64,000 nt of DNA from Granulicella mallensis MP5ACTX8. GTDB lineage: Bacteria > Acidobacteriota > Terriglobia > Terriglobales > Acidobacteriaceae. The DNA is taken from NCBI RefSeq assembly GCF_000178955.2, contig NC_016631.1, forward strand, positions 1 to 64,000. Reading direction: 5' to 3'. Positions 1-64,000 of the stretch are shown in pieces. Below the pieces are notes generated by a model. The model was not told the origin of the DNA. It saw nothing but the letters and a program-made list of their open reading frames with translations, and searched no databases. Every line of letters begins with the position of its first letter. The stretch's first letter is position 1. The position numbers were made by a program, and so were the translations under genes.

Positions 1-49
1 TTGCAATAGGTTTCCCGAACTCCAATGGATTTTAAGAAAGACGATCACA

Positions 50-1474
50 ATGTCATTTGTTCCGGTTGCCGCCGCCGTTCTGAATCAGTGGGTCCGCATT
101 CTCGGTGCGCTCGAAAAGAAGATCAACCGGCAAAGCTTTGAAACATGGCTGAAGCCGACACGCTTCTCCCACATCACAGACCGCACGCTGTACGTGCGAA
201 TTCCCTCCGCCGAGTTTGAGCATGTCGGAGACCGCTATGCCGATCTCATCAGCGAAGCAGTCGACAATCTCGGGCTGGAGCTGGACCAGGTGATCTTTCA
301 GGTTCCCCCTCCGGACCCTAACGCCGCGCGTCTGCGCGAAGATGGCGGATTCGCTCCGCAGCCCAGCCACAGCCTGAACGCTCCCCGCAGCCTGCGCAAC
401 GGCGCTCCCACCGGCAACGGTGTCGGGCCGGAGCAGTCACGCTTCGACTGGAACACTGCCGCACAGCTCAATCCGCGCTACCAGTTCGACAGCTTCGTGA
501 TCGGCAGCGGCAACCAGTTTGCCCATGCCGCTGCCCAGGCCGTCGCCGAGCGCCCCTCGAAGGCCTACAACCCGCTGTTCGTCTATGGCGGCGTGGGTAT
601 GGGCAAGACGCACCTGATGCAGGCCATCGGGCACCAGGTGAAGCTGCGCCAGCCGCATGCGGCAATCAGCTATGTCTCGGGTGAGAAGTTCACCAACGAG
701 ATGATCAACTCGGTCCGCTACGACAAGATGACCGGCTTCCGCGACAAATTCCGCACCGTGGATGTGCTGCTGATCGACGATATTCAGTTCCTCGCCGGCA
801 AGGAGCGTACGCAGGAAGAGTTCTTCCATACGTTCAATGCGCTGCACGAGTCGATGAAGCAGATTGTGATCGCCTCGGACCGCCCTCCCAAAGAGCTGGC
901 GGACTTTGAAGACCGTCTGCGCTCGCGCTTTGAGTGGGGCCTGGTGGTCGACATCCAGCCGCCCGACCTCGAGACCAAGGTTGCGATCCTGCAGAAGAAG
1001 GCGGAGCTCGAACAGACTGTTCTGCCGATGGATGTGGCTTTGTTCATCGCGGGTAACGTACGGACCAACGTGCGCGAGCTCGAAGGCGCCCTGGTACGTC
1101 TGATCGCGTGGTGCTCGCTGCATGGCGTGGAGATCACACTGCCGACGGCGCAGCAGTGCTTGAAGCAGTTCATCGACACGCAGGTACGCAAGATCACGAT
1201 CGAAGCGATTCAGCGCGCTGTGGCTGAGAACTTCGGCATGCGCGTGGCGGAGCTGAAGCAGAAGAACAACTCGCGGCAGATCGTGGTGCCGCGGCAGATT
1301 GCGATGTACCTGGCCAAGCAGATGACGGAGGCCTCGCTGCCTGAGATCGGTCGTCAGTTCGGCGGCAAGCACCATACGACGGTGATGCACTCGATTGCGA
1401 AGATTGATGAGCAGCGCAGGAATGATAAGGATCTGAATCGTACGGTGAACAAGCTGATGGAGACGCTTGGGTAG
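50..1474 (+). CDS. dnaA: Chromosomal replication initiator DnaA
   Basis: AAA+ ATPase that binds DnaA boxes at the origin and opens the duplex. The 474-residue product has all four domains: an N-terminal domain I (W at 14, SFETWLKPT near 29-37), a Pro/Asn-rich linker (about 85-130), an ATPase core with Walker A GGVGMGKT (180-187), Walker B LLIDDIQF (about 240-247) and an arginine-finger region LRSRFEWG (about 290), and a C-terminal DNA-binding domain with the DnaA signature GGKHHTTVMHSI (about 438-449). The ATG at 50 has only a weak AAGAAAG-like ribosome site, but no upstream start is visible in the 49 bases available. A strong hairpin follows the stop, so it is probably transcribed separately from dnaN. 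Confidence 0.98.
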   Translation: MSFVPVAAAVLNQWVRILGALEKKINRQSFETWLKPTRFSHITDRTLYVRIPSAEFEHVGDRYADLISEAVDNLGLELDQVIFQVPPPDPNAARLREDGGFAPQPSHSLNAPRSLRNGAPTGNGVGPEQSRFDWNTAAQLNPRYQFDSFVIGSGNQFAHAAAQAVAERPSKAYNPLFVYGGVGMGKTHLMQAIGHQVKLRQPHAAISYVSGEKFTNEMINSVRYDKMTGFRDKFRTVDVLLIDDIQFLAGKERTQEEFFHTFNALHESMKQIVIASDRPPKELADFEDRLRSRFEWGLVVDIQPPDLETKVAILQKKAELEQTVLPMDVALFIAGNVRTNVRELEGALVRLIAWCSLHGVEITLPTAQQCLKQFIDTQVRKITIEAIQRAVAENFGMRVAELKQKNNSRQIVVPRQIAMYLAKQMTEASLPEIGRQFGGKHHTTVMHSIAKIDEQRRNDKDLNRTVNKLMETLG

Positions 1475-1493
1475 TAGGAGATCGTCGAAGAGC

Positions 1494-1519
1494 AAAGGCC
1501 GCCCGGGTGGGCGGCCTTT
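1494..1519 (+). terminator. Hairpin terminator after dnaA
   Basis: Twenty bases past the dnaA stop, AAAGGCCGCCC and GGGCGGCCTTT form an 11-bp stem with a 4-base loop. The T run after the stem is short (TTTGTG), but the A-stem-T arrangement is typical of an intrinsic terminator. Confidence 0.75.
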
Positions 1520-1535
1520 GTGCGTTGTGGGGGCA

Positions 1536-1800
1536 GTTAGGTAGTGCGTGGCGTGGCGCGAAGCGCGTTCTGTGATGTTTCAGCATCACAGGGACGGAGG
1601 GAGCAGGGGCCTTCAGGCCCCTGAAATTAGAGGCCCAACGAGAATTGGCCTTTAGGCCCGGGCCTTCTTTCGGCTGCGAGCAAACGGCCCGGGGCTGAAG
1701 CCCAATTTTTGCCTGGCCCTTATTCCGTAGCCTAAAGGCTACGGCCCCTCCGTCTCTGCGACGCTGAAGCGTCACAGAACGCGCTTCGCGCCATTAAGTG
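1536..1800. repeat. Large palindromic intergenic repeat, family F
   Basis: Inverted arms of about 50 bp lie at roughly 1550-1602 and 1748-1798. Both carry GGCGCGAAGCGCGTTCTGTGA followed by a TTTCAGCATCACAG/GCTTCAGCGTC-type motif. Inside are further small palindromes such as GGGGCCTTCAGGCCCC and GCCTAAAGGC. The left end TTAGGTAGTG recurs at the ends of the family I elements near 44.1 and 45.7 kb. No convincing ORF lies inside. It occupies the first part of the dnaA-dnaN gap. Confidence 0.7.
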
Positions 1801-2593
1801 ACACTCCCCAAGTCTCAAATATTGCTCCATCTTTCTTTTCTTGATGCGTTCTGCTTTGCCTTAAAGCGATTGCCGTTATACCCAGCGCCACGCCTTGCCG
1901 CCCCCTCCAAGCCGCCTCCTCGAAAACCGTACCAGCTCTTCCACACTTCAACATTCGTATCCTAGCTTTCCACTTTTGCGCTGCCTGCGCGTTGGGGTGT
2001 GGGTAAAGTGGGTAGCGTTATCGCCTGTGTTGATGCGGTTCTGCGCGCGCTACGCACATTGCGTACGAGAGTCTTCCGGGGTGGCTCGACAGGGGTTGTG
2101 CAGAAAAGGGAAAACCATGGACCTAACCTCGGGGCTGTACCCGGTCGTCCGCATTGTTCGATTCCGGGTGGCTAGTTTTGGAAAGCTTGTGGACCCTGCA
2201 AGTGATGATCCTGAAACACTTCGCCCCGATATCCACTCTTCCACCCACAACGAGTACTACTACTAGTAATTCTTTCCCTTTCACCTAGTTTTGTAGAAGC
2301 GTTCTCGGCGAGCCTCCAGCAGGGTGGGTAGTTCGAACGAGAGCCACACCCTCGCCTCTTCCCCCTTGCGCCAGCATTCGTGGTCAAGGCACTAAACGAG
2401 AGTTCGGGCGGGCGTTTTTGGCCGATGTCCCGTCCCCCACAAAACGTCCCGGGATATTCACACCGAAAAGCGCTCGCACGAAGGGGCCCATTCGCCCTAG
2501 AATCAAGGGAACCCACGCACTCCGCGCGAAGGTGTAGCGAAAGCGGAGTTTGCAACTGGGTGAGTGCGCTATCAGCAAGGGAGAACCCTGACC
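1801..2593. other. Candidate replication origin region (dnaA-dnaN gap)
   Basis: About 0.8 kb without a plausible gene lies between dnaA and dnaN, the usual position of a bacterial oriC. I see only degenerate DnaA-box candidates: TCTTCCACA (1937-1945), ATATCCACT (2229-2237) and ATATTCACA (2454-2462, one mismatch to TTATNCACA). The run TACTACTACTAGTAAT (2255-2270) directly follows the 2229-2250 cluster and resembles a trinucleotide unwinding element. Several unsupported short ORFs cross the region. The location argument is strong and the box evidence is weak. Confidence 0.5.
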
Positions 2594-3763
2594 GTGTCCA
2601 CCGCCACCATCACGCCTGACGTCGCAGCGCCTACCGGCAATCTTGAGATCACCGTCTCGCGCGCGGAGTTGCTGCGCGAGCTTACTGCCGCGCAATCCGT
2701 CGTCGAGCGCAAGACGACGATCCCCATCCTCTCGAACTTCCTGTTCGAAGCCTCCGACGAAAAGCTCACGATCACCGCGACCGATCTCGACCAGTCGCTG
2801 AAGACGAGCTGCGTGGCGAAGGTGAAGAAGGCCGGCGCCTGCACGATCCCTGCCCGCAAGCTGTTCGATTACATCAAGCTGCTGCCCGAGGGCGACATCT
2901 CGATCAAGCTCATGGACAACCACTGGGTGCAGATCCGCGCAGGCCGCTCGAACACCAAGATGGTCGGCATGGCACGCGCGAACTTCCCCCAGGTGCCCGA
3001 GTTCCCCGAGGTCGGCGTGTTCAAGATCAACGCCGCCAGCCTGAAGAACATGATCGCGAAGACTATCTTTGCGATCTCGAACGAAGAGTCGCGCTACACG
3101 CTGAACGGTGCACTGCTGGTGCTGAAGGCCGAGTCGATGGCGATGGTAGCGACCGACGGTCATCGCCTGGCGCACATTGAGAAGCTTGGCGAGGCCCTGG
3201 AAGGCATCTCGGGCGAGAAGAAGACCCTCATCCCCCGCAAGGCTCTGGCGGAGCTCTCCGGGCTTCTGGGAGCGTCGGAGACGGACTTCGTGGAGTTCGC
3301 CGATGATGAGCAGTCGCTGTTCTTCCGCATTGGTGGACGCGTCCTGACCAGCCGCAAGCTGACCGGGCAGTTCCCCAACTACGAGGCCGTGCTGCCGCGC
3401 GACAACACGAAGTTCGTCATCGTGCGCTCGGAAGACCTGATGTCGTCGATTCAGCGCGTCGCCCAGTTTGCGGACGAGCGTTCGGGCGCGATCAAGATTC
3501 GCCTGGAGCAGAACGAGCTGAAGCTCTCGGCGCAGTCGACGGATGCGGGCGAGTCGGAAGACATCATCGAGACGCCGTACAACTACGATCCTCTTGTGGT
3601 CGGCTTCAACAGCTCGTACCTGGTGGACTTCCTGCGCGCGACCGGCGTGACCGGCGAAGTGCGGCTGGAGTTCAAGGATGCGCAGTCAGCCGGGCAGATG
3701 CGGCCGGAAGATGGCAACGAGGATGTGAAGTACCGCTACATCCTGATGCCGATGCGGATCTGA
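2594..3763 (+). CDS. dnaN: DNA polymerase III beta subunit (sliding clamp)
   Basis: Ring-shaped processivity clamp that tethers DNA polymerase III to the template. The roughly 389-residue product has the three-fold repeated clamp domain, the N-terminal LLRELTAAQSVVERKTTIPILSN-like region, the internal ATDGHRLAH motif near the first domain junction, and the C-terminal YRYILMPMRI that forms part of the partner-binding pocket. I place the start at the GTG at 2594, about 10 bases after AAGGGAGA, rather than at the in-frame GTG at 2564, which would add a ten-residue leader without a good ribosome site. A bidirectional hairpin follows the gene. Confidence 0.96.
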   Translation: MSTATITPDVAAPTGNLEITVSRAELLRELTAAQSVVERKTTIPILSNFLFEASDEKLTITATDLDQSLKTSCVAKVKKAGACTIPARKLFDYIKLLPEGDISIKLMDNHWVQIRAGRSNTKMVGMARANFPQVPEFPEVGVFKINAASLKNMIAKTIFAISNEESRYTLNGALLVLKAESMAMVATDGHRLAHIEKLGEALEGISGEKKTLIPRKALAELSGLLGASETDFVEFADDEQSLFFRIGGRVLTSRKLTGQFPNYEAVLPRDNTKFVIVRSEDLMSSIQRVAQFADERSGAIKIRLEQNELKLSAQSTDAGESEDIIETPYNYDPLVVGFNSSYLVDFLRATGVTGEVRLEFKDAQSAGQMRPEDGNEDVKYRYILMPMRI

Positions 3764-3795
3764 GCACTACGCGTGCTGCGAGACGCGCTTCGCGC

Positions 3796-3826
3796 AAAAA
3801 AGGCCCGCTCCAGGAGCGGGCCTTCG
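3796..3826. terminator. Bidirectional terminator between dnaN and the ABC ATPase gene
   Basis: AAGGCCCGCTC and GAGCGGGCCTT form an 11-bp stem with a 3-base loop (about 3800-3824). Six A residues on its left give a U run for the minus-strand gene, and TTCG follows on the right. It separates two convergent genes. Confidence 0.85.
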
Positions 3827-3868
3827 TATTTCTTCTACTGGATCTGCATCGTAGCAGGAGGACTCTCG

Positions 3869-5203
3869 CTATACAGCGGTTGGAGAATCCCGTTCGGCGA
3901 TGTCTTCTTCGGGCTCCGCGAGATACAGGCGTTCTTCATCCGCGTCGTATTCGAAGAGGTGCGCGTAGCGGCCCCAGTCGATGAGCGTTTGAAACTGCTT
4001 CTCCGCTTCTTCATCCGAGAAGTGTTCATCCAGGATGTCCAACAGAAACTCTTTGCCGATACGCCCATCGCGCTTTTCTTCCAGCACTCGCAGGACGGTT
4101 GCGGTGAGAGGGACTCGGCTAAGAAGCTGTTCCTTGAAGATCTCATGGCTGCGGTGAACGCCGGCGGTAGCGAACTCTTTCCCTGTGTCCGTGAGGATCA
4201 CATCGCCTTCCGCAACGCTGGCAAAGCCGAGGAGAGCCGACGCATCGACGGCCGGCAACAGGTCGTCGATCTCCAAGCGCAGATCATTTGCGAGTTGCGG
4301 CAGGTCCTCGCGTCCACCGCGATCATGGATGATCTCCAGCAAACCGCTGATGCCTCCCGAACGTGCATGCGGCAGCATCGGGAATCGCTTCGTTGGCTTC
4401 GCGGTTGCGGCGGGAATCTCTTCTACCGCGGCTTCGGGGTTCGTCATCACCGTATACACGTGATCCACCAACGCGCGAAAGCGAGGTCCGTTCTTATCTC
4501 TGGGGCGTGGAATGTCGACTCGGACTTCTCCGCGAATACGCCCCGGATTTGTGCCGAGGATCACGATTCGATCGGCGAGGAGGATGGCCTCCTCGATGTT
4601 GTGCGTGACCAGCAGAATGCTCTTGGAGGGGAACGAGCCCTTCTCCCATAGATCGCTGATTTCACCGCGAAGGTTCTCCGCGGTGAGGACGTCGAGGGCG
4701 CTGAAGGGTTCATCCATCATCAGCACATCCGGCTTCATGACGAACGCCCGGGCGAAACCCACACGCTGGCGCATTCCACCCGAAAGCTCCTTCGGATACG
4801 CGCCTTCAAACCCTTCTAGACCGACCATCTGCAGGGCGTGCATGGCTTCCTTCTCCGCGGTCTCTTTGGAGACTCCCCGGGCAGTCAACCCAAGCTCGGC
4901 ATTTTCCTGGACGGTCAGCCAGGGGAGCAGTGCGAAGCTCTGAAAGACCATTGCGACGTCCGGGTTCGGTCCCCGCAGGAGAACGCCGTGACGCGTCACG
5001 GTACCAGTGCTCGGTTCAATGAGCCCCGCCAGGATACGCAGCAACGTGCTCTTGCCGGAGCCGCTGCGCCCCAGGAGCGCTACGACTTCACTGGGGGCAA
5101 CGTTGAGCGAGACGGTCTCAAGAACTGTCTGCTCGCCTCCCGCAGAGAGAGGGAATGTCTTCGAGACCCGTTCGGCCGTCAACAGGGTTGTGGCTTGTGC
5201 CAT
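3869..5203 (-). CDS. ABC transporter ATP-binding protein, NitT/TauT type, with C-terminal AAA-associated domain
   Basis: ATPase subunit of an importer in the nitrate/sulfonate/taurine class. The first 260 residues of this 444-residue protein are a standard ABC domain: Walker A GRSGSGKST (45-53), signature LSGGMRQR (about 138-145), Walker B LMMDEPFSALD and the switch VTHNIEEA. The last 170 residues match the AAA-associated C-terminal domain found on some ATPases of this class, rich in helical LLEII and TGKEFA-type segments, perhaps regulatory. It starts 13 bases after the permease stop and has GGAG 8 bases before ATG, so the two genes form an operon. The substrate cannot be told because no binding-protein gene is adjacent. 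Confidence 0.9.
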   Translation of the reverse strand: MAQATTLLTAERVSKTFPLSAGGEQTVLETVSLNVAPSEVVALLGRSGSGKSTLLRILAGLIEPSTGTVTRHGVLLRGPNPDVAMVFQSFALLPWLTVQENAELGLTARGVSKETAEKEAMHALQMVGLEGFEGAYPKELSGGMRQRVGFARAFVMKPDVLMMDEPFSALDVLTAENLRGEISDLWEKGSFPSKSILLVTHNIEEAILLADRIVILGTNPGRIRGEVRVDIPRPRDKNGPRFRALVDHVYTVMTNPEAAVEEIPAATAKPTKRFPMLPHARSGGISGLLEIIHDRGGREDLPQLANDLRLEIDDLLPAVDASALLGFASVAEGDVILTDTGKEFATAGVHRSHEIFKEQLLSRVPLTATVLRVLEEKRDGRIGKEFLLDILDEHFSDEEAEKQFQTLIDWGRYAHLFEYDADEERLYLAEPEEDIAERDSPTAV

Positions 5204-5216
5204 GTTGCTTCTCCGA

Positions 5217-6965
5217 TCAACTAAGTTGGAACCGCGTTTGAGCCAGACGATAGAGCGGCTTCCACAAAATACGATTCAAGGTGACGACGAACACGCTCAT
5301 CAAGCTAACGCCGAGTACGATGCGCGGCCAGTCGCCGACCGAGGTTGCATCAGCGATGTAGGCGCCCAGGCCTGCGGCCCTCAGCGTCGTGTGTCCCCAG
5401 GAGACGATCTCGGCCACAATGCTCGCGTTCCAGGCTCCGCCTGAAGCGGTGATGGCGCCCGTGACCCAGGAGCCGAAGATGCTTGGGCCGATGAGGAACT
5501 TCCATTTGCGGAAGCCGCGAAGGCCGATGCTGGTGGCCATCTCGCGCAGATCGTTGGGGACGGACTGCGCTCCGCCAATGACATTGAACAGCAGATACCA
5601 CTGCGCTCCAAGGGCCATCAACAACATGCTGCCCCAGTTCAAGTGGATACCCAAGCGGATAAAGATGAGCGTCGCAAACGGAAAGAGGAAGTTCGCTGGG
5701 AAGGAAGCGCAAATCTGTACCAGCGGCTGAGACAGGCGCGCGAGCCTGGGATTGAAGCCGATGGCAACGCCGATGGGGGTCCAGATAAGGGTGCTCAAGA
5801 CCAGCAGCGCCAGCACCCTGGCTCCGGTTGCCAGCCCGAGCAGAGCGGCGTGGCCGACCTCGGCCATGCCGACGCTTGAAAGGATGAAGCGAACGGCGGC
5901 AACGATCATCCCCAGGGCCAGTAGCGAAACCACGACGTTGAAGACTCTATCCGCGGTCTTCGACGGGCTCGTGTGCCCCGGGTGCGGCTTCACTCTCGTG
6001 AGGTTGGAGAACAGCCGGTCCAGCCTGATCAAAGACGGGCCCAGGATGCATTCAAAGAGCGCAGGAAGGGATGCGGCGCGCCAAAGGTCAACGACCCAGA
6101 AGCGGCGTTCTTCGCCGGCACTCAATTCGAGCTTGTAACGATCGGCGATGGTGACCAGCGGCTTCCAGAAGAACTGGTCGATCAGCAGGACCAGAATGAT
6201 CATCGTCACAACGGCCCAGGCGACCGCGTGCAGGTCGCGCGCGGCAATGGCGGAAGCCACATACGAACCCAGCCCGGGGAGCGTGTATTGCCGGTTCAAC
6301 ACGCTGATCGATTCGCTGGCAGCGAGGAAAAACCATCCGCCGCCGAAGCTCATCATGCCGTTCCAGACCAGGCCAATCACGGAAGAAGGCAGTTCCAGCC
6401 GCGTAAACCGCTCCCACTTGGAGAGGCCGTAGAGCGTTACCATCTCGTCCATCTCGGCCGGAACCGTGCGGAGGGACTGGTAGAACGAAAAGGCCATGTT
6501 CCAGGCCTGGCCTGTGAAGATGGCAAAGATGGAGGCGGCTTCGAGACCGAGCAGGCTGCCCCTGAACATCGCAATAAACAAGGTCACTGTGACGGAGAGG
6601 AAGCCGAGCACCGGGACGGACTGCAGGATATCCAGCAGCGGGATGAGGACCTTCTCCGCTCGCCGGCTTCGTGCGGCGGCATAGCCGTAGACGAAGGTGA
6701 AGAGGGTTGAGAATCCCAGCGCGATGAACATTCGTAGCGTAGAGCGAGCGGCGTAATTCGGAAGATTGCGCGGGTCCAGACTGATCGTTGGAATGACATC
6801 CGGCGGACTGAACTTGACGAGCGATTCAGCGCCTACTCGCGCGGCGACATACAGCAACACGAGTGTTCCGAGGCCAACGGCGATATCGGCGGCAGCGAAG
6901 GATGGTTGCGACTCTGATTCGGTCCGAAGGCCAAGGCCGAACTGCGGTATACGGGAAAACTTCAC
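5217..6965 (-). CDS. ABC transporter permease, tandem (two fused inner-membrane domains)
   Basis: Integral membrane subunit partnering the downstream ATPase. The roughly 582-residue protein holds two copies of the binding-protein-dependent permease domain. Each has several hydrophobic helices and an EAA-like loop: around TVPAEMDEMVTLYGLSKWERF in the first half and SVPNDLREMATSIGLRGFRKW in the second. Fusion of both permease halves is seen in relatives of this transporter class. I prefer the GTG at 6965, preceded by GAGGAAGG, over the upstream TTG at 6989, which lacks a ribosome site. No periplasmic binding-protein gene is adjacent. Confidence 0.88.
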   Translation of the reverse strand: MKFSRIPQFGLGLRTESESQPSFAAADIAVGLGTLVLLYVAARVGAESLVKFSPPDVIPTISLDPRNLPNYAARSTLRMFIALGFSTLFTFVYGYAAARSRRAEKVLIPLLDILQSVPVLGFLSVTVTLFIAMFRGSLLGLEAASIFAIFTGQAWNMAFSFYQSLRTVPAEMDEMVTLYGLSKWERFTRLELPSSVIGLVWNGMMSFGGGWFFLAASESISVLNRQYTLPGLGSYVASAIAARDLHAVAWAVVTMIILVLLIDQFFWKPLVTIADRYKLELSAGEERRFWVVDLWRAASLPALFECILGPSLIRLDRLFSNLTRVKPHPGHTSPSKTADRVFNVVVSLLALGMIVAAVRFILSSVGMAEVGHAALLGLATGARVLALLVLSTLIWTPIGVAIGFNPRLARLSQPLVQICASFPANFLFPFATLIFIRLGIHLNWGSMLLMALGAQWYLLFNVIGGAQSVPNDLREMATSIGLRGFRKWKFLIGPSIFGSWVTGAITASGGAWNASIVAEIVSWGHTTLRAAGLGAYIADATSVGDWPRIVLGVSLMSVFVVTLNRILWKPLYRLAQTRFQLS

Positions 6966-7065
6966 GGCCCTGTTGACCTTCCTCTCCAAATTTGCTCGGT
7001 GCGTCGGAAAAGGATACCAAAGCCATGTTGCGTTACCGCAAAACGGGTCTCACGCGAAAGAAGTG

Positions 7066-7281
7066 ATACAAACTCTAGCCCCGCAGGGGCGGCCCCATCA
7101 AAGCCCAGGGTGAAACCCTGGGTTACAGAATCTCTATGAGGGATATAGCCCTGAAGGGGCGATCTATCGCGGGTGACTCGATAGGTCGCCCCTTCAGGGC
7201 TCAGCATCCTCTTAGCACCTTAACCCAGGGTTTCACCCTGGGCTTTGATGGAGCCGCCCCTGCGGGGCTAGAGTTTGTGCC
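7066..7281. repeat. Large palindromic repeat, family E (copy 1)
   Basis: Near-perfect inverted arms of about 60 bp lie at 7066-7125 and 7221-7280. They carry ACTCTAGCCCCGCAGGGGCGG and CCCAGGGTGAAACCCTGGGTT. A second palindrome between them (AGCCCTGAAGGGGCGATCTAT and its complement) leaves a centre of about 10 bases. The same plan recurs at 26.8-27.0 kb with different base pairs in the stems. Confidence 0.85.
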
Positions 7282-7334
7282 GCTTCCTACTCTCTTTATC
7301 TCACTTGAAAATTGCTATTGCATCTCTACGGCAC

Positions 7335-7412
7335 GCTAGTAAAGTCACGTGCTCTGAGCGGAGCACCTCACGCGAGGCGCTCCGCTCAGGATGACGATTT
7401 TGTGGGGGATGA
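7335..7412. repeat. Short palindromic repeat, family B-like (copy 4)
   Basis: GCTCTGAGCGGAGCACC and GGCGCTCCGCTCAGGATGAC form a short inverted pair ending in the GCTCAGGATGACGATTTTGTGGGGG tail characteristic of family B. It lacks the long internal section of the other copies. With the E element it fills the 6966-7422 gap; nothing else is visible there. Confidence 0.6.
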
Positions 7413-7422
7413 AAGCAAGTGG

Positions 7423-8073
7423 CTAAAGAATATTGACGGCCCGCGCAGCCAGGAGAGCTACCGTCGTGAAGGAGATGAGCGCCTGGATCATCACCATGAC
7501 CTTTGCCCAGGGTGACAGAACGGGAGTATCGGTGGGCGAAAAAGCCGTGCTGGTATTGAACGCCAGAAACAGGTAATCGATAAAACCGGGGCTCCAGCAT
7601 TGCTCCCCCATGACTCGTTTCGACTTTTGATCGAGGGTCATCTGCGGAAACAGAAAGGCTCCATCGGTATGAACTCCGCGCAGTTCGCGTGCACGAGGCC
7701 CTCCCGCATCCAGACGCCAGTACCACGATGCGAAGACGAGAATGTTCGTGATCCATAGGGCAGCAGCGGAGATCAAAAGCTCTTTCGGCGTCTCCTTATG
7801 CGAGGGAAGGGCCAGCAGAAGAAGTCCCAGGGACCAAACCATGTCCACGGTCACGATGGAGACCATCAGATACCCCAGGACCTGGTTGAGACGGTTATCT
7901 CCATGAAGTCGTGCCAATACCGTGGGAATTGCAAGTACTGCCACGACAGGAATCAGTAGCCAGGCCGGCCCGATGGATAGAGACTCCGGCAGGGCCAGAC
8001 GCAGGCCTCCGACAGCAAGAAGAGCTAGAATTGCGGGCCAGCGTGGCTCCAGATGGATAGAACGCGTTGTCAT
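7423..8073 (-). CDS. Multi-spanning membrane protein of unknown function (DUF1345-like)
   Basis: A 216-residue protein with about five or six hydrophobic segments: residues 12-30, 35-50, 65-88, 100-120 and a C-terminal pair. The last 50 residues (FIDYLFLAFNTSTAFSPTD followed by a long hydrophobic helix) resemble the two-helix, pore-loop-like end of DUF1345 and some potassium-channel-like proteins. A channel or transport role is only a guess from this segment. It is a single gene, followed on its own strand by a repeat-filled gap. Confidence 0.65.
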   Translation of the reverse strand: MTTRSIHLEPRWPAILALLAVGGLRLALPESLSIGPAWLLIPVVAVLAIPTVLARLHGDNRLNQVLGYLMVSIVTVDMVWSLGLLLLALPSHKETPKELLISAAALWITNILVFASWYWRLDAGGPRARELRGVHTDGAFLFPQMTLDQKSKRVMGEQCWSPGFIDYLFLAFNTSTAFSPTDTPVLSPWAKVMVMIQALISFTTVALLAARAVNIL

Positions 8074-8195
8074 CAGGGTGTCTTCATCGATAGAACGTTT
8101 AAACCGGCCGGGACTGATCCTTCATCCCGGCACATGGGGAGAACTGAGTTCATCTTATTTGAGACAGGTGGGATTGAGACCGCGAAGCACATCGC

Positions 8196-8240
8196 TAAAA
8201 AAAGCCCTGTTCACGACGTTTTATCGTCATGAACAGGGCA
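8196..8240 (-). terminator. Intrinsic terminator after the GH1 gene
   Basis: On the minus strand GCCCTGTTCATGACG pairs with CGTCGTGAACAGGGC around a short AT loop, followed by seven T residues. It is a textbook rho-independent terminator 20 bases past the stop of the beta-glucosidase gene. Confidence 0.92.
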
Positions 8241-8259
8241 CCTAACTTGTAGGGAGCAG

Positions 8260-9729
8260 TTAGGAAACAGCGTTCTTCGCTATTACCTGCTTATAGAACT
8301 CCGCGCTTAACTTAGGCGTCCGCTGCTGCGTGGCGAAATCGACATAGATGATGCCGAAGCGCTTCTCGTATCCATCGGCCCACTCGTAGTTATCCAGCAG
8401 GCTCCAGAGGAAGTAGCCTTTGACCGGCACGCCCTCCGAGACTCCGCGCTGAAGCTGGGTGAGGTAGTTACGCAGGAACATGACGCGGTCCGTGTCGTAG
8501 ACCTTGCCCTCAGGTGTGAGGTGGTCGCTCGACGAGGCGCCGTTCTCGGTGATGTACATCTCCTTCACCTTCCAGACCTCGTGGACCAGCTTCGGTCCCC
8601 AGTAGATGCCCTCAGGGCCGACGTTGAGCCAGGGGCTGAACATGTGGGGATAAGAGCTGGGAGGAGGCACGACGGCGTAGCCCTTCTCTGAGCTGTCCGC
8701 ACGAACATACATGGGCTGATAGATGTTGATGCCCACGAAATCCAGCGGGCTGCGAATGATCTCCATCTCTTCCGCGGTGAACTTGGGAGCGTTTCCTCCA
8801 AGGCGCTTGAGGTAAAGGTCCGTGTAGCGTCCCTCCTGTACCACGGTGAGGAACGAAGCATTCTCTTCGCGCAGGGCCTTGTGTGCGGCTTCGATGTGTT
8901 CCGGCGATTCGACGACCGGCGTCGTCGCGGAGATATTCTCGGCGAGGCCGACCTTGGTGCCGGGCTTGACCGTCGCGCGAATCGCTCGCACGGCCAGGCC
9001 ATGGCCCAGCACGACGTGGTGGTTCAACTGCGCGAGACGCTTGTCGTCGAGCTTGAGACCGGGCGCGTGCCTGCCTTCCCTGTTGCCTACGTCGACGAAG
9101 GTGCGCATCTCGTTCATGGTCATGAAGTGGTGGACATTATCCGAGAGCTTGCCTGCGGTGTAGCCGGCGTAGTCGGCAAAGGCCTTGGAGGTGTCATGGT
9201 TCTCCCAGCCGCCTTTGTCTTGCAGCGTCTGGGGGAGGTCCCAGTGATAGAGCGTGCAGAAGGGCTGAATTCCGGCTTCGAGAAGAGCGTCGGCCAGGTG
9301 ATGGTAGAAGTCCAACCCCTGCGGATTAGGGGAGCCGGTGCCGGTGGGGAAGATGCGCGACCAGGAGACCGAGAAGCGGAAGGTCTTAAGCCCCAGACCC
9401 TTCATGATCTGGATATCTTCCTTGTAGCGGTGGAAAAAATCGTCGGCGACATCGCCGGTATCTCCGTTGTGGGTCTTGCCCGGAGTGTGCGAAAAGGTGT
9501 CCCAGATGGAGGGCCCGCGGCCAGCTTCGTGGACTGCGCCTTCTACCTGGTAGGAGGCGGTTGCCGAACCCCAGAGAAAGTCGCTGGGAAAGGTTCGGGT
9601 CGTCCCGGCGGAGTGCGTTGAGGGGGCTGGGGCGCCTTCGGTTGCGAATCCAACACGAGGTAAGGAGAGGGCTGCGGCGGAACCGCCCAGGATGCGGGCA
9701 AGGGTGCGGCGAGAGATGTTATTGAACAC
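8260..9729 (-). CDS. Exported GH1 family beta-glucosidase
   Basis: Retaining glycoside hydrolase, probably cleaving beta-linked glucosides or cellobiose outside the cytoplasm. The roughly 489-residue product starts with a twin-arginine signal (SRRTLARILGG near residue 6, then a hydrophobic stretch), followed by the GH1 landmarks FLWGSATASYQVEGA, FRFSVSWSRI, YHWDLPQTL, the acid/base motif as TMNE, and the nucleophile motif YITENGAS. The usual TxNEP reads TMNEM here: the glutamate is kept but the proline is lost. I chose the GTG at 9729 (GGAG five bases upstream), which gives a compact Tat signal, over a TTG at 9747. Confidence 0.92.
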   Translation of the reverse strand: MFNNISRRTLARILGGSAAALSLPRVGFATEGAPAPSTHSAGTTRTFPSDFLWGSATASYQVEGAVHEAGRGPSIWDTFSHTPGKTHNGDTGDVADDFFHRYKEDIQIMKGLGLKTFRFSVSWSRIFPTGTGSPNPQGLDFYHHLADALLEAGIQPFCTLYHWDLPQTLQDKGGWENHDTSKAFADYAGYTAGKLSDNVHHFMTMNEMRTFVDVGNREGRHAPGLKLDDKRLAQLNHHVVLGHGLAVRAIRATVKPGTKVGLAENISATTPVVESPEHIEAAHKALREENASFLTVVQEGRYTDLYLKRLGGNAPKFTAEEMEIIRSPLDFVGINIYQPMYVRADSSEKGYAVVPPPSSYPHMFSPWLNVGPEGIYWGPKLVHEVWKVKEMYITENGASSSDHLTPEGKVYDTDRVMFLRNYLTQLQRGVSEGVPVKGYFLWSLLDNYEWADGYEKRFGIIYVDFATQQRTPKLSAEFYKQVIAKNAVS

Positions 9730-9789
9730 AGAAGCTCCAGGCTGCAAAATTCTTTAGTCAGTCAATCACAGCAATCAAGTGAAAAGCCA

Positions 9790-9826
9790 ACGAGCCGCCG
9801 ATCCGTGAAGGCTATCGGCGGCTCGC
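9790..9826 (-). terminator. Terminator after the TonB receptor gene
   Basis: CGAGCCGCCGAT and ATCGGCGGCTCG form a perfect 12-bp stem with an 11-base loop, followed on the minus strand by TTGGCTTTTC. It lies just past the stop of the receptor gene. Confidence 0.85.
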
Positions 9827-9852
9827 CGTGTTTCCAGTCAGTATTCGTCAGC

Positions 9853-12800
9853 TTAGAACTGTAGTTTCAAAGCGAACTGATACTGCCGGGGGGTGTAGTT
9901 CGGATCGGTTTGCGTAACGGTACCGAAGGCCGCATTGCCAAAGGCCTGGTTAGAACTGTTGTTATTCGCGATAAAGAAGTTCGGCGTGTTGGAGATGTTG
10001 AAGGTTTCGACACGGAACTGCACGTTCACAGCTCCCTTGATCGGAAAGTTTTTGAAGAGTGAGAGGTCTACGTGGCGGAAGTCGGGACCAAACAGCGAGT
10101 TGCGCTGCGTGCTTCCAACGGTTCCGAGGGCTTGAGGAGCGAAGGCTGTCGTGTCGAAGAACTGCGTCAGGGTCTTGTGGCTCAGACGGGCATCCTTGAT
10201 CTGGTTGGGACGATCCGCTCCACCGCTGTTTTGCGGGACAGCGCGGTTGTTGAAGCCGTGCGGTACGCAGTGGTTTTGGAGGTCGCAGTCCGGAGGATTG
10301 TCGAGGCCGCTGCCGGATTCGGTGATCGAGAAGACCTTTCCGCTCTGCCATGCCGTGATGATATTGGTCTGCCAGCCGGAGACAAGGGCCTTCTTGATGC
10401 CGGTGAATTCCTTTCCGTACTGCAGTTCATAGTTGAGCGAGAGGGCGAAGCGGTTTTGGATATCGGTATCCGATTTGCCGTACTCGATCTGGCGAATGCG
10501 GGTCGGGTCAGCATGAGCCCAACCCTGGTCGCCTTGCTGGGAGAAGCTGCTGATGTCGGCCAGAGCCTTGGCCCAGGTGTAGTTTGCATCGAAGGCCAGT
10601 CCGTGGGTAAAGCGGCGCTGGAAGGAGGTCTGCAGGCCGTTGTAGTTTGAGACACCCTCGCTTTGGATAAAGCTCACACCGCCCAGATTGGGAAGCGTAG
10701 CATTCAGCGGACGATTTGCCCCGGCTGGATTGGTGAGGGGGTTGAAGGGCTTGGGCTGGTTGATGTTGTCGATCGACTCCGGCAGGTGCTGGCCGATGTT
10801 GCCGACATAGCCGATGGTGAAGACATTGGCGCCAACCTGCTGCTCAACCTGCAGATTGAACTGCTGGATGAGAGCCGATTTGAAGTTGGGGGCTTCGGCT
10901 ACGAACCCGAGACCGGGAATCGTGGACAGGTTCGCGATCTGGGCTGCTGAGGGAGGTGCGGGAGACGGCAAACCCTCATTGATGGTTCCAGGCGCGTTTT
11001 GAAGTGCGCAATCGTCGTTTTGACCGGCAAATTGATTCTGGGCCTTTTCGATCTGGACGGCGAGGGTGGACTGGCAGGAGGGGCTGAAGACGGAGGTGAA
11101 CGGGGCGTTCTTCAGATCGGCGTTCGAGGTGTAGTTGCCGGGGAAGAAGCTGAGACCGTAGCCTCCGCGAAGGACGAGTGAAGGCGTCATGGAATAAGCG
11201 AAGCCGAGGCGAGGAGCAACGTTGGAGTGATCGGTCGGAATATTTACCTGGGAGTTGACGCCATTGACACCGGCGATCTTCAAGGCACTGGATACGTTTC
11301 CGGCGCTCAGGGTGAGCGCCTCCGGGAAGTCGAAGTTCGAGATATGGTTATGCGCTTCGGTAAAGGGAGTAAAGACGTCGTAGCGAATGCCAAGGAGCAG
11401 CGTCAGCTTCGGGCTCACCTTCCAGCTATCCTGCGCGAAGCCGCTTGGCTCGTAGCTGCGGTAGTCGGGAGGGTTCAGGTTGAAGTTGCGGGTCTGGCTG
11501 TTGAAGGCGCCGACCAGGGTTGAAGCTAGCTGGTAGCCCTGCTGCGTCCTCTGGTCAGAGTTGGTGTCGCTGGGCAGATTGAACTGGTAAAAGCCGGCGG
11601 CAGAGGCACTCTGCACGTTACGGGCCTGTCTGCGAAGGAAGGCCGCGCCGAACTTGAAGTTGTGGTTTCCTTTGGTCCAGCTCAGTGTGCCGGAGTATTG
11701 GAAGGTGTTGTCGATGTCCTGTAGGGGAACATAGGCGCCGTCTCCAATATCGCCGAAGGGGCCGACGTTGATGGGGGTCAGGGAGTTGGCAAAGGGACTA
11801 AAGGCGGTCATGCTCGCATCAAAGCCAACGGTCTGGTCGGCATTCAGGCCGTAGTTGAGTGGGAGGGAGAGGTTGTTGATACGAGAGAAGGCTGCCCGGA
11901 GATCGAGCAGAAGATTCTGGCTAAAGATGTGCGTGTATCCGAAGGCATATTGCTGGGCTACATCGGTTGCCGGACCATCGAAGTTGTACCGGCCGCCGCT
12001 GATCTCAAGACCATTCACAGTTCCAAAGTTTGGAGGCGTGAAGGTATTGACCTTGTTATACGCAAAGCGCCCGAAGAACAGGTTCTTGTCGTTGAACCTA
12101 TGGTCGACACGGGCATCGTACGTATTGGAGTTCTGCGTTTTGTTGGGGCTGATGATGTAGTTGTTGGCGAGTGAGCTGTTGGTGGGAGCTGGGAAGAGCT
12201 TAAGGTAGTTCAGAGTGATCGGATTGATGGGAAGGCCGGCCGTTCCGTTGGCTGCCGAGAGCAGCGACTCGGGGCTGTTGCCTGCGCCGATGCTATTGAT
12301 GTCGTTGTACTCTTCGATCGTGGGCACCGTGCCGGAGTAGGTAACACCCGTAACCTGACGGAATCCTTCATAGTCGAAGTAGAAGAATGTTCTATCGTGG
12401 AAGATGGGACCGCCGATGCTGCCGCCATACTGATTCTGACGCAGTTCGGGCTTGCTTCCGGTGTTCTGAAAGAAGTTGCGGCCATCGAAGATGTCGTTGC
12501 GGAAGTATTCGTAGACCGAGCCGTGGAAGTGGTTCGTTCCAGAGCGGGTGACGATGTTGATAACGCCGCCTGCCGTACGGCCGACTTCTGCAGCGTAGCT
12601 GTTGGTCTGGATCGTGATCTCTTGAATACCTTCGACGTTCGGCTTGACGCCGATGGTGCCGATCACGCGTTCGTTGTCGTCGACGCCGTCAACGACCCAG
12701 TTGTTGAGTGCTTCGTCCTGTCCGTTCACGGAAAGGCCATCGGCATTGCTGCGGCGATCGTCCGGGCGGCCACCACTGCCGAGACCGTTGCCGGCACCTT

Positions 12801-13359
12801 CATTGGCACCCGGGACAAGATCTACGAGCTGAACGAAGTTGCGTCCGTTCAAGGGCAGATCCTGCACGGCTTTTGCTGTCACGGTCGAACTGACGGTGGC
12901 GCTGTCGGCCTGGAGCAGGGGAGTCTGGGCCTCCACGGTTACGGTCTCTGTTGTGCCGCCGGTTAATAGACGGACGTCGGCGCGGGCGCGATCACCGGCT
13001 TCCACAGCCAGGTTCGACGTCGTCGAGGTCTTGAAGCCGGATAACTTCACCGTTACGGAGTAGCGGCCGACCGGAAGCAGGGTGAATTGGAAGTCGCCGC
13101 TCGTATTAGTCACGTCCGTGCGCTGACTGTTAGTGTCGAGGTTCAACAGCGTGACGTTCGCGTTGGGAATGACCGCACCTGTGCTGTCGGTGACGGTTCC
13201 AAGGATGTCGGCGGTGGTCAACTGGGCATGCGCTGCCCCTGATCCGAAGAACAATCCGCCGATCAGGATCGTAAGAAGGATGAGCAGGCGTCCTGCCTGC
13301 CGGTGGAAGTTCTCGCACTGGCCTGTGCGGCGTTGCGTAAAGGTCGTATTTTCGATCAT
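9853..13359 (-). CDS. Oar-type TonB-dependent outer-membrane receptor
   Basis: Large outer-membrane barrel of the Oar/carboxypeptidase-regulatory-like class that is heavily expanded in Acidobacteriota, probably importing oligosaccharides or other large ligands. The product (about 1168 residues) has a signal peptide ending AHAQ near residue 46, a carboxypeptidase-regulatory-like fold (ILGTVTDSTGAVIPNANVTL onward, about 50-130), a plug with DLPLNGRNF and VVDGVDDNERV, then a long barrel with many aromatic strand ends and a terminal strand ending LKLQF. I prefer the ATG at 13359, preceded by AGGAAA, to one eight codons upstream. The gene is divergent from a membrane regulator-like gene. Confidence 0.92.
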   Translation of the reverse strand: MIENTTFTQRRTGQCENFHRQAGRLLILLTILIGGLFFGSGAAHAQLTTADILGTVTDSTGAVIPNANVTLLNLDTNSQRTDVTNTSGDFQFTLLPVGRYSVTVKLSGFKTSTTSNLAVEAGDRARADVRLLTGGTTETVTVEAQTPLLQADSATVSSTVTAKAVQDLPLNGRNFVQLVDLVPGANEGAGNGLGSGGRPDDRRSNADGLSVNGQDEALNNWVVDGVDDNERVIGTIGVKPNVEGIQEITIQTNSYAAEVGRTAGGVINIVTRSGTNHFHGSVYEYFRNDIFDGRNFFQNTGSKPELRQNQYGGSIGGPIFHDRTFFYFDYEGFRQVTGVTYSGTVPTIEEYNDINSIGAGNSPESLLSAANGTAGLPINPITLNYLKLFPAPTNSSLANNYIISPNKTQNSNTYDARVDHRFNDKNLFFGRFAYNKVNTFTPPNFGTVNGLEISGGRYNFDGPATDVAQQYAFGYTHIFSQNLLLDLRAAFSRINNLSLPLNYGLNADQTVGFDASMTAFSPFANSLTPINVGPFGDIGDGAYVPLQDIDNTFQYSGTLSWTKGNHNFKFGAAFLRRQARNVQSASAAGFYQFNLPSDTNSDQRTQQGYQLASTLVGAFNSQTRNFNLNPPDYRSYEPSGFAQDSWKVSPKLTLLLGIRYDVFTPFTEAHNHISNFDFPEALTLSAGNVSSALKIAGVNGVNSQVNIPTDHSNVAPRLGFAYSMTPSLVLRGGYGLSFFPGNYTSNADLKNAPFTSVFSPSCQSTLAVQIEKAQNQFAGQNDDCALQNAPGTINEGLPSPAPPSAAQIANLSTIPGLGFVAEAPNFKSALIQQFNLQVEQQVGANVFTIGYVGNIGQHLPESIDNINQPKPFNPLTNPAGANRPLNATLPNLGGVSFIQSEGVSNYNGLQTSFQRRFTHGLAFDANYTWAKALADISSFSQQGDQGWAHADPTRIRQIEYGKSDTDIQNRFALSLNYELQYGKEFTGIKKALVSGWQTNIITAWQSGKVFSITESGSGLDNPPDCDLQNHCVPHGFNNRAVPQNSGGADRPNQIKDARLSHKTLTQFFDTTAFAPQALGTVGSTQRNSLFGPDFRHVDLSLFKNFPIKGAVNVQFRVETFNISNTPNFFIANNNSSNQAFGNAAFGTVTQTDPNYTPRQYQFALKLQF

Positions 13360-13531
13360 GTCGTTTCCTGTCTCGAAAGTCATGGGTCTCTGTTACTGAA
13401 TTAGAGGCTGGAGGGTTAAATAGATGGGCGTTTCCCTTACGGGTTCGCGACATCCAAAGAGGGGCTTTTGGTTCGGCACGGATCATAGGACCCGTTTCTG
13501 TACCTGTATAGGGTTCATCTGGTATCTCACC

Positions 13532-13600
13532 GGAAGGTAAAGAGGTATTTGCCCGCAAACTCGCACTTTTTGAGGAAAGGTAAAGAAGAGGTAAAGAGAG
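13532..13600. promoter_or_regulatory. Repeated GGTAAAGA motif in the divergent promoter region
   Basis: The octamer GGTAAAGA occurs three times on the + strand (starting near 13536, 13579 and 13590), each inside a purine-rich A/G run. The 301-base gap lies between the divergently read TonB receptor and the membrane protein that starts at 13661. These could be operator half-sites, but no regulator has been tied to them. Confidence 0.35.
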
Positions 13601-13660
13601 CTATTGTCAGGGGTATAGGGGTTGGCCTATGCTGGGCAGCAACTTTCAAGAGGTATACCG

Positions 13661-15007
13661 ATGAATCCTGTGGCCGACGAGACCAGCGTTTGGATCCCAA
13701 GGACGGAGGAAGACAAAGAGAAGGTCAGACAACAGATGAACCGTCTGTTGGAGACGAGCCATTTCAAAAACAGCAGGCGCTACCCTTTGTTATTCCGCTT
13801 CATCGTGGAGGAGACGCTGGAAGGCCGGGGCGAATTCCTGAAGGAGCGCCTCCTGGGTGTCCGCGTGTTCGAACGCCCGGCGGACTACGATACGGCGTCG
13901 GACCCCATCGTGCGGGTTACCATTGCCGAGATCCGAAAGAGGATCGCACAGTATTACCACGAAGAGGCGCATGAGTCGGAGATGCGCATCGAGTTGATGC
14001 CGGGCCGGTATGAACCTGAGTTCCGTCCCCGTAAAGAGGCCGGCTCCGACCAACATTCGATTGCCAGAGTGGCTGCCTTCCTCACAGACATCCAGGCTGC
14101 GGAAAACGCCGCTTCAGAGTCGCAGGCTGCTGCTGTAGCTACGGCGAGATCAGGCCGCAAACGCCTGGTGCTGTATGTCGTGGGAGTAGTGGCTGTACTT
14201 CTGGTTGCCCTGGGCGCCGGGTTTTTCTGGCGCGGGATGCACCCCTCCGCACTCGACGCTTTCTGGGGACCGCTGCTGGCCAATCGCCGGACGGTTGTCT
14301 TCTGCCTGCCGATGGAAGTTGAAAAGTCAGGCTCTCAGACCGCCGCCGCTGCCGGAATCCTGGTCCAGGACCCAGCAGCGACACCGAATCATCCCAACCC
14401 GCCGGTTGCTCCCGTGTCCGACACGCCTCTGACCTCCAGCTTTCTGGCACACGAGACCCTGGGAGAAAACATCGTCTTTTCGGATGCCCTGGCTACGCTG
14501 CGTATCTCTAATTTTCTGGCGGCGCACAATCGTGAATCCAACTACCGCCTGAACACGACGACGACGCTCGACGACCTGCGCCAGGGACCGGTGGTGCTGA
14601 TCGGCGGCCTGGACAACCAGTGGACGCTGCGGGCGATCGCTCCGCTGCGTTACCGGTTCTCCGGAACGTACCAGGAGGAGTACTGGATCTCCGACGCAAA
14701 GAACCCTGAGATGAAGGACTGGGGTCTCGACCTGAAGATCCGACTCGCGGACGCGAAACGCGATTTTGCGATCGTCGCGCGTATCCATGATGAATCCACC
14801 GGACAGGTGGAGGTGATCGTGGCTGGAATCGGAATGAGCGGGACGGCCGCCGCCGGCGAGTTTCTGGTCGATCCACGACAGATGGAAGAGCTTCGCCGCC
14901 GTATCGGCCCAGGGTTTCAGGACCATGACTTTGAGGCGGTATTGAAAATGGATGTCGTGAATGGAATCGCGGGCTCGCCGAAGATTTTGACCGTGGCTGT
15001 CTGGTAG
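13661..15007 (+). CDS. Membrane-anchored regulator-like protein paired with the TonB receptor
   Basis: A 448-residue protein of a type common in Acidobacteriota and often found next to Oar-type receptors. The N-terminal 110 residues (LLETSHFKNSRRYPLLFRFI, EGRGEFLKERLLGVRVF, DYDTASDPIVRVTIAEIRKR) form the conserved cytoplasmic domain of this family. A single transmembrane helix follows at about residues 168-190, and then a roughly 250-residue outer domain of unknown fold. The layout suggests anti-sigma-like or co-sensing control of the divergent receptor, but this is inference. The ATG at 13661 is preceded by AAGAGGT at good spacing. No enzymatic motif was recognised. Confidence 0.7.
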   Translation: MNPVADETSVWIPRTEEDKEKVRQQMNRLLETSHFKNSRRYPLLFRFIVEETLEGRGEFLKERLLGVRVFERPADYDTASDPIVRVTIAEIRKRIAQYYHEEAHESEMRIELMPGRYEPEFRPRKEAGSDQHSIARVAAFLTDIQAAENAASESQAAAVATARSGRKRLVLYVVGVVAVLLVALGAGFFWRGMHPSALDAFWGPLLANRRTVVFCLPMEVEKSGSQTAAAAGILVQDPAATPNHPNPPVAPVSDTPLTSSFLAHETLGENIVFSDALATLRISNFLAAHNRESNYRLNTTTTLDDLRQGPVVLIGGLDNQWTLRAIAPLRYRFSGTYQEEYWISDAKNPEMKDWGLDLKIRLADAKRDFAIVARIHDESTGQVEVIVAGIGMSGTAAAGEFLVDPRQMEELRRRIGPGFQDHDFEAVLKMDVVNGIAGSPKILTVAVW

Positions 15008-15047
15008 CGCGTTTTTGTTGTTTTTGTTTTTGCCTTTGCTGTTGTCT

Positions 15048-15228
15048 TTGCTTTTCTGGTTGTCATTCCGAGCGCAGCGAGTGAACCTACTGTCTCCCGT
15101 TCTTGGTTCGTACTGCCCAGAAAATAGGGGCGAAAACCACAGGGCTATAGCTTGCACTGACAGTAGTTAAAAACGGGAGGAAGCAGGTTCACTCGCTGCG
15201 CTCGGAATGACAACCAGAAAAGCAAGAA
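15048..15228. repeat. Palindromic repeat, family A (gene-less copy)
   Basis: Arms at about 15048-15111 and 15171-15228 match each other over roughly 55 bp. They share TTTGCTTTTCTGGTTGTCATTC and GAGCGCAGCGAGTGAACC with the arms that enclose the GIY-YIG gene near 40 kb. Only about 60 bp separates the arms and no ORF is present. The left flank (15007-15063) contains no A, and the right flank is almost free of T. The element fills the gap between the 13661 gene and the LysR gene. Confidence 0.85.
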
Positions 15229-15305
15229 CAAAGACACGCGATGAAACGGCATTGGCCTATAGTTCTTAGACTGGTTCCAGGAGAATCGCTCTAAGAACGC
15301 ACACG

Positions 15306-16205
15306 ATGGAGATCAAACATCTACGCTCATTTCTGGCCGTGGCGCAGGCGCTCAGCTTTACTGCTGCCGCGCGCAAGCTGCATCTGTCGCAGCCCGCGCT
15401 GAGTGCGCAGATCCAGGCTCTGGAGGCAGACGTTGGCGTGGCGTTGCTGGAACGCACGCGCCGCAGCGTGCGCCTGACTCCCTCCGGTGAGTTCTTCCTG
15501 CGCGATGCCGAAGCCATTCTGAAGATGGCGGAGGAGGCTCGCGCCAATGCCCAGCGCGTTGCCGCAGGTCAGGCCGGGCATCTGAAGATTGGGTTTGTCG
15601 CGTCGGCTGCGCTGGAGATCGTTCCTTCCATCGTGTTGGCCTTTCGGCGCAGCCATCCGCGCGTCACGCTCGACCTGCTGAACATTCGCACTACGGACCA
15701 GATCGCACTGCTCGAAGAGCGCAAGCTGGACGCAGGCTTCCTTCGTCTGCCCGCCGGCAGCAAGGGTCTCAGCATCACGCGCATTCACCGGGAGAGATTT
15801 GTGCTCGTCGTGCCGAAGGGCCATCGACTGGCAAACAGCAGGCCGTTCACGCTGAAGGAGCTGGAGCACGAACCCTTCGTCGCCTATGCCCGCAAGTGGG
15901 CGCCGGGGTTTTACGATCACTGGATAGGCATGTTCATCGCCGCAGGCTTCAGCCCCAGGGTCGTCTTCGAGGCGGGAGAGATGGAGACGATGCTGGCGAT
16001 GGTCGGCGCGGGAGGCGGGATCGCCGTGGCTCCGCAGGGGCTGGTGCGACGCCAGGTGCGCAGCCTCGTCGTTCGTTCTCTGCCGCAGAAGGCCCCGCTC
16101 TCTGAGATCGGTCTGGCGATGCGTTCAGGCAACACCGATCCGCTCGCAGAGGAGCTGCTCCGCATCGCTATCAAACTCGATAAAAAGAGCGCCAGCGGCA
16201 GGTAG
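15306..16205 (+). CDS. LysR family transcriptional regulator
   Basis: DNA-binding regulator of 299 residues. Residues 1-60 are the winged helix-turn-helix (MEIKHLRSFLAVAQALSFT, AARKLHLSQPALSAQIQALE, LLERTRR). Residues 90-290 are the substrate-binding-like effector domain (LKIGFVASAALEIVP, FVLVVPKGHRLA). It precedes the oxalate decarboxylase gene on the same strand, separated by a 419-base gap that contains a repeat. Control of that gene is possible but unproven. LysR regulators usually act on a divergent gene, and upstream there is only the family A repeat. Confidence 0.93.
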   Translation: MEIKHLRSFLAVAQALSFTAAARKLHLSQPALSAQIQALEADVGVALLERTRRSVRLTPSGEFFLRDAEAILKMAEEARANAQRVAAGQAGHLKIGFVASAALEIVPSIVLAFRRSHPRVTLDLLNIRTTDQIALLEERKLDAGFLRLPAGSKGLSITRIHRERFVLVVPKGHRLANSRPFTLKELEHEPFVAYARKWAPGFYDHWIGMFIAAGFSPRVVFEAGEMETMLAMVGAGGGIAVAPQGLVRRQVRSLVVRSLPQKAPLSEIGLAMRSGNTDPLAEELLRIAIKLDKKSASGR

Positions 16206-16257
16206 TCTGTGGAGCAGGATTGGTGCACTCATGGCTTTTGTTTTCCGTCTCCCCACA

Positions 16258-16500
16258 GAGGCGTCATCCTGAGCGAAGCGTCCCGGCTTTTGGGGACGCG
16301 GAGTCGAAGGACCCCGAGGGCTGCTATCTTGCCCAAGCCTTTTGAAGCTTTTCTATATCAAGCGTTCGCGCTCGGGCTTTCGTGGTGGGAAAGGTCCCGA
16401 CGGCATGGGCGAGAGAAAGTCCCTCGGGGTCCTTCGACTGCGTACCTCGCAAAAGGCGCGAGGCGCTTCGCTCAGGATGACGATTCTGTGGGGGAAAAAC
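16258..16500. repeat. Large palindromic repeat, family B (copy 1)
   Basis: Outer arms GTCATCCTGAGCGAAGCG and GCGCTTCGCTCAGGATGACG enclose inner arms AGTCGAAGGACCCCGAGGG and CCCTCGGGGTCCTTCGACTG. Each outer arm holds its own small hairpin (CCCGGCTTTTGGGGA; CTCGCAAAAGGCGCGAG), and the centre is about 100 bp. It accounts for most of the LysR-oxalate decarboxylase gap. The remaining 16505-16624 leader is AT-rich and ends in AAGGAG ten bases before the next ATG. Confidence 0.85.
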
Positions 16501-16624
16501 AGAAGGCAAGCAGCCTAGTTCTCATAAATTTTGCTTATCTGTTTTTACTATCAATGTGAACCAAACATACGATTGGACAAATAACCAGGGTGAGCCTTGA
16601 ATCAATTTCAAGGAGCATTCGACC

Positions 16625-17896
16625 ATGCAAAACGAAACTGTAGCGATGAAAGAAAAAGAGCCCGTTAGCCGCCGTTCTTTTCTGGGCTCCGCAGCCGCCG
16701 CCATCAGCGCCGGAGCTGTTATCTCCGCGCCCTTCGCCTTCGCCCAGAGCAGGAGCGAGATCTTCAAGGGCGAACAGGATCATTCCGCCAGCAATCCCGG
16801 GCCGGTTAACAAAGCTATCGCCGGACAGAACGGCTCCTCCGAGCTGCCGCCCGACACCGACAAGGGCGACGTCAATCCCTTCTGGTACTCGTTCGATCTC
16901 TCGCATCGCCGCGTGCAGGACGGCGGCTGGACGCGCCAGGTAACGGAGAAAGACCTGCCCAGCTCCCGCGACCTCGCGGGTGTGAACATGCGGCTTACAG
17001 CCGGCGGCTATCGCGAGCTGCACTGGCACACCGCCAACGAGTGGGCGTTCATGATCTACGGCAACGCGCGCGTTACCGTGCTGAATCCCGACGGGACGAT
17101 CTTTATCAACGATGTAACGGAAGGCGATCTCTGGTACTTTCCCGCAGGATTTCCACACTCGATCCAGGGCCTCGGGCCCGATGGCTGCGAGTTCCTGCTG
17201 GTGTTCGATGAAGGCACATTCTCCGAGTATCAAACCTTCCTGATCTCGGATTGGCTGGCGCATACGCCGCCCGAGGTGATCTCCAAGAACTTCGGTCTGC
17301 CGGAGTCCGCGGTGCGCAAGCTGCCGGACGATGAGTTGTACATCTTTCAGGGCGAGGTCCCCGGTTCTCTCGAGGACGATAAGAAGGCAGTGGGCGGCAA
17401 GGCTGTGGAGTCGAAGATCGACTACACCTTCCGCATGAAGGCGATGAAGCCCACGCTTGAAAATGCAAGCGGCGACGTAAGGATTGTGGACTCCAGCCTG
17501 TTTACGCCCTCGAAGGCGATCTCCGGCGCCCTGGTGCGCATCAAGCCAGGCGGAATGCGCGAACTGCACTGGCACCCGAACGCCTCCGAGTGGCAGTACT
17601 GGATTAGCGGCAGCGGCCGGATGACGGTCTTCGCCTCGTCGGGCAAGGCGCGCACGATGAACTTCAATCCGAATGATGTTGGCTTTGTACCGGCGGTGGC
17701 AGGCCACTATATCGAGAACACGGGGACGGAGGACCTTGTCTTCCTCGAGCTCTTCAGGAGCAGTTACTTCGCGGAGTTCTCGTTGAACCAGTGGATTCGC
17801 CGCCTGCCGCTACAGATGGCGGAGGACCACCTGCACCTGAGCGAAGGGGAGATCGAGAAGATTCCCAGTACGAAGCTCGATGTTTTAGGTAGATAA
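16625..17896 (+). CDS. oxdC: Exported bicupin oxalate decarboxylase
   Basis: Manganese enzyme converting oxalate to formate and CO2. The 423-residue product has a Tat signal (SRRSFLGSAAAAIS near residue 15) followed by two cupin domains, each with a metal-binding motif: RELHWHTANEW in the first and RELHWHPNASEW in the second, plus later PAGFPHSI and PAVAGHYI histidines. The lid loop between domains, SENS in the Bacillus subtilis enzyme, reads SEYQ here (DEGTFSEYQTF), keeping the glutamate implicated in catalysis. AAGGAG lies 10 bases before the ATG. The export signal suggests action in the periplasm or outside the cell. Confidence 0.92.
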   Translation: MQNETVAMKEKEPVSRRSFLGSAAAAISAGAVISAPFAFAQSRSEIFKGEQDHSASNPGPVNKAIAGQNGSSELPPDTDKGDVNPFWYSFDLSHRRVQDGGWTRQVTEKDLPSSRDLAGVNMRLTAGGYRELHWHTANEWAFMIYGNARVTVLNPDGTIFINDVTEGDLWYFPAGFPHSIQGLGPDGCEFLLVFDEGTFSEYQTFLISDWLAHTPPEVISKNFGLPESAVRKLPDDELYIFQGEVPGSLEDDKKAVGGKAVESKIDYTFRMKAMKPTLENASGDVRIVDSSLFTPSKAISGALVRIKPGGMRELHWHPNASEWQYWISGSGRMTVFASSGKARTMNFNPNDVGFVPAVAGHYIENTGTEDLVFLELFRSSYFAEFSLNQWIRRLPLQMAEDHLHLSEGEIEKIPSTKLDVLGR

Positions 17897-17924
17897 AGCT
17901 TTTCGTCGTTGTTTGTTTTTCGTC

Positions 17925-18090
17925 GTCATCCTGGGCGGTACGCGAAGGACCCCCGTATTGGCACGATGCCACTGGAGCGAACGCTGCTTGCTGGCTAGCA
18001 TTGTTGGTCTGGGGCGGCCTAAACGGCTGTGCCCCTACCAATGCGGGGGTCCTTCGCCGATGGCTCAGGATGACGACGAGAAACAGACAA
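17925..18090. repeat. Palindromic repeat, family C (copy 1)
   Basis: The left arm CGTCATCCTGGGCGGTACGCGAAGGACCCCCGTATTGG is mirrored by CCAATGCGGGGGTCCTTCGCCGATGGCTCAGGATGACG on the right, with about 75 bp between. The flanks are T/G-rich on the left (TCGTTGTTTGTTTTTCGTCG) and A/C-rich on the right. It lies between oxdC and the CDF gene. Confidence 0.8.
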
Positions 18091-18202
18091 CGGCAACAAC
18101 CATGCCACTACAAATCACTTCCGAAGGCCGTTTCAAGCCTCTCGGATTCTGCCAAGCGTCTACACTAGAGATATGCCCGTCCCCGCCAAGTCCGGAGGCT
18201 CG

Positions 18203-19153
18203 ATGCAGCGCATCCTCAAGTTTTCGCTTGCGCTGACCCTGCTCTATATTCTTGCAACACTGTTCTTCGGCCTGCGTGCGCATTCGCTCGCGCTGATCTC
18301 CGAAGCCGGGCACAACGTCTCCGACTTTCTTGCGCTCGCGCTCAGCTTCGTCGCGGTTTATCTGCAGACGCGGCCGGCAACCGATGAGCGTACCTTCGGC
18401 TACCAGCGTGCGGGCGTTCTGGCGGGCTTCGTTAACGCGCTCAGCCTCCTGGTGCTCGCCGTCTGGATCGCCGTTACGGCACTGCAGCGATTCTTTCATC
18501 CGGTCACCGTGGAGCCGCACCTGATGATGGCCGTCGCCGCTGCCGGCGTCGTCATGAACGGCGCGATCGCCGCGCTGCTCTGGAAGTTCTCCGGCGACGT
18601 CAACATCCGCAGCGTCTTCCTGCACATGCTGGGCGACACGCTTTCGACCGCTGCCGTCATTCTCGGCGGCCTGGCCATTCTGTTCACGCATCAGCAGTGG
18701 ATCGATCCCCTGCTCTCGCTGATCATCGCGGCGATGATCCTGTGGAGCTCGTGGGGCATCGTGCGCGAGACACTGCACATCCTGCTCGAAGGTACGCCGC
18801 GCTCGCTCGACCTCGGAGAGATCCGCGCCGCCATGCAGGGTGTGGAGGGCGTCGTGAACGTGCATGATCTGCATGTCTGGAGTTTGACCTCGCAGTCGCA
18901 TGCGCTCTCCAGCCACGTACAGGTCATCGAGATGCAGCTCGCCGAGAGCGAAGCCGTGCTGGAGCGGATCAATCACCAGCTACGCGATCACTTCGGCATT
19001 CATCACTCGACGATCCAGATCGAAGTGACCGACTGCCCCACGGTCGATGGCTGCGTCTCGCCGCCGGAGCCGGATGTGATCGACGGCCACTCGCACCATC
19101 ATCATGGGCCGGGTGGGCATCATCATGGTCATGAGCATAGTCACGCGCATTGA
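18203..19153 (+). CDS. Cation diffusion facilitator (CDF) metal exporter
   Basis: Proton-coupled exporter of Zn, Co, Cd or similar divalent ions in the inner membrane. The roughly 316-residue protein has six predicted helices, the metal-site signature SEAGHNVSD in helix 2 and a second HxxxD-type site (HMLGD) in helix 5. A cytoplasmic domain follows (VHDLHVWSL), then a His-rich tail (SHHHHGPGGHHHGHEHSHAH) that may buffer metal. The ATG at 18203 is preceded by GGAGG at ideal spacing, unlike the ATG at 18173. It is a single gene, flanked on both sides by family C repeats. Confidence 0.93.
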   Translation: MQRILKFSLALTLLYILATLFFGLRAHSLALISEAGHNVSDFLALALSFVAVYLQTRPATDERTFGYQRAGVLAGFVNALSLLVLAVWIAVTALQRFFHPVTVEPHLMMAVAAAGVVMNGAIAALLWKFSGDVNIRSVFLHMLGDTLSTAAVILGGLAILFTHQQWIDPLLSLIIAAMILWSSWGIVRETLHILLEGTPRSLDLGEIRAAMQGVEGVVNVHDLHVWSLTSQSHALSSHVQVIEMQLAESEAVLERINHQLRDHFGIHHSTIQIEVTDCPTVDGCVSPPEPDVIDGHSHHHHGPGGHHHGHEHSHAH

Positions 19154-19177
19154 GGCGATGTTTTTGTCTTTCGTCTT

Positions 19178-19347
19178 TCTCCGTCATCCTGAGCGGTACG
19201 CGAAGGACCCCCGCATTCTGCACCATGCCTGATCGAGCGAACGCTGCCTGCCAAGCTTCGGTTGTTTAGACCTGTGCCTGGCCGAGATGCAGTGGCGGAC
19301 CCCAATGCGGGGGTCCTTCGCCGATGGCTCAGGATGAAGACGAAAAG
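19178..19347. repeat. Palindromic repeat, family C (copy 2)
   Basis: CGTCATCCTGAGCGGTACGCGAAGGACCCCCGCATT is mirrored by AATGCGGGGGTCCTTCGCCGATGGCTCAGGATGAAG, with about 90 bp between. It lies between the convergent CDF and S9 peptidase genes and fills that gap. Confidence 0.8.
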
Positions 19348-19356
19348 CGGGTGGTG

Positions 19357-21498
19357 CTATTGCCCGGGCTTCAGCGTCCGCTCAAAAAACTTCGCCGCCG
19401 CTTCATAGCTCGCGAGCCAGTCGCGATGCAACAGAAAGTCATGCACCTCATCAGGCAGGATCAACTCTTCGACAGGCACACCGCGAGCGCGCAGGACATC
19501 GGCCAGCACCGGAGTCTCGGCGTAGGCGACTTCGGGGTCGTCATCCCCATGAATGAAGAGCACGGGCGAGCGCCACTGATCCGCCGCCGCAATCGGTGAG
19601 CTGCTGCGAGCCTTTAGAGAAATCGCATCTTTCTCTGCATTTGATCCGCGCAGCCACTTGGCAGCGTCGTCTTCGAGGTTCCAGTCGTGGACTCCGTGAA
19701 AGTCCACTCCTGCGGCGAACAGGTCGGAGTTACGCGCCAGTGCCAGGGCTGTCAGGTAGCCGCCATAGCTCCCACCCCACACGCCGATGCGCTTCACGTC
19801 GACATCGTCGCGAGAGCGCAGATAGGCAGCGGCAGCGAGCACGTCGTTGTATTCCTTCGCCCCGGCGGCTCCTGAGTCTTCGCACTGGCGAAAGTCCATT
19901 CCATAGCCGATGCCGCAGCGATAGTTCACCGAGAGCACGATGAATCCGCGCGAGACGAGGTACTGGTTCATGGCATAGGCGTTGGAGTAGTAGTCCATCG
20001 CCGGATAGCCAAGCAGCATCTGCCGCTCAGGGCCGCCGTGGAAGAAGACGATGGCGGGCCGTTTGCCTATCCTGCTCACCAACTCTGGTTTGAACAACTG
20101 CGCATGGAGAGCAATCCCATCCGTCGAGTGCAAGAGCACCTGCTGCGGCGTGACTAACGTAGCCGGATAGCTTTGCGGCAGAGCGCCAGCATGTAACGCC
20201 GCAAGTGTTCCATTCGTAGCCACCAGCACAGGGTGCGAAGGCGTACGCGCATCGGAAGCAATGGCCGCAATTTTGCCGGTGGAATCCATCTGAGGATGTG
20301 TCTCAATTCCGCTGCCGTGAGTAAGCGCCATCGGCTCTGCGTTCGCGTGAACAAGATCGATCTTCCAGAGATGACGGCGATCGGCATCGGTGGCGTTGGA
20401 GGTGTAGAGGATCGTTCGTCCACCAGAATCCAACGTGGCATCTTCCACCTCGAAGGCTCCAGGAGTAAGAAGACGCGGCTGCGAACCATGCTCGTCAAGT
20501 TTTGGCGACTTGTCTTTGCTAGTAATTTGTATCGAGTAAAGATGCACCCAGCCATCCGCTTCACTGAAGAAGAGCAGCTTGCTACCTACAGTCCAGAACA
20601 CATGCGGGCCGCCGCTTGAGAGGTGAGGCAGAACACTCCCGCGCTCGTTGGGCTTCGGCGAGTAGAGAGTATGCGCTTCACCGCTGGCGCCATCCGCAAG
20701 CTGAATTGACCAGGGATACGCGGAGGTGCGGTTGGTCGCGAACTCCGGAACCTCTGTAAACGGCTTGCGCAGCCAGGCAATCTGTCTGCTGTCGGGGGAG
20801 AAACTCGGCGCGAGATCGCTGCCGGTCGAAGGCGCGAGAAAGCGGAGTGTGCGCGTGCCCAGATCGAAGAGGCCGATAAAGCTGTGGTCTTTACGGCGGC
20901 TGACGAAGGCCAGCAGCTTGCCATCCGGGGAGAGCGTGAGGGAGCTCGCGGAGCCACGGTCGAAGACAAGCTGATGTGCAGCAGTGGGAGCCGTGAGATC
21001 CGCGCTCCAGATCTGGCCTCCGCGCAGGAACAATACGCTTCGCCCATCGCGCGAAAACAGAGGGGCATGGCCTTCGCCAAGCAGCATGGGCTGCTGCCCT
21101 GCGGCGAGCGGTTGCACCCACACTTCGACCGGGGTGGGCCTCTGCAGGTGTGCCGGGTTTGCAGGCTTGCCGCCGGCACCGTTCTCCGCGCCGCGGTTGT
21201 AGGCAAGGCTGGTGCCGTCAGGGGACCAGGCGAGGCCGTCGATGTCCTGCCCATCGTCCTCGGTGTAGGTCGTGATCTGCCGCGCAGCCGCCTGCGGTCC
21301 GCCTACCCAGATATTGCGGCGTCCTTCGGCGTTTTCTATCCAGGCAAATTGCGTGCCGACTGGGGCTGCGGTAAGCGCGAGCGCATAGGGCGCGCTGAGA
21401 ATCTGCTGTAGGGTAAAGACTTGTTGGGCTGGTGCCGGACTTGTGGCGGCCAGGCTTGTGGCGACAAGAATCAACGCAAGAGGAAACAAGCGGCGCAT
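19357..21498 (-). CDS. Exported S9 family peptidase (prolyl oligopeptidase/DPP-like)
   Basis: Serine peptidase that probably removes short peptides outside the cytoplasm. The roughly 713-residue protein has a signal peptide (MRRLFPLALILVATSLAATS to about residue 25), an N-terminal beta-propeller with WD40-like repeats (SPDGTSLAYNR, SPDGKLLAFVSRR, SPDSRQIAWLR), and a C-terminal alpha/beta-hydrolase. The catalytic triad is visible as GGSYGGYL (Ser), HGDDDPEV (Asp) and DEVHDF (His). I start it at the ATG at 21498 because an upstream in-frame ATG would place 21 residues before the signal peptide and overlap the divergent gene; no clear ribosome site is visible. Confidence 0.9.
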   Translation of the reverse strand: MRRLFPLALILVATSLAATSPAPAQQVFTLQQILSAPYALALTAAPVGTQFAWIENAEGRRNIWVGGPQAAARQITTYTEDDGQDIDGLAWSPDGTSLAYNRGAENGAGGKPANPAHLQRPTPVEVWVQPLAAGQQPMLLGEGHAPLFSRDGRSVLFLRGGQIWSADLTAPTAAHQLVFDRGSASSLTLSPDGKLLAFVSRRKDHSFIGLFDLGTRTLRFLAPSTGSDLAPSFSPDSRQIAWLRKPFTEVPEFATNRTSAYPWSIQLADGASGEAHTLYSPKPNERGSVLPHLSSGGPHVFWTVGSKLLFFSEADGWVHLYSIQITSKDKSPKLDEHGSQPRLLTPGAFEVEDATLDSGGRTILYTSNATDADRRHLWKIDLVHANAEPMALTHGSGIETHPQMDSTGKIAAIASDARTPSHPVLVATNGTLAALHAGALPQSYPATLVTPQQVLLHSTDGIALHAQLFKPELVSRIGKRPAIVFFHGGPERQMLLGYPAMDYYSNAYAMNQYLVSRGFIVLSVNYRCGIGYGMDFRQCEDSGAAGAKEYNDVLAAAAYLRSRDDVDVKRIGVWGGSYGGYLTALALARNSDLFAAGVDFHGVHDWNLEDDAAKWLRGSNAEKDAISLKARSSSPIAAADQWRSPVLFIHGDDDPEVAYAETPVLADVLRARGVPVEELILPDEVHDFLLHRDWLASYEAAAKFFERTLKPGQ

Positions 21499-21559
21499 AC
21501 GGGGAAGATTATCAGCGGATAGGCCGTCGTGCATCCAATTCATGTAAGGGGCGTATGCC

Positions 21560-22060
21560 ATGTCGCAGAGCCATGTTCAGGACCACATCGAACTGATCGC
21601 GAAACATGAGCAGGAGTTTCTCTCGCAGCGGTCGCGCGCGGTGCGGGCCAGTGACGCCATTGCGGGATTTGTCGGCAGCCTCTCCTTCGTCGTGGGACAT
21701 CTTTGCGTGTTTGCGTTGTGGATCGGGTACAACCTTCTGCCCCATACCCGGCACTTCGATCCGGCTCCGTTTTCTCTGCTGCAGACGTGTGTTGCGATGG
21801 AGTCGATCCTGGTGGCGAGCTTCATCCTGATGCGGCAGACCCGCCTGGGCCGCCGCTCGGATGAGCGCGACCACCTGATGCTGCAGATCCTGATGCTGAC
21901 CGAGAAGGAGATCACTGCCGTGCTGGGCATGGATCGGCATATCGCCAACGAGATGGGCTTGAGCCGGGAGGCCAATACCAAAGAGGTGCGCGAACTGAGT
22001 CAGGACACGTCGATTGAAGATGTGGCGCAGACGATTCGAGAGAAGTTGCCGGAGAAGTGA
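21560..22060 (+). CDS. DUF1003 family membrane protein
   Basis: A 166-residue protein with two adjacent hydrophobic helices (about residues 36-56 and 72-92), joined by a short loop containing HFDPAPFSLLQ, and followed by the RQTRLGRRSDERDHLMLQ motif characteristic of DUF1003. The C-terminal half is a charged helix probably in the cytoplasm. The function of the family is unknown. It is read divergently from the S9 peptidase, 61 bases away, with AAGGGG before the ATG. Confidence 0.82.
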   Translation: MSQSHVQDHIELIAKHEQEFLSQRSRAVRASDAIAGFVGSLSFVVGHLCVFALWIGYNLLPHTRHFDPAPFSLLQTCVAMESILVASFILMRQTRLGRRSDERDHLMLQILMLTEKEITAVLGMDRHIANEMGLSREANTKEVRELSQDTSIEDVAQTIREKLPEK

Positions 22061-22096
22061 TGGGGTGACGTTTGCTATCTCAACCTACCCAAAACC

Positions 22097-22250
22097 TTGT
22101 CATCTCGACCGAAGCATGACGGCTCTATGTCATGCGGAGTGGAGAGACCTGCAGTTTGCCTGTGCGGGTGATATTGCCTCCATGGGCAAGCCTGCAGGTC
22201 TCTCCACTGCGGCGCAAAAGAGCGCCTTCGGTCGAGATGACAGCGTTTGG
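22097..22250. repeat. Palindromic repeat, family D (copy 1)
   Basis: GTCATCTCGACCGAAGCATGACGG at the left end is mirrored by CGCCTTCGGTCGAGATGACAGCG at the right, and GGAGAGACCTGCAG by CTGCAGGTCTCTCC inside. The centre TTGCC..GCCTCCATGGGCAA is shared with copy 2 near 29.3 kb. It follows the DUF1003 gene. Confidence 0.8.
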
Positions 22251-22262
22251 GGTGGTCTATTT

Positions 22263-22305
22263 AAAAGTAAAGAGCAGTCGTTTTAAACGACTGCTCTTTA
22301 CTTCA
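22263..22305 (-). terminator. Terminator after prfA
   Basis: AAGTAAAGAGCAGTCGTTT and its exact complement form a 19-bp stem around a single base (22265-22303), 34 bases past the prfA stop and followed on the minus strand by TTAAATA. Confidence 0.75.
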
Positions 22306-22336
22306 ATCTCTCCGCTGTGTAGACGCAAAGCCCAAA

Positions 22337-23407
22337 TCAGGCAGCGACTTCTGCACGCAGCCGCTCCGCCGTGTAGTGTGCGATCAACGCGTCTACCGTC
22401 GGCTGCAGCAGGCCTTCCATCACCATCGCAAGCTGATGGTTCGTCAGCCCGATGCGGTGATCGGTCAAGCGGTTCTGAGGGAAGTTGTAGGTGCGGATCT
22501 TCTCGCTGCGATCGCCTGTGCCGACCTGTTGCTTGCGCTCCTTGGCCTGAAGCTGGTGAACACGCTCTGCCTCGACTTCATACAAGCGCGCGCGCAGAAC
22601 GCGCATGGCCTTTTCGCGATTCTTGATCTGCGACTTCTCATCCTGGCAGCTCACGACCGTGTTGGTCGGCAGGTGCGTGATGCGGATCGCCGAGTAGGTC
22701 GTGTTTACCGACTGTCCGCCGGGGCCGGAGGAGCAGAAGGTGTCGATGCGCAGGTCCTTAGCCTCGACCTTCACGTCAACCTCTTCAGCCTCGGGCAACA
22801 CGGCTACGGTGATGGCGGAGGTGTGTACGCGGCCCTGGGTCTCGGTCGCGGGAACGCGCTGCACGCGGTGCACGCCGGACTCGTACTTCATCTGCGAGTA
22901 GACCTTGTCGCCTTCGAATATGGCCGTCACGTCCTTCAGGCCGCCCACGTCGGAGTCGGTCTGGGAGAGTACTTCCACCTTCCACTTGTGCTGCTCGGCG
23001 AAGCGCAGGTACATGCGGAAGACTTCGGCGACGAACAGCGAGGCCTCGTCGCCGCCGGTGCCTGCGCGCAGTTCGACGATGACGTTCTTATCGTCGTTCG
23101 GGTCCTTGGGCAGCAGCAGTACCTTCAACTCTTCTTCCGTGGTGGCAAGCTTCGGCTCAAGTGTAAGGAGTTCGTCCTCGGCCATAGCGCGCATCTCGGC
23201 GTCACTCTCGGTGAGCATGGCTTTGGCTTCGGCGACGCCGTCGCGCAGCTTGCGGTACTCGCGGAACTTGTCCACCGTGGGTTCCAGGTCGCGATGCTGC
23301 TTGGCGACGGTCTGAAACTTCTTCTGGTCGGAGACCAGGGTGGGGTCGCCCAACTGGCGGCCGAGGTCTTCGTAGCGTTCTTCAATCTGGTCAAGGCGGT
23401 CGAACAT
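22337..23407 (-). CDS. prfA: Peptide chain release factor 1
   Basis: Recognises UAA and UAG stop codons and triggers peptide release. The 356-residue protein has the standard class I release-factor architecture: an N-terminal helical domain (about 1-100), the PAT recognition motif in [13 protein letters not shown] typical of RF1 rather than RF2, the catalytic GGQ in [10 protein letters not shown] (about residue 230), and the C-terminal [11 protein letters not shown] motif. AGGAGG lies nine bases before the ATG. The prmC methyltransferase gene often found beside prfA is not adjacent here. A long hairpin follows the gene. Confidence 0.97.
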
Positions 23408-23643
23408 AAGGCGGCTCCTCCTGCGAGGGCAGGGATTAGGGCACAGGGATTAGGGATTAGAAAACGAAACAGAGCGGGTGGGCGCAGCTAGGCAAAGTCG
23501 TGACGAGGAGGCGTCACGCGGGAGGTGCTCACCGAATTTGTGCCTGTGCGAAACATGTCTATTTAGATGATACAGCCGCCGTCAAGGGTGCGTAGACGTG
23601 GTATCGGTATCGGCTTTGAGGCCAGGACCTGCAAGGATCGTAG

Positions 23644-23745
23644 TTGCTGTTGCCTGTTTTTCGCCGTCATCCTTCGCGTACCGCTCAGGATGACGACAAA
23701 AAACAAACAACGGCGGAAAACAGGTAACAACGAAACCAGGCAAAG
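23644..23745. repeat. Truncated palindromic repeat, family C (copy 3), in the prfA upstream gap
   Basis: GCCGTCATCC is followed directly by TTCGCGTACCGCTCAGGATGAC, as if the middle of a family C element had been lost. The flanks CCTGTTTTTCGCCG and CGGCGGAAAACAGG are themselves inverted. The rest of the 23408-23912 gap holds no gene; I see only AT-rich sequence near 23765-23800 that might contain the promoter of the next gene. Confidence 0.6.
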
Positions 23746-23912
23746 GCAAAAGGTTGCCCCGGAAGCTACTTTGACAATGTCTTTACAAATACATGACATC
23801 GCAAAACCCAACTCTCACGCTAGAATGGCAGTAGAGAAATGGCGATTAGCGAATTCCATTCGCCCGGCCTGACTTGCAAGTGCAGACCATCCTCTCCCGG
23901 AGACTAACTTTC

Positions 23913-24605
23913 TTGAATCTGCGCCTCCTTCCCGCATCGTTCTCCTTCCCTATACGCAAACTCGCGTTTGCTGGTTTTGCCCTCGCCGGTCTGCTCGGCC
24001 TGAGCCTTCCTGCCTCTGCTCGCAGCACACGAATGCACATGCACTCACGCGTACTGGCCTTCAGGCCGGTGGCCCTGCTTTCTCCTGGAACCCTGCCCGA
24101 GGACGGCGAAAGCCTGCCCACGGCCGGCCACAAGTACGAGTTGAAGCTCTACCATCTGCACACCGGCGAGAGCATCGACGTGGTCTATCGCATCGGCAAT
24201 GTGTACATTCCTGCCGCGATGGAGAAGCTCAACCACTTTCTGCGCGACCACCGGACCGAGGATGAGAGCCACTACGATCCCCATGAGTTCGACCTGTTGC
24301 ACAACCTGCTGGCCCGGCTAGGCCGCCCGCAGGGCATGATCGACGTCGTCTGCGGCTATCGCACCCCGGAGAGCAACGAGTACCTGCGCACGCTTAGCGC
24401 GGATACCGGCGTGGCCAAGCATTCGCAGCACATGGAGGCCAAGGCGATCGACATCCGCGTGCCCGGCATCCGTACCCGCCGCCTGCGCGATGCTGCGCTG
24501 AGCCTGCAGGCCGGGGGCGTCGGCTACTACCCGATCAGCCAGTTTGTGCATGTCGACGTGGGTCCAGTCCGCCACTGGACATTCTCCGGTCATGGCGACA
24601 GCTAG
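23913..24605 (+). CDS. Exported M15-like peptidase, DUF882/YcbK family
   Basis: Probable peptidoglycan-acting metallopeptidase of the YcbK (MepK) family, which cuts cross-links in the cell wall. The roughly 230-residue product has an N-terminal hydrophobic signal (about 12-35), then the family motifs CGYRTPESN, KHSQHMEAKAIDIRVPG (His and Asp metal ligands) and GVGYYP..FVHVDVGP with the last conserved histidine. The start is uncertain: TTG at 23913 has GGAGA ten bases upstream, while a TTG at 23874 would lengthen the leader by 13 residues and include an RR pair. It is followed closely by the Rieske gene. Confidence 0.83.
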   Translation: MNLRLLPASFSFPIRKLAFAGFALAGLLGLSLPASARSTRMHMHSRVLAFRPVALLSPGTLPEDGESLPTAGHKYELKLYHLHTGESIDVVYRIGNVYIPAAMEKLNHFLRDHRTEDESHYDPHEFDLLHNLLARLGRPQGMIDVVCGYRTPESNEYLRTLSADTGVAKHSQHMEAKAIDIRVPGIRTRRLRDAALSLQAGGVGYYPISQFVHVDVGPVRHWTFSGHGDS

Positions 24606-24646
24606 GCCCGATTGATCCAACCTTGCACCTGAGGCCATAATGCTTC

Positions 24647-25726
24647 ATGACGACCTCTACCAGCTTCCTTCCGGCCTCTGAGTTAGTTTCAGCAGAGTCT
24701 GCGCAGGCCGTTCTCCCCCGCGGATGCACCTTTACCGAGTCCGACTGGCGGGCGCTTGCGCCATTCTGGTACCCGGTCGCCTTCTCGCACGAGGTCGGCA
24801 GCCAGCCCTACGCGGCGACTCTGCTTGATGAGCGCGTTGTGGTCTATCGCCTCTCCGACGGCAAGCTGGCCGCGGCACGGGATATCTGCCAGCATCGCGG
24901 CGTTCCGCTGAGCATGGGGCACGTCGAAGGCGACGAGATCATCTGCAAATATCACGGGCTGCGCTACGACCGCGAGGGCCGCTGTACCTGCATCCCCGCG
25001 CATCCCGGCGGAGCGATCTCGCCACGCCTGCGCCTCCAGATGTTTCAAGTGCAGGAGCGCTATGGCCTGGTGTGGGTGCGGCTGGTGGACAACGGACCGC
25101 TGGCATTGCCGGAGATGAACGAGTGGGACGACCCGGCTTACCTGACGGTACTGCCCAACAGCGTTCCGATTAAAGCCGCCGCAGGGCGCCAGATTGAGGG
25201 CTTCCTCGACGTCAGCCACTTCGCGTTCATCCACACGGAGAGCTTCGGCGAGGCAGACAACACGGTCGTGCCGGACTATCCCATCACGAAGACTCCGGCT
25301 GGGTTTGTGGCCGATTACATCAGCACGGTCAGCAACTACTCGCATGGGTACAAGCACCTGAACCCGCCGGACTTTCTCTGGCGCAGGCGGTTCGAGGTCT
25401 ACTACCCCTTTACGGCAAAGCTCACGGTCTTCTTTCCGAACGACGGCCAGCTCCACATCATGAATGCGGCGTCGCCGGTCTCCGCGCGGCAGACGCAGCT
25501 CTTTGTGCCGATCTGCCGGAACTTCGATAAGGACGCTCCGCTGCAGGCGACGCTCGACTTCAACCACCAGGTGTTTGCGGAGGATATCGCGATCGTGGAG
25601 CGGCAGTGGCCGGAGGATCTGCCGATCGATCTCCAGGAAGAAGCGCATTTCCCGGCGGATCGCAGCTCGATTGCCTATAGAAAGGGACTTGCTGCTCTGG
25701 GTCTGGGGCGCAGTTATACGGCGTAG
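24647..25726 (+). CDS. Rieske non-heme iron oxygenase, alpha subunit type
   Basis: Oxygenase that hydroxylates or demethylates a small organic substrate, probably aromatic, using electrons from an unlinked reductase. The 359-residue protein has the Rieske 2Fe-2S motif in two parts, CQHRGVP and CKYHGLRYD (about residues 82-108), and the mononuclear iron site FLDVSHFAFIHTESF (two His). A later acidic residue in EDIAIVE probably completes the facial triad. The layout is closest to vanillate demethylase/dicamba monooxygenase-type enzymes. No reductase or ferredoxin gene lies nearby, so the substrate is unknown. Confidence 0.88.
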   Translation: MTTSTSFLPASELVSAESAQAVLPRGCTFTESDWRALAPFWYPVAFSHEVGSQPYAATLLDERVVVYRLSDGKLAAARDICQHRGVPLSMGHVEGDEIICKYHGLRYDREGRCTCIPAHPGGAISPRLRLQMFQVQERYGLVWVRLVDNGPLALPEMNEWDDPAYLTVLPNSVPIKAAAGRQIEGFLDVSHFAFIHTESFGEADNTVVPDYPITKTPAGFVADYISTVSNYSHGYKHLNPPDFLWRRRFEVYYPFTAKLTVFFPNDGQLHIMNAASPVSARQTQLFVPICRNFDKDAPLQATLDFNHQVFAEDIAIVERQWPEDLPIDLQEEAHFPADRSSIAYRKGLAALGLGRSYTA

Positions 25727-25737
25727 AAGGTGTTTGG

Positions 25738-25802
25738 TGTCACTCCTGCTGTTGTCTTTGCTTTTCTGGTTGTCATTCCGAGGCGTAGCCGAGGAACCTG
25801 CT
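25738..25802. repeat. Solo arm of palindromic repeat family A
   Basis: CTGTTGTCTTTGCTTTTCTGG, TTGTCATTCCGAG and GAACCTGCTGTCTGC match the left arm of the family A elements at 15.1 and 39.8 kb, with small changes (GGCGTAGCCGAG for GCGCAGCGAG). No right arm follows; a different palindrome begins instead. Confidence 0.75.
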
Positions 25803-25831
25803 GTCTGCTTGGATTGTCCATGACTTTCGCA

Positions 25832-25952
25832 TGGCAAGAACGGAAGGGCACGGTTTCAACCGTGCCAATAGAAGCGCAACAGCACGAGGAGAGATAAAAG
25901 AACGGCTCTACGGCATGGCAGAAGCCATGCCCTTCCGTTCTTGCCTCACGAA
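25832..25952. repeat. Palindromic repeat, family H
   Basis: GGCAAGAACGGAAGGGCACGGTTTCAACCGTGCC on the left is mirrored by GGCATGGCAGAAGCCATGCCCTTCCGTTCTTGCC on the right. Each arm contains its own small hairpin, so the whole could fold as a double-hairpin cross. It sits where the missing right arm of the family A copy would be expected. Confidence 0.65.
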
Positions 25953-26055
25953 TAGCAGTGCACGCGACCAGCAACGGGCGATCCGTAGAGTACTTATGTA
26001 ACCCCTCGGGCCCCGCAACAGTCCTATATCTGTACAACGACCCACGGAGGTCTCC

Positions 26056-26739
26056 ATGTCCCGCTTCAACCTGCTGCGAAACTCGATGCTCGCTGTTCTG
26101 CTGGCTCTTTCACTCTGCGCTGGATGCAAGGCGGCCGACAGGCCCCCTGTTCCCGCTCCCACCACTGACGTTGCTCTCGCGACTACCGCAGGAAAGCAGA
26201 AGGCCATCTTTGCGGGCGGCTGCTTCTGGGGCACGCAGACCGTCTTTGAGCATGTGCGCGGCGTGCTGGCTACGACCGCCGGTTATGCGGGCGGCTCGGC
26301 CTCGACGGCAACCTACGACCAGGTAACGACGGAGACCACCGGCCATGCTGAATCCGTCGAGGTCGTCTACGACCCCTCGAAGATCACCTATGGCCGGCTG
26401 TTGCAGCTCTTCTTCTCGGTGGTGCATGATCCGACGCAGCTTAATCGCCAGGGGCCGGATGTAGGAACGTCCTACCGGTCGGCGATCTTCACGCTGAACG
26501 ACGATCAGCGCCGCATCAGCCTGGCCTACATCGCGCAGCTCAACGCCGGGAAGATCTTCCCCAAGCCGATTGTGACGGAGGTTACGCCCTCGAAGGGCTT
26601 CTACCGCGGTGAGGACTACCACCAGGACTACGCGCTCAACAACCCGAACAACCCCTACATCCTGGTCTGCGACCGTCCCAAGCTCGAGGCTCTGAAGAAG
26701 GAGTTTCCCGAGCTGTACGTGCCTTACAAGGGCAAGTAA
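26056..26739 (+). CDS. msrA: Peptide methionine-S-sulfoxide reductase, exported
   Basis: Repairs oxidised methionine (S-epimer) in proteins. The 227-residue protein has an N-terminal signal with a possible lipobox (LCAGC, cysteine about residue 24), so it may be a periplasmic lipoprotein. The catalytic motif GGCFWG follows (about 56-61), then GYAGG, HDPTQLNRQGPDVGTSYRS and EDYHQDYALNNP, all typical of MsrA. GGAGG lies five bases before the ATG. It is a single gene between a repeat gap and a family E element. Confidence 0.94.
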   Translation: MSRFNLLRNSMLAVLLALSLCAGCKAADRPPVPAPTTDVALATTAGKQKAIFAGGCFWGTQTVFEHVRGVLATTAGYAGGSASTATYDQVTTETTGHAESVEVVYDPSKITYGRLLQLFFSVVHDPTQLNRQGPDVGTSYRSAIFTLNDDQRRISLAYIAQLNAGKIFPKPIVTEVTPSKGFYRGEDYHQDYALNNPNNPYILVCDRPKLEALKKEFPELYVPYKGK

Positions 26740-26777
26740 TCAGATGGACGATGCTCATTTGAAATAGATGAGAGAGC

Positions 26778-26993
26778 AAGCACGAAACTAAGCCCGAAGG
26801 GGCGACGCTATACCAGCCCAGGGCGTAGCCCTGGGTAGAAGGCATCACGAAGAGCAGAGGGCTCAAGGCCCGACCTATCGGTAATACCACGATAGGTCGG
26901 ACCTTCAGCCCTCTCTTTCTTGCTATGCACAAAACCCAGGGCTACGCCCTGGGCTGGTATGGCGTCGCCCCTTCGGGGCTTAGATTTGTGCCT
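26778..26993. repeat. Large palindromic repeat, family E (copy 2)
   Basis: Outer arms CACGAAACTAAGCCCGAAGG (left) and CCTTCGGGGCTTAGATTTGTGC (right) pair. So do CCAGCCCAGGGCGTAGCCCTGGGT with ACCCAGGGCTACGCCCTGGGCTGG, and an inner stem GGCCCGACCTATCG. The fold matches copy 1 at 7.1 kb although many stem bases differ in compensating pairs. It fills most of the 26740-27107 gap; the remainder shows nothing recognisable. Confidence 0.82.
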
Positions 26994-27107
26994 ATGTTGG
27001 ATGAGTATGCTCTATAAGAACTTGCTCGCAACGTTAATTCACTTGTTTCTTCGGCAGCTTCCACGTAGGTTTAGGTGTCATTCATCCTTCACGTTAAGGC
27101 TCTTCCT

Positions 27108-27716
27108 ATGCGGCGTCTGCTTGTGTCTTCTCTTGTAGTTCTTTCCGCCGTTGGCGGTCGTGCCGTTGGACAACAAACCACTGTTCCGGCAGCTTCAGTA
27201 CCAGTAGCTTCAGCAATAAGCTCCCCTGTTGCCCCTGTGGCAGCACCGGTTCGAGTAGCAGACCCTACAGCTCCTGACGCCTCGGGCAGGTACATGCTTC
27301 GCGAGGGCGAAGATGTGAATCTACAGTTTGCGCAGGACCTGAGTTCCAAGACCTCATCCGAAGGCGACCCGGTAACACTGATTCTCGCCGACGACCTGAA
27401 GGTGGGCAACGTGGTGGTGGCGAAGGCCGGCGCGAAGGCGTTTGGCGAGGTAACCAAGGCGGAGAAGTCGGGCATGATGGGCAAGGCCGGCGAACTGAAT
27501 CTGCGGCTCGATTACATGAAGGTAGGCGATACCAAGATCAGATTGCGCGGCACCAAGGGTAAAGAAGGTGAGAGCGGAACGACCAGCGCCGTCGTTCTGA
27601 CGGTGCTCTTCGGGCCGATCGGCCTGATCAAACACGGCAAGAATGTAGAGATCAAGAAGGGCCAGGCATTGCACGCCTACATCGGAGATGATGTTGCGGT
27701 GTTTCCGGCGAGCTAA
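27108..27716 (+). CDS. Secreted protein of unknown function
   Basis: A roughly 202-residue protein with a signal peptide (MRRLLVSSLVVLSAVGGRAVG), an Ala/Pro/Val-rich linker (about 25-55), and a beta-rich domain (GEDVNLQFAQDLSSKTSSEG through AYIGDDVAVF). It contains a GKNVEIKKGQALHAY segment also seen in outer-surface and LPS-associated secreted proteins of Acidobacteriota. I do not recognise a defined family or catalytic motif. The ATG at 27108 is preferred over one 33 bases upstream because it gives a clean signal peptide and has AAGG upstream. Confidence 0.7.
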   Translation: MRRLLVSSLVVLSAVGGRAVGQQTTVPAASVPVASAISSPVAPVAAPVRVADPTAPDASGRYMLREGEDVNLQFAQDLSSKTSSEGDPVTLILADDLKVGNVVVAKAGAKAFGEVTKAEKSGMMGKAGELNLRLDYMKVGDTKIRLRGTKGKEGESGTTSAVVLTVLFGPIGLIKHGKNVEIKKGQALHAYIGDDVAVFPAS

Positions 27717-27747
27717 AACTGGCTCAAGGCAATAAGCCGTAAAGCTG

Positions 27748-27808
27748 AAAAGGCCGAAGACTGCGGCGAGGGTTTGTTTCCTCTCTCCGCGGTCTTCGGC
27801 CTTCTTTC
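27748..27808. terminator. Bidirectional terminator
   Basis: AAGGCCGAAGACTGCGG and CCGCGGTCTTCGGCCTT form a long stem with a T-rich loop and TTCTTTCG following, between a + strand gene ending at 27716 and a - strand gene ending at 27824. Confidence 0.8.
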
Positions 27809-27823
27809 GTGCAGGAGTTTCAG

Positions 27824-28018
27824 TTACTGCTTGCTGACAGACTTGGAGTGCGCATCGGCGGAGTGCTTGTGAGCCTCTGTCGAGTGCTCATGGGCCTTCT
27901 CCGAGTGCTCGTGAGCGGCCTTGTGATCGCCGCTTTCGTGGTGTTCCGCTGCCGCGTGGTGGGCCTTGGCCGCGTGCTCATGGTGTTCTGCTGCCTTCTT
28001 GTGCGCTTCGTGTGCCAT
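27824..28018 (-). CDS. Small His/Ala/Glu-rich helical repeat protein
   Basis: A 64-residue protein made of degenerate heptad-like units of the type AAEHHEHAAKAHH and EHSEKAHEHSTEAHKHSADAH, with 17 histidines by eye. It is predicted to be entirely helical with no signal peptide. AGGAGG ten bases before the ATG and the flanking terminators indicate a real gene despite the low complexity. It might bind or buffer metal ions through the histidine faces, but no direct evidence supports this. Similar short His/Ala-rich proteins occur in other bacteria without a known function. Confidence 0.72.
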   Translation of the reverse strand: MAHEAHKKAAEHHEHAAKAHHAAAEHHESGDHKAAHEHSEKAHEHSTEAHKHSADAHSKSVSKQ

Positions 28019-28138
28019 GGTGTGAATCCTCCTGGGACCTCTGGAGAGTTGCCCCAGACCGTCTGAGTCGGATGCCCGGACCGGGGTTGTGCTGCCGGGC
28101 GAACGTTCACCGAGGATTCACTGCCTGTTCGCAAACGC

Positions 28139-28182
28139 AGAAAACCCCTCTTCTCGGGATTGCTAAGAAGAGGGGTTTTCAG
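28139..28182. terminator. Terminator after the FecR-like gene
   Basis: AAAACCCCTCTTCT and AGAAGAGGGGTTTT form a perfect 14-bp stem around an 11-base loop, about 30 bases past the stop of the minus-strand gene. The flanking A and T runs suit termination in both directions. Confidence 0.88.
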
Positions 28183-28211
28183 GAAGTGACTGGATCTGGA
28201 GCGTTCAGGGA

Positions 28212-29120
28212 TTAGCGATGACCGCCGCCACCACCACCGTGGAAGCCTCCGCCTCCACCGCCGCCATGGAAGCCGCCGCCACCGTAGCCGCCGTGGAATC
28301 CACCGCCGTAGCCGTAGCCACCACGGTATCCATAGCCGCCTCGGAAGCCGTAACCACCGTAGAAGCCATAGCCGAAGCCGTAGTACGGATAGCCCCAGCC
28401 CCAGTAATCATAGGGTCCAAAGCCGTAGCCATAGCCGTAGTAGGGGTAGCCGCCATAGCCATAGTCGCCACCATCGTCGCTACGATAGCGAGCGTAGTTA
28501 GGTACCGGCAGCAGGTCGGCGCGAGCCTGGTTGGGATCGTTTTCGACCGAGCGGATGGGCTGTGAGCCGAAGGAGACCTCGTGGTTCTCCTTCACCTTGA
28601 CGCCCTTGTCGGTGGCGTTGGTCTGGTGGGAGTAGGCGCGGGCTTCACCCTTGAAGACGCGGACGGTGTTGGTGTCGGCGTTGAAGGTGTAGATGCCGTC
28701 CTTTACCAGCGCGGTCTGTCCGCCCGGCAGGTCGACGAGGATCTGGGCGCTGTCCGCGGGGTGGAAGACGCTGACGTTGGCGAGACCATGCTCCAGACGG
28801 AGCTCGGTGCCGCTGGCGTCGGCCGAGATGGTACGAACGGCGGTATTGGGTCCGACACGAACCAGAACGCCGGGCATGACGCGGGCGCTGGCGGTGCCGT
28901 CGGTGGTCTCAAGGGATTGGCCGCTGCCCAGGTTGTGGGCGCGGAAACCGTTGGGGACCGTGCGCTGGATGGGAGCCGCCTGGTTCTGCATGTAATTGGT
29001 AGGGGGTGGTGCAGGAGCACTATCGGGGTCAGCCGTACCCGTATTCTGCGCCAGCGACGTGGCGGCAGATGCGGAGAGCATCGCCAGGGCAAGCAGGAGA
29101 GTTGAGGACCTTTGCATCAT
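28212..29120 (-). CDS. Secreted FecR-domain protein with Gly/Tyr-rich tail
   Basis: A 302-residue protein with a signal peptide (to about residue 25, ending SLAQ). A FecR-type beta domain follows (about 55-190: GVLVRVGPNTAVR, ELRLEHGLANVSV, GIYTFNADTNTVRVFKGEA). After a linker comes a tail of about 95 residues almost entirely Gly, Tyr, Phe and His (YGYGGYPYYGYGYG, GGGGFHGGGGGG). The FecR domain suggests sensing or a structural surface role, and the tail resembles adhesive or phase-separating low-complexity regions. Start: AGAGG five bases before the ATG. The function is unknown. Confidence 0.75.
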   Translation of the reverse strand: MMQRSSTLLLALAMLSASAATSLAQNTGTADPDSAPAPPPTNYMQNQAAPIQRTVPNGFRAHNLGSGQSLETTDGTASARVMPGVLVRVGPNTAVRTISADASGTELRLEHGLANVSVFHPADSAQILVDLPGGQTALVKDGIYTFNADTNTVRVFKGEARAYSHQTNATDKGVKVKENHEVSFGSQPIRSVENDPNQARADLLPVPNYARYRSDDGGDYGYGGYPYYGYGYGFGPYDYWGWGYPYYGFGYGFYGGYGFRGGYGYRGGYGYGGGFHGGYGGGGFHGGGGGGGFHGGGGGGHR

Positions 29121-29242
29121 AAAAACCTCTACTGAGTTAGATGCGGATTGGTTAAAAATGTTTCGGTACGCGCTGTTGCGGGTGCAGTATGGTTTGTCAT
29201 TTGTTTGTCTATCGCGAGTGTTTTGTCGACTTTCCTACAAAA

Positions 29243-29414
29243 TTGTCATCTCGACCGGAGGCGGCGTTCTTTGCCGCCGTCCATTCGACTTCGCTCAGGA
29301 CGGAGAGACCTGCAGTTTGCTCATGCGGGCGATAGTGCCTCCATGGGCAAACTGCAGGTCTCTCCGCTACGTATGACATAAAGCCGTCATGCTCCGGTCG
29401 AGATGACAGCATTG
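29243..29414. repeat. Palindromic repeat, family D (copy 2)
   Basis: TTGTCATCTCGACCGGAGGC at the left end is mirrored by GCTCCGGTCGAGATGACAGC at the right, and CGGAGAGACCTGCAGTTTGC by GCAAACTGCAGGTCTCTCCG inside. The centre is the same as in copy 1. It fills most of the 29121-29530 gap; otherwise only a probable promoter for the 29531 gene could lie there. Confidence 0.8.
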
Positions 29415-29530
29415 GGGGAGATCCGAAAAACACCTACTTACCAACCCCAACCGAAAAGCAGTGTCGTCTCTACGACATCAAACCGCGCCACCCAGCCAAC
29501 TTCAACCCGGCGCAAGGTAGGGAGAGTGCC

Positions 29531-30064
29531 ATGAGAGTTCGTCTAGCTGTAAGCTTCTTCATTCTGGGACTGGCCCTTACACCGGCAGGAGCGCAGCAGC
29601 GGGGCGAGGCCACTCCTGCGGCGATGGCCGCGTGTGGCCCGTCGAGTGCCAGCTTTGAGGTGAAGTCCGACAAGTCCCAGCAGCCCGCGCCGCAGGTCCC
29701 TTCCGGCAAGGTCCTGGTGTACCTGTTCGAGAACATCGCGAGGGCTCCCCTGAGCGGTGCGCTGGTGAGAGTGGGGGTGGACGGCCAGTGGGTGGGCGCG
29801 ACTCTGAACGAAACCTACCTGACCTTCCTGGTCGATCCCGGCATCCATCATCTGTGCGTGCGGGCCCAGGGAGCGGCTCCGTCTCTGGCGGAAGATGGAA
29901 TAGCCCTGCGCCGGTTGAACGCCCAGCCGGGCGAGACGTATTCCTTCCGCGCCCAGGTCTTGCGCTCGGAGGGCTCCGGCATCACCCTGCTGGACCCGGT
30001 GGACGAAGACCAGGCCCAGTTCCTGCTCCAGACCTCATCCCGGGCGATTTCGCATCCGAAGTAG
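29531..30064 (+). CDS. Secreted protein of unknown function
   Basis: A 177-residue protein with a signal peptide (RLAVSFFILGLALTPAGA), a Gln/Pro-rich linker, and a globular beta domain (GKVLVYLFENIARAPLSGAL through FLLQTSSRA). A DUF2846-like lipoprotein fold is possible, though I cannot confirm the family. GGGAGAG lies six bases before the ATG. The last 179 bases of the gene, from 29886, are duplicated as a decayed fragment at 31642-31819. Confidence 0.72.
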   Translation: MRVRLAVSFFILGLALTPAGAQQRGEATPAAMAACGPSSASFEVKSDKSQQPAPQVPSGKVLVYLFENIARAPLSGALVRVGVDGQWVGATLNETYLTFLVDPGIHHLCVRAQGAAPSLAEDGIALRRLNAQPGETYSFRAQVLRSEGSGITLLDPVDEDQAQFLLQTSSRAISHPK

Positions 30065-30137
30065 CGCGGGCAGGAAGTTGCAATAGGCAGCGTATTGCGG
30101 CGTTATCATAGGGGTGCGCCACCCGGGAGGGCATTGC

Positions 30138-30368
30138 ATGGGAGAACTGAATCGCATCACGCAGAACCCCGCTGTTATGGGCGGCAAGGCCTGCATCCGT
30201 GGAATGCGCGTGACGGTCGGAATGGTAGTAGGGCTGATCGGCTCCGGGCGGAGCGTGGATGAGGTGCTCACAGCGTACCCATACCTTGAACGTGAAGATG
30301 TGCTCCAGGCCCTTCGGTATGCGGCCTGGCTTTCAGAAGCGCGTGAGGTCGTGCTAGCCGAGGCATGA
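30138..30368 (+). CDS. DUF433 antitoxin-like protein
   Basis: A 76-residue protein matching the DUF433 family of predicted antitoxins (ITQNPAVMGGKACIRGMRVTVG, LIGSGRSVDEVLTAYPYLE, DVLQALRYAAWLSE). It is probably a DNA-binding helical fold that neutralises the following toxin. GGGAGGG lies before this ATG, which I prefer to a start eight codons upstream. It overlaps the next gene by four bases (ATGA), the usual arrangement for such pairs. Confidence 0.85.
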   Translation: MGELNRITQNPAVMGGKACIRGMRVTVGMVVGLIGSGRSVDEVLTAYPYLEREDVLQALRYAAWLSEAREVVLAEA

Positions 30369-30739
30369 AGCTGCTTATCGACATGAATATGTCTCGGCTT
30401 TGGGTGGAGATATTGAAAGACGCAGGCTTCGAAGCCGCGCATTGGTCGTCGCTCAGGATGGCGAACGCTCCAGATTCAGAGATTATGGCCTTTGCGAAAG
30501 CAAACGGTTATGTAGTCTTCACGCAGGATTTAGATTTCGGTCTCCTTCTAGCTACGACACTTGGCGAAAGGCCGAGCGTTGTTCAAGTTCGTGCACAGGA
30601 TGTTTTACCGGACACGATCGGCAAACAGGTCATCGAGGCCTTGCAGCAGATGATGACTGAGCTGGCTGAGGGGGCGCTGGTTACCGTCGATCCGAAGAGA
30701 ATGCGACTGCGGGTATTGCCTTTGCGGTCGAGAGACTAA
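30365..30739 (+). CDS. DUF5615 PIN-like toxin
   Basis: A 124-residue PIN-like nuclease-type protein: MKLLIDMNMSRLWVEILKD with an early Asp, DSEIMAFAKANGYVVFTQDLDF with the paired Asp residues that would coordinate metal, and a C-terminal helical region. DUF5615 proteins are usually paired with DUF433 proteins, as here, and are predicted toxins. The four-base overlap with the antitoxin gene implies coupled translation. It opens an accessory stretch that continues to about 33.9 kb. Confidence 0.85.
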   Translation: MKLLIDMNMSRLWVEILKDAGFEAAHWSSLRMANAPDSEIMAFAKANGYVVFTQDLDFGLLLATTLGERPSVVQVRAQDVLPDTIGKQVIEALQQMMTELAEGALVTVDPKRMRLRVLPLRSRD

Positions 30740-30880
30740 AAGCCCTTTTGCTGACGCAGTCGTGCTTCGCCGATAGCTCGCATCTCAGAGTCGAGATGCA
30801 GGGCACTCAGCTGTCACGGGTATATTTTTGAACCGCTCCAATAAACTGGGGGAGCTGACGATCGAATACGGAGTTTTCTA

Positions 30881-31580
30881 ATGAGGAATATCGGATTTTC
30901 AAGCGGCGCTTTGGCGAAGGGTGATTTTCAGGAGGCCTTGAGAATGCTTGCTCCTCACGATCCCCCCTGCCTGGAGCTTTCGGCGCTTCGGATGGAGGAG
31001 GTCGCTCCTCTCGTGGAAGCGTTGCCGACATTGGATCTGGCCCGGTATGCCTATCTGTCGTTTCACGCTCCAGGTCGATTTACAGAAGAAGAAGAAGAGG
31101 AAGGTCTGGCCGATCTTCTGTTTCAGCAAATCCCCACAGCCTGGCCGATCATCATGCACCCCGACGCGATCTTCGACTTCGGGCACTGGCGCGGCGCTTT
31201 GGGAAACATCTGGCCATCGAAAACATGGACCGACGGAAGCCCTGCGGCAGAAACGTAACGGAGCTAAAAGGCATCTTTGCTGAACTCCCAGAAGCCTCGC
31301 TCTGCTTCGACATCGGTCATGCCCGCCAATACGACTCTTCGATGACAGAGGCATTCCTCATCCTTTCAACCTTTGCGGAGCGACTGGTGCATGTGAGCGA
31401 GGTCAACAGCGAAAGCCAGTATGACCCCATCTCTTACGGAGCCAAACTCGCTTTCCAGCAGGTGGCAGAGTTGATCCCGCAGTAGATTCCAATCATCGTT
31501 GATGAGCCGCGTGCCGGAAGACAAGATAGTGAGCGAAATAGAAAGTGCCCGGGAAGCCCTCACCGTGGCAATCAAACGGA
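30881..31580 (+). pseudogene. Decayed TIM-barrel (sugar isomerase/epimerase-like) gene
   Basis: The first 100 codons encode a protein resembling xylose-isomerase-type TIM barrels (MRNIGFSSGALAKGDF, YAYLSFHAPGRF). The reading frame is lost near 31185-31195, where FGHWR.. continues in another frame as FGKHLAIENMDRRKPCG, and CFDIGHARQYDSSM follows. A stop at 31483-31485 interrupts IPIIVDE, and past it a further frame change restores SRVPEDKIVSEIESAREAL. So there are at least two frameshifts and one stop. It is a pseudogene unless sequencing errors are clustered here. Confidence 0.78.
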
Positions 31581-31641
31581 ACGATCAAGAGGCCGATGGG
31601 ATGTCTAAATCCATTTTGGGGACGCTTCAGGCAGCCTGAAG

Positions 31642-31819
31642 TGGCGGAAGATGGAATCGCCCTGCGCCGGTTGAACGCCCAGCCGGGCAAGACGTATTAC
31701 TTCCGCGCCCAGGTCTTGCGGTCGGAGGGCTCCGGCATCACCCTGCTGGACACGGTGGACGAAGAACAGGCCCAGTTCCTGCTCCAGACGTCAACCCGGC
31801 CATTTCGCACCCGAAGTAG
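31642..31819 (+). pseudogene. Duplicated 3' fragment of the 29531 gene
   Basis: These 178 bases match the last 179 of the secreted-protein gene (29886-30064), with about ten substitutions and one single-base deletion by eye. The deletion, near 31800, breaks the original reading frame just before its stop. The match starts abruptly at TGGCGGAAGATGGAAT and ends at the original stop codon. The two copies are direct repeats bracketing the toxin-antitoxin pair and the broken TIM-barrel gene. Confidence 0.82.
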
Positions 31820-32020
31820 GGAAGCTGAATTCCGCAGACTTTAGACAGATGCATTACTCATGGCCGATGATCAACACCTCAAGCAGGGATGCCGGTTGGC
31901 GCACTCTTGCCCTCAACGATTTGGGTGGCAAGGAACCCGTGGCCACCCACTCATGTGCAAAGGACGTGCATGAATGGCACCCAGCAAATTGGATTGTGAG
32001 TCCAACGAAGCGATCCCACA

Positions 32021-32043
32021 TATACTGAGCTCTAAGGAATGGT
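32021..32043 (+). promoter_or_regulatory. Possible -10 box and ribosome site before the restriction gene
   Basis: TATACT at 32021-32026 resembles a -10 element and AAGGA lies six bases before the ATG at 32044. I see no convincing -35, and a -10 this close to the ATG would leave a very short leader. Confidence 0.3.
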
Positions 32044-32958
32044 ATGCCGACAGTCATCTCCGAAAAAGCAATTCAAACCCGAAAATACTGGATCAATGAA
32101 ATTAAAAAGCTGAGCGGCGACTTTGGCGCGGATTCGACTCGTCTATTTAGCGAGCTCGAGTCAGAACTTGAGGTATCGGGTGGTCAGGGTCTCAGAAGCC
32201 ATCTACGACTCTGTGGAGCCATTCCTGAAACCTACAACCATGATTCCAGTGAAGAGAAGTTGTATTCAAAGTACACTGACATATTAGCTAGTTTGGCGTT
32301 TACTCATCTTGGGGTTCGCTCTGTTGTTTTGGTGGAGCGTGGAGACGCTGCTGATGTTGAGTGTTTCGCCGATGACTATGAGTTTGTAGCCGATGCGAAG
32401 GCATTCCGTTTGAGCCGTACGGCTAAGAATGCGAAAGACTTTAAAGTCCCTTCCATGCATAAGTGGAAGTACCACCGTCAGCATGCAATGGTTATCTGCC
32501 CTTTGTATCAAATGCCCTCCAACTCAAGTCAGATATATCGACAAGCAATTAGTGATGACGTCTGTATCCTCTCTTTCTCCCATCTGTCGCTATTAACCGC
32601 ATTCGCCGAAATCGCTTCACCAAACGAGGCAAGGCGGCTTTTAAAGCAGATCTTCAAGGTGATAGCAACTCTTCACCCTTCAAAGGATGCAAGCGCTTAC
32701 TGGAGGGCCATAAACACGACGTTTCTTGATTTCGACGATCGTCTCAAGGATCTCTGGCGCGAGGAAAAGTTGGCATTCGTTGAAGCACTAGCAGACGCTA
32801 AGCAGGAAGCGTTAGCTTGTCTTTCCACCGAGCGCAGTCGAATTCTCAGGATGACTCATGCTGAAGCAATCCAGGCACTTGTTAAATTTCGCAAATTAGA
32901 CGCCAGAGAGAAATTGATTAAGTCATTTTCAGACAATGGCTTAATGGAGATAGCATGA
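32044..32958 (+). CDS. HindIII-like type II restriction endonuclease
   Basis: A 304-residue protein that I align by memory to R.HindIII. The strongest shared stretch is VADAKAFRLSRTAKN followed by KDFKV, which differs from HindIII only in a few residues. The upstream VERGDAADVECF corresponds to a GDV-type catalytic region, giving the acidic residues and the DAK lysine of a PD-(D/E)xK site (about residues 107-125). By homology the expected target is AAGCTT, but this is untested. It overlaps the methyltransferase start by four bases and lies in sequence with visibly lower GC than its neighbours. Confidence 0.85.
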   Translation: MPTVISEKAIQTRKYWINEIKKLSGDFGADSTRLFSELESELEVSGGQGLRSHLRLCGAIPETYNHDSSEEKLYSKYTDILASLAFTHLGVRSVVLVERGDAADVECFADDYEFVADAKAFRLSRTAKNAKDFKVPSMHKWKYHRQHAMVICPLYQMPSNSSQIYRQAISDDVCILSFSHLSLLTAFAEIASPNEARRLLKQIFKVIATLHPSKDASAYWRAINTTFLDFDDRLKDLWREEKLAFVEALADAKQEALACLSTERSRILRMTHAEAIQALVKFRKLDAREKLIKSFSDNGLMEIA

Positions 32959-33872
32959 GCGTAACGTATAACACCATACTTGAGGGTGACTCGGTTTCTC
33001 TTTTAAAGGGAGTACATGATTCCAGTATCGATCTGATTTTGAGTGACATACCTTACGGGATTGGGGCCGATGACTGGGATGTGTTACATGACAATACTAA
33101 TTCTGCCTATCTAGGCTCTAGTCCTGCGCAGGACAAGGCTGGGGCGATTTTTAAGAAGAGGGGAAAACCTCTGAATGGATGGTCGGAGGCAGATCGTGCA
33201 ATCCCGAAACAATACTACGACTGGTGTCTGACATGGGCTCCTGATTGGTTGAGGGTTTTGAAACCGGGTGGGTCAGCGATTGTCTTTGCTGGAAGGCGTC
33301 TCTCACATCGCTGCGTTGCGGCTATGGAAGATTCCGGCTTTACATATAAAGACATGCTTGGTTGGCTTCGAGATCGTGCAGCTCACCGCGCACAGCGCTT
33401 GAGTGTAGTGTTTGAGCGTCGCGGGGACTTTGATAACCGAGACAAGTGGGAGGGGTGGAAGGTTGGGAATCTAAGACCTACTTTCGAGCCCATTCTGTGG
33501 TTTGTTAAGCCGTATCCTATCGGCAAGACCATTGCTGATAACGTGCTTAACCATGGCCTCGGTGCGTTCAACGAGCGAGCCTTGCTCAGATACCAAAGTC
33601 AGCCTAATAACGTGATTGTCTGCGGTATGGAATCAGGTGAAGGTGGACTACATCCGACGCAAAAGCCTGTGCGACTAATGCGAGCCTTAATAGAGCTAAC
33701 CACGATAGAAGGCCAACTAGTTCTCGACCCATTTTGCGGGAGCGGCTCTACATTGGTTGCAGCACAAGCGAGTAATCGTCAATTTCTGGGTTTTGAGCAG
33801 GACGCCCATTTTTGCGAGATCGCGCGCGAAAGACTCGACGACGTTCCTTTATTCAGAGATGCGATAGCGTAA
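32955..33872 (+). CDS. Beta-class DNA methyltransferase of the HindIII-like system
   Basis: A 305-residue SAM-dependent methyltransferase, the protective partner of the overlapping endonuclease. The catalytic motif comes first (ILSDIPYGIGADDWD, DIPY in place of DPPY, about residues 31-42). The target-recognition region follows, then the SAM-binding region near the end (LVLDPFCGSGSTLVAA, about 254-269), an order typical of the beta group. Expected chemistry is N6-adenine methylation, matching the HindIII methylase. A strong hairpin follows the gene, so the pair is a compact two-gene operon. Confidence 0.88.
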   Translation: MSVTYNTILEGDSVSLLKGVHDSSIDLILSDIPYGIGADDWDVLHDNTNSAYLGSSPAQDKAGAIFKKRGKPLNGWSEADRAIPKQYYDWCLTWAPDWLRVLKPGGSAIVFAGRRLSHRCVAAMEDSGFTYKDMLGWLRDRAAHRAQRLSVVFERRGDFDNRDKWEGWKVGNLRPTFEPILWFVKPYPIGKTIADNVLNHGLGAFNERALLRYQSQPNNVIVCGMESGEGGLHPTQKPVRLMRALIELTTIEGQLVLDPFCGSGSTLVAAQASNRQFLGFEQDAHFCEIARERLDDVPLFRDAIA

Positions 33873-33893
33873 TCGTAATATTGCTGCTATTAC

Positions 33894-33927
33894 GAAAGGG
33901 CGCGAGCTTTAGCTCGCGCCCTTCTTG
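33894..33927. terminator. Terminator between the methyltransferase gene and gyrA
   Basis: AAGGGCGCGAGCT and AGCTCGCGCCCTT form a perfect 13-bp stem with a TT loop (33896-33923), followed by CTTGAAG. It lies between convergent genes and may serve both. Confidence 0.85.
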
Positions 33928-33971
33928 AAGCAGATTCCCTGCGGGAATGACAGAAAGAAAAACAAAGACGA

Positions 33972-36908
<2,937 letters not shown>

Positions 36909-36999
36909 GGGCAATCTCTATTATAGCTGGCTGGGCGGCCGAGAGAGGGGGCGGGGAGGATGCCCCGGAGATGCGCTGGATTGGCTTTTTCTGTGATTC

Positions 37000-37240
37000 C
37001 CTCAAAACCGTCATCCTGAGCGAAGTGTCTCGCGCTTTTGCGAGACACGAAGCCGAAGGACCCCGAGGGATTTGTCTTACCTCTGCTTTCCACACCTTTT
37101 CAACCGCGAATGCTGGGGTGCGGGTTCGAGGGTTGGAAAGGTGCGAAGAGCACCGGCAAGATAAACGGTTTCGGGGTCCTTCGACTCCGCAGCTCGCCAA
37201 GTGCGCGAGCTGCTTCGCTCAGGATGACGCTTTTGGGGGG
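37000..37240. repeat. Large palindromic repeat, family B (copy 2)
   Basis: CGTCATCCTGAGCGAAGTGTC pairs with GCTTCGCTCAGGATGACGC, and GCCGAAGGACCCCGAGGG with TTTCGGGGTCCTTCGACTCC. Each outer arm carries a hairpin (GTGTCTCGCGCTTTTGCGAGACAC and AGCTCGCCAAGTGCGCGAGCT). The internal segment contains CACACCTTTTCAACC and GGTTGGAAAGGTG. It fills the gyrA-mutarotase gap; nothing else is seen there. Confidence 0.85.
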
Positions 37241-37336
37241 ACAACAGGGAAAGGTAAAAACAAAGACAGATCAACCGCATGACTTACCGCTTTTTCTCAT
37301 GCGCAGGATGCATCGGGACGTTTACACTCACAAGCG

Positions 37337-38287
37337 ATGCAGACACTGACCGAACTCAACGACCAATTTGGCATTCCCCATGTGCTCGTCTTCGCAGAGG
37401 GCAAGGGCGGACTGCTCTGTGCGCAGATCACGACCGAAGCCTGCACGGCGACGCTCTACCTGCAGGGCTCGCACCTGGTGCACTGGCAGCCCGCCGGGCA
37501 GAAGCCGGTGCTGTTTCTCAGCGACCGCTCGAACTACGCACCGGGCAAGGCGATTCGCGGCGGCGTGCCGGTGATCTTTCCGTGGTTCGGCGCACGCACG
37601 GGCGCTCGCACCGACGGCCCGATGCACGGCTTCGCCCGGACCCAGCTCTGGCAAGTAGCGTTCGCGGCTGTTTCGGGCAAAGACCTGCACCTGACCCTGA
37701 CGCTCGGGCCTACCGACGAGAGCCGCGGGCTTGGCTACGACCACTTCCGCGTGGCTTATGAGCTGATCCTGGGCAGCACGCTGACGCTGCGGATCAGCGT
37801 CGTCAACCTGGACCCGGAGGAGCATGCCGGGACGCCGATGCACTTTGAAGAGGCTCTGCACTCCTACCTCGCGGTCGGCGAGCCGGAGCACCTGCGCATC
37901 TACGGCCTGGGCCAGACCGAGTTCCTGGACAAGACCGACGGCTTCAAGCGCAAGAAGCAGACCGATGACGTACTGACGCTGCATGAGCAGACGGATCGTC
38001 CGTATCTGAATACAACCGCGACGGTCACCGTGGAAGATCCGGACCTTGGCCGCCGCCTCGTCGTGGCCAAGCAGGGTTCGAAGACGACGGTGGTGTGGAA
38101 CCCGTGGTCGGAGCTGGCGGCGAAGATGTCGGACTTTCCGGCCGAAGGCTGGCGCGGAATGACCTGCATCGAGACCGCGAACGCCGCCGAGAACGGCATC
38201 ACCCTGAAGCCGAAGGAAGCGCATACGATGGAGGCGAAGATCTCGGTCGAGCCCTTCAGCGGCAGCGCGACGGAACGGACTCAGTAG
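37337..38287 (+). CDS. D-hexose-6-phosphate mutarotase (aldose 1-epimerase family)
   Basis: Interconverts alpha and beta anomers of glucose-6-phosphate or related sugar phosphates in the cytoplasm. The 316-residue protein has the galactose-mutarotase-like beta sandwich, with HLVHWQPAGQKPVLFLS, GGVPVIFPWFGAR and PMHGFARTQLW (catalytic His), and DPEEHAGTPMHFEEALHSYL with the second catalytic region, all typical of the YeaD group. It is followed after eight bases by maf, so the two are likely co-transcribed. Confidence 0.88.
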   Translation: MQTLTELNDQFGIPHVLVFAEGKGGLLCAQITTEACTATLYLQGSHLVHWQPAGQKPVLFLSDRSNYAPGKAIRGGVPVIFPWFGARTGARTDGPMHGFARTQLWQVAFAAVSGKDLHLTLTLGPTDESRGLGYDHFRVAYELILGSTLTLRISVVNLDPEEHAGTPMHFEEALHSYLAVGEPEHLRIYGLGQTEFLDKTDGFKRKKQTDDVLTLHEQTDRPYLNTTATVTVEDPDLGRRLVVAKQGSKTTVVWNPWSELAAKMSDFPAEGWRGMTCIETANAAENGITLKPKEAHTMEAKISVEPFSGSATERTQ

Positions 38288-38295
38288 GCGTGAAG

Positions 38296-38871
38296 ATGAG
38301 ACCACTGATTCTTGCCTCGGCCTCGCCGCGGCGGCGCGAGCTGCTGGCGCAGGCCGGCTTTACGTTCGAGGTGCGCGCGGCGGACATCGACGAGACACGC
38401 CACGCGGGCGAGCAGCCCATGGACTACGTGCGTCGCCTGGCGCTGGAGAAGGCCCAGGCGATTGCGGCGCGAAACCCCGGAGCTGTCGTGCTCGGCGCGG
38501 ACACGACCGTCGTGCTGGAGGGCGAGGTGCTGAACAAGCCCGTCGACCGCGACGATGCCGAGCGCATGCTGCGGCTGCTTTCTGGCCGCACGCACCAGGT
38601 GCATACGGGGCTCGCGGTGGTAGGAGGCTCTGGGCACCAGTCGCACGTAGAGACAACCGATGTTGTCTTCCGCGCGATCGCGGAGGAGGAGCTGACGGCC
38701 TATCTGGCTTCGGGCGATCCCATGGACAAGGCGGGAGCCTATGGCATCCAGGGCTATGCCGCACGGTGGATTCCGCGGATCGAGGGCGACTACTTCAACG
38801 TCGTTGGATTGCCGCTGGCTGCGGTGGTACGGCTGTTAGGGACGGTCTCCTCAGAATACGGCGAAAGATGA
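38296..38871 (+). CDS. maf: Maf-family nucleoside triphosphate pyrophosphatase
   Basis: Hydrolyses dTTP/UTP or modified nucleotides to monophosphates and is thought to keep faulty bases out of nucleic acids. The 191-residue protein starts with the family signature LILASASPRRREL, followed by AADIDETRHAGE, VLGADTTVVLEGEVLNKP and SGRTHQVHTGLAV, then GAYGIQGYAARWIPRIEGDY near the end. I place the start at the ATG six bases after an alternative GTG. It is tightly spaced behind the mutarotase gene. Confidence 0.93.
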   Translation: MRPLILASASPRRRELLAQAGFTFEVRAADIDETRHAGEQPMDYVRRLALEKAQAIAARNPGAVVLGADTTVVLEGEVLNKPVDRDDAERMLRLLSGRTHQVHTGLAVVGGSGHQSHVETTDVVFRAIAEEELTAYLASGDPMDKAGAYGIQGYAARWIPRIEGDYFNVVGLPLAAVVRLLGTVSSEYGER

Positions 38872-38963
38872 ACTTTTCCACATGGATATCCAGAGGTAGT
38901 CTTTTTGGAACATCCCCCGCAAAATTCAGCGGACTGCAACATTCATTCGATACGCTAACCTTT

Positions 38964-39728
38964 ATGCGACTTAGCTTCGTCATACCGGCGTACAACGAAG
39001 AAGCCTACCTGCCAGCGTGTCTGGAATCCATTCTCGGTCAGATCCAGGGCCTCGAAGGCCATACCGAGATCATCGTCGTCAACAACGCCAGCACCGACGC
39101 CACGCGCGAAGTCGCGCTCCGCTATCCCGGCGTTACGGTCGTCGACGAACCCCGCAAGGGCCTTACCTTCGCCCGCCAGGCGGGCTTTGCCGCCAGCTCC
39201 GGTTCGCTGATCGCCAACGTCGATGCTGACTCGCGGCTCACACCCGGCTGGGTCTCCAACATCCTCGCCGCGTTCGATGCCGAGGTTCCTGCCGGCAAGC
39301 GTCCTCTGGCCGCCTTCTCCGGCCCGATCCTCTACTACGACCTCACACCCCGGCAGCGCGTTCTCGTACATGTCTTCTACATGACGGCGTGGATGACCTA
39401 TGCGATGAACCGCTACATCCTGCGCGTGGGTTCGATGGTGCAGGGCGGCAACTTCGTCACCGCTCGCTGGGCGCTGGAGGCGATCGGCGGATTCAACCTC
39501 GCGATCAGCTTCTATGGCGAAGACACCGACATCGCGCGCCGCCTGAACGATGTGGGCGAAGTCCGCTTTACCTTTGCGCTGAAGATGTTCTCCTCGGCAC
39601 GCCGCCTGAAGAAGGAAGGCATGCTGACGATGGCCGCGCGCTACTCGATCAACTACCTCTGGACGACCTTCTTCAAACGGCCTTATACGCATACACATAT
39701 CGATATCCGGGAACAGCCGGAAGGGTAG
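38964..39728 (+). CDS. Family 2 glycosyltransferase
   Basis: Transfers a sugar from a nucleotide donor to an acceptor, probably an envelope glycan or lipid. The roughly 254-residue GT-A domain begins LSFVIPAYNEEAYL, has NNASTDATREVAL, and the donor/metal motif VDADSR (DxD-like). A later GFNLAISFYGEDTDIARRL gives the ED catalytic motif. A central hydrophobic stretch (LVHVFYMTAWMTYAMNRYI) may contact the membrane. The domain starts at the ATG at 38964; an in-frame ATG at 38868, overlapping the maf stop, would add 32 residues unlike the family. Confidence 0.88.
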   Translation: MRLSFVIPAYNEEAYLPACLESILGQIQGLEGHTEIIVVNNASTDATREVALRYPGVTVVDEPRKGLTFARQAGFAASSGSLIANVDADSRLTPGWVSNILAAFDAEVPAGKRPLAAFSGPILYYDLTPRQRVLVHVFYMTAWMTYAMNRYILRVGSMVQGGNFVTARWALEAIGGFNLAISFYGEDTDIARRLNDVGEVRFTFALKMFSSARRLKKEGMLTMAARYSINYLWTTFFKRPYTHTHIDIREQPEG

Positions 39729-39759
39729 GGTGGCCTTTTGGCCTCTTCCTTAGCTGTTG

Positions 39760-40262
39760 TCGCTTTTGCCGTTGCACTTGCTTTTGCCGTTGTCGTTGCT
39801 CTTGCTTTTCTGGTTGTCATTCCGAGCGTAGCGAGTGAACCTGCTTCCCGCCCGCTGAGGCTAAACTGTTCGCGATGCAAAATCGTGAGTATCAGTTCTA
39901 CGTCTACATTTTGAGTAGCAGGTCGCGCGATCTCTACACCGGCATGACGAACAATCTTCGTCTCCGTATCAGCCAACACCGCGAGATGAGACCTGGAACC
40001 TACACTGCCCAATACAACATTCACCGCCTCGTATACTTCGAACGGTTTCAGTACGTCCGCAGCGCGATTGCTCGTGAAAAGGAGCTGAAGGACTGGACGC
40101 GCGAGAAGAAGATTGTGTTGATTGAGAAGGTCAATCCGACGTGGGAAGATCTTGCGGCGAGCTGGTGAAGCTGGCATTGTTGCTGCTCCGGGCGGGAAGC
40201 AGGTTCACTCGCTGCGCTCGGAATGACAACCAGAAAAGCAAGAGCAAAAATAACGACAAAAG
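39760..40262. mobile_element. Family A element carrying a GIY-YIG nuclease gene
   Basis: Nearly identical inverted arms of about 55 bp (core about 39805-39862 and 40186-40243, one or two differences) enclose a single GIY-YIG ORF of 97 codons. The arms contain CTTGCTTTTCTGGTTGTCATTC and GAGCGYAGCGAGTGAACCTGC and are the same as those at 15.1 kb, where no gene is present. Low-complexity flanks (T/G/C-rich left, A/C/G-rich right) continue beyond the arms. I interpret the unit as a mobile or mobilisable element; transposition is not proven. Confidence 0.62.
39875..40168 (+). CDS. GIY-YIG nuclease (COG2827/YhbQ-like)
   Basis: A 97-residue stand-alone GIY-YIG domain: FYVYILSS corresponds to the GIY strand, LYTGMTNNL to the YIG strand, then a catalytic Arg (LRLRISQH), and the helix AIAREKELKDW with the metal-binding Glu, followed by the C-terminal IEKVNPTWEDL. 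It is probably a DNA-cleaving enzyme that nicks or cuts hairpin or branched DNA; the substrate is unknown. The gene is the only one inside the inverted-repeat element and begins 20-30 bases after the left arm. It is of full length, with key residues intact. Confidence 0.9.
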   Translation: MQNREYQFYVYILSSRSRDLYTGMTNNLRLRISQHREMRPGTYTAQYNIHRLVYFERFQYVRSAIAREKELKDWTREKKIVLIEKVNPTWEDLAASW

Positions 40263-40305
40263 CAAGAACGCGGGGCGTGGCAAACAATTGCAGAACGCAA
40301 AGTAA

Positions 40306-40346
40306 AAGCGGCCAGCAAGGGTCAACAACCCCTCACCAGCCGCTCT
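40306..40346 (-). terminator. Terminator after the PHP-domain gene
   Basis: On the minus strand GCGGCTGGTGAGGG and CCCTTGCTGGCCGC form an imperfect stem around GTTGTTGA, followed by TTTTACTTTG, about 20 bases after the stop. Confidence 0.7.
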
Positions 40347-40362
40347 ATTTCTCTTCCTGAAG

Positions 40363-41514
40363 CTAAACCAGTTCCAGTCCCTGCCGTAGATCGTTCACGC
40401 CGGGGAACGCGAGGCTTAGCGGAGCCGATACGCCGCGCTTGCCGAACAACCGCACCAGCTTGATCGCATTCGTGATCGCTGCCGGAGGCGCGCCGCCGAC
40501 CCAGAGTTGGCTCAGTTGCCGCATCTCGCCGTTGGCATCCGGATGGAAGACCCGGTCGTCCCACTTCTGCCAGCCCGGGAGGAACTGCGGGAAGTCGGTA
40601 ACTGCGTTCAACGTGGACTGCAGGATACGCTGCTCCCAGCGCTCCTGGTACTGATCCATGAAGTGAACGTGGCTGCGGCGCTCGACGCGGATCTCCTCGA
40701 CGAAGTCGTTGAAGTTGGTCGCCGTCGTCAGGTTGATGTTGGCGTTCGGCTCCAGCCCGTGGCGGTCGCCGCCTGAGATCAGCAGGTAGCCCAGCTCGCG
40801 GCACATGCGGCCGACTTCGCGGTTCTCTTGAGCGTGGCGCAGACCGTTCAGCTCCAGCGCATGGATGCAGCCGCGCGCCTCGGAGAGAAACCGCTGGAGT
40901 TCCGTGACATGTACCGGGCCAACCTTGTGCAGATCCCACAGCGGATGGTTGCAGACGATCAGGACATGCGGTTGCTCGTGCAGCTCGCGAAGCATCTCGA
41001 TCAGCTTGGCGTCGTTCGGCGCTGCCGTGTAAGCTTCGAGGCGGCTCATCCACTCCGTGCCGGTGCCGCTGGGCAGGTTGTGGATGCCGAGATGGAAGAC
41101 CGTCTGGCCGTAGGGAGCGGACCACTCAACCGACATCGGAATGTGTCGCGACGAGGGTACGGCGCGCAGCAACAGCGTGCCTTCGAGCGTGTCATGGTCG
41201 GTGATCGATACCAGCGGATACAGGCCAAGGCGCTGAATCTGCTTGGCTTCCAGGTCATAGGCCATGCGGGGCTGCAAGGGCGGACGCCAGTTGGCACGGT
41301 CAAAATCCAGCTTGACGCTATATCTTTCGGAAGCTCTCTTTTCGTAGAACGAGAGAACGCTGCCCATGCCTGGCAACGCTACGCCCATCTTGTGGATAAA
41401 GCCCAATGTCTCCTCGGAGCAGCTGGTATGGCTGTGCAACGAGACGCCTGTTGTGAAGGCTGCTGTAGCTAGCGGCTGTTTCCAGTTGGTCGAGACTTTT
41501 GACTGAGCCTGCAT
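40363..41514 (-). CDS. PHP-domain metal-dependent phosphoesterase-like protein
   Basis: A 383-residue protein with PHP superfamily motifs: VSLHSHTSCSEETLG (first metal-binding His pair) near residue 25, PLVSITDHDTLEG (about 100-112), VCNHPLWDLH (about 192) and ISGGDRHG near 255. These motifs build a trinuclear metal site for phosphoester hydrolysis. The long C-terminal region (about 280-383) has no recognised domain. AGGAG lies seven bases before the ATG. The substrate is unknown, and no DNA polymerase domain is attached. Confidence 0.82.
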   Translation of the reverse strand: MQAQSKVSTNWKQPLATAAFTTGVSLHSHTSCSEETLGFIHKMGVALPGMGSVLSFYEKRASERYSVKLDFDRANWRPPLQPRMAYDLEAKQIQRLGLYPLVSITDHDTLEGTLLLRAVPSSRHIPMSVEWSAPYGQTVFHLGIHNLPSGTGTEWMSRLEAYTAAPNDAKLIEMLRELHEQPHVLIVCNHPLWDLHKVGPVHVTELQRFLSEARGCIHALELNGLRHAQENREVGRMCRELGYLLISGGDRHGLEPNANINLTTATNFNDFVEEIRVERRSHVHFMDQYQERWEQRILQSTLNAVTDFPQFLPGWQKWDDRVFHPDANGEMRQLSQLWVGGAPPAAITNAIKLVRLFGKRGVSAPLSLAFPGVNDLRQGLELV

Positions 41515-41716
41515 GGTAGCTCCTGGCGGCTATGACATTTTTAGTGCTGTACCAAAGCTTGCCAGCGAAATGCGAATGCACCGTAATCAGAGCAATAACA
41601 GACGTTCAATTTGTCGAAATATGTGCCGAATTATGTACCTTTTAGCGCTGGCTCAGGGGTACCTTTTTATTCTTTTAGCAGACCCGCCGGGCTCAGGAGC
41701 GAATTCCGGGCGGTTA

Positions 41717-42502
41717 TCAGTCTCCCGGGGTGGGTGCTGTCAGCTTCAATTCGCCTGTGTTTCGCTTTCCCGTAGGACAGATATCCAGCAGAGGACAGGC
41801 CTCGCATCGGGGTTCGGAGAACGTACAGAGCGTCTGCCCATGCAGCTTTACCAGCGAGTGGTGCTCATCGAGCATCTCTGCATCCCAGGTCTCGGGTACC
41901 AGGCGCATCAGGCGCTCTTCGGTGATCGCCGCGTCCGCGCGGGGAACGACACACAGCCTTTGGACTACCCTTAAGTGGTTGGCATCAATGGAGATCGCCC
42001 GTCGCCGCAGCGTGCTGAAGTTCACCACCGCCGCCGATACCTGCGGTCCCACGCCTTCGAACTGCTCCAGCCACGAACGAATCTTGTCGGTGCGATAGCG
42101 GGCGAGAAAGTCCAGGGTCAGGGAGCCGTAGCGCTCGGTGATGCCCATCAGCGCGGCCTTCAGGCGCGGGGCCTTCACTTCGGGAAAGGTGACGACTGCA
42201 ATCGCGCGCTCAATCTCGGCGACCGTGGCGTCGCGGACTGACTCCCAGTTTCCGGGGCCAGCCTGAAAGTAGCGCTCGAGATCACGCATTACCTGGTGAG
42301 CCGAAGGAGTCTTGGTGCGTCCGGCCAGAAGAGAGTAGATGAACTGCGTCAGCGGATCCCACGGCTCGCGCGGCGCGGGCTGTCCGTAGTGGCCCAGCAG
42401 CAGACGGTGGATGTGGGGCAGACGGTCTGCCTCCTCGGGCGTAAGAGGCCGCCGCTGAGGGGTCGCCGGATCGGCTGGTTCGTTGAAGAGTTCTGCGATC
42501 AC
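41717..42502 (-). CDS. Endonuclease III-like HhH-GPD protein with 4Fe-4S cluster
   Basis: DNA glycosylase fold of the endonuclease III superfamily, 261 residues. The helix-hairpin-helix reads LEQFEGVGPQVSAAVV, where the usual GVGRKTA would supply the catalytic lysine; here Gln stands at that position. The conserved aspartate is kept in ISIDANHLRV. The cluster motif CTFSEPRCEACPLLDIC (C-x6-C-x2-C-x5-C) is intact. It is therefore probably a monofunctional glycosylase or one with altered chemistry rather than a classic Nth lyase. It overlaps the isoaspartyl peptidase stop by four bases, so the two are likely co-transcribed. Confidence 0.85.
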   Translation of the reverse strand: MIAELFNEPADPATPQRRPLTPEEADRLPHIHRLLLGHYGQPAPREPWDPLTQFIYSLLAGRTKTPSAHQVMRDLERYFQAGPGNWESVRDATVAEIERAIAVVTFPEVKAPRLKAALMGITERYGSLTLDFLARYRTDKIRSWLEQFEGVGPQVSAAVVNFSTLRRRAISIDANHLRVVQRLCVVPRADAAITEERLMRLVPETWDAEMLDEHHSLVKLHGQTLCTFSEPRCEACPLLDICPTGKRNTGELKLTAPTPGD

Positions 42503-43500
42503 CCGTTCCTTGTAACCCCCAACTGATGTCCTTCGCTCGTCGCCAGCCCCCAGGCCATGCGCGGCGTGTTGTGTGCGAGGCCTACCGAGCCATCCGGTCC
42601 CATCAATATGATGCCGCCGTGTCCGCCGAGCCTCTTATAGAGATAGGAGATGGCGTCGGTCGCGGCCTGTTGCGGGGTCGATCCCGCGGCGACGCGGTCC
42701 ACCGCCCACTTGCCCAGCACCAGCTTCATGATCGGCTCGCCCCAGCCGGTCAGGGAGACGGCGGCGCTCTCGTTGTCGGCATAGCAGCCGCAGCCGATCA
42801 GGGAACTGTCGCCGACGCGGCCCGGGGCCTTCGAGAGCGTTCCCCCGGTGGAGGTGCCCGCCGCGAGGTTGCCGTCCGCGTCGATCGCTACCGCGCCGAC
42901 GGTGTCGTGCGAGTGGAGCGTTGGGTCGGTTACCTGGAACTCTTCCGGCAGTGCGCGTATGGCTGCGGTCATTGCATCGGTATCGACTGCAGCCTCGCCA
43001 CTGAATGTTGTGTCCCGTCCGCCCGCGGCTTCGGCACGCTGAAAGGCCATCAGCCGCTCGCGCTCGCGAGGGACGATCAACTCGGTGTTGTCCACGAGCC
43101 GTATGCCATGCTGCGTCGCAAACCGTTCCGCTCCGGTGCCGACGAAGTACACGTGCGGCGATTGGTCCAGCACCAGCCGCGCTGCTTGGATCGGGTTCCG
43201 CAGGCGCTCTACGCAGGCTACGCCGCCGGTGCGCAGGTTGGCGCCGTTCATCAGCAGGGCGTCGAGCTGCACGCGACCATCGCGGGTCAGGAACGAGCCG
43301 CGCCCGGCGTCGAAGGTGTCGTCGTCTTCCATGATGGTAACGGCGGCTTCGACGGCATCGACGGAGCTGCCACCACGCGAGAGTGCATCCCATCCGGCAC
43401 GCAGGGCGTCGCGAATGCCGTTTTCATGGGCGGCAATGGCATCGTCGGGCATAGCCCATGCGCCGCCGTGGATCAAAAGGATAGGAGAGCGTTTCGTCAT
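42499..43500 (-). CDS. Isoaspartyl peptidase/L-asparaginase (Ntn-hydrolase)
   Basis: Self-cleaving threonine hydrolase that removes beta-aspartyl peptides and hydrolyses L-asparagine. The 333-residue precursor shows the family start PILLIHGGAWAM, DAVEAAVTIMEDD, FDAGRG and the autoproteolysis site before the nucleophile in HDTVGAVAIDADGNLAAGTSTGG (Thr of DTVG), then RVGDSSLIGCGCYADN. It has full length for the family and no signal peptide. It overlaps the downstream endonuclease-like gene by four bases. Confidence 0.92.
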   Translation of the reverse strand: MTKRSPILLIHGGAWAMPDDAIAAHENGIRDALRAGWDALSRGGSSVDAVEAAVTIMEDDDTFDAGRGSFLTRDGRVQLDALLMNGANLRTGGVACVERLRNPIQAARLVLDQSPHVYFVGTGAERFATQHGIRLVDNTELIVPRERERLMAFQRAEAAGGRDTTFSGEAAVDTDAMTAAIRALPEEFQVTDPTLHSHDTVGAVAIDADGNLAAGTSTGGTLSKAPGRVGDSSLIGCGCYADNESAAVSLTGWGEPIMKLVLGKWAVDRVAAGSTPQQAATDAISYLYKRLGGHGGIILMGPDGSVGLAHNTPRMAWGLATSEGHQLGVTRNG

Positions 43501-43611
43501 CGCTCTGTGATTGTAATTTGGCGCGTGTGTGCAGCGTTTTTGTGGGGGCAGGTCCGGGGTAGAGATTGAAGGTCATGTATCTCGAGCCCAGACTGGGATA
43601 GAAGCGAGTCT

Positions 43612-43905
43612 TGATCTTTAGGGCCAAGGGCCCGTTTCATCCCAGCCTGGGGTGGAGCGGCGCAGCGAGCGGTTTTTAGCTCACTGCAAGCGTAGCCCCA
43701 GGTAAGGAGCCAAAGGGAAAGCAGAGGGCTGTAAGCCCGATTCATAGTGCCTGCACAAAAGATGAGTCGGGCTTACAGCCCTCAACTTTTACTCCTGCGC
43801 TAACCTGGGGCGTCGCTCCCCAGGCCACCACGCTGTCGCGTGTTGACCCTGGTTCGCTTTGCCCCAGGCTGGGATGAAACGGGCCCTTGGCCCTAAAGAT
43901 TAAAT
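43612..43905. repeat. Large palindromic repeat, family G
   Basis: Outer arms TCTTTAGGGCCAAGGGCCCG and ATCCCAGCCTGGGG are mirrored near 43860-43903. Inner arms GCAGAGGGCTGTAAGCCCGA and GTCGGGCTTACAGCCCTC lie around a centre of about 20 bases, with a third pair (GTAGCCCCAGGT and ACCTGGGGCG) between. The total is about 290 bp, the longest palindrome in the window. No ORF is supported. Confidence 0.82.
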
Positions 43906-43954
43906 TGGGACTTTTCTGCAGCCTGTTTAGTCCGGGCATGACAGGACAAATACG

Positions 43955-44044
43955 AATGGGCTTCAGCCCCTGGGACAAGTCTTCCTATCTTTTGGCATTT
44001 CTGCCTGTGGAGAGAAGAGCTTATCCCAGGGGCTGAAGCCCCAT
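43955..44044. repeat. Palindromic repeat, family G-like short copy
   Basis: ATGGGCTTCAGCCCCTGGGA and TCCCAGGGGCTGAAGCCCCAT are nearly exact complements separated by about 40 bases. It lies between the long family G element and the half family I element. Confidence 0.75.
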
Positions 44045-44061
44045 TGATCAGCTGCCTTGAA

Positions 44062-44138
44062 TGTCCGGGATAAAGCCCGGACCTATCTCAGAAGCAAAGA
44101 CAAAAATACTATCTCTGATTCGTCAGGCACTACCTAAC
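44062..44138. repeat. Half copy of palindromic repeat family I
   Basis: A small stem TCCGGGATAAAGCCCGGA leads into CCTATCTCAGAAGCAAAGAC and then CTGATTCGTCAGGCACTACC. Its reverse complement matches the left side of the intact element at 45.7 kb (TTAGGTAGTG..CTGACGAAT..GAGATAG). No matching opposite arm is seen. With the preceding repeats it accounts for the 43501-44162 gap. Confidence 0.7.
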
Positions 44139-44162
44139 AGAGCGTTTCGTCATCCTTTTCAC

Positions 44163-45269
44163 TTACTCCTGAGGCTCAGTCGAAATATACCAGTCCTGAG
44201 TTTCCGGTCCGAGCGGCCCGTTCTCATTTGTGTAGCTACTTAGCGCTCCGATAAAGTTGGCACCCTTCGCGAGAACATCCAGCTCCGTCGTTGCTCCGCT
44301 CGGAAGGCTGGGTGGATCGTAGATAGTGCTCGTCAGCGCCGGTCCCCAATGGCCATTGAAAGATAGCCACTGAGCTGCTGTTGCGTTGTTGTCGAGTAGA
44401 ACAAGCTGGCTGGTATTCTGCCACGGCGTCCAGATAACTCCGTTGGAATAAAAGTTTGTTGGCTTGTGGTACACGGTGAAGGTTCCAGTATTGGCCGTAT
44501 TGTCTACTACCTTTACCCAACTTACCGGAGGCAGCCCAGGCGAGTTCAGAATGATGTCATTAACCTGAATGCCGGCAGTGGGGTAGTTCGCATGACTATC
44601 CCATCCCGAATAAACAATAGGATGAGTGCCATCAAGTGGCGGATCTGTCACCCACTGGTTTCCACTGTGCTGGCTGTAGAAGACACCGATAAGGCTGGAT
44701 TGATCTTCTGTAATTCTTACCGTAACGTGCTCCCAGTCGCCATAGTGCAGCGCGAATCCTGCCCAATCCAGGTTGTACGGTTCGGTCTTGAAGTTGGTGA
44801 TGACACCTACCTGAAACGGCTGAAACCCATTCCACGTATAGAACAGGAAATATTTGATGTCGATATAAGTGCCGAAATCAAGGACCTTGACGTAGACAGG
44901 GGAGTTTACCTGTCCCATATTCGCATTACTCGAGGCAACGGCTGCATCTCCGGACTCGAAGTCGTTGGTGGGCGTGGGATAAACGCCGTTGGAAGGTACA
45001 AGGTAGTTCGTAGAAGTAGTATTTGCCGCAAGGCTTGCCGGAGTAACTGCAGTCGTGATGACATTCCCATTGGAGTCCACCAGATTGGACTGGCTGAAGA
45101 AATTCTCAACCGACGTGGGATGGTTATTATCGTAAGCGTTGAGATAAATCGTAGGCGCGTATTGCTGAATGGTGCTTAGACTTACTGTCTGTGCATGGGT
45201 TTGTGTAGTAGCCACGACGGAGGCTGCGAGCGCTAGAAGGCGCAGGAATTGCTTTGACACACTTGACAT
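44163..45269 (-). CDS. Secreted Vps62-related (DUF946-like) protein
   Basis: A roughly 368-residue protein with a signal peptide (FLRLLALAASVVATTQTHAQ). The following region resembles the Vps62/DUF946 fold best known from eukaryotes: YAPTIYLNAYDNNHPTSVENFF, YIDIKYFLFYTWNGFQ, and the conserved LHYGDWEHVTVRI with its H/D/E/H cluster (about residues 185-200). Function is unknown; the conserved acidic/His cluster could bind metal. GGGAGA before the ATG at 45269 decides the start over an upstream ATG at 45308. Its GC content looks a little lower than its neighbours'. Confidence 0.72.
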   Translation of the reverse strand: MSSVSKQFLRLLALAASVVATTQTHAQTVSLSTIQQYAPTIYLNAYDNNHPTSVENFFSQSNLVDSNGNVITTAVTPASLAANTTSTNYLVPSNGVYPTPTNDFESGDAAVASSNANMGQVNSPVYVKVLDFGTYIDIKYFLFYTWNGFQPFQVGVITNFKTEPYNLDWAGFALHYGDWEHVTVRITEDQSSLIGVFYSQHSGNQWVTDPPLDGTHPIVYSGWDSHANYPTAGIQVNDIILNSPGLPPVSWVKVVDNTANTGTFTVYHKPTNFYSNGVIWTPWQNTSQLVLLDNNATAAQWLSFNGHWGPALTSTIYDPPSLPSGATTELDVLAKGANFIGALSSYTNENGPLGPETQDWYISTEPQE

Positions 45270-45694
45270 AATCTTCTCCCGGAGTAGGTATCGAGTAGAT
45301 CGAAACAAACTGTGCGTGCCGCTAATATTTTGTATTTTAGGAAGGGTATCGATAGCCCGGCATTAAGCCCGGCATGGATAGCTAGTGGATAGCTGATAAC
45401 AACAGGTTTTATTGAGTTGGGGCTGAATCATCTCTGCGAGTCCCTCTTTCCTGTGATCCGAAGCTATTATTAGAGCGCTGCAGGGAAAGATATGTGAATA
45501 CCTGGATAAAATCAGGCGCAGCATTTTATGCTCAATGAGAATGGTGTTTCAGTTAGAAACTGTCTGGCTGGTTACCCATGATAGTTAGTCGTGTTTTCCG
45601 GGTAACTGAGCAGTGACCATCGCCAGTCCTGCAAAACCGGTCTATCCTGCAATTCGATCTGTATACAGTGGCCAAAGGCGGTAATTAGGAATTA
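45270..45694. other. Gene-free stretch upstream of the Vps62-like gene
   Basis: About 425 bases with no supported ORF, repeat arm or strong hairpin beyond the probable promoter and leader of the minus-strand gene. It is AT-richer than average (for example near 45300-45350 and 45400-45560) and could include remnants of lost sequence. Confidence 0.4.
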
Positions 45695-45828
45695 GGTAGT
45701 GTCTGACGAATTGGAGATAGCGGCTTTTGTCTTTGCTTCTGAGATAGGCCCGGGCTTTAGCCCGGGCCTATCTCAGAAGCAAAGACAAAAGCAAAGGCGT
45801 AGTCGTCGATTCATCAGACACTGACTAT
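45695..45828. repeat. MITE-like palindromic repeat, family I (intact copy)
   Basis: The core 45723-45792 is a perfect palindrome: 34-base arms (GCTTTTGTCTTTGCTTCTGA, then GATAGGCCCGGGCT) around a two-base centre. Outside it are terminal inverted repeats AGTGTCTGACGAAT and the complement of ATTCATCAGACACT. There is no ORF. The outer end TTAGGTAGTGTCTGACGAAT recurs in the half copy at 44.1 kb. Confidence 0.85.
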
Positions 45829-45870
45829 GCCTGTACCAGCTTCCACGCATTTCGAGACCAGCGATAAAAC

Positions 45871-47010
45871 CTACTCTGCCTGGGCGATCATCCCGGCCAG
45901 CAGCGCGGTCCGTTCCACGAGGTGTGCCTTCACTACATGCTCGTGTGCCGCATGGGCTCCGGCTCCGACCGCGCCCATGCCGTCGAGTGTCGGCACACCG
46001 AGCGCCGCGGTAAAGTTGCCATCGGAACCGCCTCCGGTCGAGGCTTCGTCCAGCACAAAGCCCATCTCATCGGCCAGCTTCCTGGCGAGATGAAACAGCG
46101 CTTCGGTTCCCGCCTTGCGCTCCATGGGAGGCCGGTTGATTCCGCCCGTTACTGTCAGGCGGCAGGCCTCGTCCGTGACTGCTAATCCGCGGAAGAGCTT
46201 CTCCACGCGCGCTGCGTCGTCCGCCTTCGCGATGCGCACGTCCACCTCGGCGGTACACTCTGCGGCAATTACATTCGATCGCGTGCCTCCGGTGATGACT
46301 CCCGGGTTTACCGTCAGACCCTGGCTCAGGTCGGTAAATCCGGCGACCGTCTGTACCAGCCGCGCCATCTCCAGTACCGCAGAGTGTCCACGTTCGAAGT
46401 CCACGCCGCTGTGCGCCGCCACTCCCTGAACCTTCAGCTCGTAGTTTCCGACCCCTTTGCGCGCCGTCTTGTAGGCGAGTCCCTGCGCGGGCTCCAGCAC
46501 GAACACCGCAGAGCACTCCTGAGCGATCTTTTCAGTAATGGCCCGCGAGATCGGGCTGCCGATCTCTTCGTCGCTGTTCAGCAGCAGCGTCACGGGTCGC
46601 TCCGCTCCGAGTGCCTTTACCGCCATCAGCGCCTCAAGAGCCATGACGACCCCGGCTTTCATGTCCACCACACCCGGCCCGAAGATCTTGCCGGCGTCTT
46701 CCTTCCAGGGCATCTTTGCCAGCGTCCCCATGGGCCAGACGGTGTCCAGATGTCCGAGCAGCAGGACGCGTCCGCGCTGACTCTTAGGAGTCGGCCCGAA
46801 GCGCAGCTCCAGCACATCGCCAAATCCCTCCTGTGGATGCCGCTGGATCTCGCCGCCCATCTCCGCCACCCAGGCTGAGACCAGCGCTCCGGCGCGATCC
46901 ACCGCGGCCTTATCCTCGCTGGGAGACTCGACTTCAACCAGTTCCTGCAGCCGACGCAGCAACCGCTGCTCATCCGCCGCTACCACCTTCACTATGTCTG
47001 ACATCGTCAT
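45871..47010 (-). CDS. M20 family metallopeptidase (carboxypeptidase G2-like)
   Basis: Zinc carboxypeptidase or deacetylase-type enzyme of 379 residues. Metal-binding and catalytic residues appear in LLLGHLDTVWPMGT (His, Asp), GPGVVDMKAGVVM (Asp), LLNSDEEIGS (Glu pair) and AGAHAAHEHV (final His). The dimerisation domain lies between (about 190-300, VQGVAAHSGVDFERG). It resembles glutamate carboxypeptidase and there is no signal peptide, so it is probably cytoplasmic. I use the ATG at 47010; an upstream in-frame start at 47208 would add 66 residues overlapping the next gene. Confidence 0.9.
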   Translation of the reverse strand: MTMSDIVKVVAADEQRLLRRLQELVEVESPSEDKAAVDRAGALVSAWVAEMGGEIQRHPQEGFGDVLELRFGPTPKSQRGRVLLLGHLDTVWPMGTLAKMPWKEDAGKIFGPGVVDMKAGVVMALEALMAVKALGAERPVTLLLNSDEEIGSPISRAITEKIAQECSAVFVLEPAQGLAYKTARKGVGNYELKVQGVAAHSGVDFERGHSAVLEMARLVQTVAGFTDLSQGLTVNPGVITGGTRSNVIAAECTAEVDVRIAKADDAARVEKLFRGLAVTDEACRLTVTGGINRPPMERKAGTEALFHLARKLADEMGFVLDEASTGGGSDGNFTAALGVPTLDGMGAVGAGAHAAHEHVVKAHLVERTALLAGMIAQAE

Positions 47011-47029
47011 AACTTCTACGCTATCGCGT

Positions 47030-47662
47030 TCAGGATGGTTTTGGATTGGATAGAGATCTCGGACCAAGACGATGGTCCAAGGCCACGAGCCCATAGCTGC
47101 AGACGAGGAAGGTAACAGCGATCGCAAGACTGCTGAGCATGGTTTGTTGCCAACCGACGAGACCGGGATCGAGGAATGGATAGGGATACTTGTTAGTTTG
47201 AGCCCCACGGATCAGGGAGTAAGCAAGGTACGCGAGCGGGTAGATTGCCCAGACGAGTGGATGTGACCACGTAAGCTGGCCTTTGGGCGTGAAAACAATC
47301 CAGAAAAGGGGAACCAGAACTGGAGTGGCCATGTGTAAGAGCACGTTAGCGACTGCGGAGCCGCCGGCGAGTTCCGTTTTACCGTGAAGGAGCAGGGCGT
47401 AGATGATGCCAACGAGCAGGATGGAGAGCATGGTGCCGGCGACGATCCAGGACGCCCGCATTTGAGTTCGGCTTGCGAGTCCGGCAAAGACGACGGCGAC
47501 GAGCAGATTCGTGAGAATGGTGAAGTATGCGAAGACAATCCAGAGCGTGAGCGAAAAGGAGTGATTGATCTGGAAGGTGCTAACGAACTGGAAGGCGAGT
47601 CCGAGCGACGCGATTGTGGCAATGCATCCGGCGGCTGATCGACCTACGGTCCCAAAATGCAT
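47030..47662 (-). CDS. Pr6Pr-type membrane protein
   Basis: A roughly 210-residue protein with six predicted helices and motifs of the Pr6Pr family of bacterial membrane proteins: FAYFTILTNLLVAVVFAG, LLHMATPVLVPLFWIVF, WAIYPLAYLAYSLIRG and YPYPFLD. Its function is unknown. GGAG lies about ten bases before the ATG at 47662, which I prefer to an ATG 117 bases upstream that would add a polar leader. It ends 19 bases before the M20 gene, so co-transcription is likely. Confidence 0.78.
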   Translation of the reverse strand: MHFGTVGRSAAGCIATIASLGLAFQFVSTFQINHSFSLTLWIVFAYFTILTNLLVAVVFAGLASRTQMRASWIVAGTMLSILLVGIIYALLLHGKTELAGGSAVANVLLHMATPVLVPLFWIVFTPKGQLTWSHPLVWAIYPLAYLAYSLIRGAQTNKYPYPFLDPGLVGWQQTMLSSLAIAVTFLVCSYGLVALDHRLGPRSLSNPKPS

Positions 47663-47891
47663 CGTGGCTATGCTCCGCGCATAGTGTAACTGCCCGCTAT
47701 AGCCCGCCACGAGCCAATACAGAGGGGATGAAAGGGCTTTACCGGCACGGGCCTTCTCATGGAAAGGGTGCATGTGCAAGCCAGCAACCGGCCTTGTACC
47801 AAACTCCTCAACTGTGTCTAATTAGACACACCACAGCGCCCTGTTCCCGGATGTAGCCTGTGGTTCTGTTACAAGAATCAGGGAACCGCAC

Positions 47892-48821
47892 CTGCCTAAC
47901 GACGCCCAATTCGAACAGACCATCCATAGTCCACTGGATTTCAGCGGTATTGGCCTGCATTCCGGCGCGGAGGTCACGATGCGGCTCGTTCCCGCGCCTG
48001 CCGGTTCGGGCATCGTCTTCCGCCGCACCGACCTGGATAACTTCGAGATTCCCGCCACCGGCCGCAACGTCGCGAAGGTTAGCTATGCGACCTCACTGAT
48101 GCGCCAGGGCGTGTTGATCTCGACGACCGAGCACCTGCTCTCCGCGTTGATAGGTCTTGGTGTCGATAACGTCATCGTTGAGGTCGACAACCTCGAAGTC
48201 CCGATTCTGGATGGCTCGGCCCGGCCTTACGTGGCCGCGATGCTCGGTGCGGGCCTCAAGCGTCAGCGCCGCAAGCGTGAATATCTCCGCATCCTGAAAG
48301 AGATCGAGGTTCGGGAGGGAAGCAAGTTCATCGGCGTCTATCCCGGTGAGGGCTACTCGATCCACTACACCATCGACTTCCCCGAGCCCATCGGGCACGA
48401 GACCTTTGTGGGGGATCTCGAAGCCGGGGACTATTGCAACCTGATCGCGCCCGCGCGCACCTTTGGCTTTCGCGAGGATGAGCCCATGCTGCGCGATATG
48501 GGTCTGATCCGCGGTGCCTCCGACGAGTGCGCCATTATCATCGGTGGCGGCGAGGTACAGAACGGCCCGCTGCGCTTTGGCGATGAGTTCGTACGGCATA
48601 AGGTCCTCGATCTGATCGGCGATCTCGCTCTTGCCGGCCGCCGCATCTGGGGACGCGTTGTCGCCGAACGTGCCGGCCATGCCATGCACACCGCGCTGGT
48701 GCAGCGCCTGCTGCGTGACCGTTCGGCCTGGGAGCTGGCGCATCGCTATGAAGAGCCGGTGGCTGCGGCCAAACCGGCTGTTATGCCTGTGGGCGCTACG
48801 CTGCAGCCTTCGCACGCCTGA
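47892..48821 (+). CDS. lpxC: UDP-3-O-acyl-N-acetylglucosamine deacetylase (lipid A synthesis)
   Basis: Zinc deacetylase for the first committed step of lipid A synthesis. About 309 residues: IHSPLDFSGIGLHSGAEV (N-terminal homology), STTEHLLSAL (metal His), DNVIVEVDNLEVPILDGSA, ARTFGF, FVRHKVLDLIGDL (His and Asp) and GHAMHTALVQ. The homology extends upstream of the first ATG (47979) through about 25 further codons, where no ATG, GTG or TTG lies in frame. A CTG at 47892, seven bases after AGGGA, is the most plausible start. A nearby frameshift cannot be excluded. Confidence 0.9.
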   Translation: MPNDAQFEQTIHSPLDFSGIGLHSGAEVTMRLVPAPAGSGIVFRRTDLDNFEIPATGRNVAKVSYATSLMRQGVLISTTEHLLSALIGLGVDNVIVEVDNLEVPILDGSARPYVAAMLGAGLKRQRRKREYLRILKEIEVREGSKFIGVYPGEGYSIHYTIDFPEPIGHETFVGDLEAGDYCNLIAPARTFGFREDEPMLRDMGLIRGASDECAIIIGGGEVQNGPLRFGDEFVRHKVLDLIGDLALAGRRIWGRVVAERAGHAMHTALVQRLLRDRSAWELAHRYEEPVAAAKPAVMPVGATLQPSHA

Positions 48822-48834
48822 GTCTTCCGCGGGG

Positions 48835-49368
48835 CTATTTCGCGGACGGCGGCTCATCAGCGCCAATCAGTTCCCAGATTCGAGCGAGATGATGATCGTC
48901 GTGCTCGGCGACAAAGTACAAATGATCTACGAGCCGCATCGGTGTCTTCAAGCGCGGGTGGGGAATGGCTTGGGTCAACAGCGAGGCATCCAGCTCTTCC
49001 ACCCGCTTCAGCAGCCGTTTTCTGGCCGTGCGGAACTCCGTCAAAATCTCTTCCAGTGGGCGCGCGTTGTGATTCGCCTGGTCGGTCTTTCGGTTCTGCA
49101 GGTCGGTCACGGTAAGCTGCTCGCTGGCTGCGACGTAATCCTCCACGCGCGCCAGCCACAGGGGTTCGAGATCGACGAGGTGACCGGCGTGTTCCTGGGC
49201 CGACCACTTTTTCTGCGCCTTTTCGGTCAGGCTTTTGTGAGAGTGGCCACGAAGAGCCTCTTCCAGTCTGGCCGGGGTGCCACGCAGGCGGGCGCGCAGA
49301 TTCGGATGCAGCTCGACGGGAAATGAAAACTCAAACTTGCGTTCAAACCAATCTGGCACTTGACTCAT
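48835..49368 (-). CDS. DinB-family four-helix protein
   Basis: A 177-residue protein of the DinB superfamily, a four-helix bundle that can bind a metal through three histidines: the first in WSAQEHAGHL and the others in FVAEHDDHHLARI near the C-terminus. Members include thiol-dependent transferases such as mycothiol- or bacillithiol-dependent enzymes, but the substrate cannot be inferred. It is convergent with lpxC, whose stop is 13 bases away. Confidence 0.82.
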   Translation of the reverse strand: MSQVPDWFERKFEFSFPVELHPNLRARLRGTPARLEEALRGHSHKSLTEKAQKKWSAQEHAGHLVDLEPLWLARVEDYVAASEQLTVTDLQNRKTDQANHNARPLEEILTEFRTARKRLLKRVEELDASLLTQAIPHPRLKTPMRLVDHLYFVAEHDDHHLARIWELIGADEPPSAK

Positions 49369-49497
49369 GGGCTCCACCGATCGAAGAGATAGCTCTCAGT
49401 AGATATCTTGCCACTTGGGACAAACGAAGGCAGGTTTGCCAGTGATCCAAAAGACACGTAGCGTCGAAGAGGTACCAGAACGGACAGGAACAACCGC

Positions 49498-49971
49498 ATG
49501 ACCGCCGCTATCGCGCTGGGCTCAAATCTGCCGTCTCCTTTCGGTGACCGCGCCGCTAACCTGCAGGAAGCCCTGCGCCGTCTCGAAGCCCTCGGCCGAG
49601 TTACGGCGGTCTCCAGCTTCCATGACACCGATCCCGTGGGTTACGAAGATCAGCCGCGTTTTCTGAACGCCGCAGCGCTGCTCGAAACCGAGCTCTCGCC
49701 GATCGATCTATTGCATGGGTTGCTAGCGATCGAACACGCCATGGGTCGCAACCGCGAGAATGCGCCGCCCAAAGGCCCGCGAGTCATCGATCTGGATCTG
49801 CTGTTGTCTGGCGATGTCGTTCTGCAGACGCCCGAGCTAACGCTGCCGCATCCGGCGATGCACGAGCGGCGCTTTGTTCTTGCGCCGTTGGCCGAGATTG
49901 CACCAGAGATGCAGCACCCTGAACGTCACCGAAATATTGCCGAGTTACTGGCAGACTTGCCCAGTCTCTGA
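49498..49971 (+). CDS. folK: 2-amino-4-hydroxy-6-hydroxymethyldihydropteridine pyrophosphokinase
   Basis: Transfers pyrophosphate from ATP to the pterin precursor in folate synthesis. The 157-residue protein shows ALGSNLPSPFGDRAANL, TDPVGYEDQPRFLNAA (pterin-binding region), LLAIEHAMGRNR and KGPRVIDLDLLL with the two magnesium-binding Asp, then LPHPAMHERRFVLAPLAEIAP. These are all standard HPPK landmarks at normal length. It stands alone, away from other folate genes. Confidence 0.95.
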   Translation: MTAAIALGSNLPSPFGDRAANLQEALRRLEALGRVTAVSSFHDTDPVGYEDQPRFLNAAALLETELSPIDLLHGLLAIEHAMGRNRENAPPKGPRVIDLDLLLSGDVVLQTPELTLPHPAMHERRFVLAPLAEIAPEMQHPERHRNIAELLADLPSL

Positions 49972-49979
49972 GAATATTG

Positions 49980-50038
49980 ACACTTTTCATTTTGAAAAGT
50001 ATTTTCAAGGGAGTGACAGGTCTTTTGAAAGCAGCTCC
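49980..50038 (+). promoter_or_regulatory. Probable higBA operator
   Basis: ACTTTTCATTTTGAAAAGT (49982-50000) is an inverted repeat with 8-base arms. It is followed by TATTTTCAAGG and CTTTTGAAAG, which repeat the TTTTCA/TGAAAA half-site. Placed directly before the toxin gene, this fits autoregulation by the HigA HTH protein. Confidence 0.55.
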
Positions 50039-50365
50039 ATGCACATTGTTACCGAAAAGCACCTGAATGGAGCGTCAGAGCAATATTCAGAAGCTGCCAA
50101 AGAGGTTGCAGCTTGGCGCAAGATTGCCAAGGCGGCGCGGTGGCGGAATTTCCTTGAAGTCCGGCAGGTCTTTAAGGATGCAGACGATGTTGGTGGCTAT
50201 GTGATCTTTAACATTCGCCAGAATCGTTATCGTCTGATCACGATCATTCACTACTCGCGAGAGAAAGATGGCAGATCCACAGAAGGGCATATTTACATCC
50301 GATCTTTCTTGACGCACAAGCAATATGACAATCGAGCGAACTGGGATAGAGGGGTTCCACGATGA
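50039..50365 (+). CDS. higB: HigB-type mRNA interferase toxin
   Basis: A 108-residue RelE/HigB superfamily toxin that probably cleaves mRNA on the ribosome. Family features are visible in EVAAWRKIAKAARWRNFLEV, VFKDADDVGGYVIFNI, NRYRLITIIHYSREK (catalytic basic region) and IYIRSFLTHKQYDN near the end. The toxin precedes the antitoxin, the typical hig order, and overlaps it by four bases. A longer in-frame start within folK exists, but the ATG at 50039 matches the usual length. Confidence 0.86.
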   Translation: MHIVTEKHLNGASEQYSEAAKEVAAWRKIAKAARWRNFLEVRQVFKDADDVGGYVIFNIRQNRYRLITIIHYSREKDGRSTEGHIYIRSFLTHKQYDNRANWDRGVPR

Positions 50366-50763
50366 GTACAGTACTGGCGAATCCGGCTGAAATGATTCGA
50401 CAAGGGGCACCACACCTTATTCACTCGGATGAGGAACTCGCGGAATACACGGAGGCGCTCTTCGATCTCACGGCAAAGGCTGCTCCCTCCCCTGAAGAAG
50501 AAGAGGCAATCGAGCTTCTGACGCTTCTTATAGAACGCTACGAGATGGAGCGCTACCCTGTACCCGACGCTGGCCCTATCGATGTGCTGCGATTTCTTCT
50601 CGATCAGAACGGGCTTTCACAGCGAGACATCGCTGAAGATCTTGGCAGCGAAAGCACAGTATCGCTCGTTCTTTCAGGTAAGCGCCTTCTGAATCGCGAT
50701 CACATTATGCGGCTCAGCCAGCGTTTTCATGTTTCACCGGCGGTTTTCTTTGGAACAACGTAG
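50362..50763 (+). CDS. higA: HigA-type antitoxin, XRE helix-turn-helix
   Basis: A 133-residue antitoxin: an acidic N-terminal helical arm (DEELAEYTEALFDLTAKAAP, EEEEAIELLTLLIERYEMER) that would wrap the toxin, followed by an XRE-type HTH (NGLSQRDIAEDLGSESTVSL, VLSGKRLLNRDHIMRLSQRF, FHVSPAVFFG). It neutralises HigB and probably represses the operon through the upstream palindrome. It overlaps the toxin stop (ATGA). Confidence 0.88.
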   Translation: MSTVLANPAEMIRQGAPHLIHSDEELAEYTEALFDLTAKAAPSPEEEEAIELLTLLIERYEMERYPVPDAGPIDVLRFLLDQNGLSQRDIAEDLGSESTVSLVLSGKRLLNRDHIMRLSQRFHVSPAVFFGTT

Positions 50764-50815
50764 AAGAAAGCATGGCTACGCGTTCTGCCTTCGGTAACGG
50801 GCGCGAAGTCTGCTG

Positions 50816-52513
50816 TTACTTCTTCTCTTCGTGATATTCCTGCTCGGTATTGATGCCCCACACCGCAGCCTTGTCCACGTGTCCTGCCGCGATGCCGTCC
50901 ACCACGGCCATCGCCGTCAGCATCGAGTGGTCCTGGTTGTTGTACTTGTGCATTCCATTGCGGCCCACCAGAAACAGGTTCTCGAAGCTGTCGGTAAACT
51001 CGCGCAGCTCGTTGAAGCGGTCGTAGGTTCCGAAGTACGCCGGGTAGGTCTTCGGCACGCGCACCACGTGCGAGTCTGTCACCTCGCTGGTCCGCAGGAT
51101 TCCGATCTTCTCCAGCTCCTTTGCGGCAAAGCTCTTTAGTTCTTCGTCGGGCATCGACCACAGCGGATCGGTGTCGTAACAGAAGTACTCCAGCCCGATC
51201 CATACCTTCGTCGGGTCGGAGACCATGTAGGGTGACCAGTTGTTGAAGATCTGCAGCCGCCCCAGCAGAACGTCGGGCTCCTGGATGTAGATCCAGGTGT
51301 CCTTGATCAGCCCGCCATCGGGCTCGCGCACATCAAGCTTGTTCGCGAGCACACCCACCGTGATGAAGTCGCGATACTGTAGGCCGTCGCTGACCTCGCG
51401 CACGTTGGCGGGAACATCCACGCGCAACGCCTGCACCAGCTCGCGCATGGGCATGGTGGAGATAAAGTAATCGCCTTCGAACCGCTGCCGTTCGCCGGCA
51501 TCGTTTACCGCCTCGATGGCGACGACACGTGAACCTTCGACGAGAATCGCGTCGACCTTCCACTGCATGTGGATCTCGCCGCCCATGGCGATGACCTTCT
51601 CGGCGACGTGCTCCCACAACTGGCCCGGGCCAAACTTCGGATACAGGAACCGCTCGATCAGCGAGGTGTCTGTGCCTTTTTGTGCGACATCGCTCTCCGC
51701 GCTCTTCGGCTGCGCGCTGAAGGCCTTCTTGACGAAGTGCTTCAGCGCCGTCGTCAGCGAGAGCCCCTTGATGCGCTGCGCTCCCCACTCGGCGGAGATC
51801 ATGTTGCACGGCGTTCCCCATACCTTCTCGGTGTAGCTCTTGAAGAACGTGAGGTAGAGCTCCTTGCCGAAGCGGTTGATGAGAAAGTCTTCGAGGCTCT
51901 TCTCTTCCTTGATCGGGCTAACGCGGCTCATCACGTAGCTATAGCCGATCTTCACCATGCGTACCGGGCCGAGATTGGCGATCGTGTTGCCGGTGAGCTT
52001 GATGGGATAGTCGAAAAACTTGCGCAGGTAGTAGATGCGGCTCTTGCGCGGACGTACCAGCATGACTAGGTCGTCGGACTCGGGCGGCGGGGCGACGACG
52101 GTGGCTGCTACCTCTTCTTCGGTAGCGCTCTCTTCTTCTTCGTCATCGCTTTCTTCCATCTCAGAGTGCAGCGGTCCCATGCCGCGCAGAGGCGGTTCTT
52201 CCGGAAGATGTGCGGGAACGGCGACGGTACGTTGTTTGCCCTGGTAGCTGATATCGACGCCGGTAGGCGCGGCGTCGGCCAGATCGGGAGGCATCAGGTC
52301 CATCCACCACTGCATCACGCGGTCGCTCTTGGAGAAGAAGCGGTGCCCGCCGATATCCATGCGGTTGCCCTTGTAGCGAATGGTGCGCGAGATGCCGCCG
52401 ATCTCGCCGCTGGCTTCCAGAATGACTGGCTTCACGTCGGTCTTGCGCAGAAGTTCCAGTGCCGCTGTAAGTCCTGCCGGCCCTGCTCCGATGATGATTG
52501 CCTTACGCGCCAT
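50816..52513 (-). CDS. FAD-dependent oxidoreductase, UDP-galactopyranose mutase/amine oxidase-like
   Basis: A roughly 565-residue flavoprotein with a Rossmann [14 protein letters not shown] motif at residues 8-21, then GGHRFF and a second FAD-binding region near the end ([20 protein letters not shown]). The KYNNQDHSM motif groups it with envelope-polysaccharide-associated NAD(P)/FAD oxidoreductases rather than classic HemY. A very acidic insertion ([16 protein letters not shown]-like, about residues 115-150) interrupts the fold. The start at 52513 is chosen because the FAD motif follows at once; an in-frame ATG at 52654 would add 47 unrelated residues. Confidence 0.83.
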
Positions 52514-52691
52514 GCGCTTTCTCTTGCTCCAAACACGCATTCCGCGTCGAATCAAGCTTATCGCATGGGTGCTGGGCTGGCGAAAAACAAGCAACGACAA
52601 AAGCTCTCGTGGAAGCAGAGCAAGGATGGGAATTCGGTACGGACCATGTGCCAAAGGCGCGACCCCCTATATATCAGGGTTCATTTCCCCA

Positions 52692-52937
52692 TCCACAAAA
52701 CCGTCATTCTGAGCGAAGTAGCTCGCGCACTTTGCGAGCTACGTAGTCGAAGAACCCCGAAACCTTACGCGTTTGCCCCAACCCTCCACACCTTTTCTAC
52801 CCCGAACCCTCGTGCCCCAGCCTCTGTGGTCGGAACGATCCTAGCGGCAGAGGCGAGACAAACTCTTCGGGGTTCTTCGACTGCGCGTCTCGCAAAAGCG
52901 CGAGCCGCTACGCTCAGAATGACGATTTCGTGGAAGG
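52692..52937. repeat. Large palindromic repeat, family B (copy 3)
   Basis: CCGTCATTCTGAGCGAAGTAG pairs with GCTACGCTCAGAATGACG, and AGTCGAAGAACCCCGAAA with TCTTCGGGGTTCTTCGACTG. The outer hairpins are AGCTCGCGCACTTTGCGAGCT and GTCTCGCAAAAGCGCGAG. GAAC replaces GGAC in both inner arms, a paired change that preserves the stem. The rest of the 52514-53002 gap holds only a hairpin near 52961-52997. Confidence 0.85.
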
Positions 52938-52959
52938 GTAAAGACTTGGAGCAAGATCA

Positions 52960-52998
52960 TTCCCGCATCGCACAATTCTGCCGTGCGATGCGGGAACT
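52960..52998 (-). terminator. Possible terminator after clpB
   Basis: TTCCCGCATCGCAC and GTGCGATGCGGGAA form a perfect 14-bp stem just past the clpB stop. No good T run follows on the minus strand, so terminator function is uncertain. Confidence 0.5.
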
Positions 52999-53002
52999 CC
53001 GC

Positions 53003-55636
53003 TTACGCCTCGCGGTTCTCCACCACGAACTCCAGCACGCCCTTCTTGTCCGCTTCGACCTTCACGCGGTCGCCGTGGAGCACGCGCCCGTCGAGGATCC
53101 GCATCGCCAGCGGGTCCTGTACCAGGCGCTGGATCGCCCGCTTCAGCGGCCTTGCTCCATAGGCGCGGTCGTAACCTGCCTTGAAGATCGCAGTGCGCGC
53201 CGCGTCCGTCAGGGTCAGCGTAATGCGGCGGTCTGCGAGCATCTTCTGCAGGTCCGCCAGCCGCAGGTCGACGATGTGCGTCAACTGGCTCTCGCCCAGC
53301 GGATGGAAGACAACCGTGTCGTCCACGCGGTTCAGGAACTCCGGACGGAAGTGCTTGCGCAGCTCTTCCATCACGCGGTTCTTCGCCTCTGCGAAGCCGT
53401 CCTCGCCCTCGGCCCAGGCGGTCGAAAGCTGCCCCGCGCCGAGGTTCGAGGTCATGATCAGCACCGTGTTCTTGAAGTCCACGGTACGGCCCTTGGAGTC
53501 GGTCAAACGCCCGTCGTCGAGCACCTGCAGCAGCACGTTGAAGACATCCGGGTGCGCCTTCTCGATCTCGTCGAACAGCACCACAGCATACGGCCTGCGC
53601 CGGATGGCCTCGGTCAGCTGTCCGCCCTCATCGAAGCCAACGTATCCCGGGGGCGCGCCGATCAGCCGTGCTACGGCGTGCTTCTCCATGTACTCCGACA
53701 TGTCGATGCGTACCATCGCCTGCTCGTCGTCGAAGAGAAACTCCGCCAGCGCACGCGCCGTCTCGGTCTTGCCGACACCGGTAGGACCGAGGAAGATGAA
53801 GCTTCCGATCGGCCGCTTCGGATCGCTGAGACCCGCACGGGAGCGGCGAATCGCATTCGCGACCACTACCAGTGCCTCGTCCTGGCCGACCACACGCTCG
53901 CGCAGACGCTGCTCCATCTGCGTCAGCTTCTGGACCTCGCCTTCGAGCATCTTCGCGATAGGAATGCCCGTCCACTTAGAGACGATCTTCGCGATATCCT
54001 CCTCGTCAACCTCTTCTTTCAACAAGCGCGAGGCGCTGTCGCCCGACTTGGCGTCGGCAACACCGGCGTCCTGGGTGGCGGTCAACTCCTTCAGCTCACG
54101 TTCCAGCTTCGGAATCTCGCCGTACTGCAGCTCCGCCGCGCGTTGCAGATTGCCCTTGCGGGTGGCGTCTTCCGCCTCGAAGCGCAGGGCTTCCAGCTTC
54201 TGCTTCAACTCCGCCACCTGACCGATGGCGCCGCGCTCTTTCTGCCAGCGAGCGCGCAGACCGGAGGCCTTCTCCTGCACCTCGGCGAGCTCGCGCTCGA
54301 CGTCGTGCAGACGCTCCTTCGAGTTCACGTCGTCCTCACGCTGCAGGGCTGCGCGCTCGATCTCGAGCGAGGTCGCCCGCCGTTCCAGGTCGTCGATCTC
54401 CACCGGCACGCTGCCGATCTGAATTGCCAGCGCTGCCGCGGCTTCATCGACGAGGTCGATGGCCTTGTCCGGCAGGAACCGGTCGCTGATGTAGCGATGC
54501 GACAGCTCCGCTGCGGCTACGATGGCCGAATCCTTGATCCGCACCTTGTGGTGCGTTTCGTATCTTTCCCTTAGCCCGCGCAGAATCGCAATCGTGTCTT
54601 CGACGTTCGGTTCTCCGACGAAGACGATCTGGAAGCGCCGTTCCAGCGCCGCATCCTTCTCGATGTACTTGCGATACTCGTTCAGCGTCGTCGCGCCGAT
54701 GGCGCGCAGCTCGCCGCGTGCCAGCGCCGGCTTGAGCATGTTGCTCGCGTCGATGGAGCCCTCGGCGGCGCCCGCGCCTACCAGGGTATGCAGCTCGTCG
54801 ATGAACAGGATGATCTGTCCGTTCGACTCCTCGATCTCCTTGAGCACAGCCTTCAGGCGGTCTTCGAACTCACCGCGAAACTTTGCGCCCGCCAGCATCG
54901 AGCCCAGGTCGAGCGAGATCACGCGCTTGTCGCGCAGGATCTCCGGCACGTCGCCCTGGAAGATGCGCCGCGCCAGACCTTCGACGATGGCTGTCTTTCC
55001 AACGCCGGGTTCGCCGATCAGGACGGGGTTGTTCTTCGTGCGCCGCGAGAGCACCTGGATCACACGCCGAATCTCCTCGTCGCGCCCGATCACGGGATCG
55101 AGCTTGCCGCGCCGCGCCTGCTCCGTGAGGTCCTTGGCATACTTCGCCAGAGCCTGGAACTTGCCCTCGGGATTCTGGTCGGTCACACGCTGCGAGCCGC
55201 GCACGGCCTGCAAGGCCTTCAGGATCGCCGTATGGTCCGCGCCAAACGCAGCCAGCGCGGTCTGCACCGGCTCACCTTTGCTCGCGCTTAGTGCGAGCAG
55301 GAGATGTTCTGTCGACACGTAGTCGTCCTTGAAGTTCTCCGCTTCCTTGAACGCGCCGTCCAAAACCTTCTGCATCGCACTGCCCAGCCCCGGCTGCGCC
55401 GCTCCCTGCACCTTCGGCAGCTTGTCGATGGCGGCATTCACCTGCGCGAGCAACTGCTGTGCTGGCACGCCGACTTTCTCGAGCACCGGCAACACCACTC
55501 CTTCTTTGTCTTCCAGCAGGGCCGCCATCAGGTGCAGCGGTAATACCTCAGGGTTGCCGTTTTCGGCGGCATGCCCCTGCGCTCCCTGGATCGCTTCCTG
55601 CGACTTCACTGTAAATTTGTCCCACTTGATAGCCAT
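53003..55636 (-). CDS. clpB: ATP-dependent disaggregase ClpB
   Basis: Hexameric AAA+ chaperone that pulls apart protein aggregates together with DnaK. The 877-residue protein has the Clp N-domain (about 1-150), first AAA+ module with Walker [16 protein letters not shown] (about 207), the coiled-coil middle domain (about 410-530, long Glu/Lys/Arg-rich helices), and a second module with [14 protein letters not shown] (about 605) and [16 protein letters not shown]. The presence of the middle domain distinguishes ClpB from ClpA/ClpC. GGAGG lies nine bases before the ATG. Confidence 0.97.
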
Positions 55637-55740
55637 TTGCTCTTTCCTCCATCAATCTCTAGTAGCTCTCGAACTCTCAGCCCGCGAGCTCAACAAAACC
55701 TCTGTCATCCCATCCTTGGGCCGTATCCTACTCTCGACAC

Positions 55741-56454
55741 ATGCCCGAGCCGAACTCCCATCCCTCGCAACCCGAAACTCAATCCGACCGGGAACTTCGC
55801 GCTGCCGGGGAACTGCCTGTGGCTATGCTTCTGGCCTGTACCGGCGGCGGTCTCGATGCCTTCGTCTACCTCAACCACGGCCACGTCTTCGCTGCTGCCA
55901 TGACGGGCAATGGCATCTTCCTTGGCGTCGCTGTACTGCAGCACAACTGGGCGCAGGCCGGTCGCCACCTGGTACTGCTCGCCTCCTTTGTCGTTGGCGT
56001 CTTCAGTTCCAAGGCGCTTGCCGGCACTCTCAAGCGGCACGCCATCGTCATCGGTCTGCTGGGCGAGATTGGCATGCTCTTTCTCGCCTCGTGGTTGCCG
56101 GGCTCGTTTCCCGACGGCGTCTTCGTGCCCATGCTCGCGGTGGTTGCCGCGTACCAGACGGCCAGTTTCAGAACCGCCGATACCTACTCTTACAACTCGA
56201 CCTTCATGAGCGGCAATCTGCGCGCAGCCATCGAAGGCCTCTACGATGCCTTTACTCCCAGCCATCGCGAGACAGGCCTGCGCCAGTTCCGGAAGCTGGC
56301 GTTGATCGTCGCCAGCTTCCTGGCAGGGGCGATCATCGGAGCCATTCTGGCTCCACGCCTGTTCAACCACACGCTGTGGTTCTTCGACGTGCTGCTGCTC
56401 GTCGTGCTGGCGTTGGTGATACGCCACAGCCGGGATATTCGGGAAAACTCGTAA
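55741..56454 (+). CDS. DUF1275 (YoaK-like) membrane protein
   Basis: A 237-residue protein with about six hydrophobic helices. DUF1275 features: MLLACTGGGLDAFVYLNHGH, VFAAAMTGNGIFLGVAVLQH, and YNSTFMSGNLRAAIEGLYDA, with the repeated MTGN/MSGN motif in each half. The family is of unknown function, possibly transport. Divergent from clpB with 104 bases between them; no clear ribosome site. Confidence 0.86.
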   Translation: MPEPNSHPSQPETQSDRELRAAGELPVAMLLACTGGGLDAFVYLNHGHVFAAAMTGNGIFLGVAVLQHNWAQAGRHLVLLASFVVGVFSSKALAGTLKRHAIVIGLLGEIGMLFLASWLPGSFPDGVFVPMLAVVAAYQTASFRTADTYSYNSTFMSGNLRAAIEGLYDAFTPSHRETGLRQFRKLALIVASFLAGAIIGAILAPRLFNHTLWFFDVLLLVVLALVIRHSRDIRENS

Positions 56455-56579
56455 ATTGCTCATTTAGCAAGAGAATCTAAAAGGTGTGAACCGAAGTCCA
56501 CGCCGGCTCACGCATTCTTTAGACGCAACTATAGCACTATGGTTGCAGAAAATGTGATAGCAACTAACTCATGTTTGGA

Positions 56580-57605
56580 TTAGCGCAAGTAGAAGCCTTC
56601 CATCCGTTCGGAGCTCCCAAACTCGCCGCTCATCCGCTGACTCACCCACTGGAGCACCTGGGTTCGACGTAAGGCAAGATTCGTAGCTAGTTGCACCTCT
56701 GAATCGCTGCACAGACTTACGATCTTTGTCCCCACCAGCAGGTCACTACTCTCTTTACCAGCAAGCTGACGCACATATTCTTTGGCTTCCTGCGCTTTCT
56801 CAACGGTCTCCGCAGCGTAGAGCCCGCGATGGACTCCCTCGGCCCAGAAGCGATAAAAGCATTGCTCGGCTACAGAGATAGCCATATTCAAATCATCGAC
56901 GCCGATCAGTTTGTCGTTGCGAAACACCGTCTCCGGTTCCTTTACGGTCTCACCGGCGATCCTGTAATCGGCTGTCATCGTGTCACCGACGGTTGGCAGA
57001 AAGTCATCCACCCGCAGTACCCAGCGGAGCAGCCGCAAGGGTTCGAGAGATAGCCATACAGTGTTGATCTGTTCTATCGTCCAGTGCCCATCAGGCAGTA
57101 GCAGCAGATCGCGCTCGGTGTCGCCGAGGCGGTTGTAGAGTCCGTGCTCGCGCAGAGTCTGCAGATGTCGGTGACGTGCAGTAACCTCAATGCCTTCTGG
57201 GAGCTCTTTGGTCTGAAGAAAGACCTCATGACCGGCACGTTCGGTCAGTACCGCATGCAACAGGGCCAGTTCGGCGAACTCGCGTCGCAGTTCCGGACCT
57301 GATGGCAAGGGTTGGGGGTTGTTCTTCTTCTCCGGCGTTCGGGTGAGATAGCTGAGAAGCAGACCCATCAGCACAGCGGCAATCACGACAACGCTCACTC
57401 CTGCGCCCCCGGCACCCAGAAAGCCGAGATAGGCCACAAAAAAGAACAGCGGTAGTAGAAGCAGGACGAACTGCCTCAACTCCTTGCGTGCTCGTCGATC
57501 TTTGTGTGCGCGCCGCAGGGCAACCCTGCCGGAACGCCACGTCTCTCGGTGGAATAGCCGCCGCCAATAGTTGTTCGAAAACAATCGCAGAAAAAGGGAC
57601 CGCAT
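56580..57605 (-). CDS. Membrane-anchored protein with DUF4272-like domain
   Basis: A 341-residue protein with a basic N-terminus (WRSGRVALRRAHKDRRARKE), two hydrophobic helices around residues 45-90, and a long helical cytoplasmic domain. A segment (QINTVWLSLEPLRLLRWVLRV, then DDFLPTVGD) resembles DUF4272, where an alpha-helical domain of unknown function is found. No catalytic motif was recognised. It lies convergent to the DUF1275 gene and divergent from the alginate-lyase-like gene. Confidence 0.6.
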   Translation of the reverse strand: MRSLFLRLFSNNYWRRLFHRETWRSGRVALRRAHKDRRARKELRQFVLLLLPLFFFVAYLGFLGAGGAGVSVVVIAAVLMGLLLSYLTRTPEKKNNPQPLPSGPELRREFAELALLHAVLTERAGHEVFLQTKELPEGIEVTARHRHLQTLREHGLYNRLGDTERDLLLLPDGHWTIEQINTVWLSLEPLRLLRWVLRVDDFLPTVGDTMTADYRIAGETVKEPETVFRNDKLIGVDDLNMAISVAEQCFYRFWAEGVHRGLYAAETVEKAQEAKEYVRQLAGKESSDLLVGTKIVSLCSDSEVQLATNLALRRTQVLQWVSQRMSGEFGSSERMEGFYLR

Positions 57606-57766
57606 CGGATCTCAAGCATATCTGGACGTAGTTGGGGATGTCGTACACGTTCATGAACTGTGGCACGCACAAGCGCTTGAATGTACTCTAATTTTGCAAC
57701 GCACTATCCCTTACCTACCTCATCTGCATAGGAAGTGTTGAAGTGCTGTTTGGCATGGCGAGGAGC

Positions 57767-58963
57767 ATGATGGTTTCCAATCCTATGAATAAGTTCAGCC
57801 GGAGGCGTTTCTGCGCCGTTTCCGTAGCCGCCGCCCTTTCAAGCCAACACCTCGCGTGGGCCGCCACGAAGCAAAGCCCGTTTGCGATGGTGTCCGCGGC
57901 CGACCATGACCGCGTCCTGCGTCTCGCCGATCACTGGCTGCCGGAAGCTCCGCAAACGATTACGTCCTTTCATTCCTCCAGGAGCCCCGCTGGCCCGCAC
58001 GACTTCTTCTCCGAGGCCGACTACTTCTGGCCCAACCCGGCAAATCCGGCTGGTCCCTACAAAGAGATCGACGGCAAGAGCAATCCGGACAACTTCCAGG
58101 ACCATCGCCGTGCAATGATTCGCCTGAGCCAGGCGATGCCCGCGCTGACTGCCGGGTACGTCCTCACGAAGCGCAAGGACTACGCCCATGCGGCTGCGGC
58201 GCACCTGCTGGCATGGTTCGTTACGCCAGCCACGCGGATGAAGCCCAACCTCGAGTACTCGCAGGGCGTACGAAACGGAGGCCCAACGGGCCGCAGCTAC
58301 GGCATCATCGACACGCTGCATCTGGTCGAGGTCGCCCGTGCCGCCGGCTTCCTGCGGAAGTTTTTCACCCCTGCGGAGTGGGCCGACCTGCGGAGTTGGT
58401 TCCGTGACTATCTCCTCTGGATGAAGACCAGCGAGAAGGGCATGCGCGAGCGAGATGCGACTAATAATCACGCCATCTGCTGGGCCCTGCAGGCGGCGGA
58501 GTTCGCCCACCTTGATGGCGACGAAGACACCCGCGCGGAGGTTCGCGAGCGCTTCGAGACGGTGCAACTGCCGATGCAGATGGCGCCTAATGGCAGCTTC
58601 CCCCGCGAACTCGCCCGCACCAAGCCCTACGGGTACTCCATCTTCAACTTCGACGCGGCGGCGGCGCTCTGCTGGTCGTTGGGCCAGCAGGAGATGGTTC
58701 GCTTCTCGCTCCCCGATGGACGTGGGATGTGCAAGGCCGCGGAGTTCCTGGAGCCGTACCTGGCGGACAAGGATAAGTGGCCCTACGCGCACGACGTGCA
58801 GCACTGGGAGAGTTGGCCGGTCCGCTCGCCGGGGTTGCTCTTCTGTGGCGTGGCGTGTGGACGCGAAGAGTACCTCGCTCTCTGGCGCAAGCTCGATCCC
58901 GATCCTACCGATCCCGAGATCATTCGCAACTATCCGATTCGCCAGCCGGTGCTGTGGGTGTAG
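57767..58963 (+). CDS. Exported alginate-lyase-family protein
   Basis: Probable polysaccharide lyase with the alginate lyase (alpha/alpha-barrel) fold, about 398 residues. A Tat signal (FSRRRFCAVSVAAALSS) leads, followed by DYFWPNPANPAGPY, YSQGVRNGGPTGRSYGIID, the catalytic-type ATNNHAICWALQ (Asn/His) and NGSFPRELARTKPYGYS. The substrate may be an alginate-like or other uronic-acid polymer; the family is broad. The start is uncertain among ATG codons at 57767, 57770 and 57785; GAGGAG sits just upstream of the first two. Confidence 0.85.
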   Translation: MMVSNPMNKFSRRRFCAVSVAAALSSQHLAWAATKQSPFAMVSAADHDRVLRLADHWLPEAPQTITSFHSSRSPAGPHDFFSEADYFWPNPANPAGPYKEIDGKSNPDNFQDHRRAMIRLSQAMPALTAGYVLTKRKDYAHAAAAHLLAWFVTPATRMKPNLEYSQGVRNGGPTGRSYGIIDTLHLVEVARAAGFLRKFFTPAEWADLRSWFRDYLLWMKTSEKGMRERDATNNHAICWALQAAEFAHLDGDEDTRAEVRERFETVQLPMQMAPNGSFPRELARTKPYGYSIFNFDAAAALCWSLGQQEMVRFSLPDGRGMCKAAEFLEPYLADKDKWPYAHDVQHWESWPVRSPGLLFCGVACGREEYLALWRKLDPDPTDPEIIRNYPIRQPVLWV

Positions 58964-59255
58964 CTATAACTTCTTCATTGGGTGATGAGATTGCTCACGG
59001 ACAAAAGCGGGTACCCCTACCAATTTGGGGAGTAGGGGAATATTTGCGTTCCTTGTGGTTTCTATACCAAGAGCGGTCACAGGGGTAAGCGATATCTCGG
59101 TCGCCGAAGCTCTCTCTGCTTCCATTTTGCAGCTCTGCGGTTTCCGTTCGAAATGAATTCGCTACCTGTGTCGACATCGGGGCTACCCGTAATGAGCGGT
59201 TTTGTCGCACACAGGCCTGCCCTAAGAATCTGTCCAGGAGTGGAACACCACGATT
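58964..59255. other. Gap with a stem, between alginate-lyase-like and M28 genes
   Basis: About 290 bases without a supported gene. CCCCTAC and GTAGGGG around 59015-59038 form a short stem that could end the upstream transcript. The rest may hold the promoter of the M28 gene, whose nearest ribosome-like site (AGGAGTGG) is further than usual from its ATG. Confidence 0.4.
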
Positions 59256-60755
59256 ATGTCTTTCGTTTCAAGAAGCTCGCGCTTCCTTTTAGCAGCAGGT
59301 CTCATCACCGTCTCCAGTTCACTCTTGCGGGCACAACAAAATGAGCCTCAAAAACCTGACAACAGTATTTTGTCGATGATTCAGCACTTTTCAGAAGATG
59401 CTCCCGGAGCGTGGACCGCAGACCAATTGACAACCATGGGCCGTATTCGCGATGCGGCGCTTACCGATCCCTATGCCTATAACGAACTCGACCACCTGGC
59501 CAACAACATTGGGCCGCGTCTGGTGGGCTCTGTCCAGGCGCAGGGGGCTGTCGACTGGGTGGCGGAAGAGTTGCGCACGCTTGGCGCGAAGGTCACGCTC
59601 GAAAAGACCATGGTTCCCCATTGGGTGCGTGGGGAAGAGCAGGCCTCTCTCACGTCATGGCCTGGAGGAGTTCCAGGTACACAACAAAAAATAGTGGTGA
59701 CCGCCCTTGGAGGGAGTCCGCCTACGCCGAAAGAGGGGCTTACAGGCGAGGTCGTGGTCCTAAACAGTTTTGCCGAGCTAAAAGCTCTTCGTCCAGGCTC
59801 TCTGAAGGGTAAGATCCTCGTCTTCAATCGCCCCTTCGACAAGGAGCTTGCGGCAGCGGGGCAGGGAATCGCCGCCTATGAGCAAAGCGTCTTGTACCGA
59901 GCCCTGGGGCCCACCGCAGGCGGTGCTGCAGGCGCTGCTGCGGTACTAGTCCGGTCCGTCGGCAGTGCGGACTTCAGGCTGCCACACACAGGTGAGACTC
60001 TCTATGCGAAGAATGTGGTTCAGGTTCCGTCGGCAGCTCTGGCTGCTGAGGATGCCGACCTGATTGCTACCCTGGCAAAACAAGGACGACTTACCTTGCA
60101 CCTGACCTTGACGACTCAGATCCTGCCGGATGTGCCAAGTTACAACGTCATTGCCGACTGGCCGGGAACCGAACATCCCGAACAGATCGTCATGGTTTCG
60201 GGCCATTTGGACTCCTGGGATCTGGGCACCGGAGCGATTGACGACGGAACCGGAATCGTCATGTCCATGCAGACGATTCACCTATTGGCGAAACTTGGAA
60301 TCCACCCTCGCCGGACAGTGCGATTCGTTGCCTGGATGGGAGAGGAGTCGGGTGCACAAGGAGCGCTCACTTACGCCCACGATCATGAATCGGAGATCGG
60401 TTCGCACGTGGCTGTTCTGGAAGAGGATTTTGGAGCTGACCACCCCATTGGTTTGACGTTCAGCGGAGCAGCCGCCCTCAGAGGATATCTGGCGCCTCTC
60501 GCGAAGGTCTTAGACCCAATCGGTGCGAGCATGATCACTCCGGGCGATGAAATTGGCGAGGATGTCGCGCCGCTGATCAGTAAAGGCGTACCGGGATTCA
60601 CTGCAGCCCGTGATCCACGTTTTTATTTCCAATATCACCACACGGCAGCCGACACCTTTGACAAGGTTGATCCCAAAAATCTGGCCGCAAGCGCAGCGGT
60701 TATGGCCGTTACCGCGTATGCGCTGGCGGATGCTGAGACCCCGGCACCTCGGTGA
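59256..60755 (+). CDS. Exported M28 family aminopeptidase with PA domain
   Basis: Zinc aminopeptidase or carboxypeptidase acting outside the cytoplasm, 499 residues. A signal peptide (RFLLAAGLITVSSSLLRAQ) is followed by a protease-associated domain (about 150-270, GEVVVLNSF.., KGKILVFNRPF) inserted in the usual place. The M28 metal ligands are in VSGHLDSWDLGTGAIDDGTG (His, Asp), WMGEESGAQG (catalytic Glu pair) and QYHHTAADTFDKVD (final His). Full length for plasma glutamate carboxypeptidase-like members. Confidence 0.92.
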   Translation: MSFVSRSSRFLLAAGLITVSSSLLRAQQNEPQKPDNSILSMIQHFSEDAPGAWTADQLTTMGRIRDAALTDPYAYNELDHLANNIGPRLVGSVQAQGAVDWVAEELRTLGAKVTLEKTMVPHWVRGEEQASLTSWPGGVPGTQQKIVVTALGGSPPTPKEGLTGEVVVLNSFAELKALRPGSLKGKILVFNRPFDKELAAAGQGIAAYEQSVLYRALGPTAGGAAGAAAVLVRSVGSADFRLPHTGETLYAKNVVQVPSAALAAEDADLIATLAKQGRLTLHLTLTTQILPDVPSYNVIADWPGTEHPEQIVMVSGHLDSWDLGTGAIDDGTGIVMSMQTIHLLAKLGIHPRRTVRFVAWMGEESGAQGALTYAHDHESEIGSHVAVLEEDFGADHPIGLTFSGAAALRGYLAPLAKVLDPIGASMITPGDEIGEDVAPLISKGVPGFTAARDPRFYFQYHHTAADTFDKVDPKNLAASAAVMAVTAYALADAETPAPR

Positions 60756-60779
60756 GGATTTGCCAAAGCGCCTCCAGGT

Positions 60780-60820
60780 CTTGTGCCCGGTCCTGTCAGA
60801 ACCGGGCACAACAGGTTTTA
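60780..60820 (+). terminator. Terminator after the M28 peptidase gene
   Basis: TTGTGCCCGGT and ACCGGGCACAA form an 11-bp stem with a nine-base loop (60781-60811), followed by CAGGTTTTACGG. Confidence 0.8.
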
Positions 60821-60933
60821 CGGCGTATGGCAGCTTACGGCACAGGGACTTGCAGCGAAGGGTTTACCACCAGCTCTTTGGGAACCTTGAATAGGGACGT
60901 CAAGATATCCTTAGTTGCATTCACGGAGACGCC

Positions 60934-62751
60934 ATGGCCCGCTTCGCACGAATTTCTTCCGTCGCCCTCAGTTGCACGTTGCTTGCGTCTTCCTTTGCAG
61001 TTGCCCAGACGCCACCTGTAACCGCCCCACACGCGATGGTCGTCACGATTCACCATGACGCCACGGACGCCGGAGTCGAGATCCTGCGCGAGGGCGGCAA
61101 TGCGATCGATGCGGCGGTTGCCGTCGGCTTTGCCCTGGCGGTGGTGCACCCGGCGGCCGGCAACATCGGTGGCGGAGGCTTCATGCTGATTCGCCCGGGC
61201 ACCAAAGCTCTGGCTCACGGACAGCCGCACTTCCTCGACTACCGCGAGAAGGCCCCCGCCGCTGCCGGTACCAACATGTATCTCGACGCGCAGGGCAATG
61301 TTATTCCGAAGATGAGCACGGTCGGCTCCAAGGCCAGTGGTGTTCCCGGCACCGTCGCCGGTCTCACCTATGCGGAGAAGCAGTACGGCCGGCTGGGCCT
61401 CGCAAGGGTCATGCAGCCGGCCATCAAGCTCGCGCGTGACGGCTACGTGCTCACCGAAGAAGAGGCGCACACCCTGCACAGCGGCGTCCTCAGCCAGTTC
61501 CCGGCGTCGTACCGCATCTTTCAGCGGAACGGCAGGTTCTACGAAGCCGGAGAGCGCTTCCGGCAGCCCGAGCTCGCACATACTCTCGAACGCATTGCCA
61601 CTGATCCGGAGGATTTCTACCGGGGCAAGATGGCCGCTGAGATAGCCGACTTCGAGAAGGCCAACAACGGCCTCATCACTGCGCAGGACCTCGCGATGTA
61701 CCAGGTCAAGGAGCGTACCCCGCTGGTCGGCCACTATCACGGCTATGAGGTGCTGACCTCGCCTCCGCCCAGCTCCGGCGGCATCGTGCTGCTGGAGACG
61801 CTGAACATCCTCAGCGGCTACGACCTGCCCAAGGTCGGGCCGGACCGCAGCCCGGCGCAGATTCACCTCATCACGGAAGCCTTCCGCCGTGCCTACATGG
61901 ATCGTGGCGACTACCTCGGAGACCCCGACTTCAACACCATGCCGCTCGCGCAGATGGCCGATCCGAAGTACGCCGAAGCCTGGCGCAAGACAATTGACCC
62001 GACCAAGCCTTCGCCTTCCGCAACGCTGGTGCGTCCTGCAGGCTTCATGCCTGAGCCGCCGCAACCCGAGGCGCAGCCGCATGAGTCGCCGCAGACTACG
62101 CACTTTTCTGTCGTCGATGCCGACGGCAACGCCGTGTCGAGCACCTACACGCTGAACTTCGGCTTTGGTTCGGGCGTCACCGTCGACGGCCTCGGATTCC
62201 TGCTCAACGACGAGATGGACGACTTCGCCTCAAAAATGGGCGTTCCCAACGGCTTCGGGCTGATCCAGGGGCCGGCCAACGCGATCGCGCCGGGCAAGCG
62301 CCCGCTCAGCTCCATGACACCGACCATCGTCAGCGAGCCTTCGAGCTACACCTATCACAAGCTCCTGGGCCACACGACTTCGTCCGTGGTGCGGCCCGGC
62401 AAGCTGCGGCTTGTGCTCGGCTCGCCCGGCGGTTCGACGATCATCACCACGGTCGCCAATGACCTTATCAGTGTGCTCGACAACGGCCTCGATGTTCAGG
62501 CCGGAGCAGATGCACCGCGCTTTCATCATCAATATCTGCCGGACGTGCTGCAGTTCGAGAAGACCTTTCCCCAGGCTCCTATCGCTGCTATGAAGGCCGC
62601 AGGCTATGTCACGAAGCGCGAGGCGGAGTTCGATGAGAAGAGCGCCGGCCAGTGGGGAGACAGTGAGCTGATCGCCGTCGATCCCAAGACCGGAGTGCTA
62701 ATGGGTGGGCAGGACAAGCGGCATCATTTCGGCAAGGCTGCGGGGTATTAG
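60934..62751 (+). CDS. ggt: Gamma-glutamyltransferase, exported
   Basis: Periplasmic or secreted enzyme that hydrolyses glutathione and transfers gamma-glutamyl groups. The 605-residue precursor has a signal peptide (ISSVALSCTLLASSFAVAQ), the N-terminal GGNAIDAAVAVGFALAVVHP and GNIGGGGFMLI, and the autoprocessing site with nucleophile Thr in QTTHFSVVDADGN (about residue 390). SSMTPTIV and LGSPGGSTIITTV substrate motifs follow. GGAG lies six bases before the ATG. It follows the M28 peptidase, so the two may jointly degrade peptides and glutathione. Confidence 0.95.
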   Translation: MARFARISSVALSCTLLASSFAVAQTPPVTAPHAMVVTIHHDATDAGVEILREGGNAIDAAVAVGFALAVVHPAAGNIGGGGFMLIRPGTKALAHGQPHFLDYREKAPAAAGTNMYLDAQGNVIPKMSTVGSKASGVPGTVAGLTYAEKQYGRLGLARVMQPAIKLARDGYVLTEEEAHTLHSGVLSQFPASYRIFQRNGRFYEAGERFRQPELAHTLERIATDPEDFYRGKMAAEIADFEKANNGLITAQDLAMYQVKERTPLVGHYHGYEVLTSPPPSSGGIVLLETLNILSGYDLPKVGPDRSPAQIHLITEAFRRAYMDRGDYLGDPDFNTMPLAQMADPKYAEAWRKTIDPTKPSPSATLVRPAGFMPEPPQPEAQPHESPQTTHFSVVDADGNAVSSTYTLNFGFGSGVTVDGLGFLLNDEMDDFASKMGVPNGFGLIQGPANAIAPGKRPLSSMTPTIVSEPSSYTYHKLLGHTTSSVVRPGKLRLVLGSPGGSTIITTVANDLISVLDNGLDVQAGADAPRFHHQYLPDVLQFEKTFPQAPIAAMKAAGYVTKREAEFDEKSAGQWGDSELIAVDPKTGVLMGGQDKRHHFGKAAGY

Positions 62752-62844
62752 GGCGACGACGTTTCGCTGTTGTCTTTCTTCCTTTCACAAGCTTTGTGGA
62801 AAGGCCGGAAAACCTAAATACCCACCCATGCCACCATAGACACA

Positions 62845-64000
62845 ATGAGCTTCTTCAACCTCTTCGGAAAGTCCAAGTCCTCGACGCCCAAAGCGGAACC
62901 TACCCCCAAACCTACGCCACCGCCCGCGACCCAGGAGACCGTAACCCTTCCCGCAGGCTCCCTCCTTCAGCGAGCCCCGGAGGTCGCACCGGGAAAGCGC
63001 CCCGAAGACACCCCGGCCACCGTCCGCGCCTATGACGAGTTCGGCCGTGAGGTGCTTATTCCCGTCGAGGCCTGGCGTTCCAGCGTCCTGCCTGCCGCGC
63101 TCGAGAGAGTGAAGGACGATCCCAACCAGCTCTACAACCTTATCGTCGACGCCCTTCAGCTTCGCCTCGCCTCCGATATGCTTCCCGCCGCCGAGCGTCT
63201 CCATGAGATCGACCCTCTGCCCGAGCGCGGAACCACGATCTACGGAATCGTGTTGATGGAGAGCGGCGACCCGCTTGCCGCGAGCCGTCTCTTCGAAAGC
63301 TATCTCGCCGAGAAGGGTTCCAGCGGTGTGATCCTGACCAACCTCGCCAAGGCGCAGACCGCCCTCGGGCAGGAAGCGGAGGCCGAGGCGACGCTCTGGC
63401 GTGCGCTCGAAGCCGATCCTAACCAGGAGAACGGACTCGGCTGGTACACCGCGATGGCCCGCGATCGTGGCGGCGAGGAGGCTTATCTCGAGGCTATGCA
63501 CCGCGCCGCCGACCTTCCCTCGGCGTGGCGTCCGCAGGTCTGGCTGGCGCGAGCCGCTCTGGAGCACAACGACGTGTCGCAGGCTATGACGTTCTACGGG
63601 CAGGCGCTCGAACGTGCCGGAAGACCGGCTCCACTGGTGCTGCTGCAATCGATGAGCGGCGACCTCGGCCAGACCGGACACCTCCGCGAAGCGCTGGCCC
63701 TCACGCGCCCTGCCTACGAGGCGAAGACCCACGGTCTCGCCGTCGGCAACAACCTCATCAAGGCTTCGCTGGACCTCGGTGAGATCGGCACGGCACGGGC
63801 CATGGTCGAAGAGCTCTACACATTGAACCATCCCGACTGGGCCGATAACCTCCACTTCTGGGAGATGGAGATTCGCCGCAGCGAACTCGCCCAAAATGGA
63901 CTCCAGCCTGAATCCTTGCCCGAGCCCAGGGTGACGACCTACAGCATCGAGGGTCCGGTCTGGTTGCCAGGGAACGCACCCTCGCGCATTCTCTTCGCAC
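62845..64000 (+). CDS. Tetratricopeptide-repeat protein, partial
   Basis: Open to the end of the window (385 codons so far, no stop). An N-terminal Pro/Ser/Lys-rich stretch (about 8-40) is followed by a short beta region and then helical repeats of TPR type: GIVLMESGDPLAASRLFESYL, NLAKAQTALGQEAEAEATLWRALEADP, LARAALEHNDVSQAMTFYGQALE and NNLIKASLDLGEIGTARAMVEEL. It probably mediates protein-protein contacts; no enzymatic motif is seen before the edge. The last residues (EGPVWLPGNAPSRI) suggest another domain follows beyond the window. Confidence 0.85.
   Translation, partial: MSFFNLFGKSKSSTPKAEPTPKPTPPPATQETVTLPAGSLLQRAPEVAPGKRPEDTPATVRAYDEFGREVLIPVEAWRSSVLPAALERVKDDPNQLYNLIVDALQLRLASDMLPAAERLHEIDPLPERGTTIYGIVLMESGDPLAASRLFESYLAEKGSSGVILTNLAKAQTALGQEAEAEATLWRALEADPNQENGLGWYTAMARDRGGEEAYLEAMHRAADLPSAWRPQVWLARAALEHNDVSQAMTFYGQALERAGRPAPLVLLQSMSGDLGQTGHLREALALTRPAYEAKTHGLAVGNNLIKASLDLGEIGTARAMVEELYTLNHPDWADNLHFWEMEIRRSELAQNGLQPESLPEPRVTTYSIEGPVWLPGNAPSRILFA

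Follow-up and report, generated by a model that had tools for sequence, protein, structure and literature searches.

In Granulicella mallensis MP5ACTX8, LpxC, whose reaction commits cells to making lipid A, is very probably translated from a CTG codon at position 47892 of the window (the whole 64,000-nucleotide stretch of DNA analysed here), with formyl-methionine at its first position and with initiation held weak by lineage-wide selection that limits LpxC. This reading is drawn from comparisons of sequence. We compared lpxC loci from the genus (25), from elsewhere in the family (about 100 more), from elsewhere in the phylum (about 90) and from other phyla, numbering codons backward from the first G of the LpxC GxGxHSG motif. 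Shine-Dalgarno calls were made by simple string match, and the family and genus codes used below (g17, g41, g51, g63 and g79) are the analysis tool's own grouping. Two loci on contigs labelled Rhodanobacteraceae (L057 and L073) carry an lpxC of the Acidobacteriaceae type, with 82% and 75% identity, respectively, to that of the window, and are probably mis-binned or mislabelled. Our literature search found no publication on lpxC start codons.

The lpxC reading frame and its start codon

The product of this single-copy gene scored 277 bits against TIGR00325 in a profile search (cut-off 187), and the CTG-started protein matched PF03331 at 4e-94 over positions 2–267 of the 268 in the Pfam model, a full-length match above the curated cut-off that places it in the LpxC family. 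The frame is free of stop codons between the TAG at 47823–47825 and the TGA at 48819–48821 and, as the initial annotation had claimed, contains no ATG, GTG or TTG from that TAG to the ATG at 47979. The AGGGA element and its spacing from the CTG were also as described there, and we rate this Shine-Dalgarno sequence as just fair. Two additional in-frame codons that had gone unlisted, CTG 47841 and ATC 47877, were rejected as starts because neither is conserved in relatives, and GTG 47860 was rejected because it is out of frame in an unconserved region. Folding of the lpxC leader in a way that would mask the start was unremarkable (z-score −1.1).

Positions, strands and properties of the features at the lpxC locus
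Feature	Position	Strand	Description
18-bp perfect palindrome TGTGTCTAATTAGACACA, candidate lpxC operator	47813..47830	.	Sole perfect copy of the sequence in the genome
Extended −10-like element TGTAGCCT	47852..47859	+	Predicted; hexamer position shared in the family
Shine-Dalgarno AGGGA, spacing 7	47880..47884	+	Conserved at −10 to −8 among 20 Granulicella loci
lpxC	47892..48821	+	309 codons plus stop, CTG start; TIGR00325 and PF03331 matches; single copy
CTG start codon	47892..47894	+	CTG in 22/25 genus loci; one base from ATG in 81/97 family (crown) loci, ATG in 0
First in-frame ATG, an internal Met codon	47979..47981	+	Within the conserved LpxC fold

The proposal that CTG 47892 is the best candidate for the lpxC start gains strong support from relatives, an alignment of which the initial annotation had suggested as a check. 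Of the 25 Granulicella loci, 22 have CTG at codon −18, and in five of them (L004, L007, L010, L018 and L019) this CTG is either the sole NTG between the in-frame stop and the protein core or the sole one with a usable Shine-Dalgarno sequence. Every base of the codon is invariant among 20 CTG loci of the genus, compared to a CTG share of 20–75% at 23 further columns of invariant leucine and of 43% over all leucines of the protein. Within the same 20 loci, clear conservation 5′ of the CTG is confined to the Shine-Dalgarno positions −10 to −8, and codon-periodic conservation sets in exactly at the CTG. Such invariance and such a flanking pattern are not expected of a leucine codon in mid-protein and thus mark the CTG at −18 as the start; lpxC combines a conserved position, a Shine-Dalgarno sequence and coding conservation from the codon onward, as a conserved non-canonical start should. 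The idea that an ordinary start was lost through a base dropped in sequencing or assembly, which nothing except the oddness of a CTG recommends, has virtually no chance of being right, because the near-identical G. mallensis X5P3, independently sequenced and assembled, carries an identical lpxC leader, which excludes an error in this record, and because the same codon recurs in about 20 other species.

Translation from ATG 47979, with the upstream part untranslated or non-essential, is also highly improbable. This codon is the first in-frame ATG and, as had been anticipated, an ORF caller restricted to ATG, GTG and TTG reports the form that begins there, with a loss of 29 residues. Conserved LpxC sequence does extend 5′ of it, however: the Pfam match begins at residue 9 of the CTG-started protein and alignments to solved LpxC structures at residues 7–10, the ATG-started protein enters the Pfam profile at position 23 of 268 rather than at position 2, and conservation of residues 8–29, which the solved structures include, extends from Granulicella to Proteobacteria. 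The onset of the codon-periodic pattern at the CTG also argues against initiation at the ATG.

Start codons of lpxC and of control genes in the family

In the family crown, 81 of 97 lpxC loci have at codon −18 a triplet that differs from ATG by a single base (TTG 39, CTG 24, GTG 10, ATC 7 and ATT 1), and none of the 97 has ATG there. A Shine-Dalgarno-like match, defined as three or more bases at a spacing of 4–12, precedes 80 of these 81 codons. The ATC and ATT starts belong to genera g63 and g17, and the ATC of g63 follows GGAG or AGGAG at good spacing. In a deeper branch of the family, the start is mostly a TTG at codon −14, the position at which other Acidobacteriota have ATG, although these calls are based on position and a Shine-Dalgarno sequence is often absent. 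Genus g41 (two species) apparently uses an ATG at −16, two codons past the homologous codon. Outside the family, the lpxC start is usually ATG, with TTG or GTG also in some other Acidobacteriota families and in Nitrospira. In genus g51 (L187, L198 and L204), a −10-like sequence, TGTAATCT, lies only about 16 bases 5′ of the TTG at −14, so that in this genus the lpxC mRNA may have hardly any leader before its non-ATG start.

A count that is free of start calls gave the same picture: an in-frame ATG occurs between codons −26 and −11 in 12 of 128 family loci, compared to 58 of 73 loci in other Acidobacteriota and 28 of 33 in other phyla, and most of the 12 family loci with a nearby ATG also have a better-placed TTG or CTG. 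Fisher's test of the family against other Acidobacteriota gave a p value of 2e-24, with kinship among loci ignored. When mapped on a FastTree tree, codon −18 has changed at least 10 times and never to ATG. Elsewhere among prokaryotes, a UUG or GUG start is replaced by AUG no less often than by the other of the two (PMC5622118); in genome triplets, 43 UUG-to-AUG switches were counted compared to 35 UUG-to-GUG switches, and 202 GUG-to-AUG switches compared to 37 GUG-to-UUG switches, with CUG gained almost never (PMC5622118). At 0.54 per change, 10 changes without an ATG have a p value of about 4e-4, a rough figure because neither the direction nor the independence of the codon changes is settled.

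We also determined the starts of other genes in 30 family genomes. ATG begins lpxD in 29 of the 30 and murA in 28, ruling out a general avoidance of ATG by the family. lpxA starts are a mixture of ATG, GTG and TTG, with ATG in roughly 17–20 of the 30 genomes. Since many family members start lpxA, too, with a codon other than ATG, the trend at lpxC may in part not be specific to this gene. infC starts with ATC (26), ATT (2) or ATA (2) in all 30 genomes, that of G. mallensis MP5ACTX8 (L382) included (L360–L389), and nearly always follows a GGAGG-type Shine-Dalgarno sequence. As side observations, lpxA of the window's own genome (G000:C1:425259-426029, L329) has an apparent TTG start; most family genomes contain two lpxD-like genes above the cut-off; and the match to the second such copy in the own genome (G000:C1:4271218-4272120) spans an in-frame TAG.

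These counts also bear on whether drift, or a general liking of the family for non-ATG starts, could explain the lpxC codon without any selection for weak initiation. The mixed starts of lpxA would fit this explanation, and part of the codon changes may simply be inherited. We nevertheless consider it improbable, given the near-uniform ATG of lpxD and murA and the lack of any change to ATG among the 10 or more at codon −18, compared to about half of UUG departures elsewhere (PMC5622118). Thus, the filling of this codon by the near-cognates TTG, CTG, GTG, ATC and ATT while ATG stays out suggests that selection holds initiation on lpxC mRNA low.

Predicted promoter elements upstream of lpxC

The palindrome upstream of lpxC recurs at related loci. 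Of 127 family loci, 105 carry the pattern TGTGKC-N6-GMCACA, with at most one mismatch, upstream of lpxC (0.1% of shuffles), the palindrome-bearing loci falling within L001–L025 and L107–L209, and in 92 of these 105 a −10-like hexamer starts 20–23 bp past the palindrome. The centre of the palindrome is about 44 bp 5′ of the predicted transcription start, a location that would fit either an activator overlapping the −35 region or a repressor. A role in a multi-gene regulon was rejected, as within the genus the palindrome clearly recurs at lpxC only; other exact matches in the genus are few and scattered, near the level of a reversed-pattern control. The palindrome is thus a candidate for a dedicated lpxC operator.

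In Acidobacteriota outside the family, 51 of 72 loci have a sigma-54-like −24/−12 element (TGGCA-N6-TTGC, at most one mismatch; 1% in shuffles) before lpxC, and in 30 of these 51 the palindrome lies about 50–140 bp farther upstream (0.3% in shuffles). Within the family, the sigma-54-like element precedes lpxC in 2 of 127 loci, which is chance level. The loci with sigma-54-like lpxC promoters fall in L210–L296, together with two Nitrospirae loci (L077 and L081), and the palindrome upstream of such an element is placed like an enhancer site. LpxC is predicted to be under sigma-54 control in Myxococcia (PMC12316311). We speculate that the family swapped a tightly gated sigma-54 promoter for one of the sigma-70 type and offset the change with a weak start codon.

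Weak initiation as a probable brake on LpxC synthesis

Under the mechanism that we favor, the AGGGA sequence would position the ribosome and initiator fMet-tRNA would decode CTG 47892, with a mismatch at the first base of the CUG, to yield a 309-residue LpxC. Output of LpxC per mRNA would be low, as expected if CUG initiation complexes are less stable, and their stability is indeed below that of AUG, GUG and UUG complexes (PMC11497404). Weak initiation would then form part of the family's brake on commitment to lipid A. The initial annotation had proposed a deliberate throttle on LpxC; the exclusion of ATG from lpxC across the family, while control genes use ATG, supports this idea, and we infer both the lowered LpxC level and its physiological reason. 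The throttle may be mild in some lineages, because the two most frequent codons at this position, TTG and GTG, weaken initiation only moderately.

The infC gene has an AUU or AUC start and is autoregulated by IF3. lpxC resembles infC in having a rare start one base from AUG that has been kept for long with ATG excluded, and the family of Granulicella itself has ATC, ATT or ATA at infC; it differs in that its product, an enzyme of the envelope, does not feed back on IF3 and in that its codon wanders among TTG, GTG, CTG, ATC and ATT, being IF3-tolerated in most members. In Streptomyces, the GTC start of sigR is repressed by IF3 (PMC5472188). There too, a lineage-conserved non-canonical start was overlooked by annotation and a dosage-sensitive protein is kept low, but for sigR both the dependence on IF3 and the consequence of altering the codon have been measured (PMC5472188), whereas lpxC is known here by its sequence. 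Too much LPS is toxic to E. coli, and LpxC in other phyla is restrained via proteolysis, partner proteins or transcription (PMC12444477); the text of this review mentions neither a start codon nor Acidobacteria. E. coli LpxC, which is subject to FtsH/LapB/YejM proteolysis, is the same enzyme with the same need for restraint of its amount (PMC12444477), but control there is post-translational, whereas here the sequence points to initiation and transcription. LapB (PF18073) was found in 0 of 28 genus genomes, in a search that used a model of just 28 positions and scored no more than 150 candidates per genome. The conserved weak start of lpxC would be a new case of a known kind of control, that of infC and sigR.

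Because IF3 rejects CUG and AUH and tolerates GUG and UUG, the amount or activity of IF3 might instead set LpxC synthesis in Granulicella, through CTG, and in g63 and g17, through ATC and ATT, as it does for infC in E. coli and for sigR in Streptomyces, which with pcnB represent the class of IF3-repressed starts. Codon discrimination probably operates in the family, as infC has ATC, ATT or ATA, nearly always with a strong GGAGG Shine-Dalgarno sequence, in 30 of 30 genomes; the genus with an ATC lpxC start shows the same arrangement as infC; and the GTC start of sigR offers a precedent (PMC5472188). However, most of the family has TTG or GTG at lpxC, which IF3 accepts, and the IF3-rejected codons found in Granulicella and g63/g17 are otherwise limited to g79 among the genera without ATC or ATT, being absent from the TTG/GTG majority. 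We therefore regard coupling to IF3 as possible yet doubtful, and selection for weak initiation as the better account of the lpxC start.

Gene finders restricted to ATG, GTG and TTG truncate LpxC, by 29 residues in this genome, and may mislabel infC in the family. The family-wide and gene-specific exclusion of ATG amounts to a natural experiment on how selection keeps translation weak for an enzyme that is both essential and dosage-sensitive. More tentatively, and with the whole seeming less likely than not, this family may restrain its commitment to lipid A by an initiation brake, with lpxC barred from ATG, IF3-discriminated codons (CUG, AUC and AUU) in some lineages, outer-membrane synthesis that would track the initiation machinery, and a dedicated, conserved operator.
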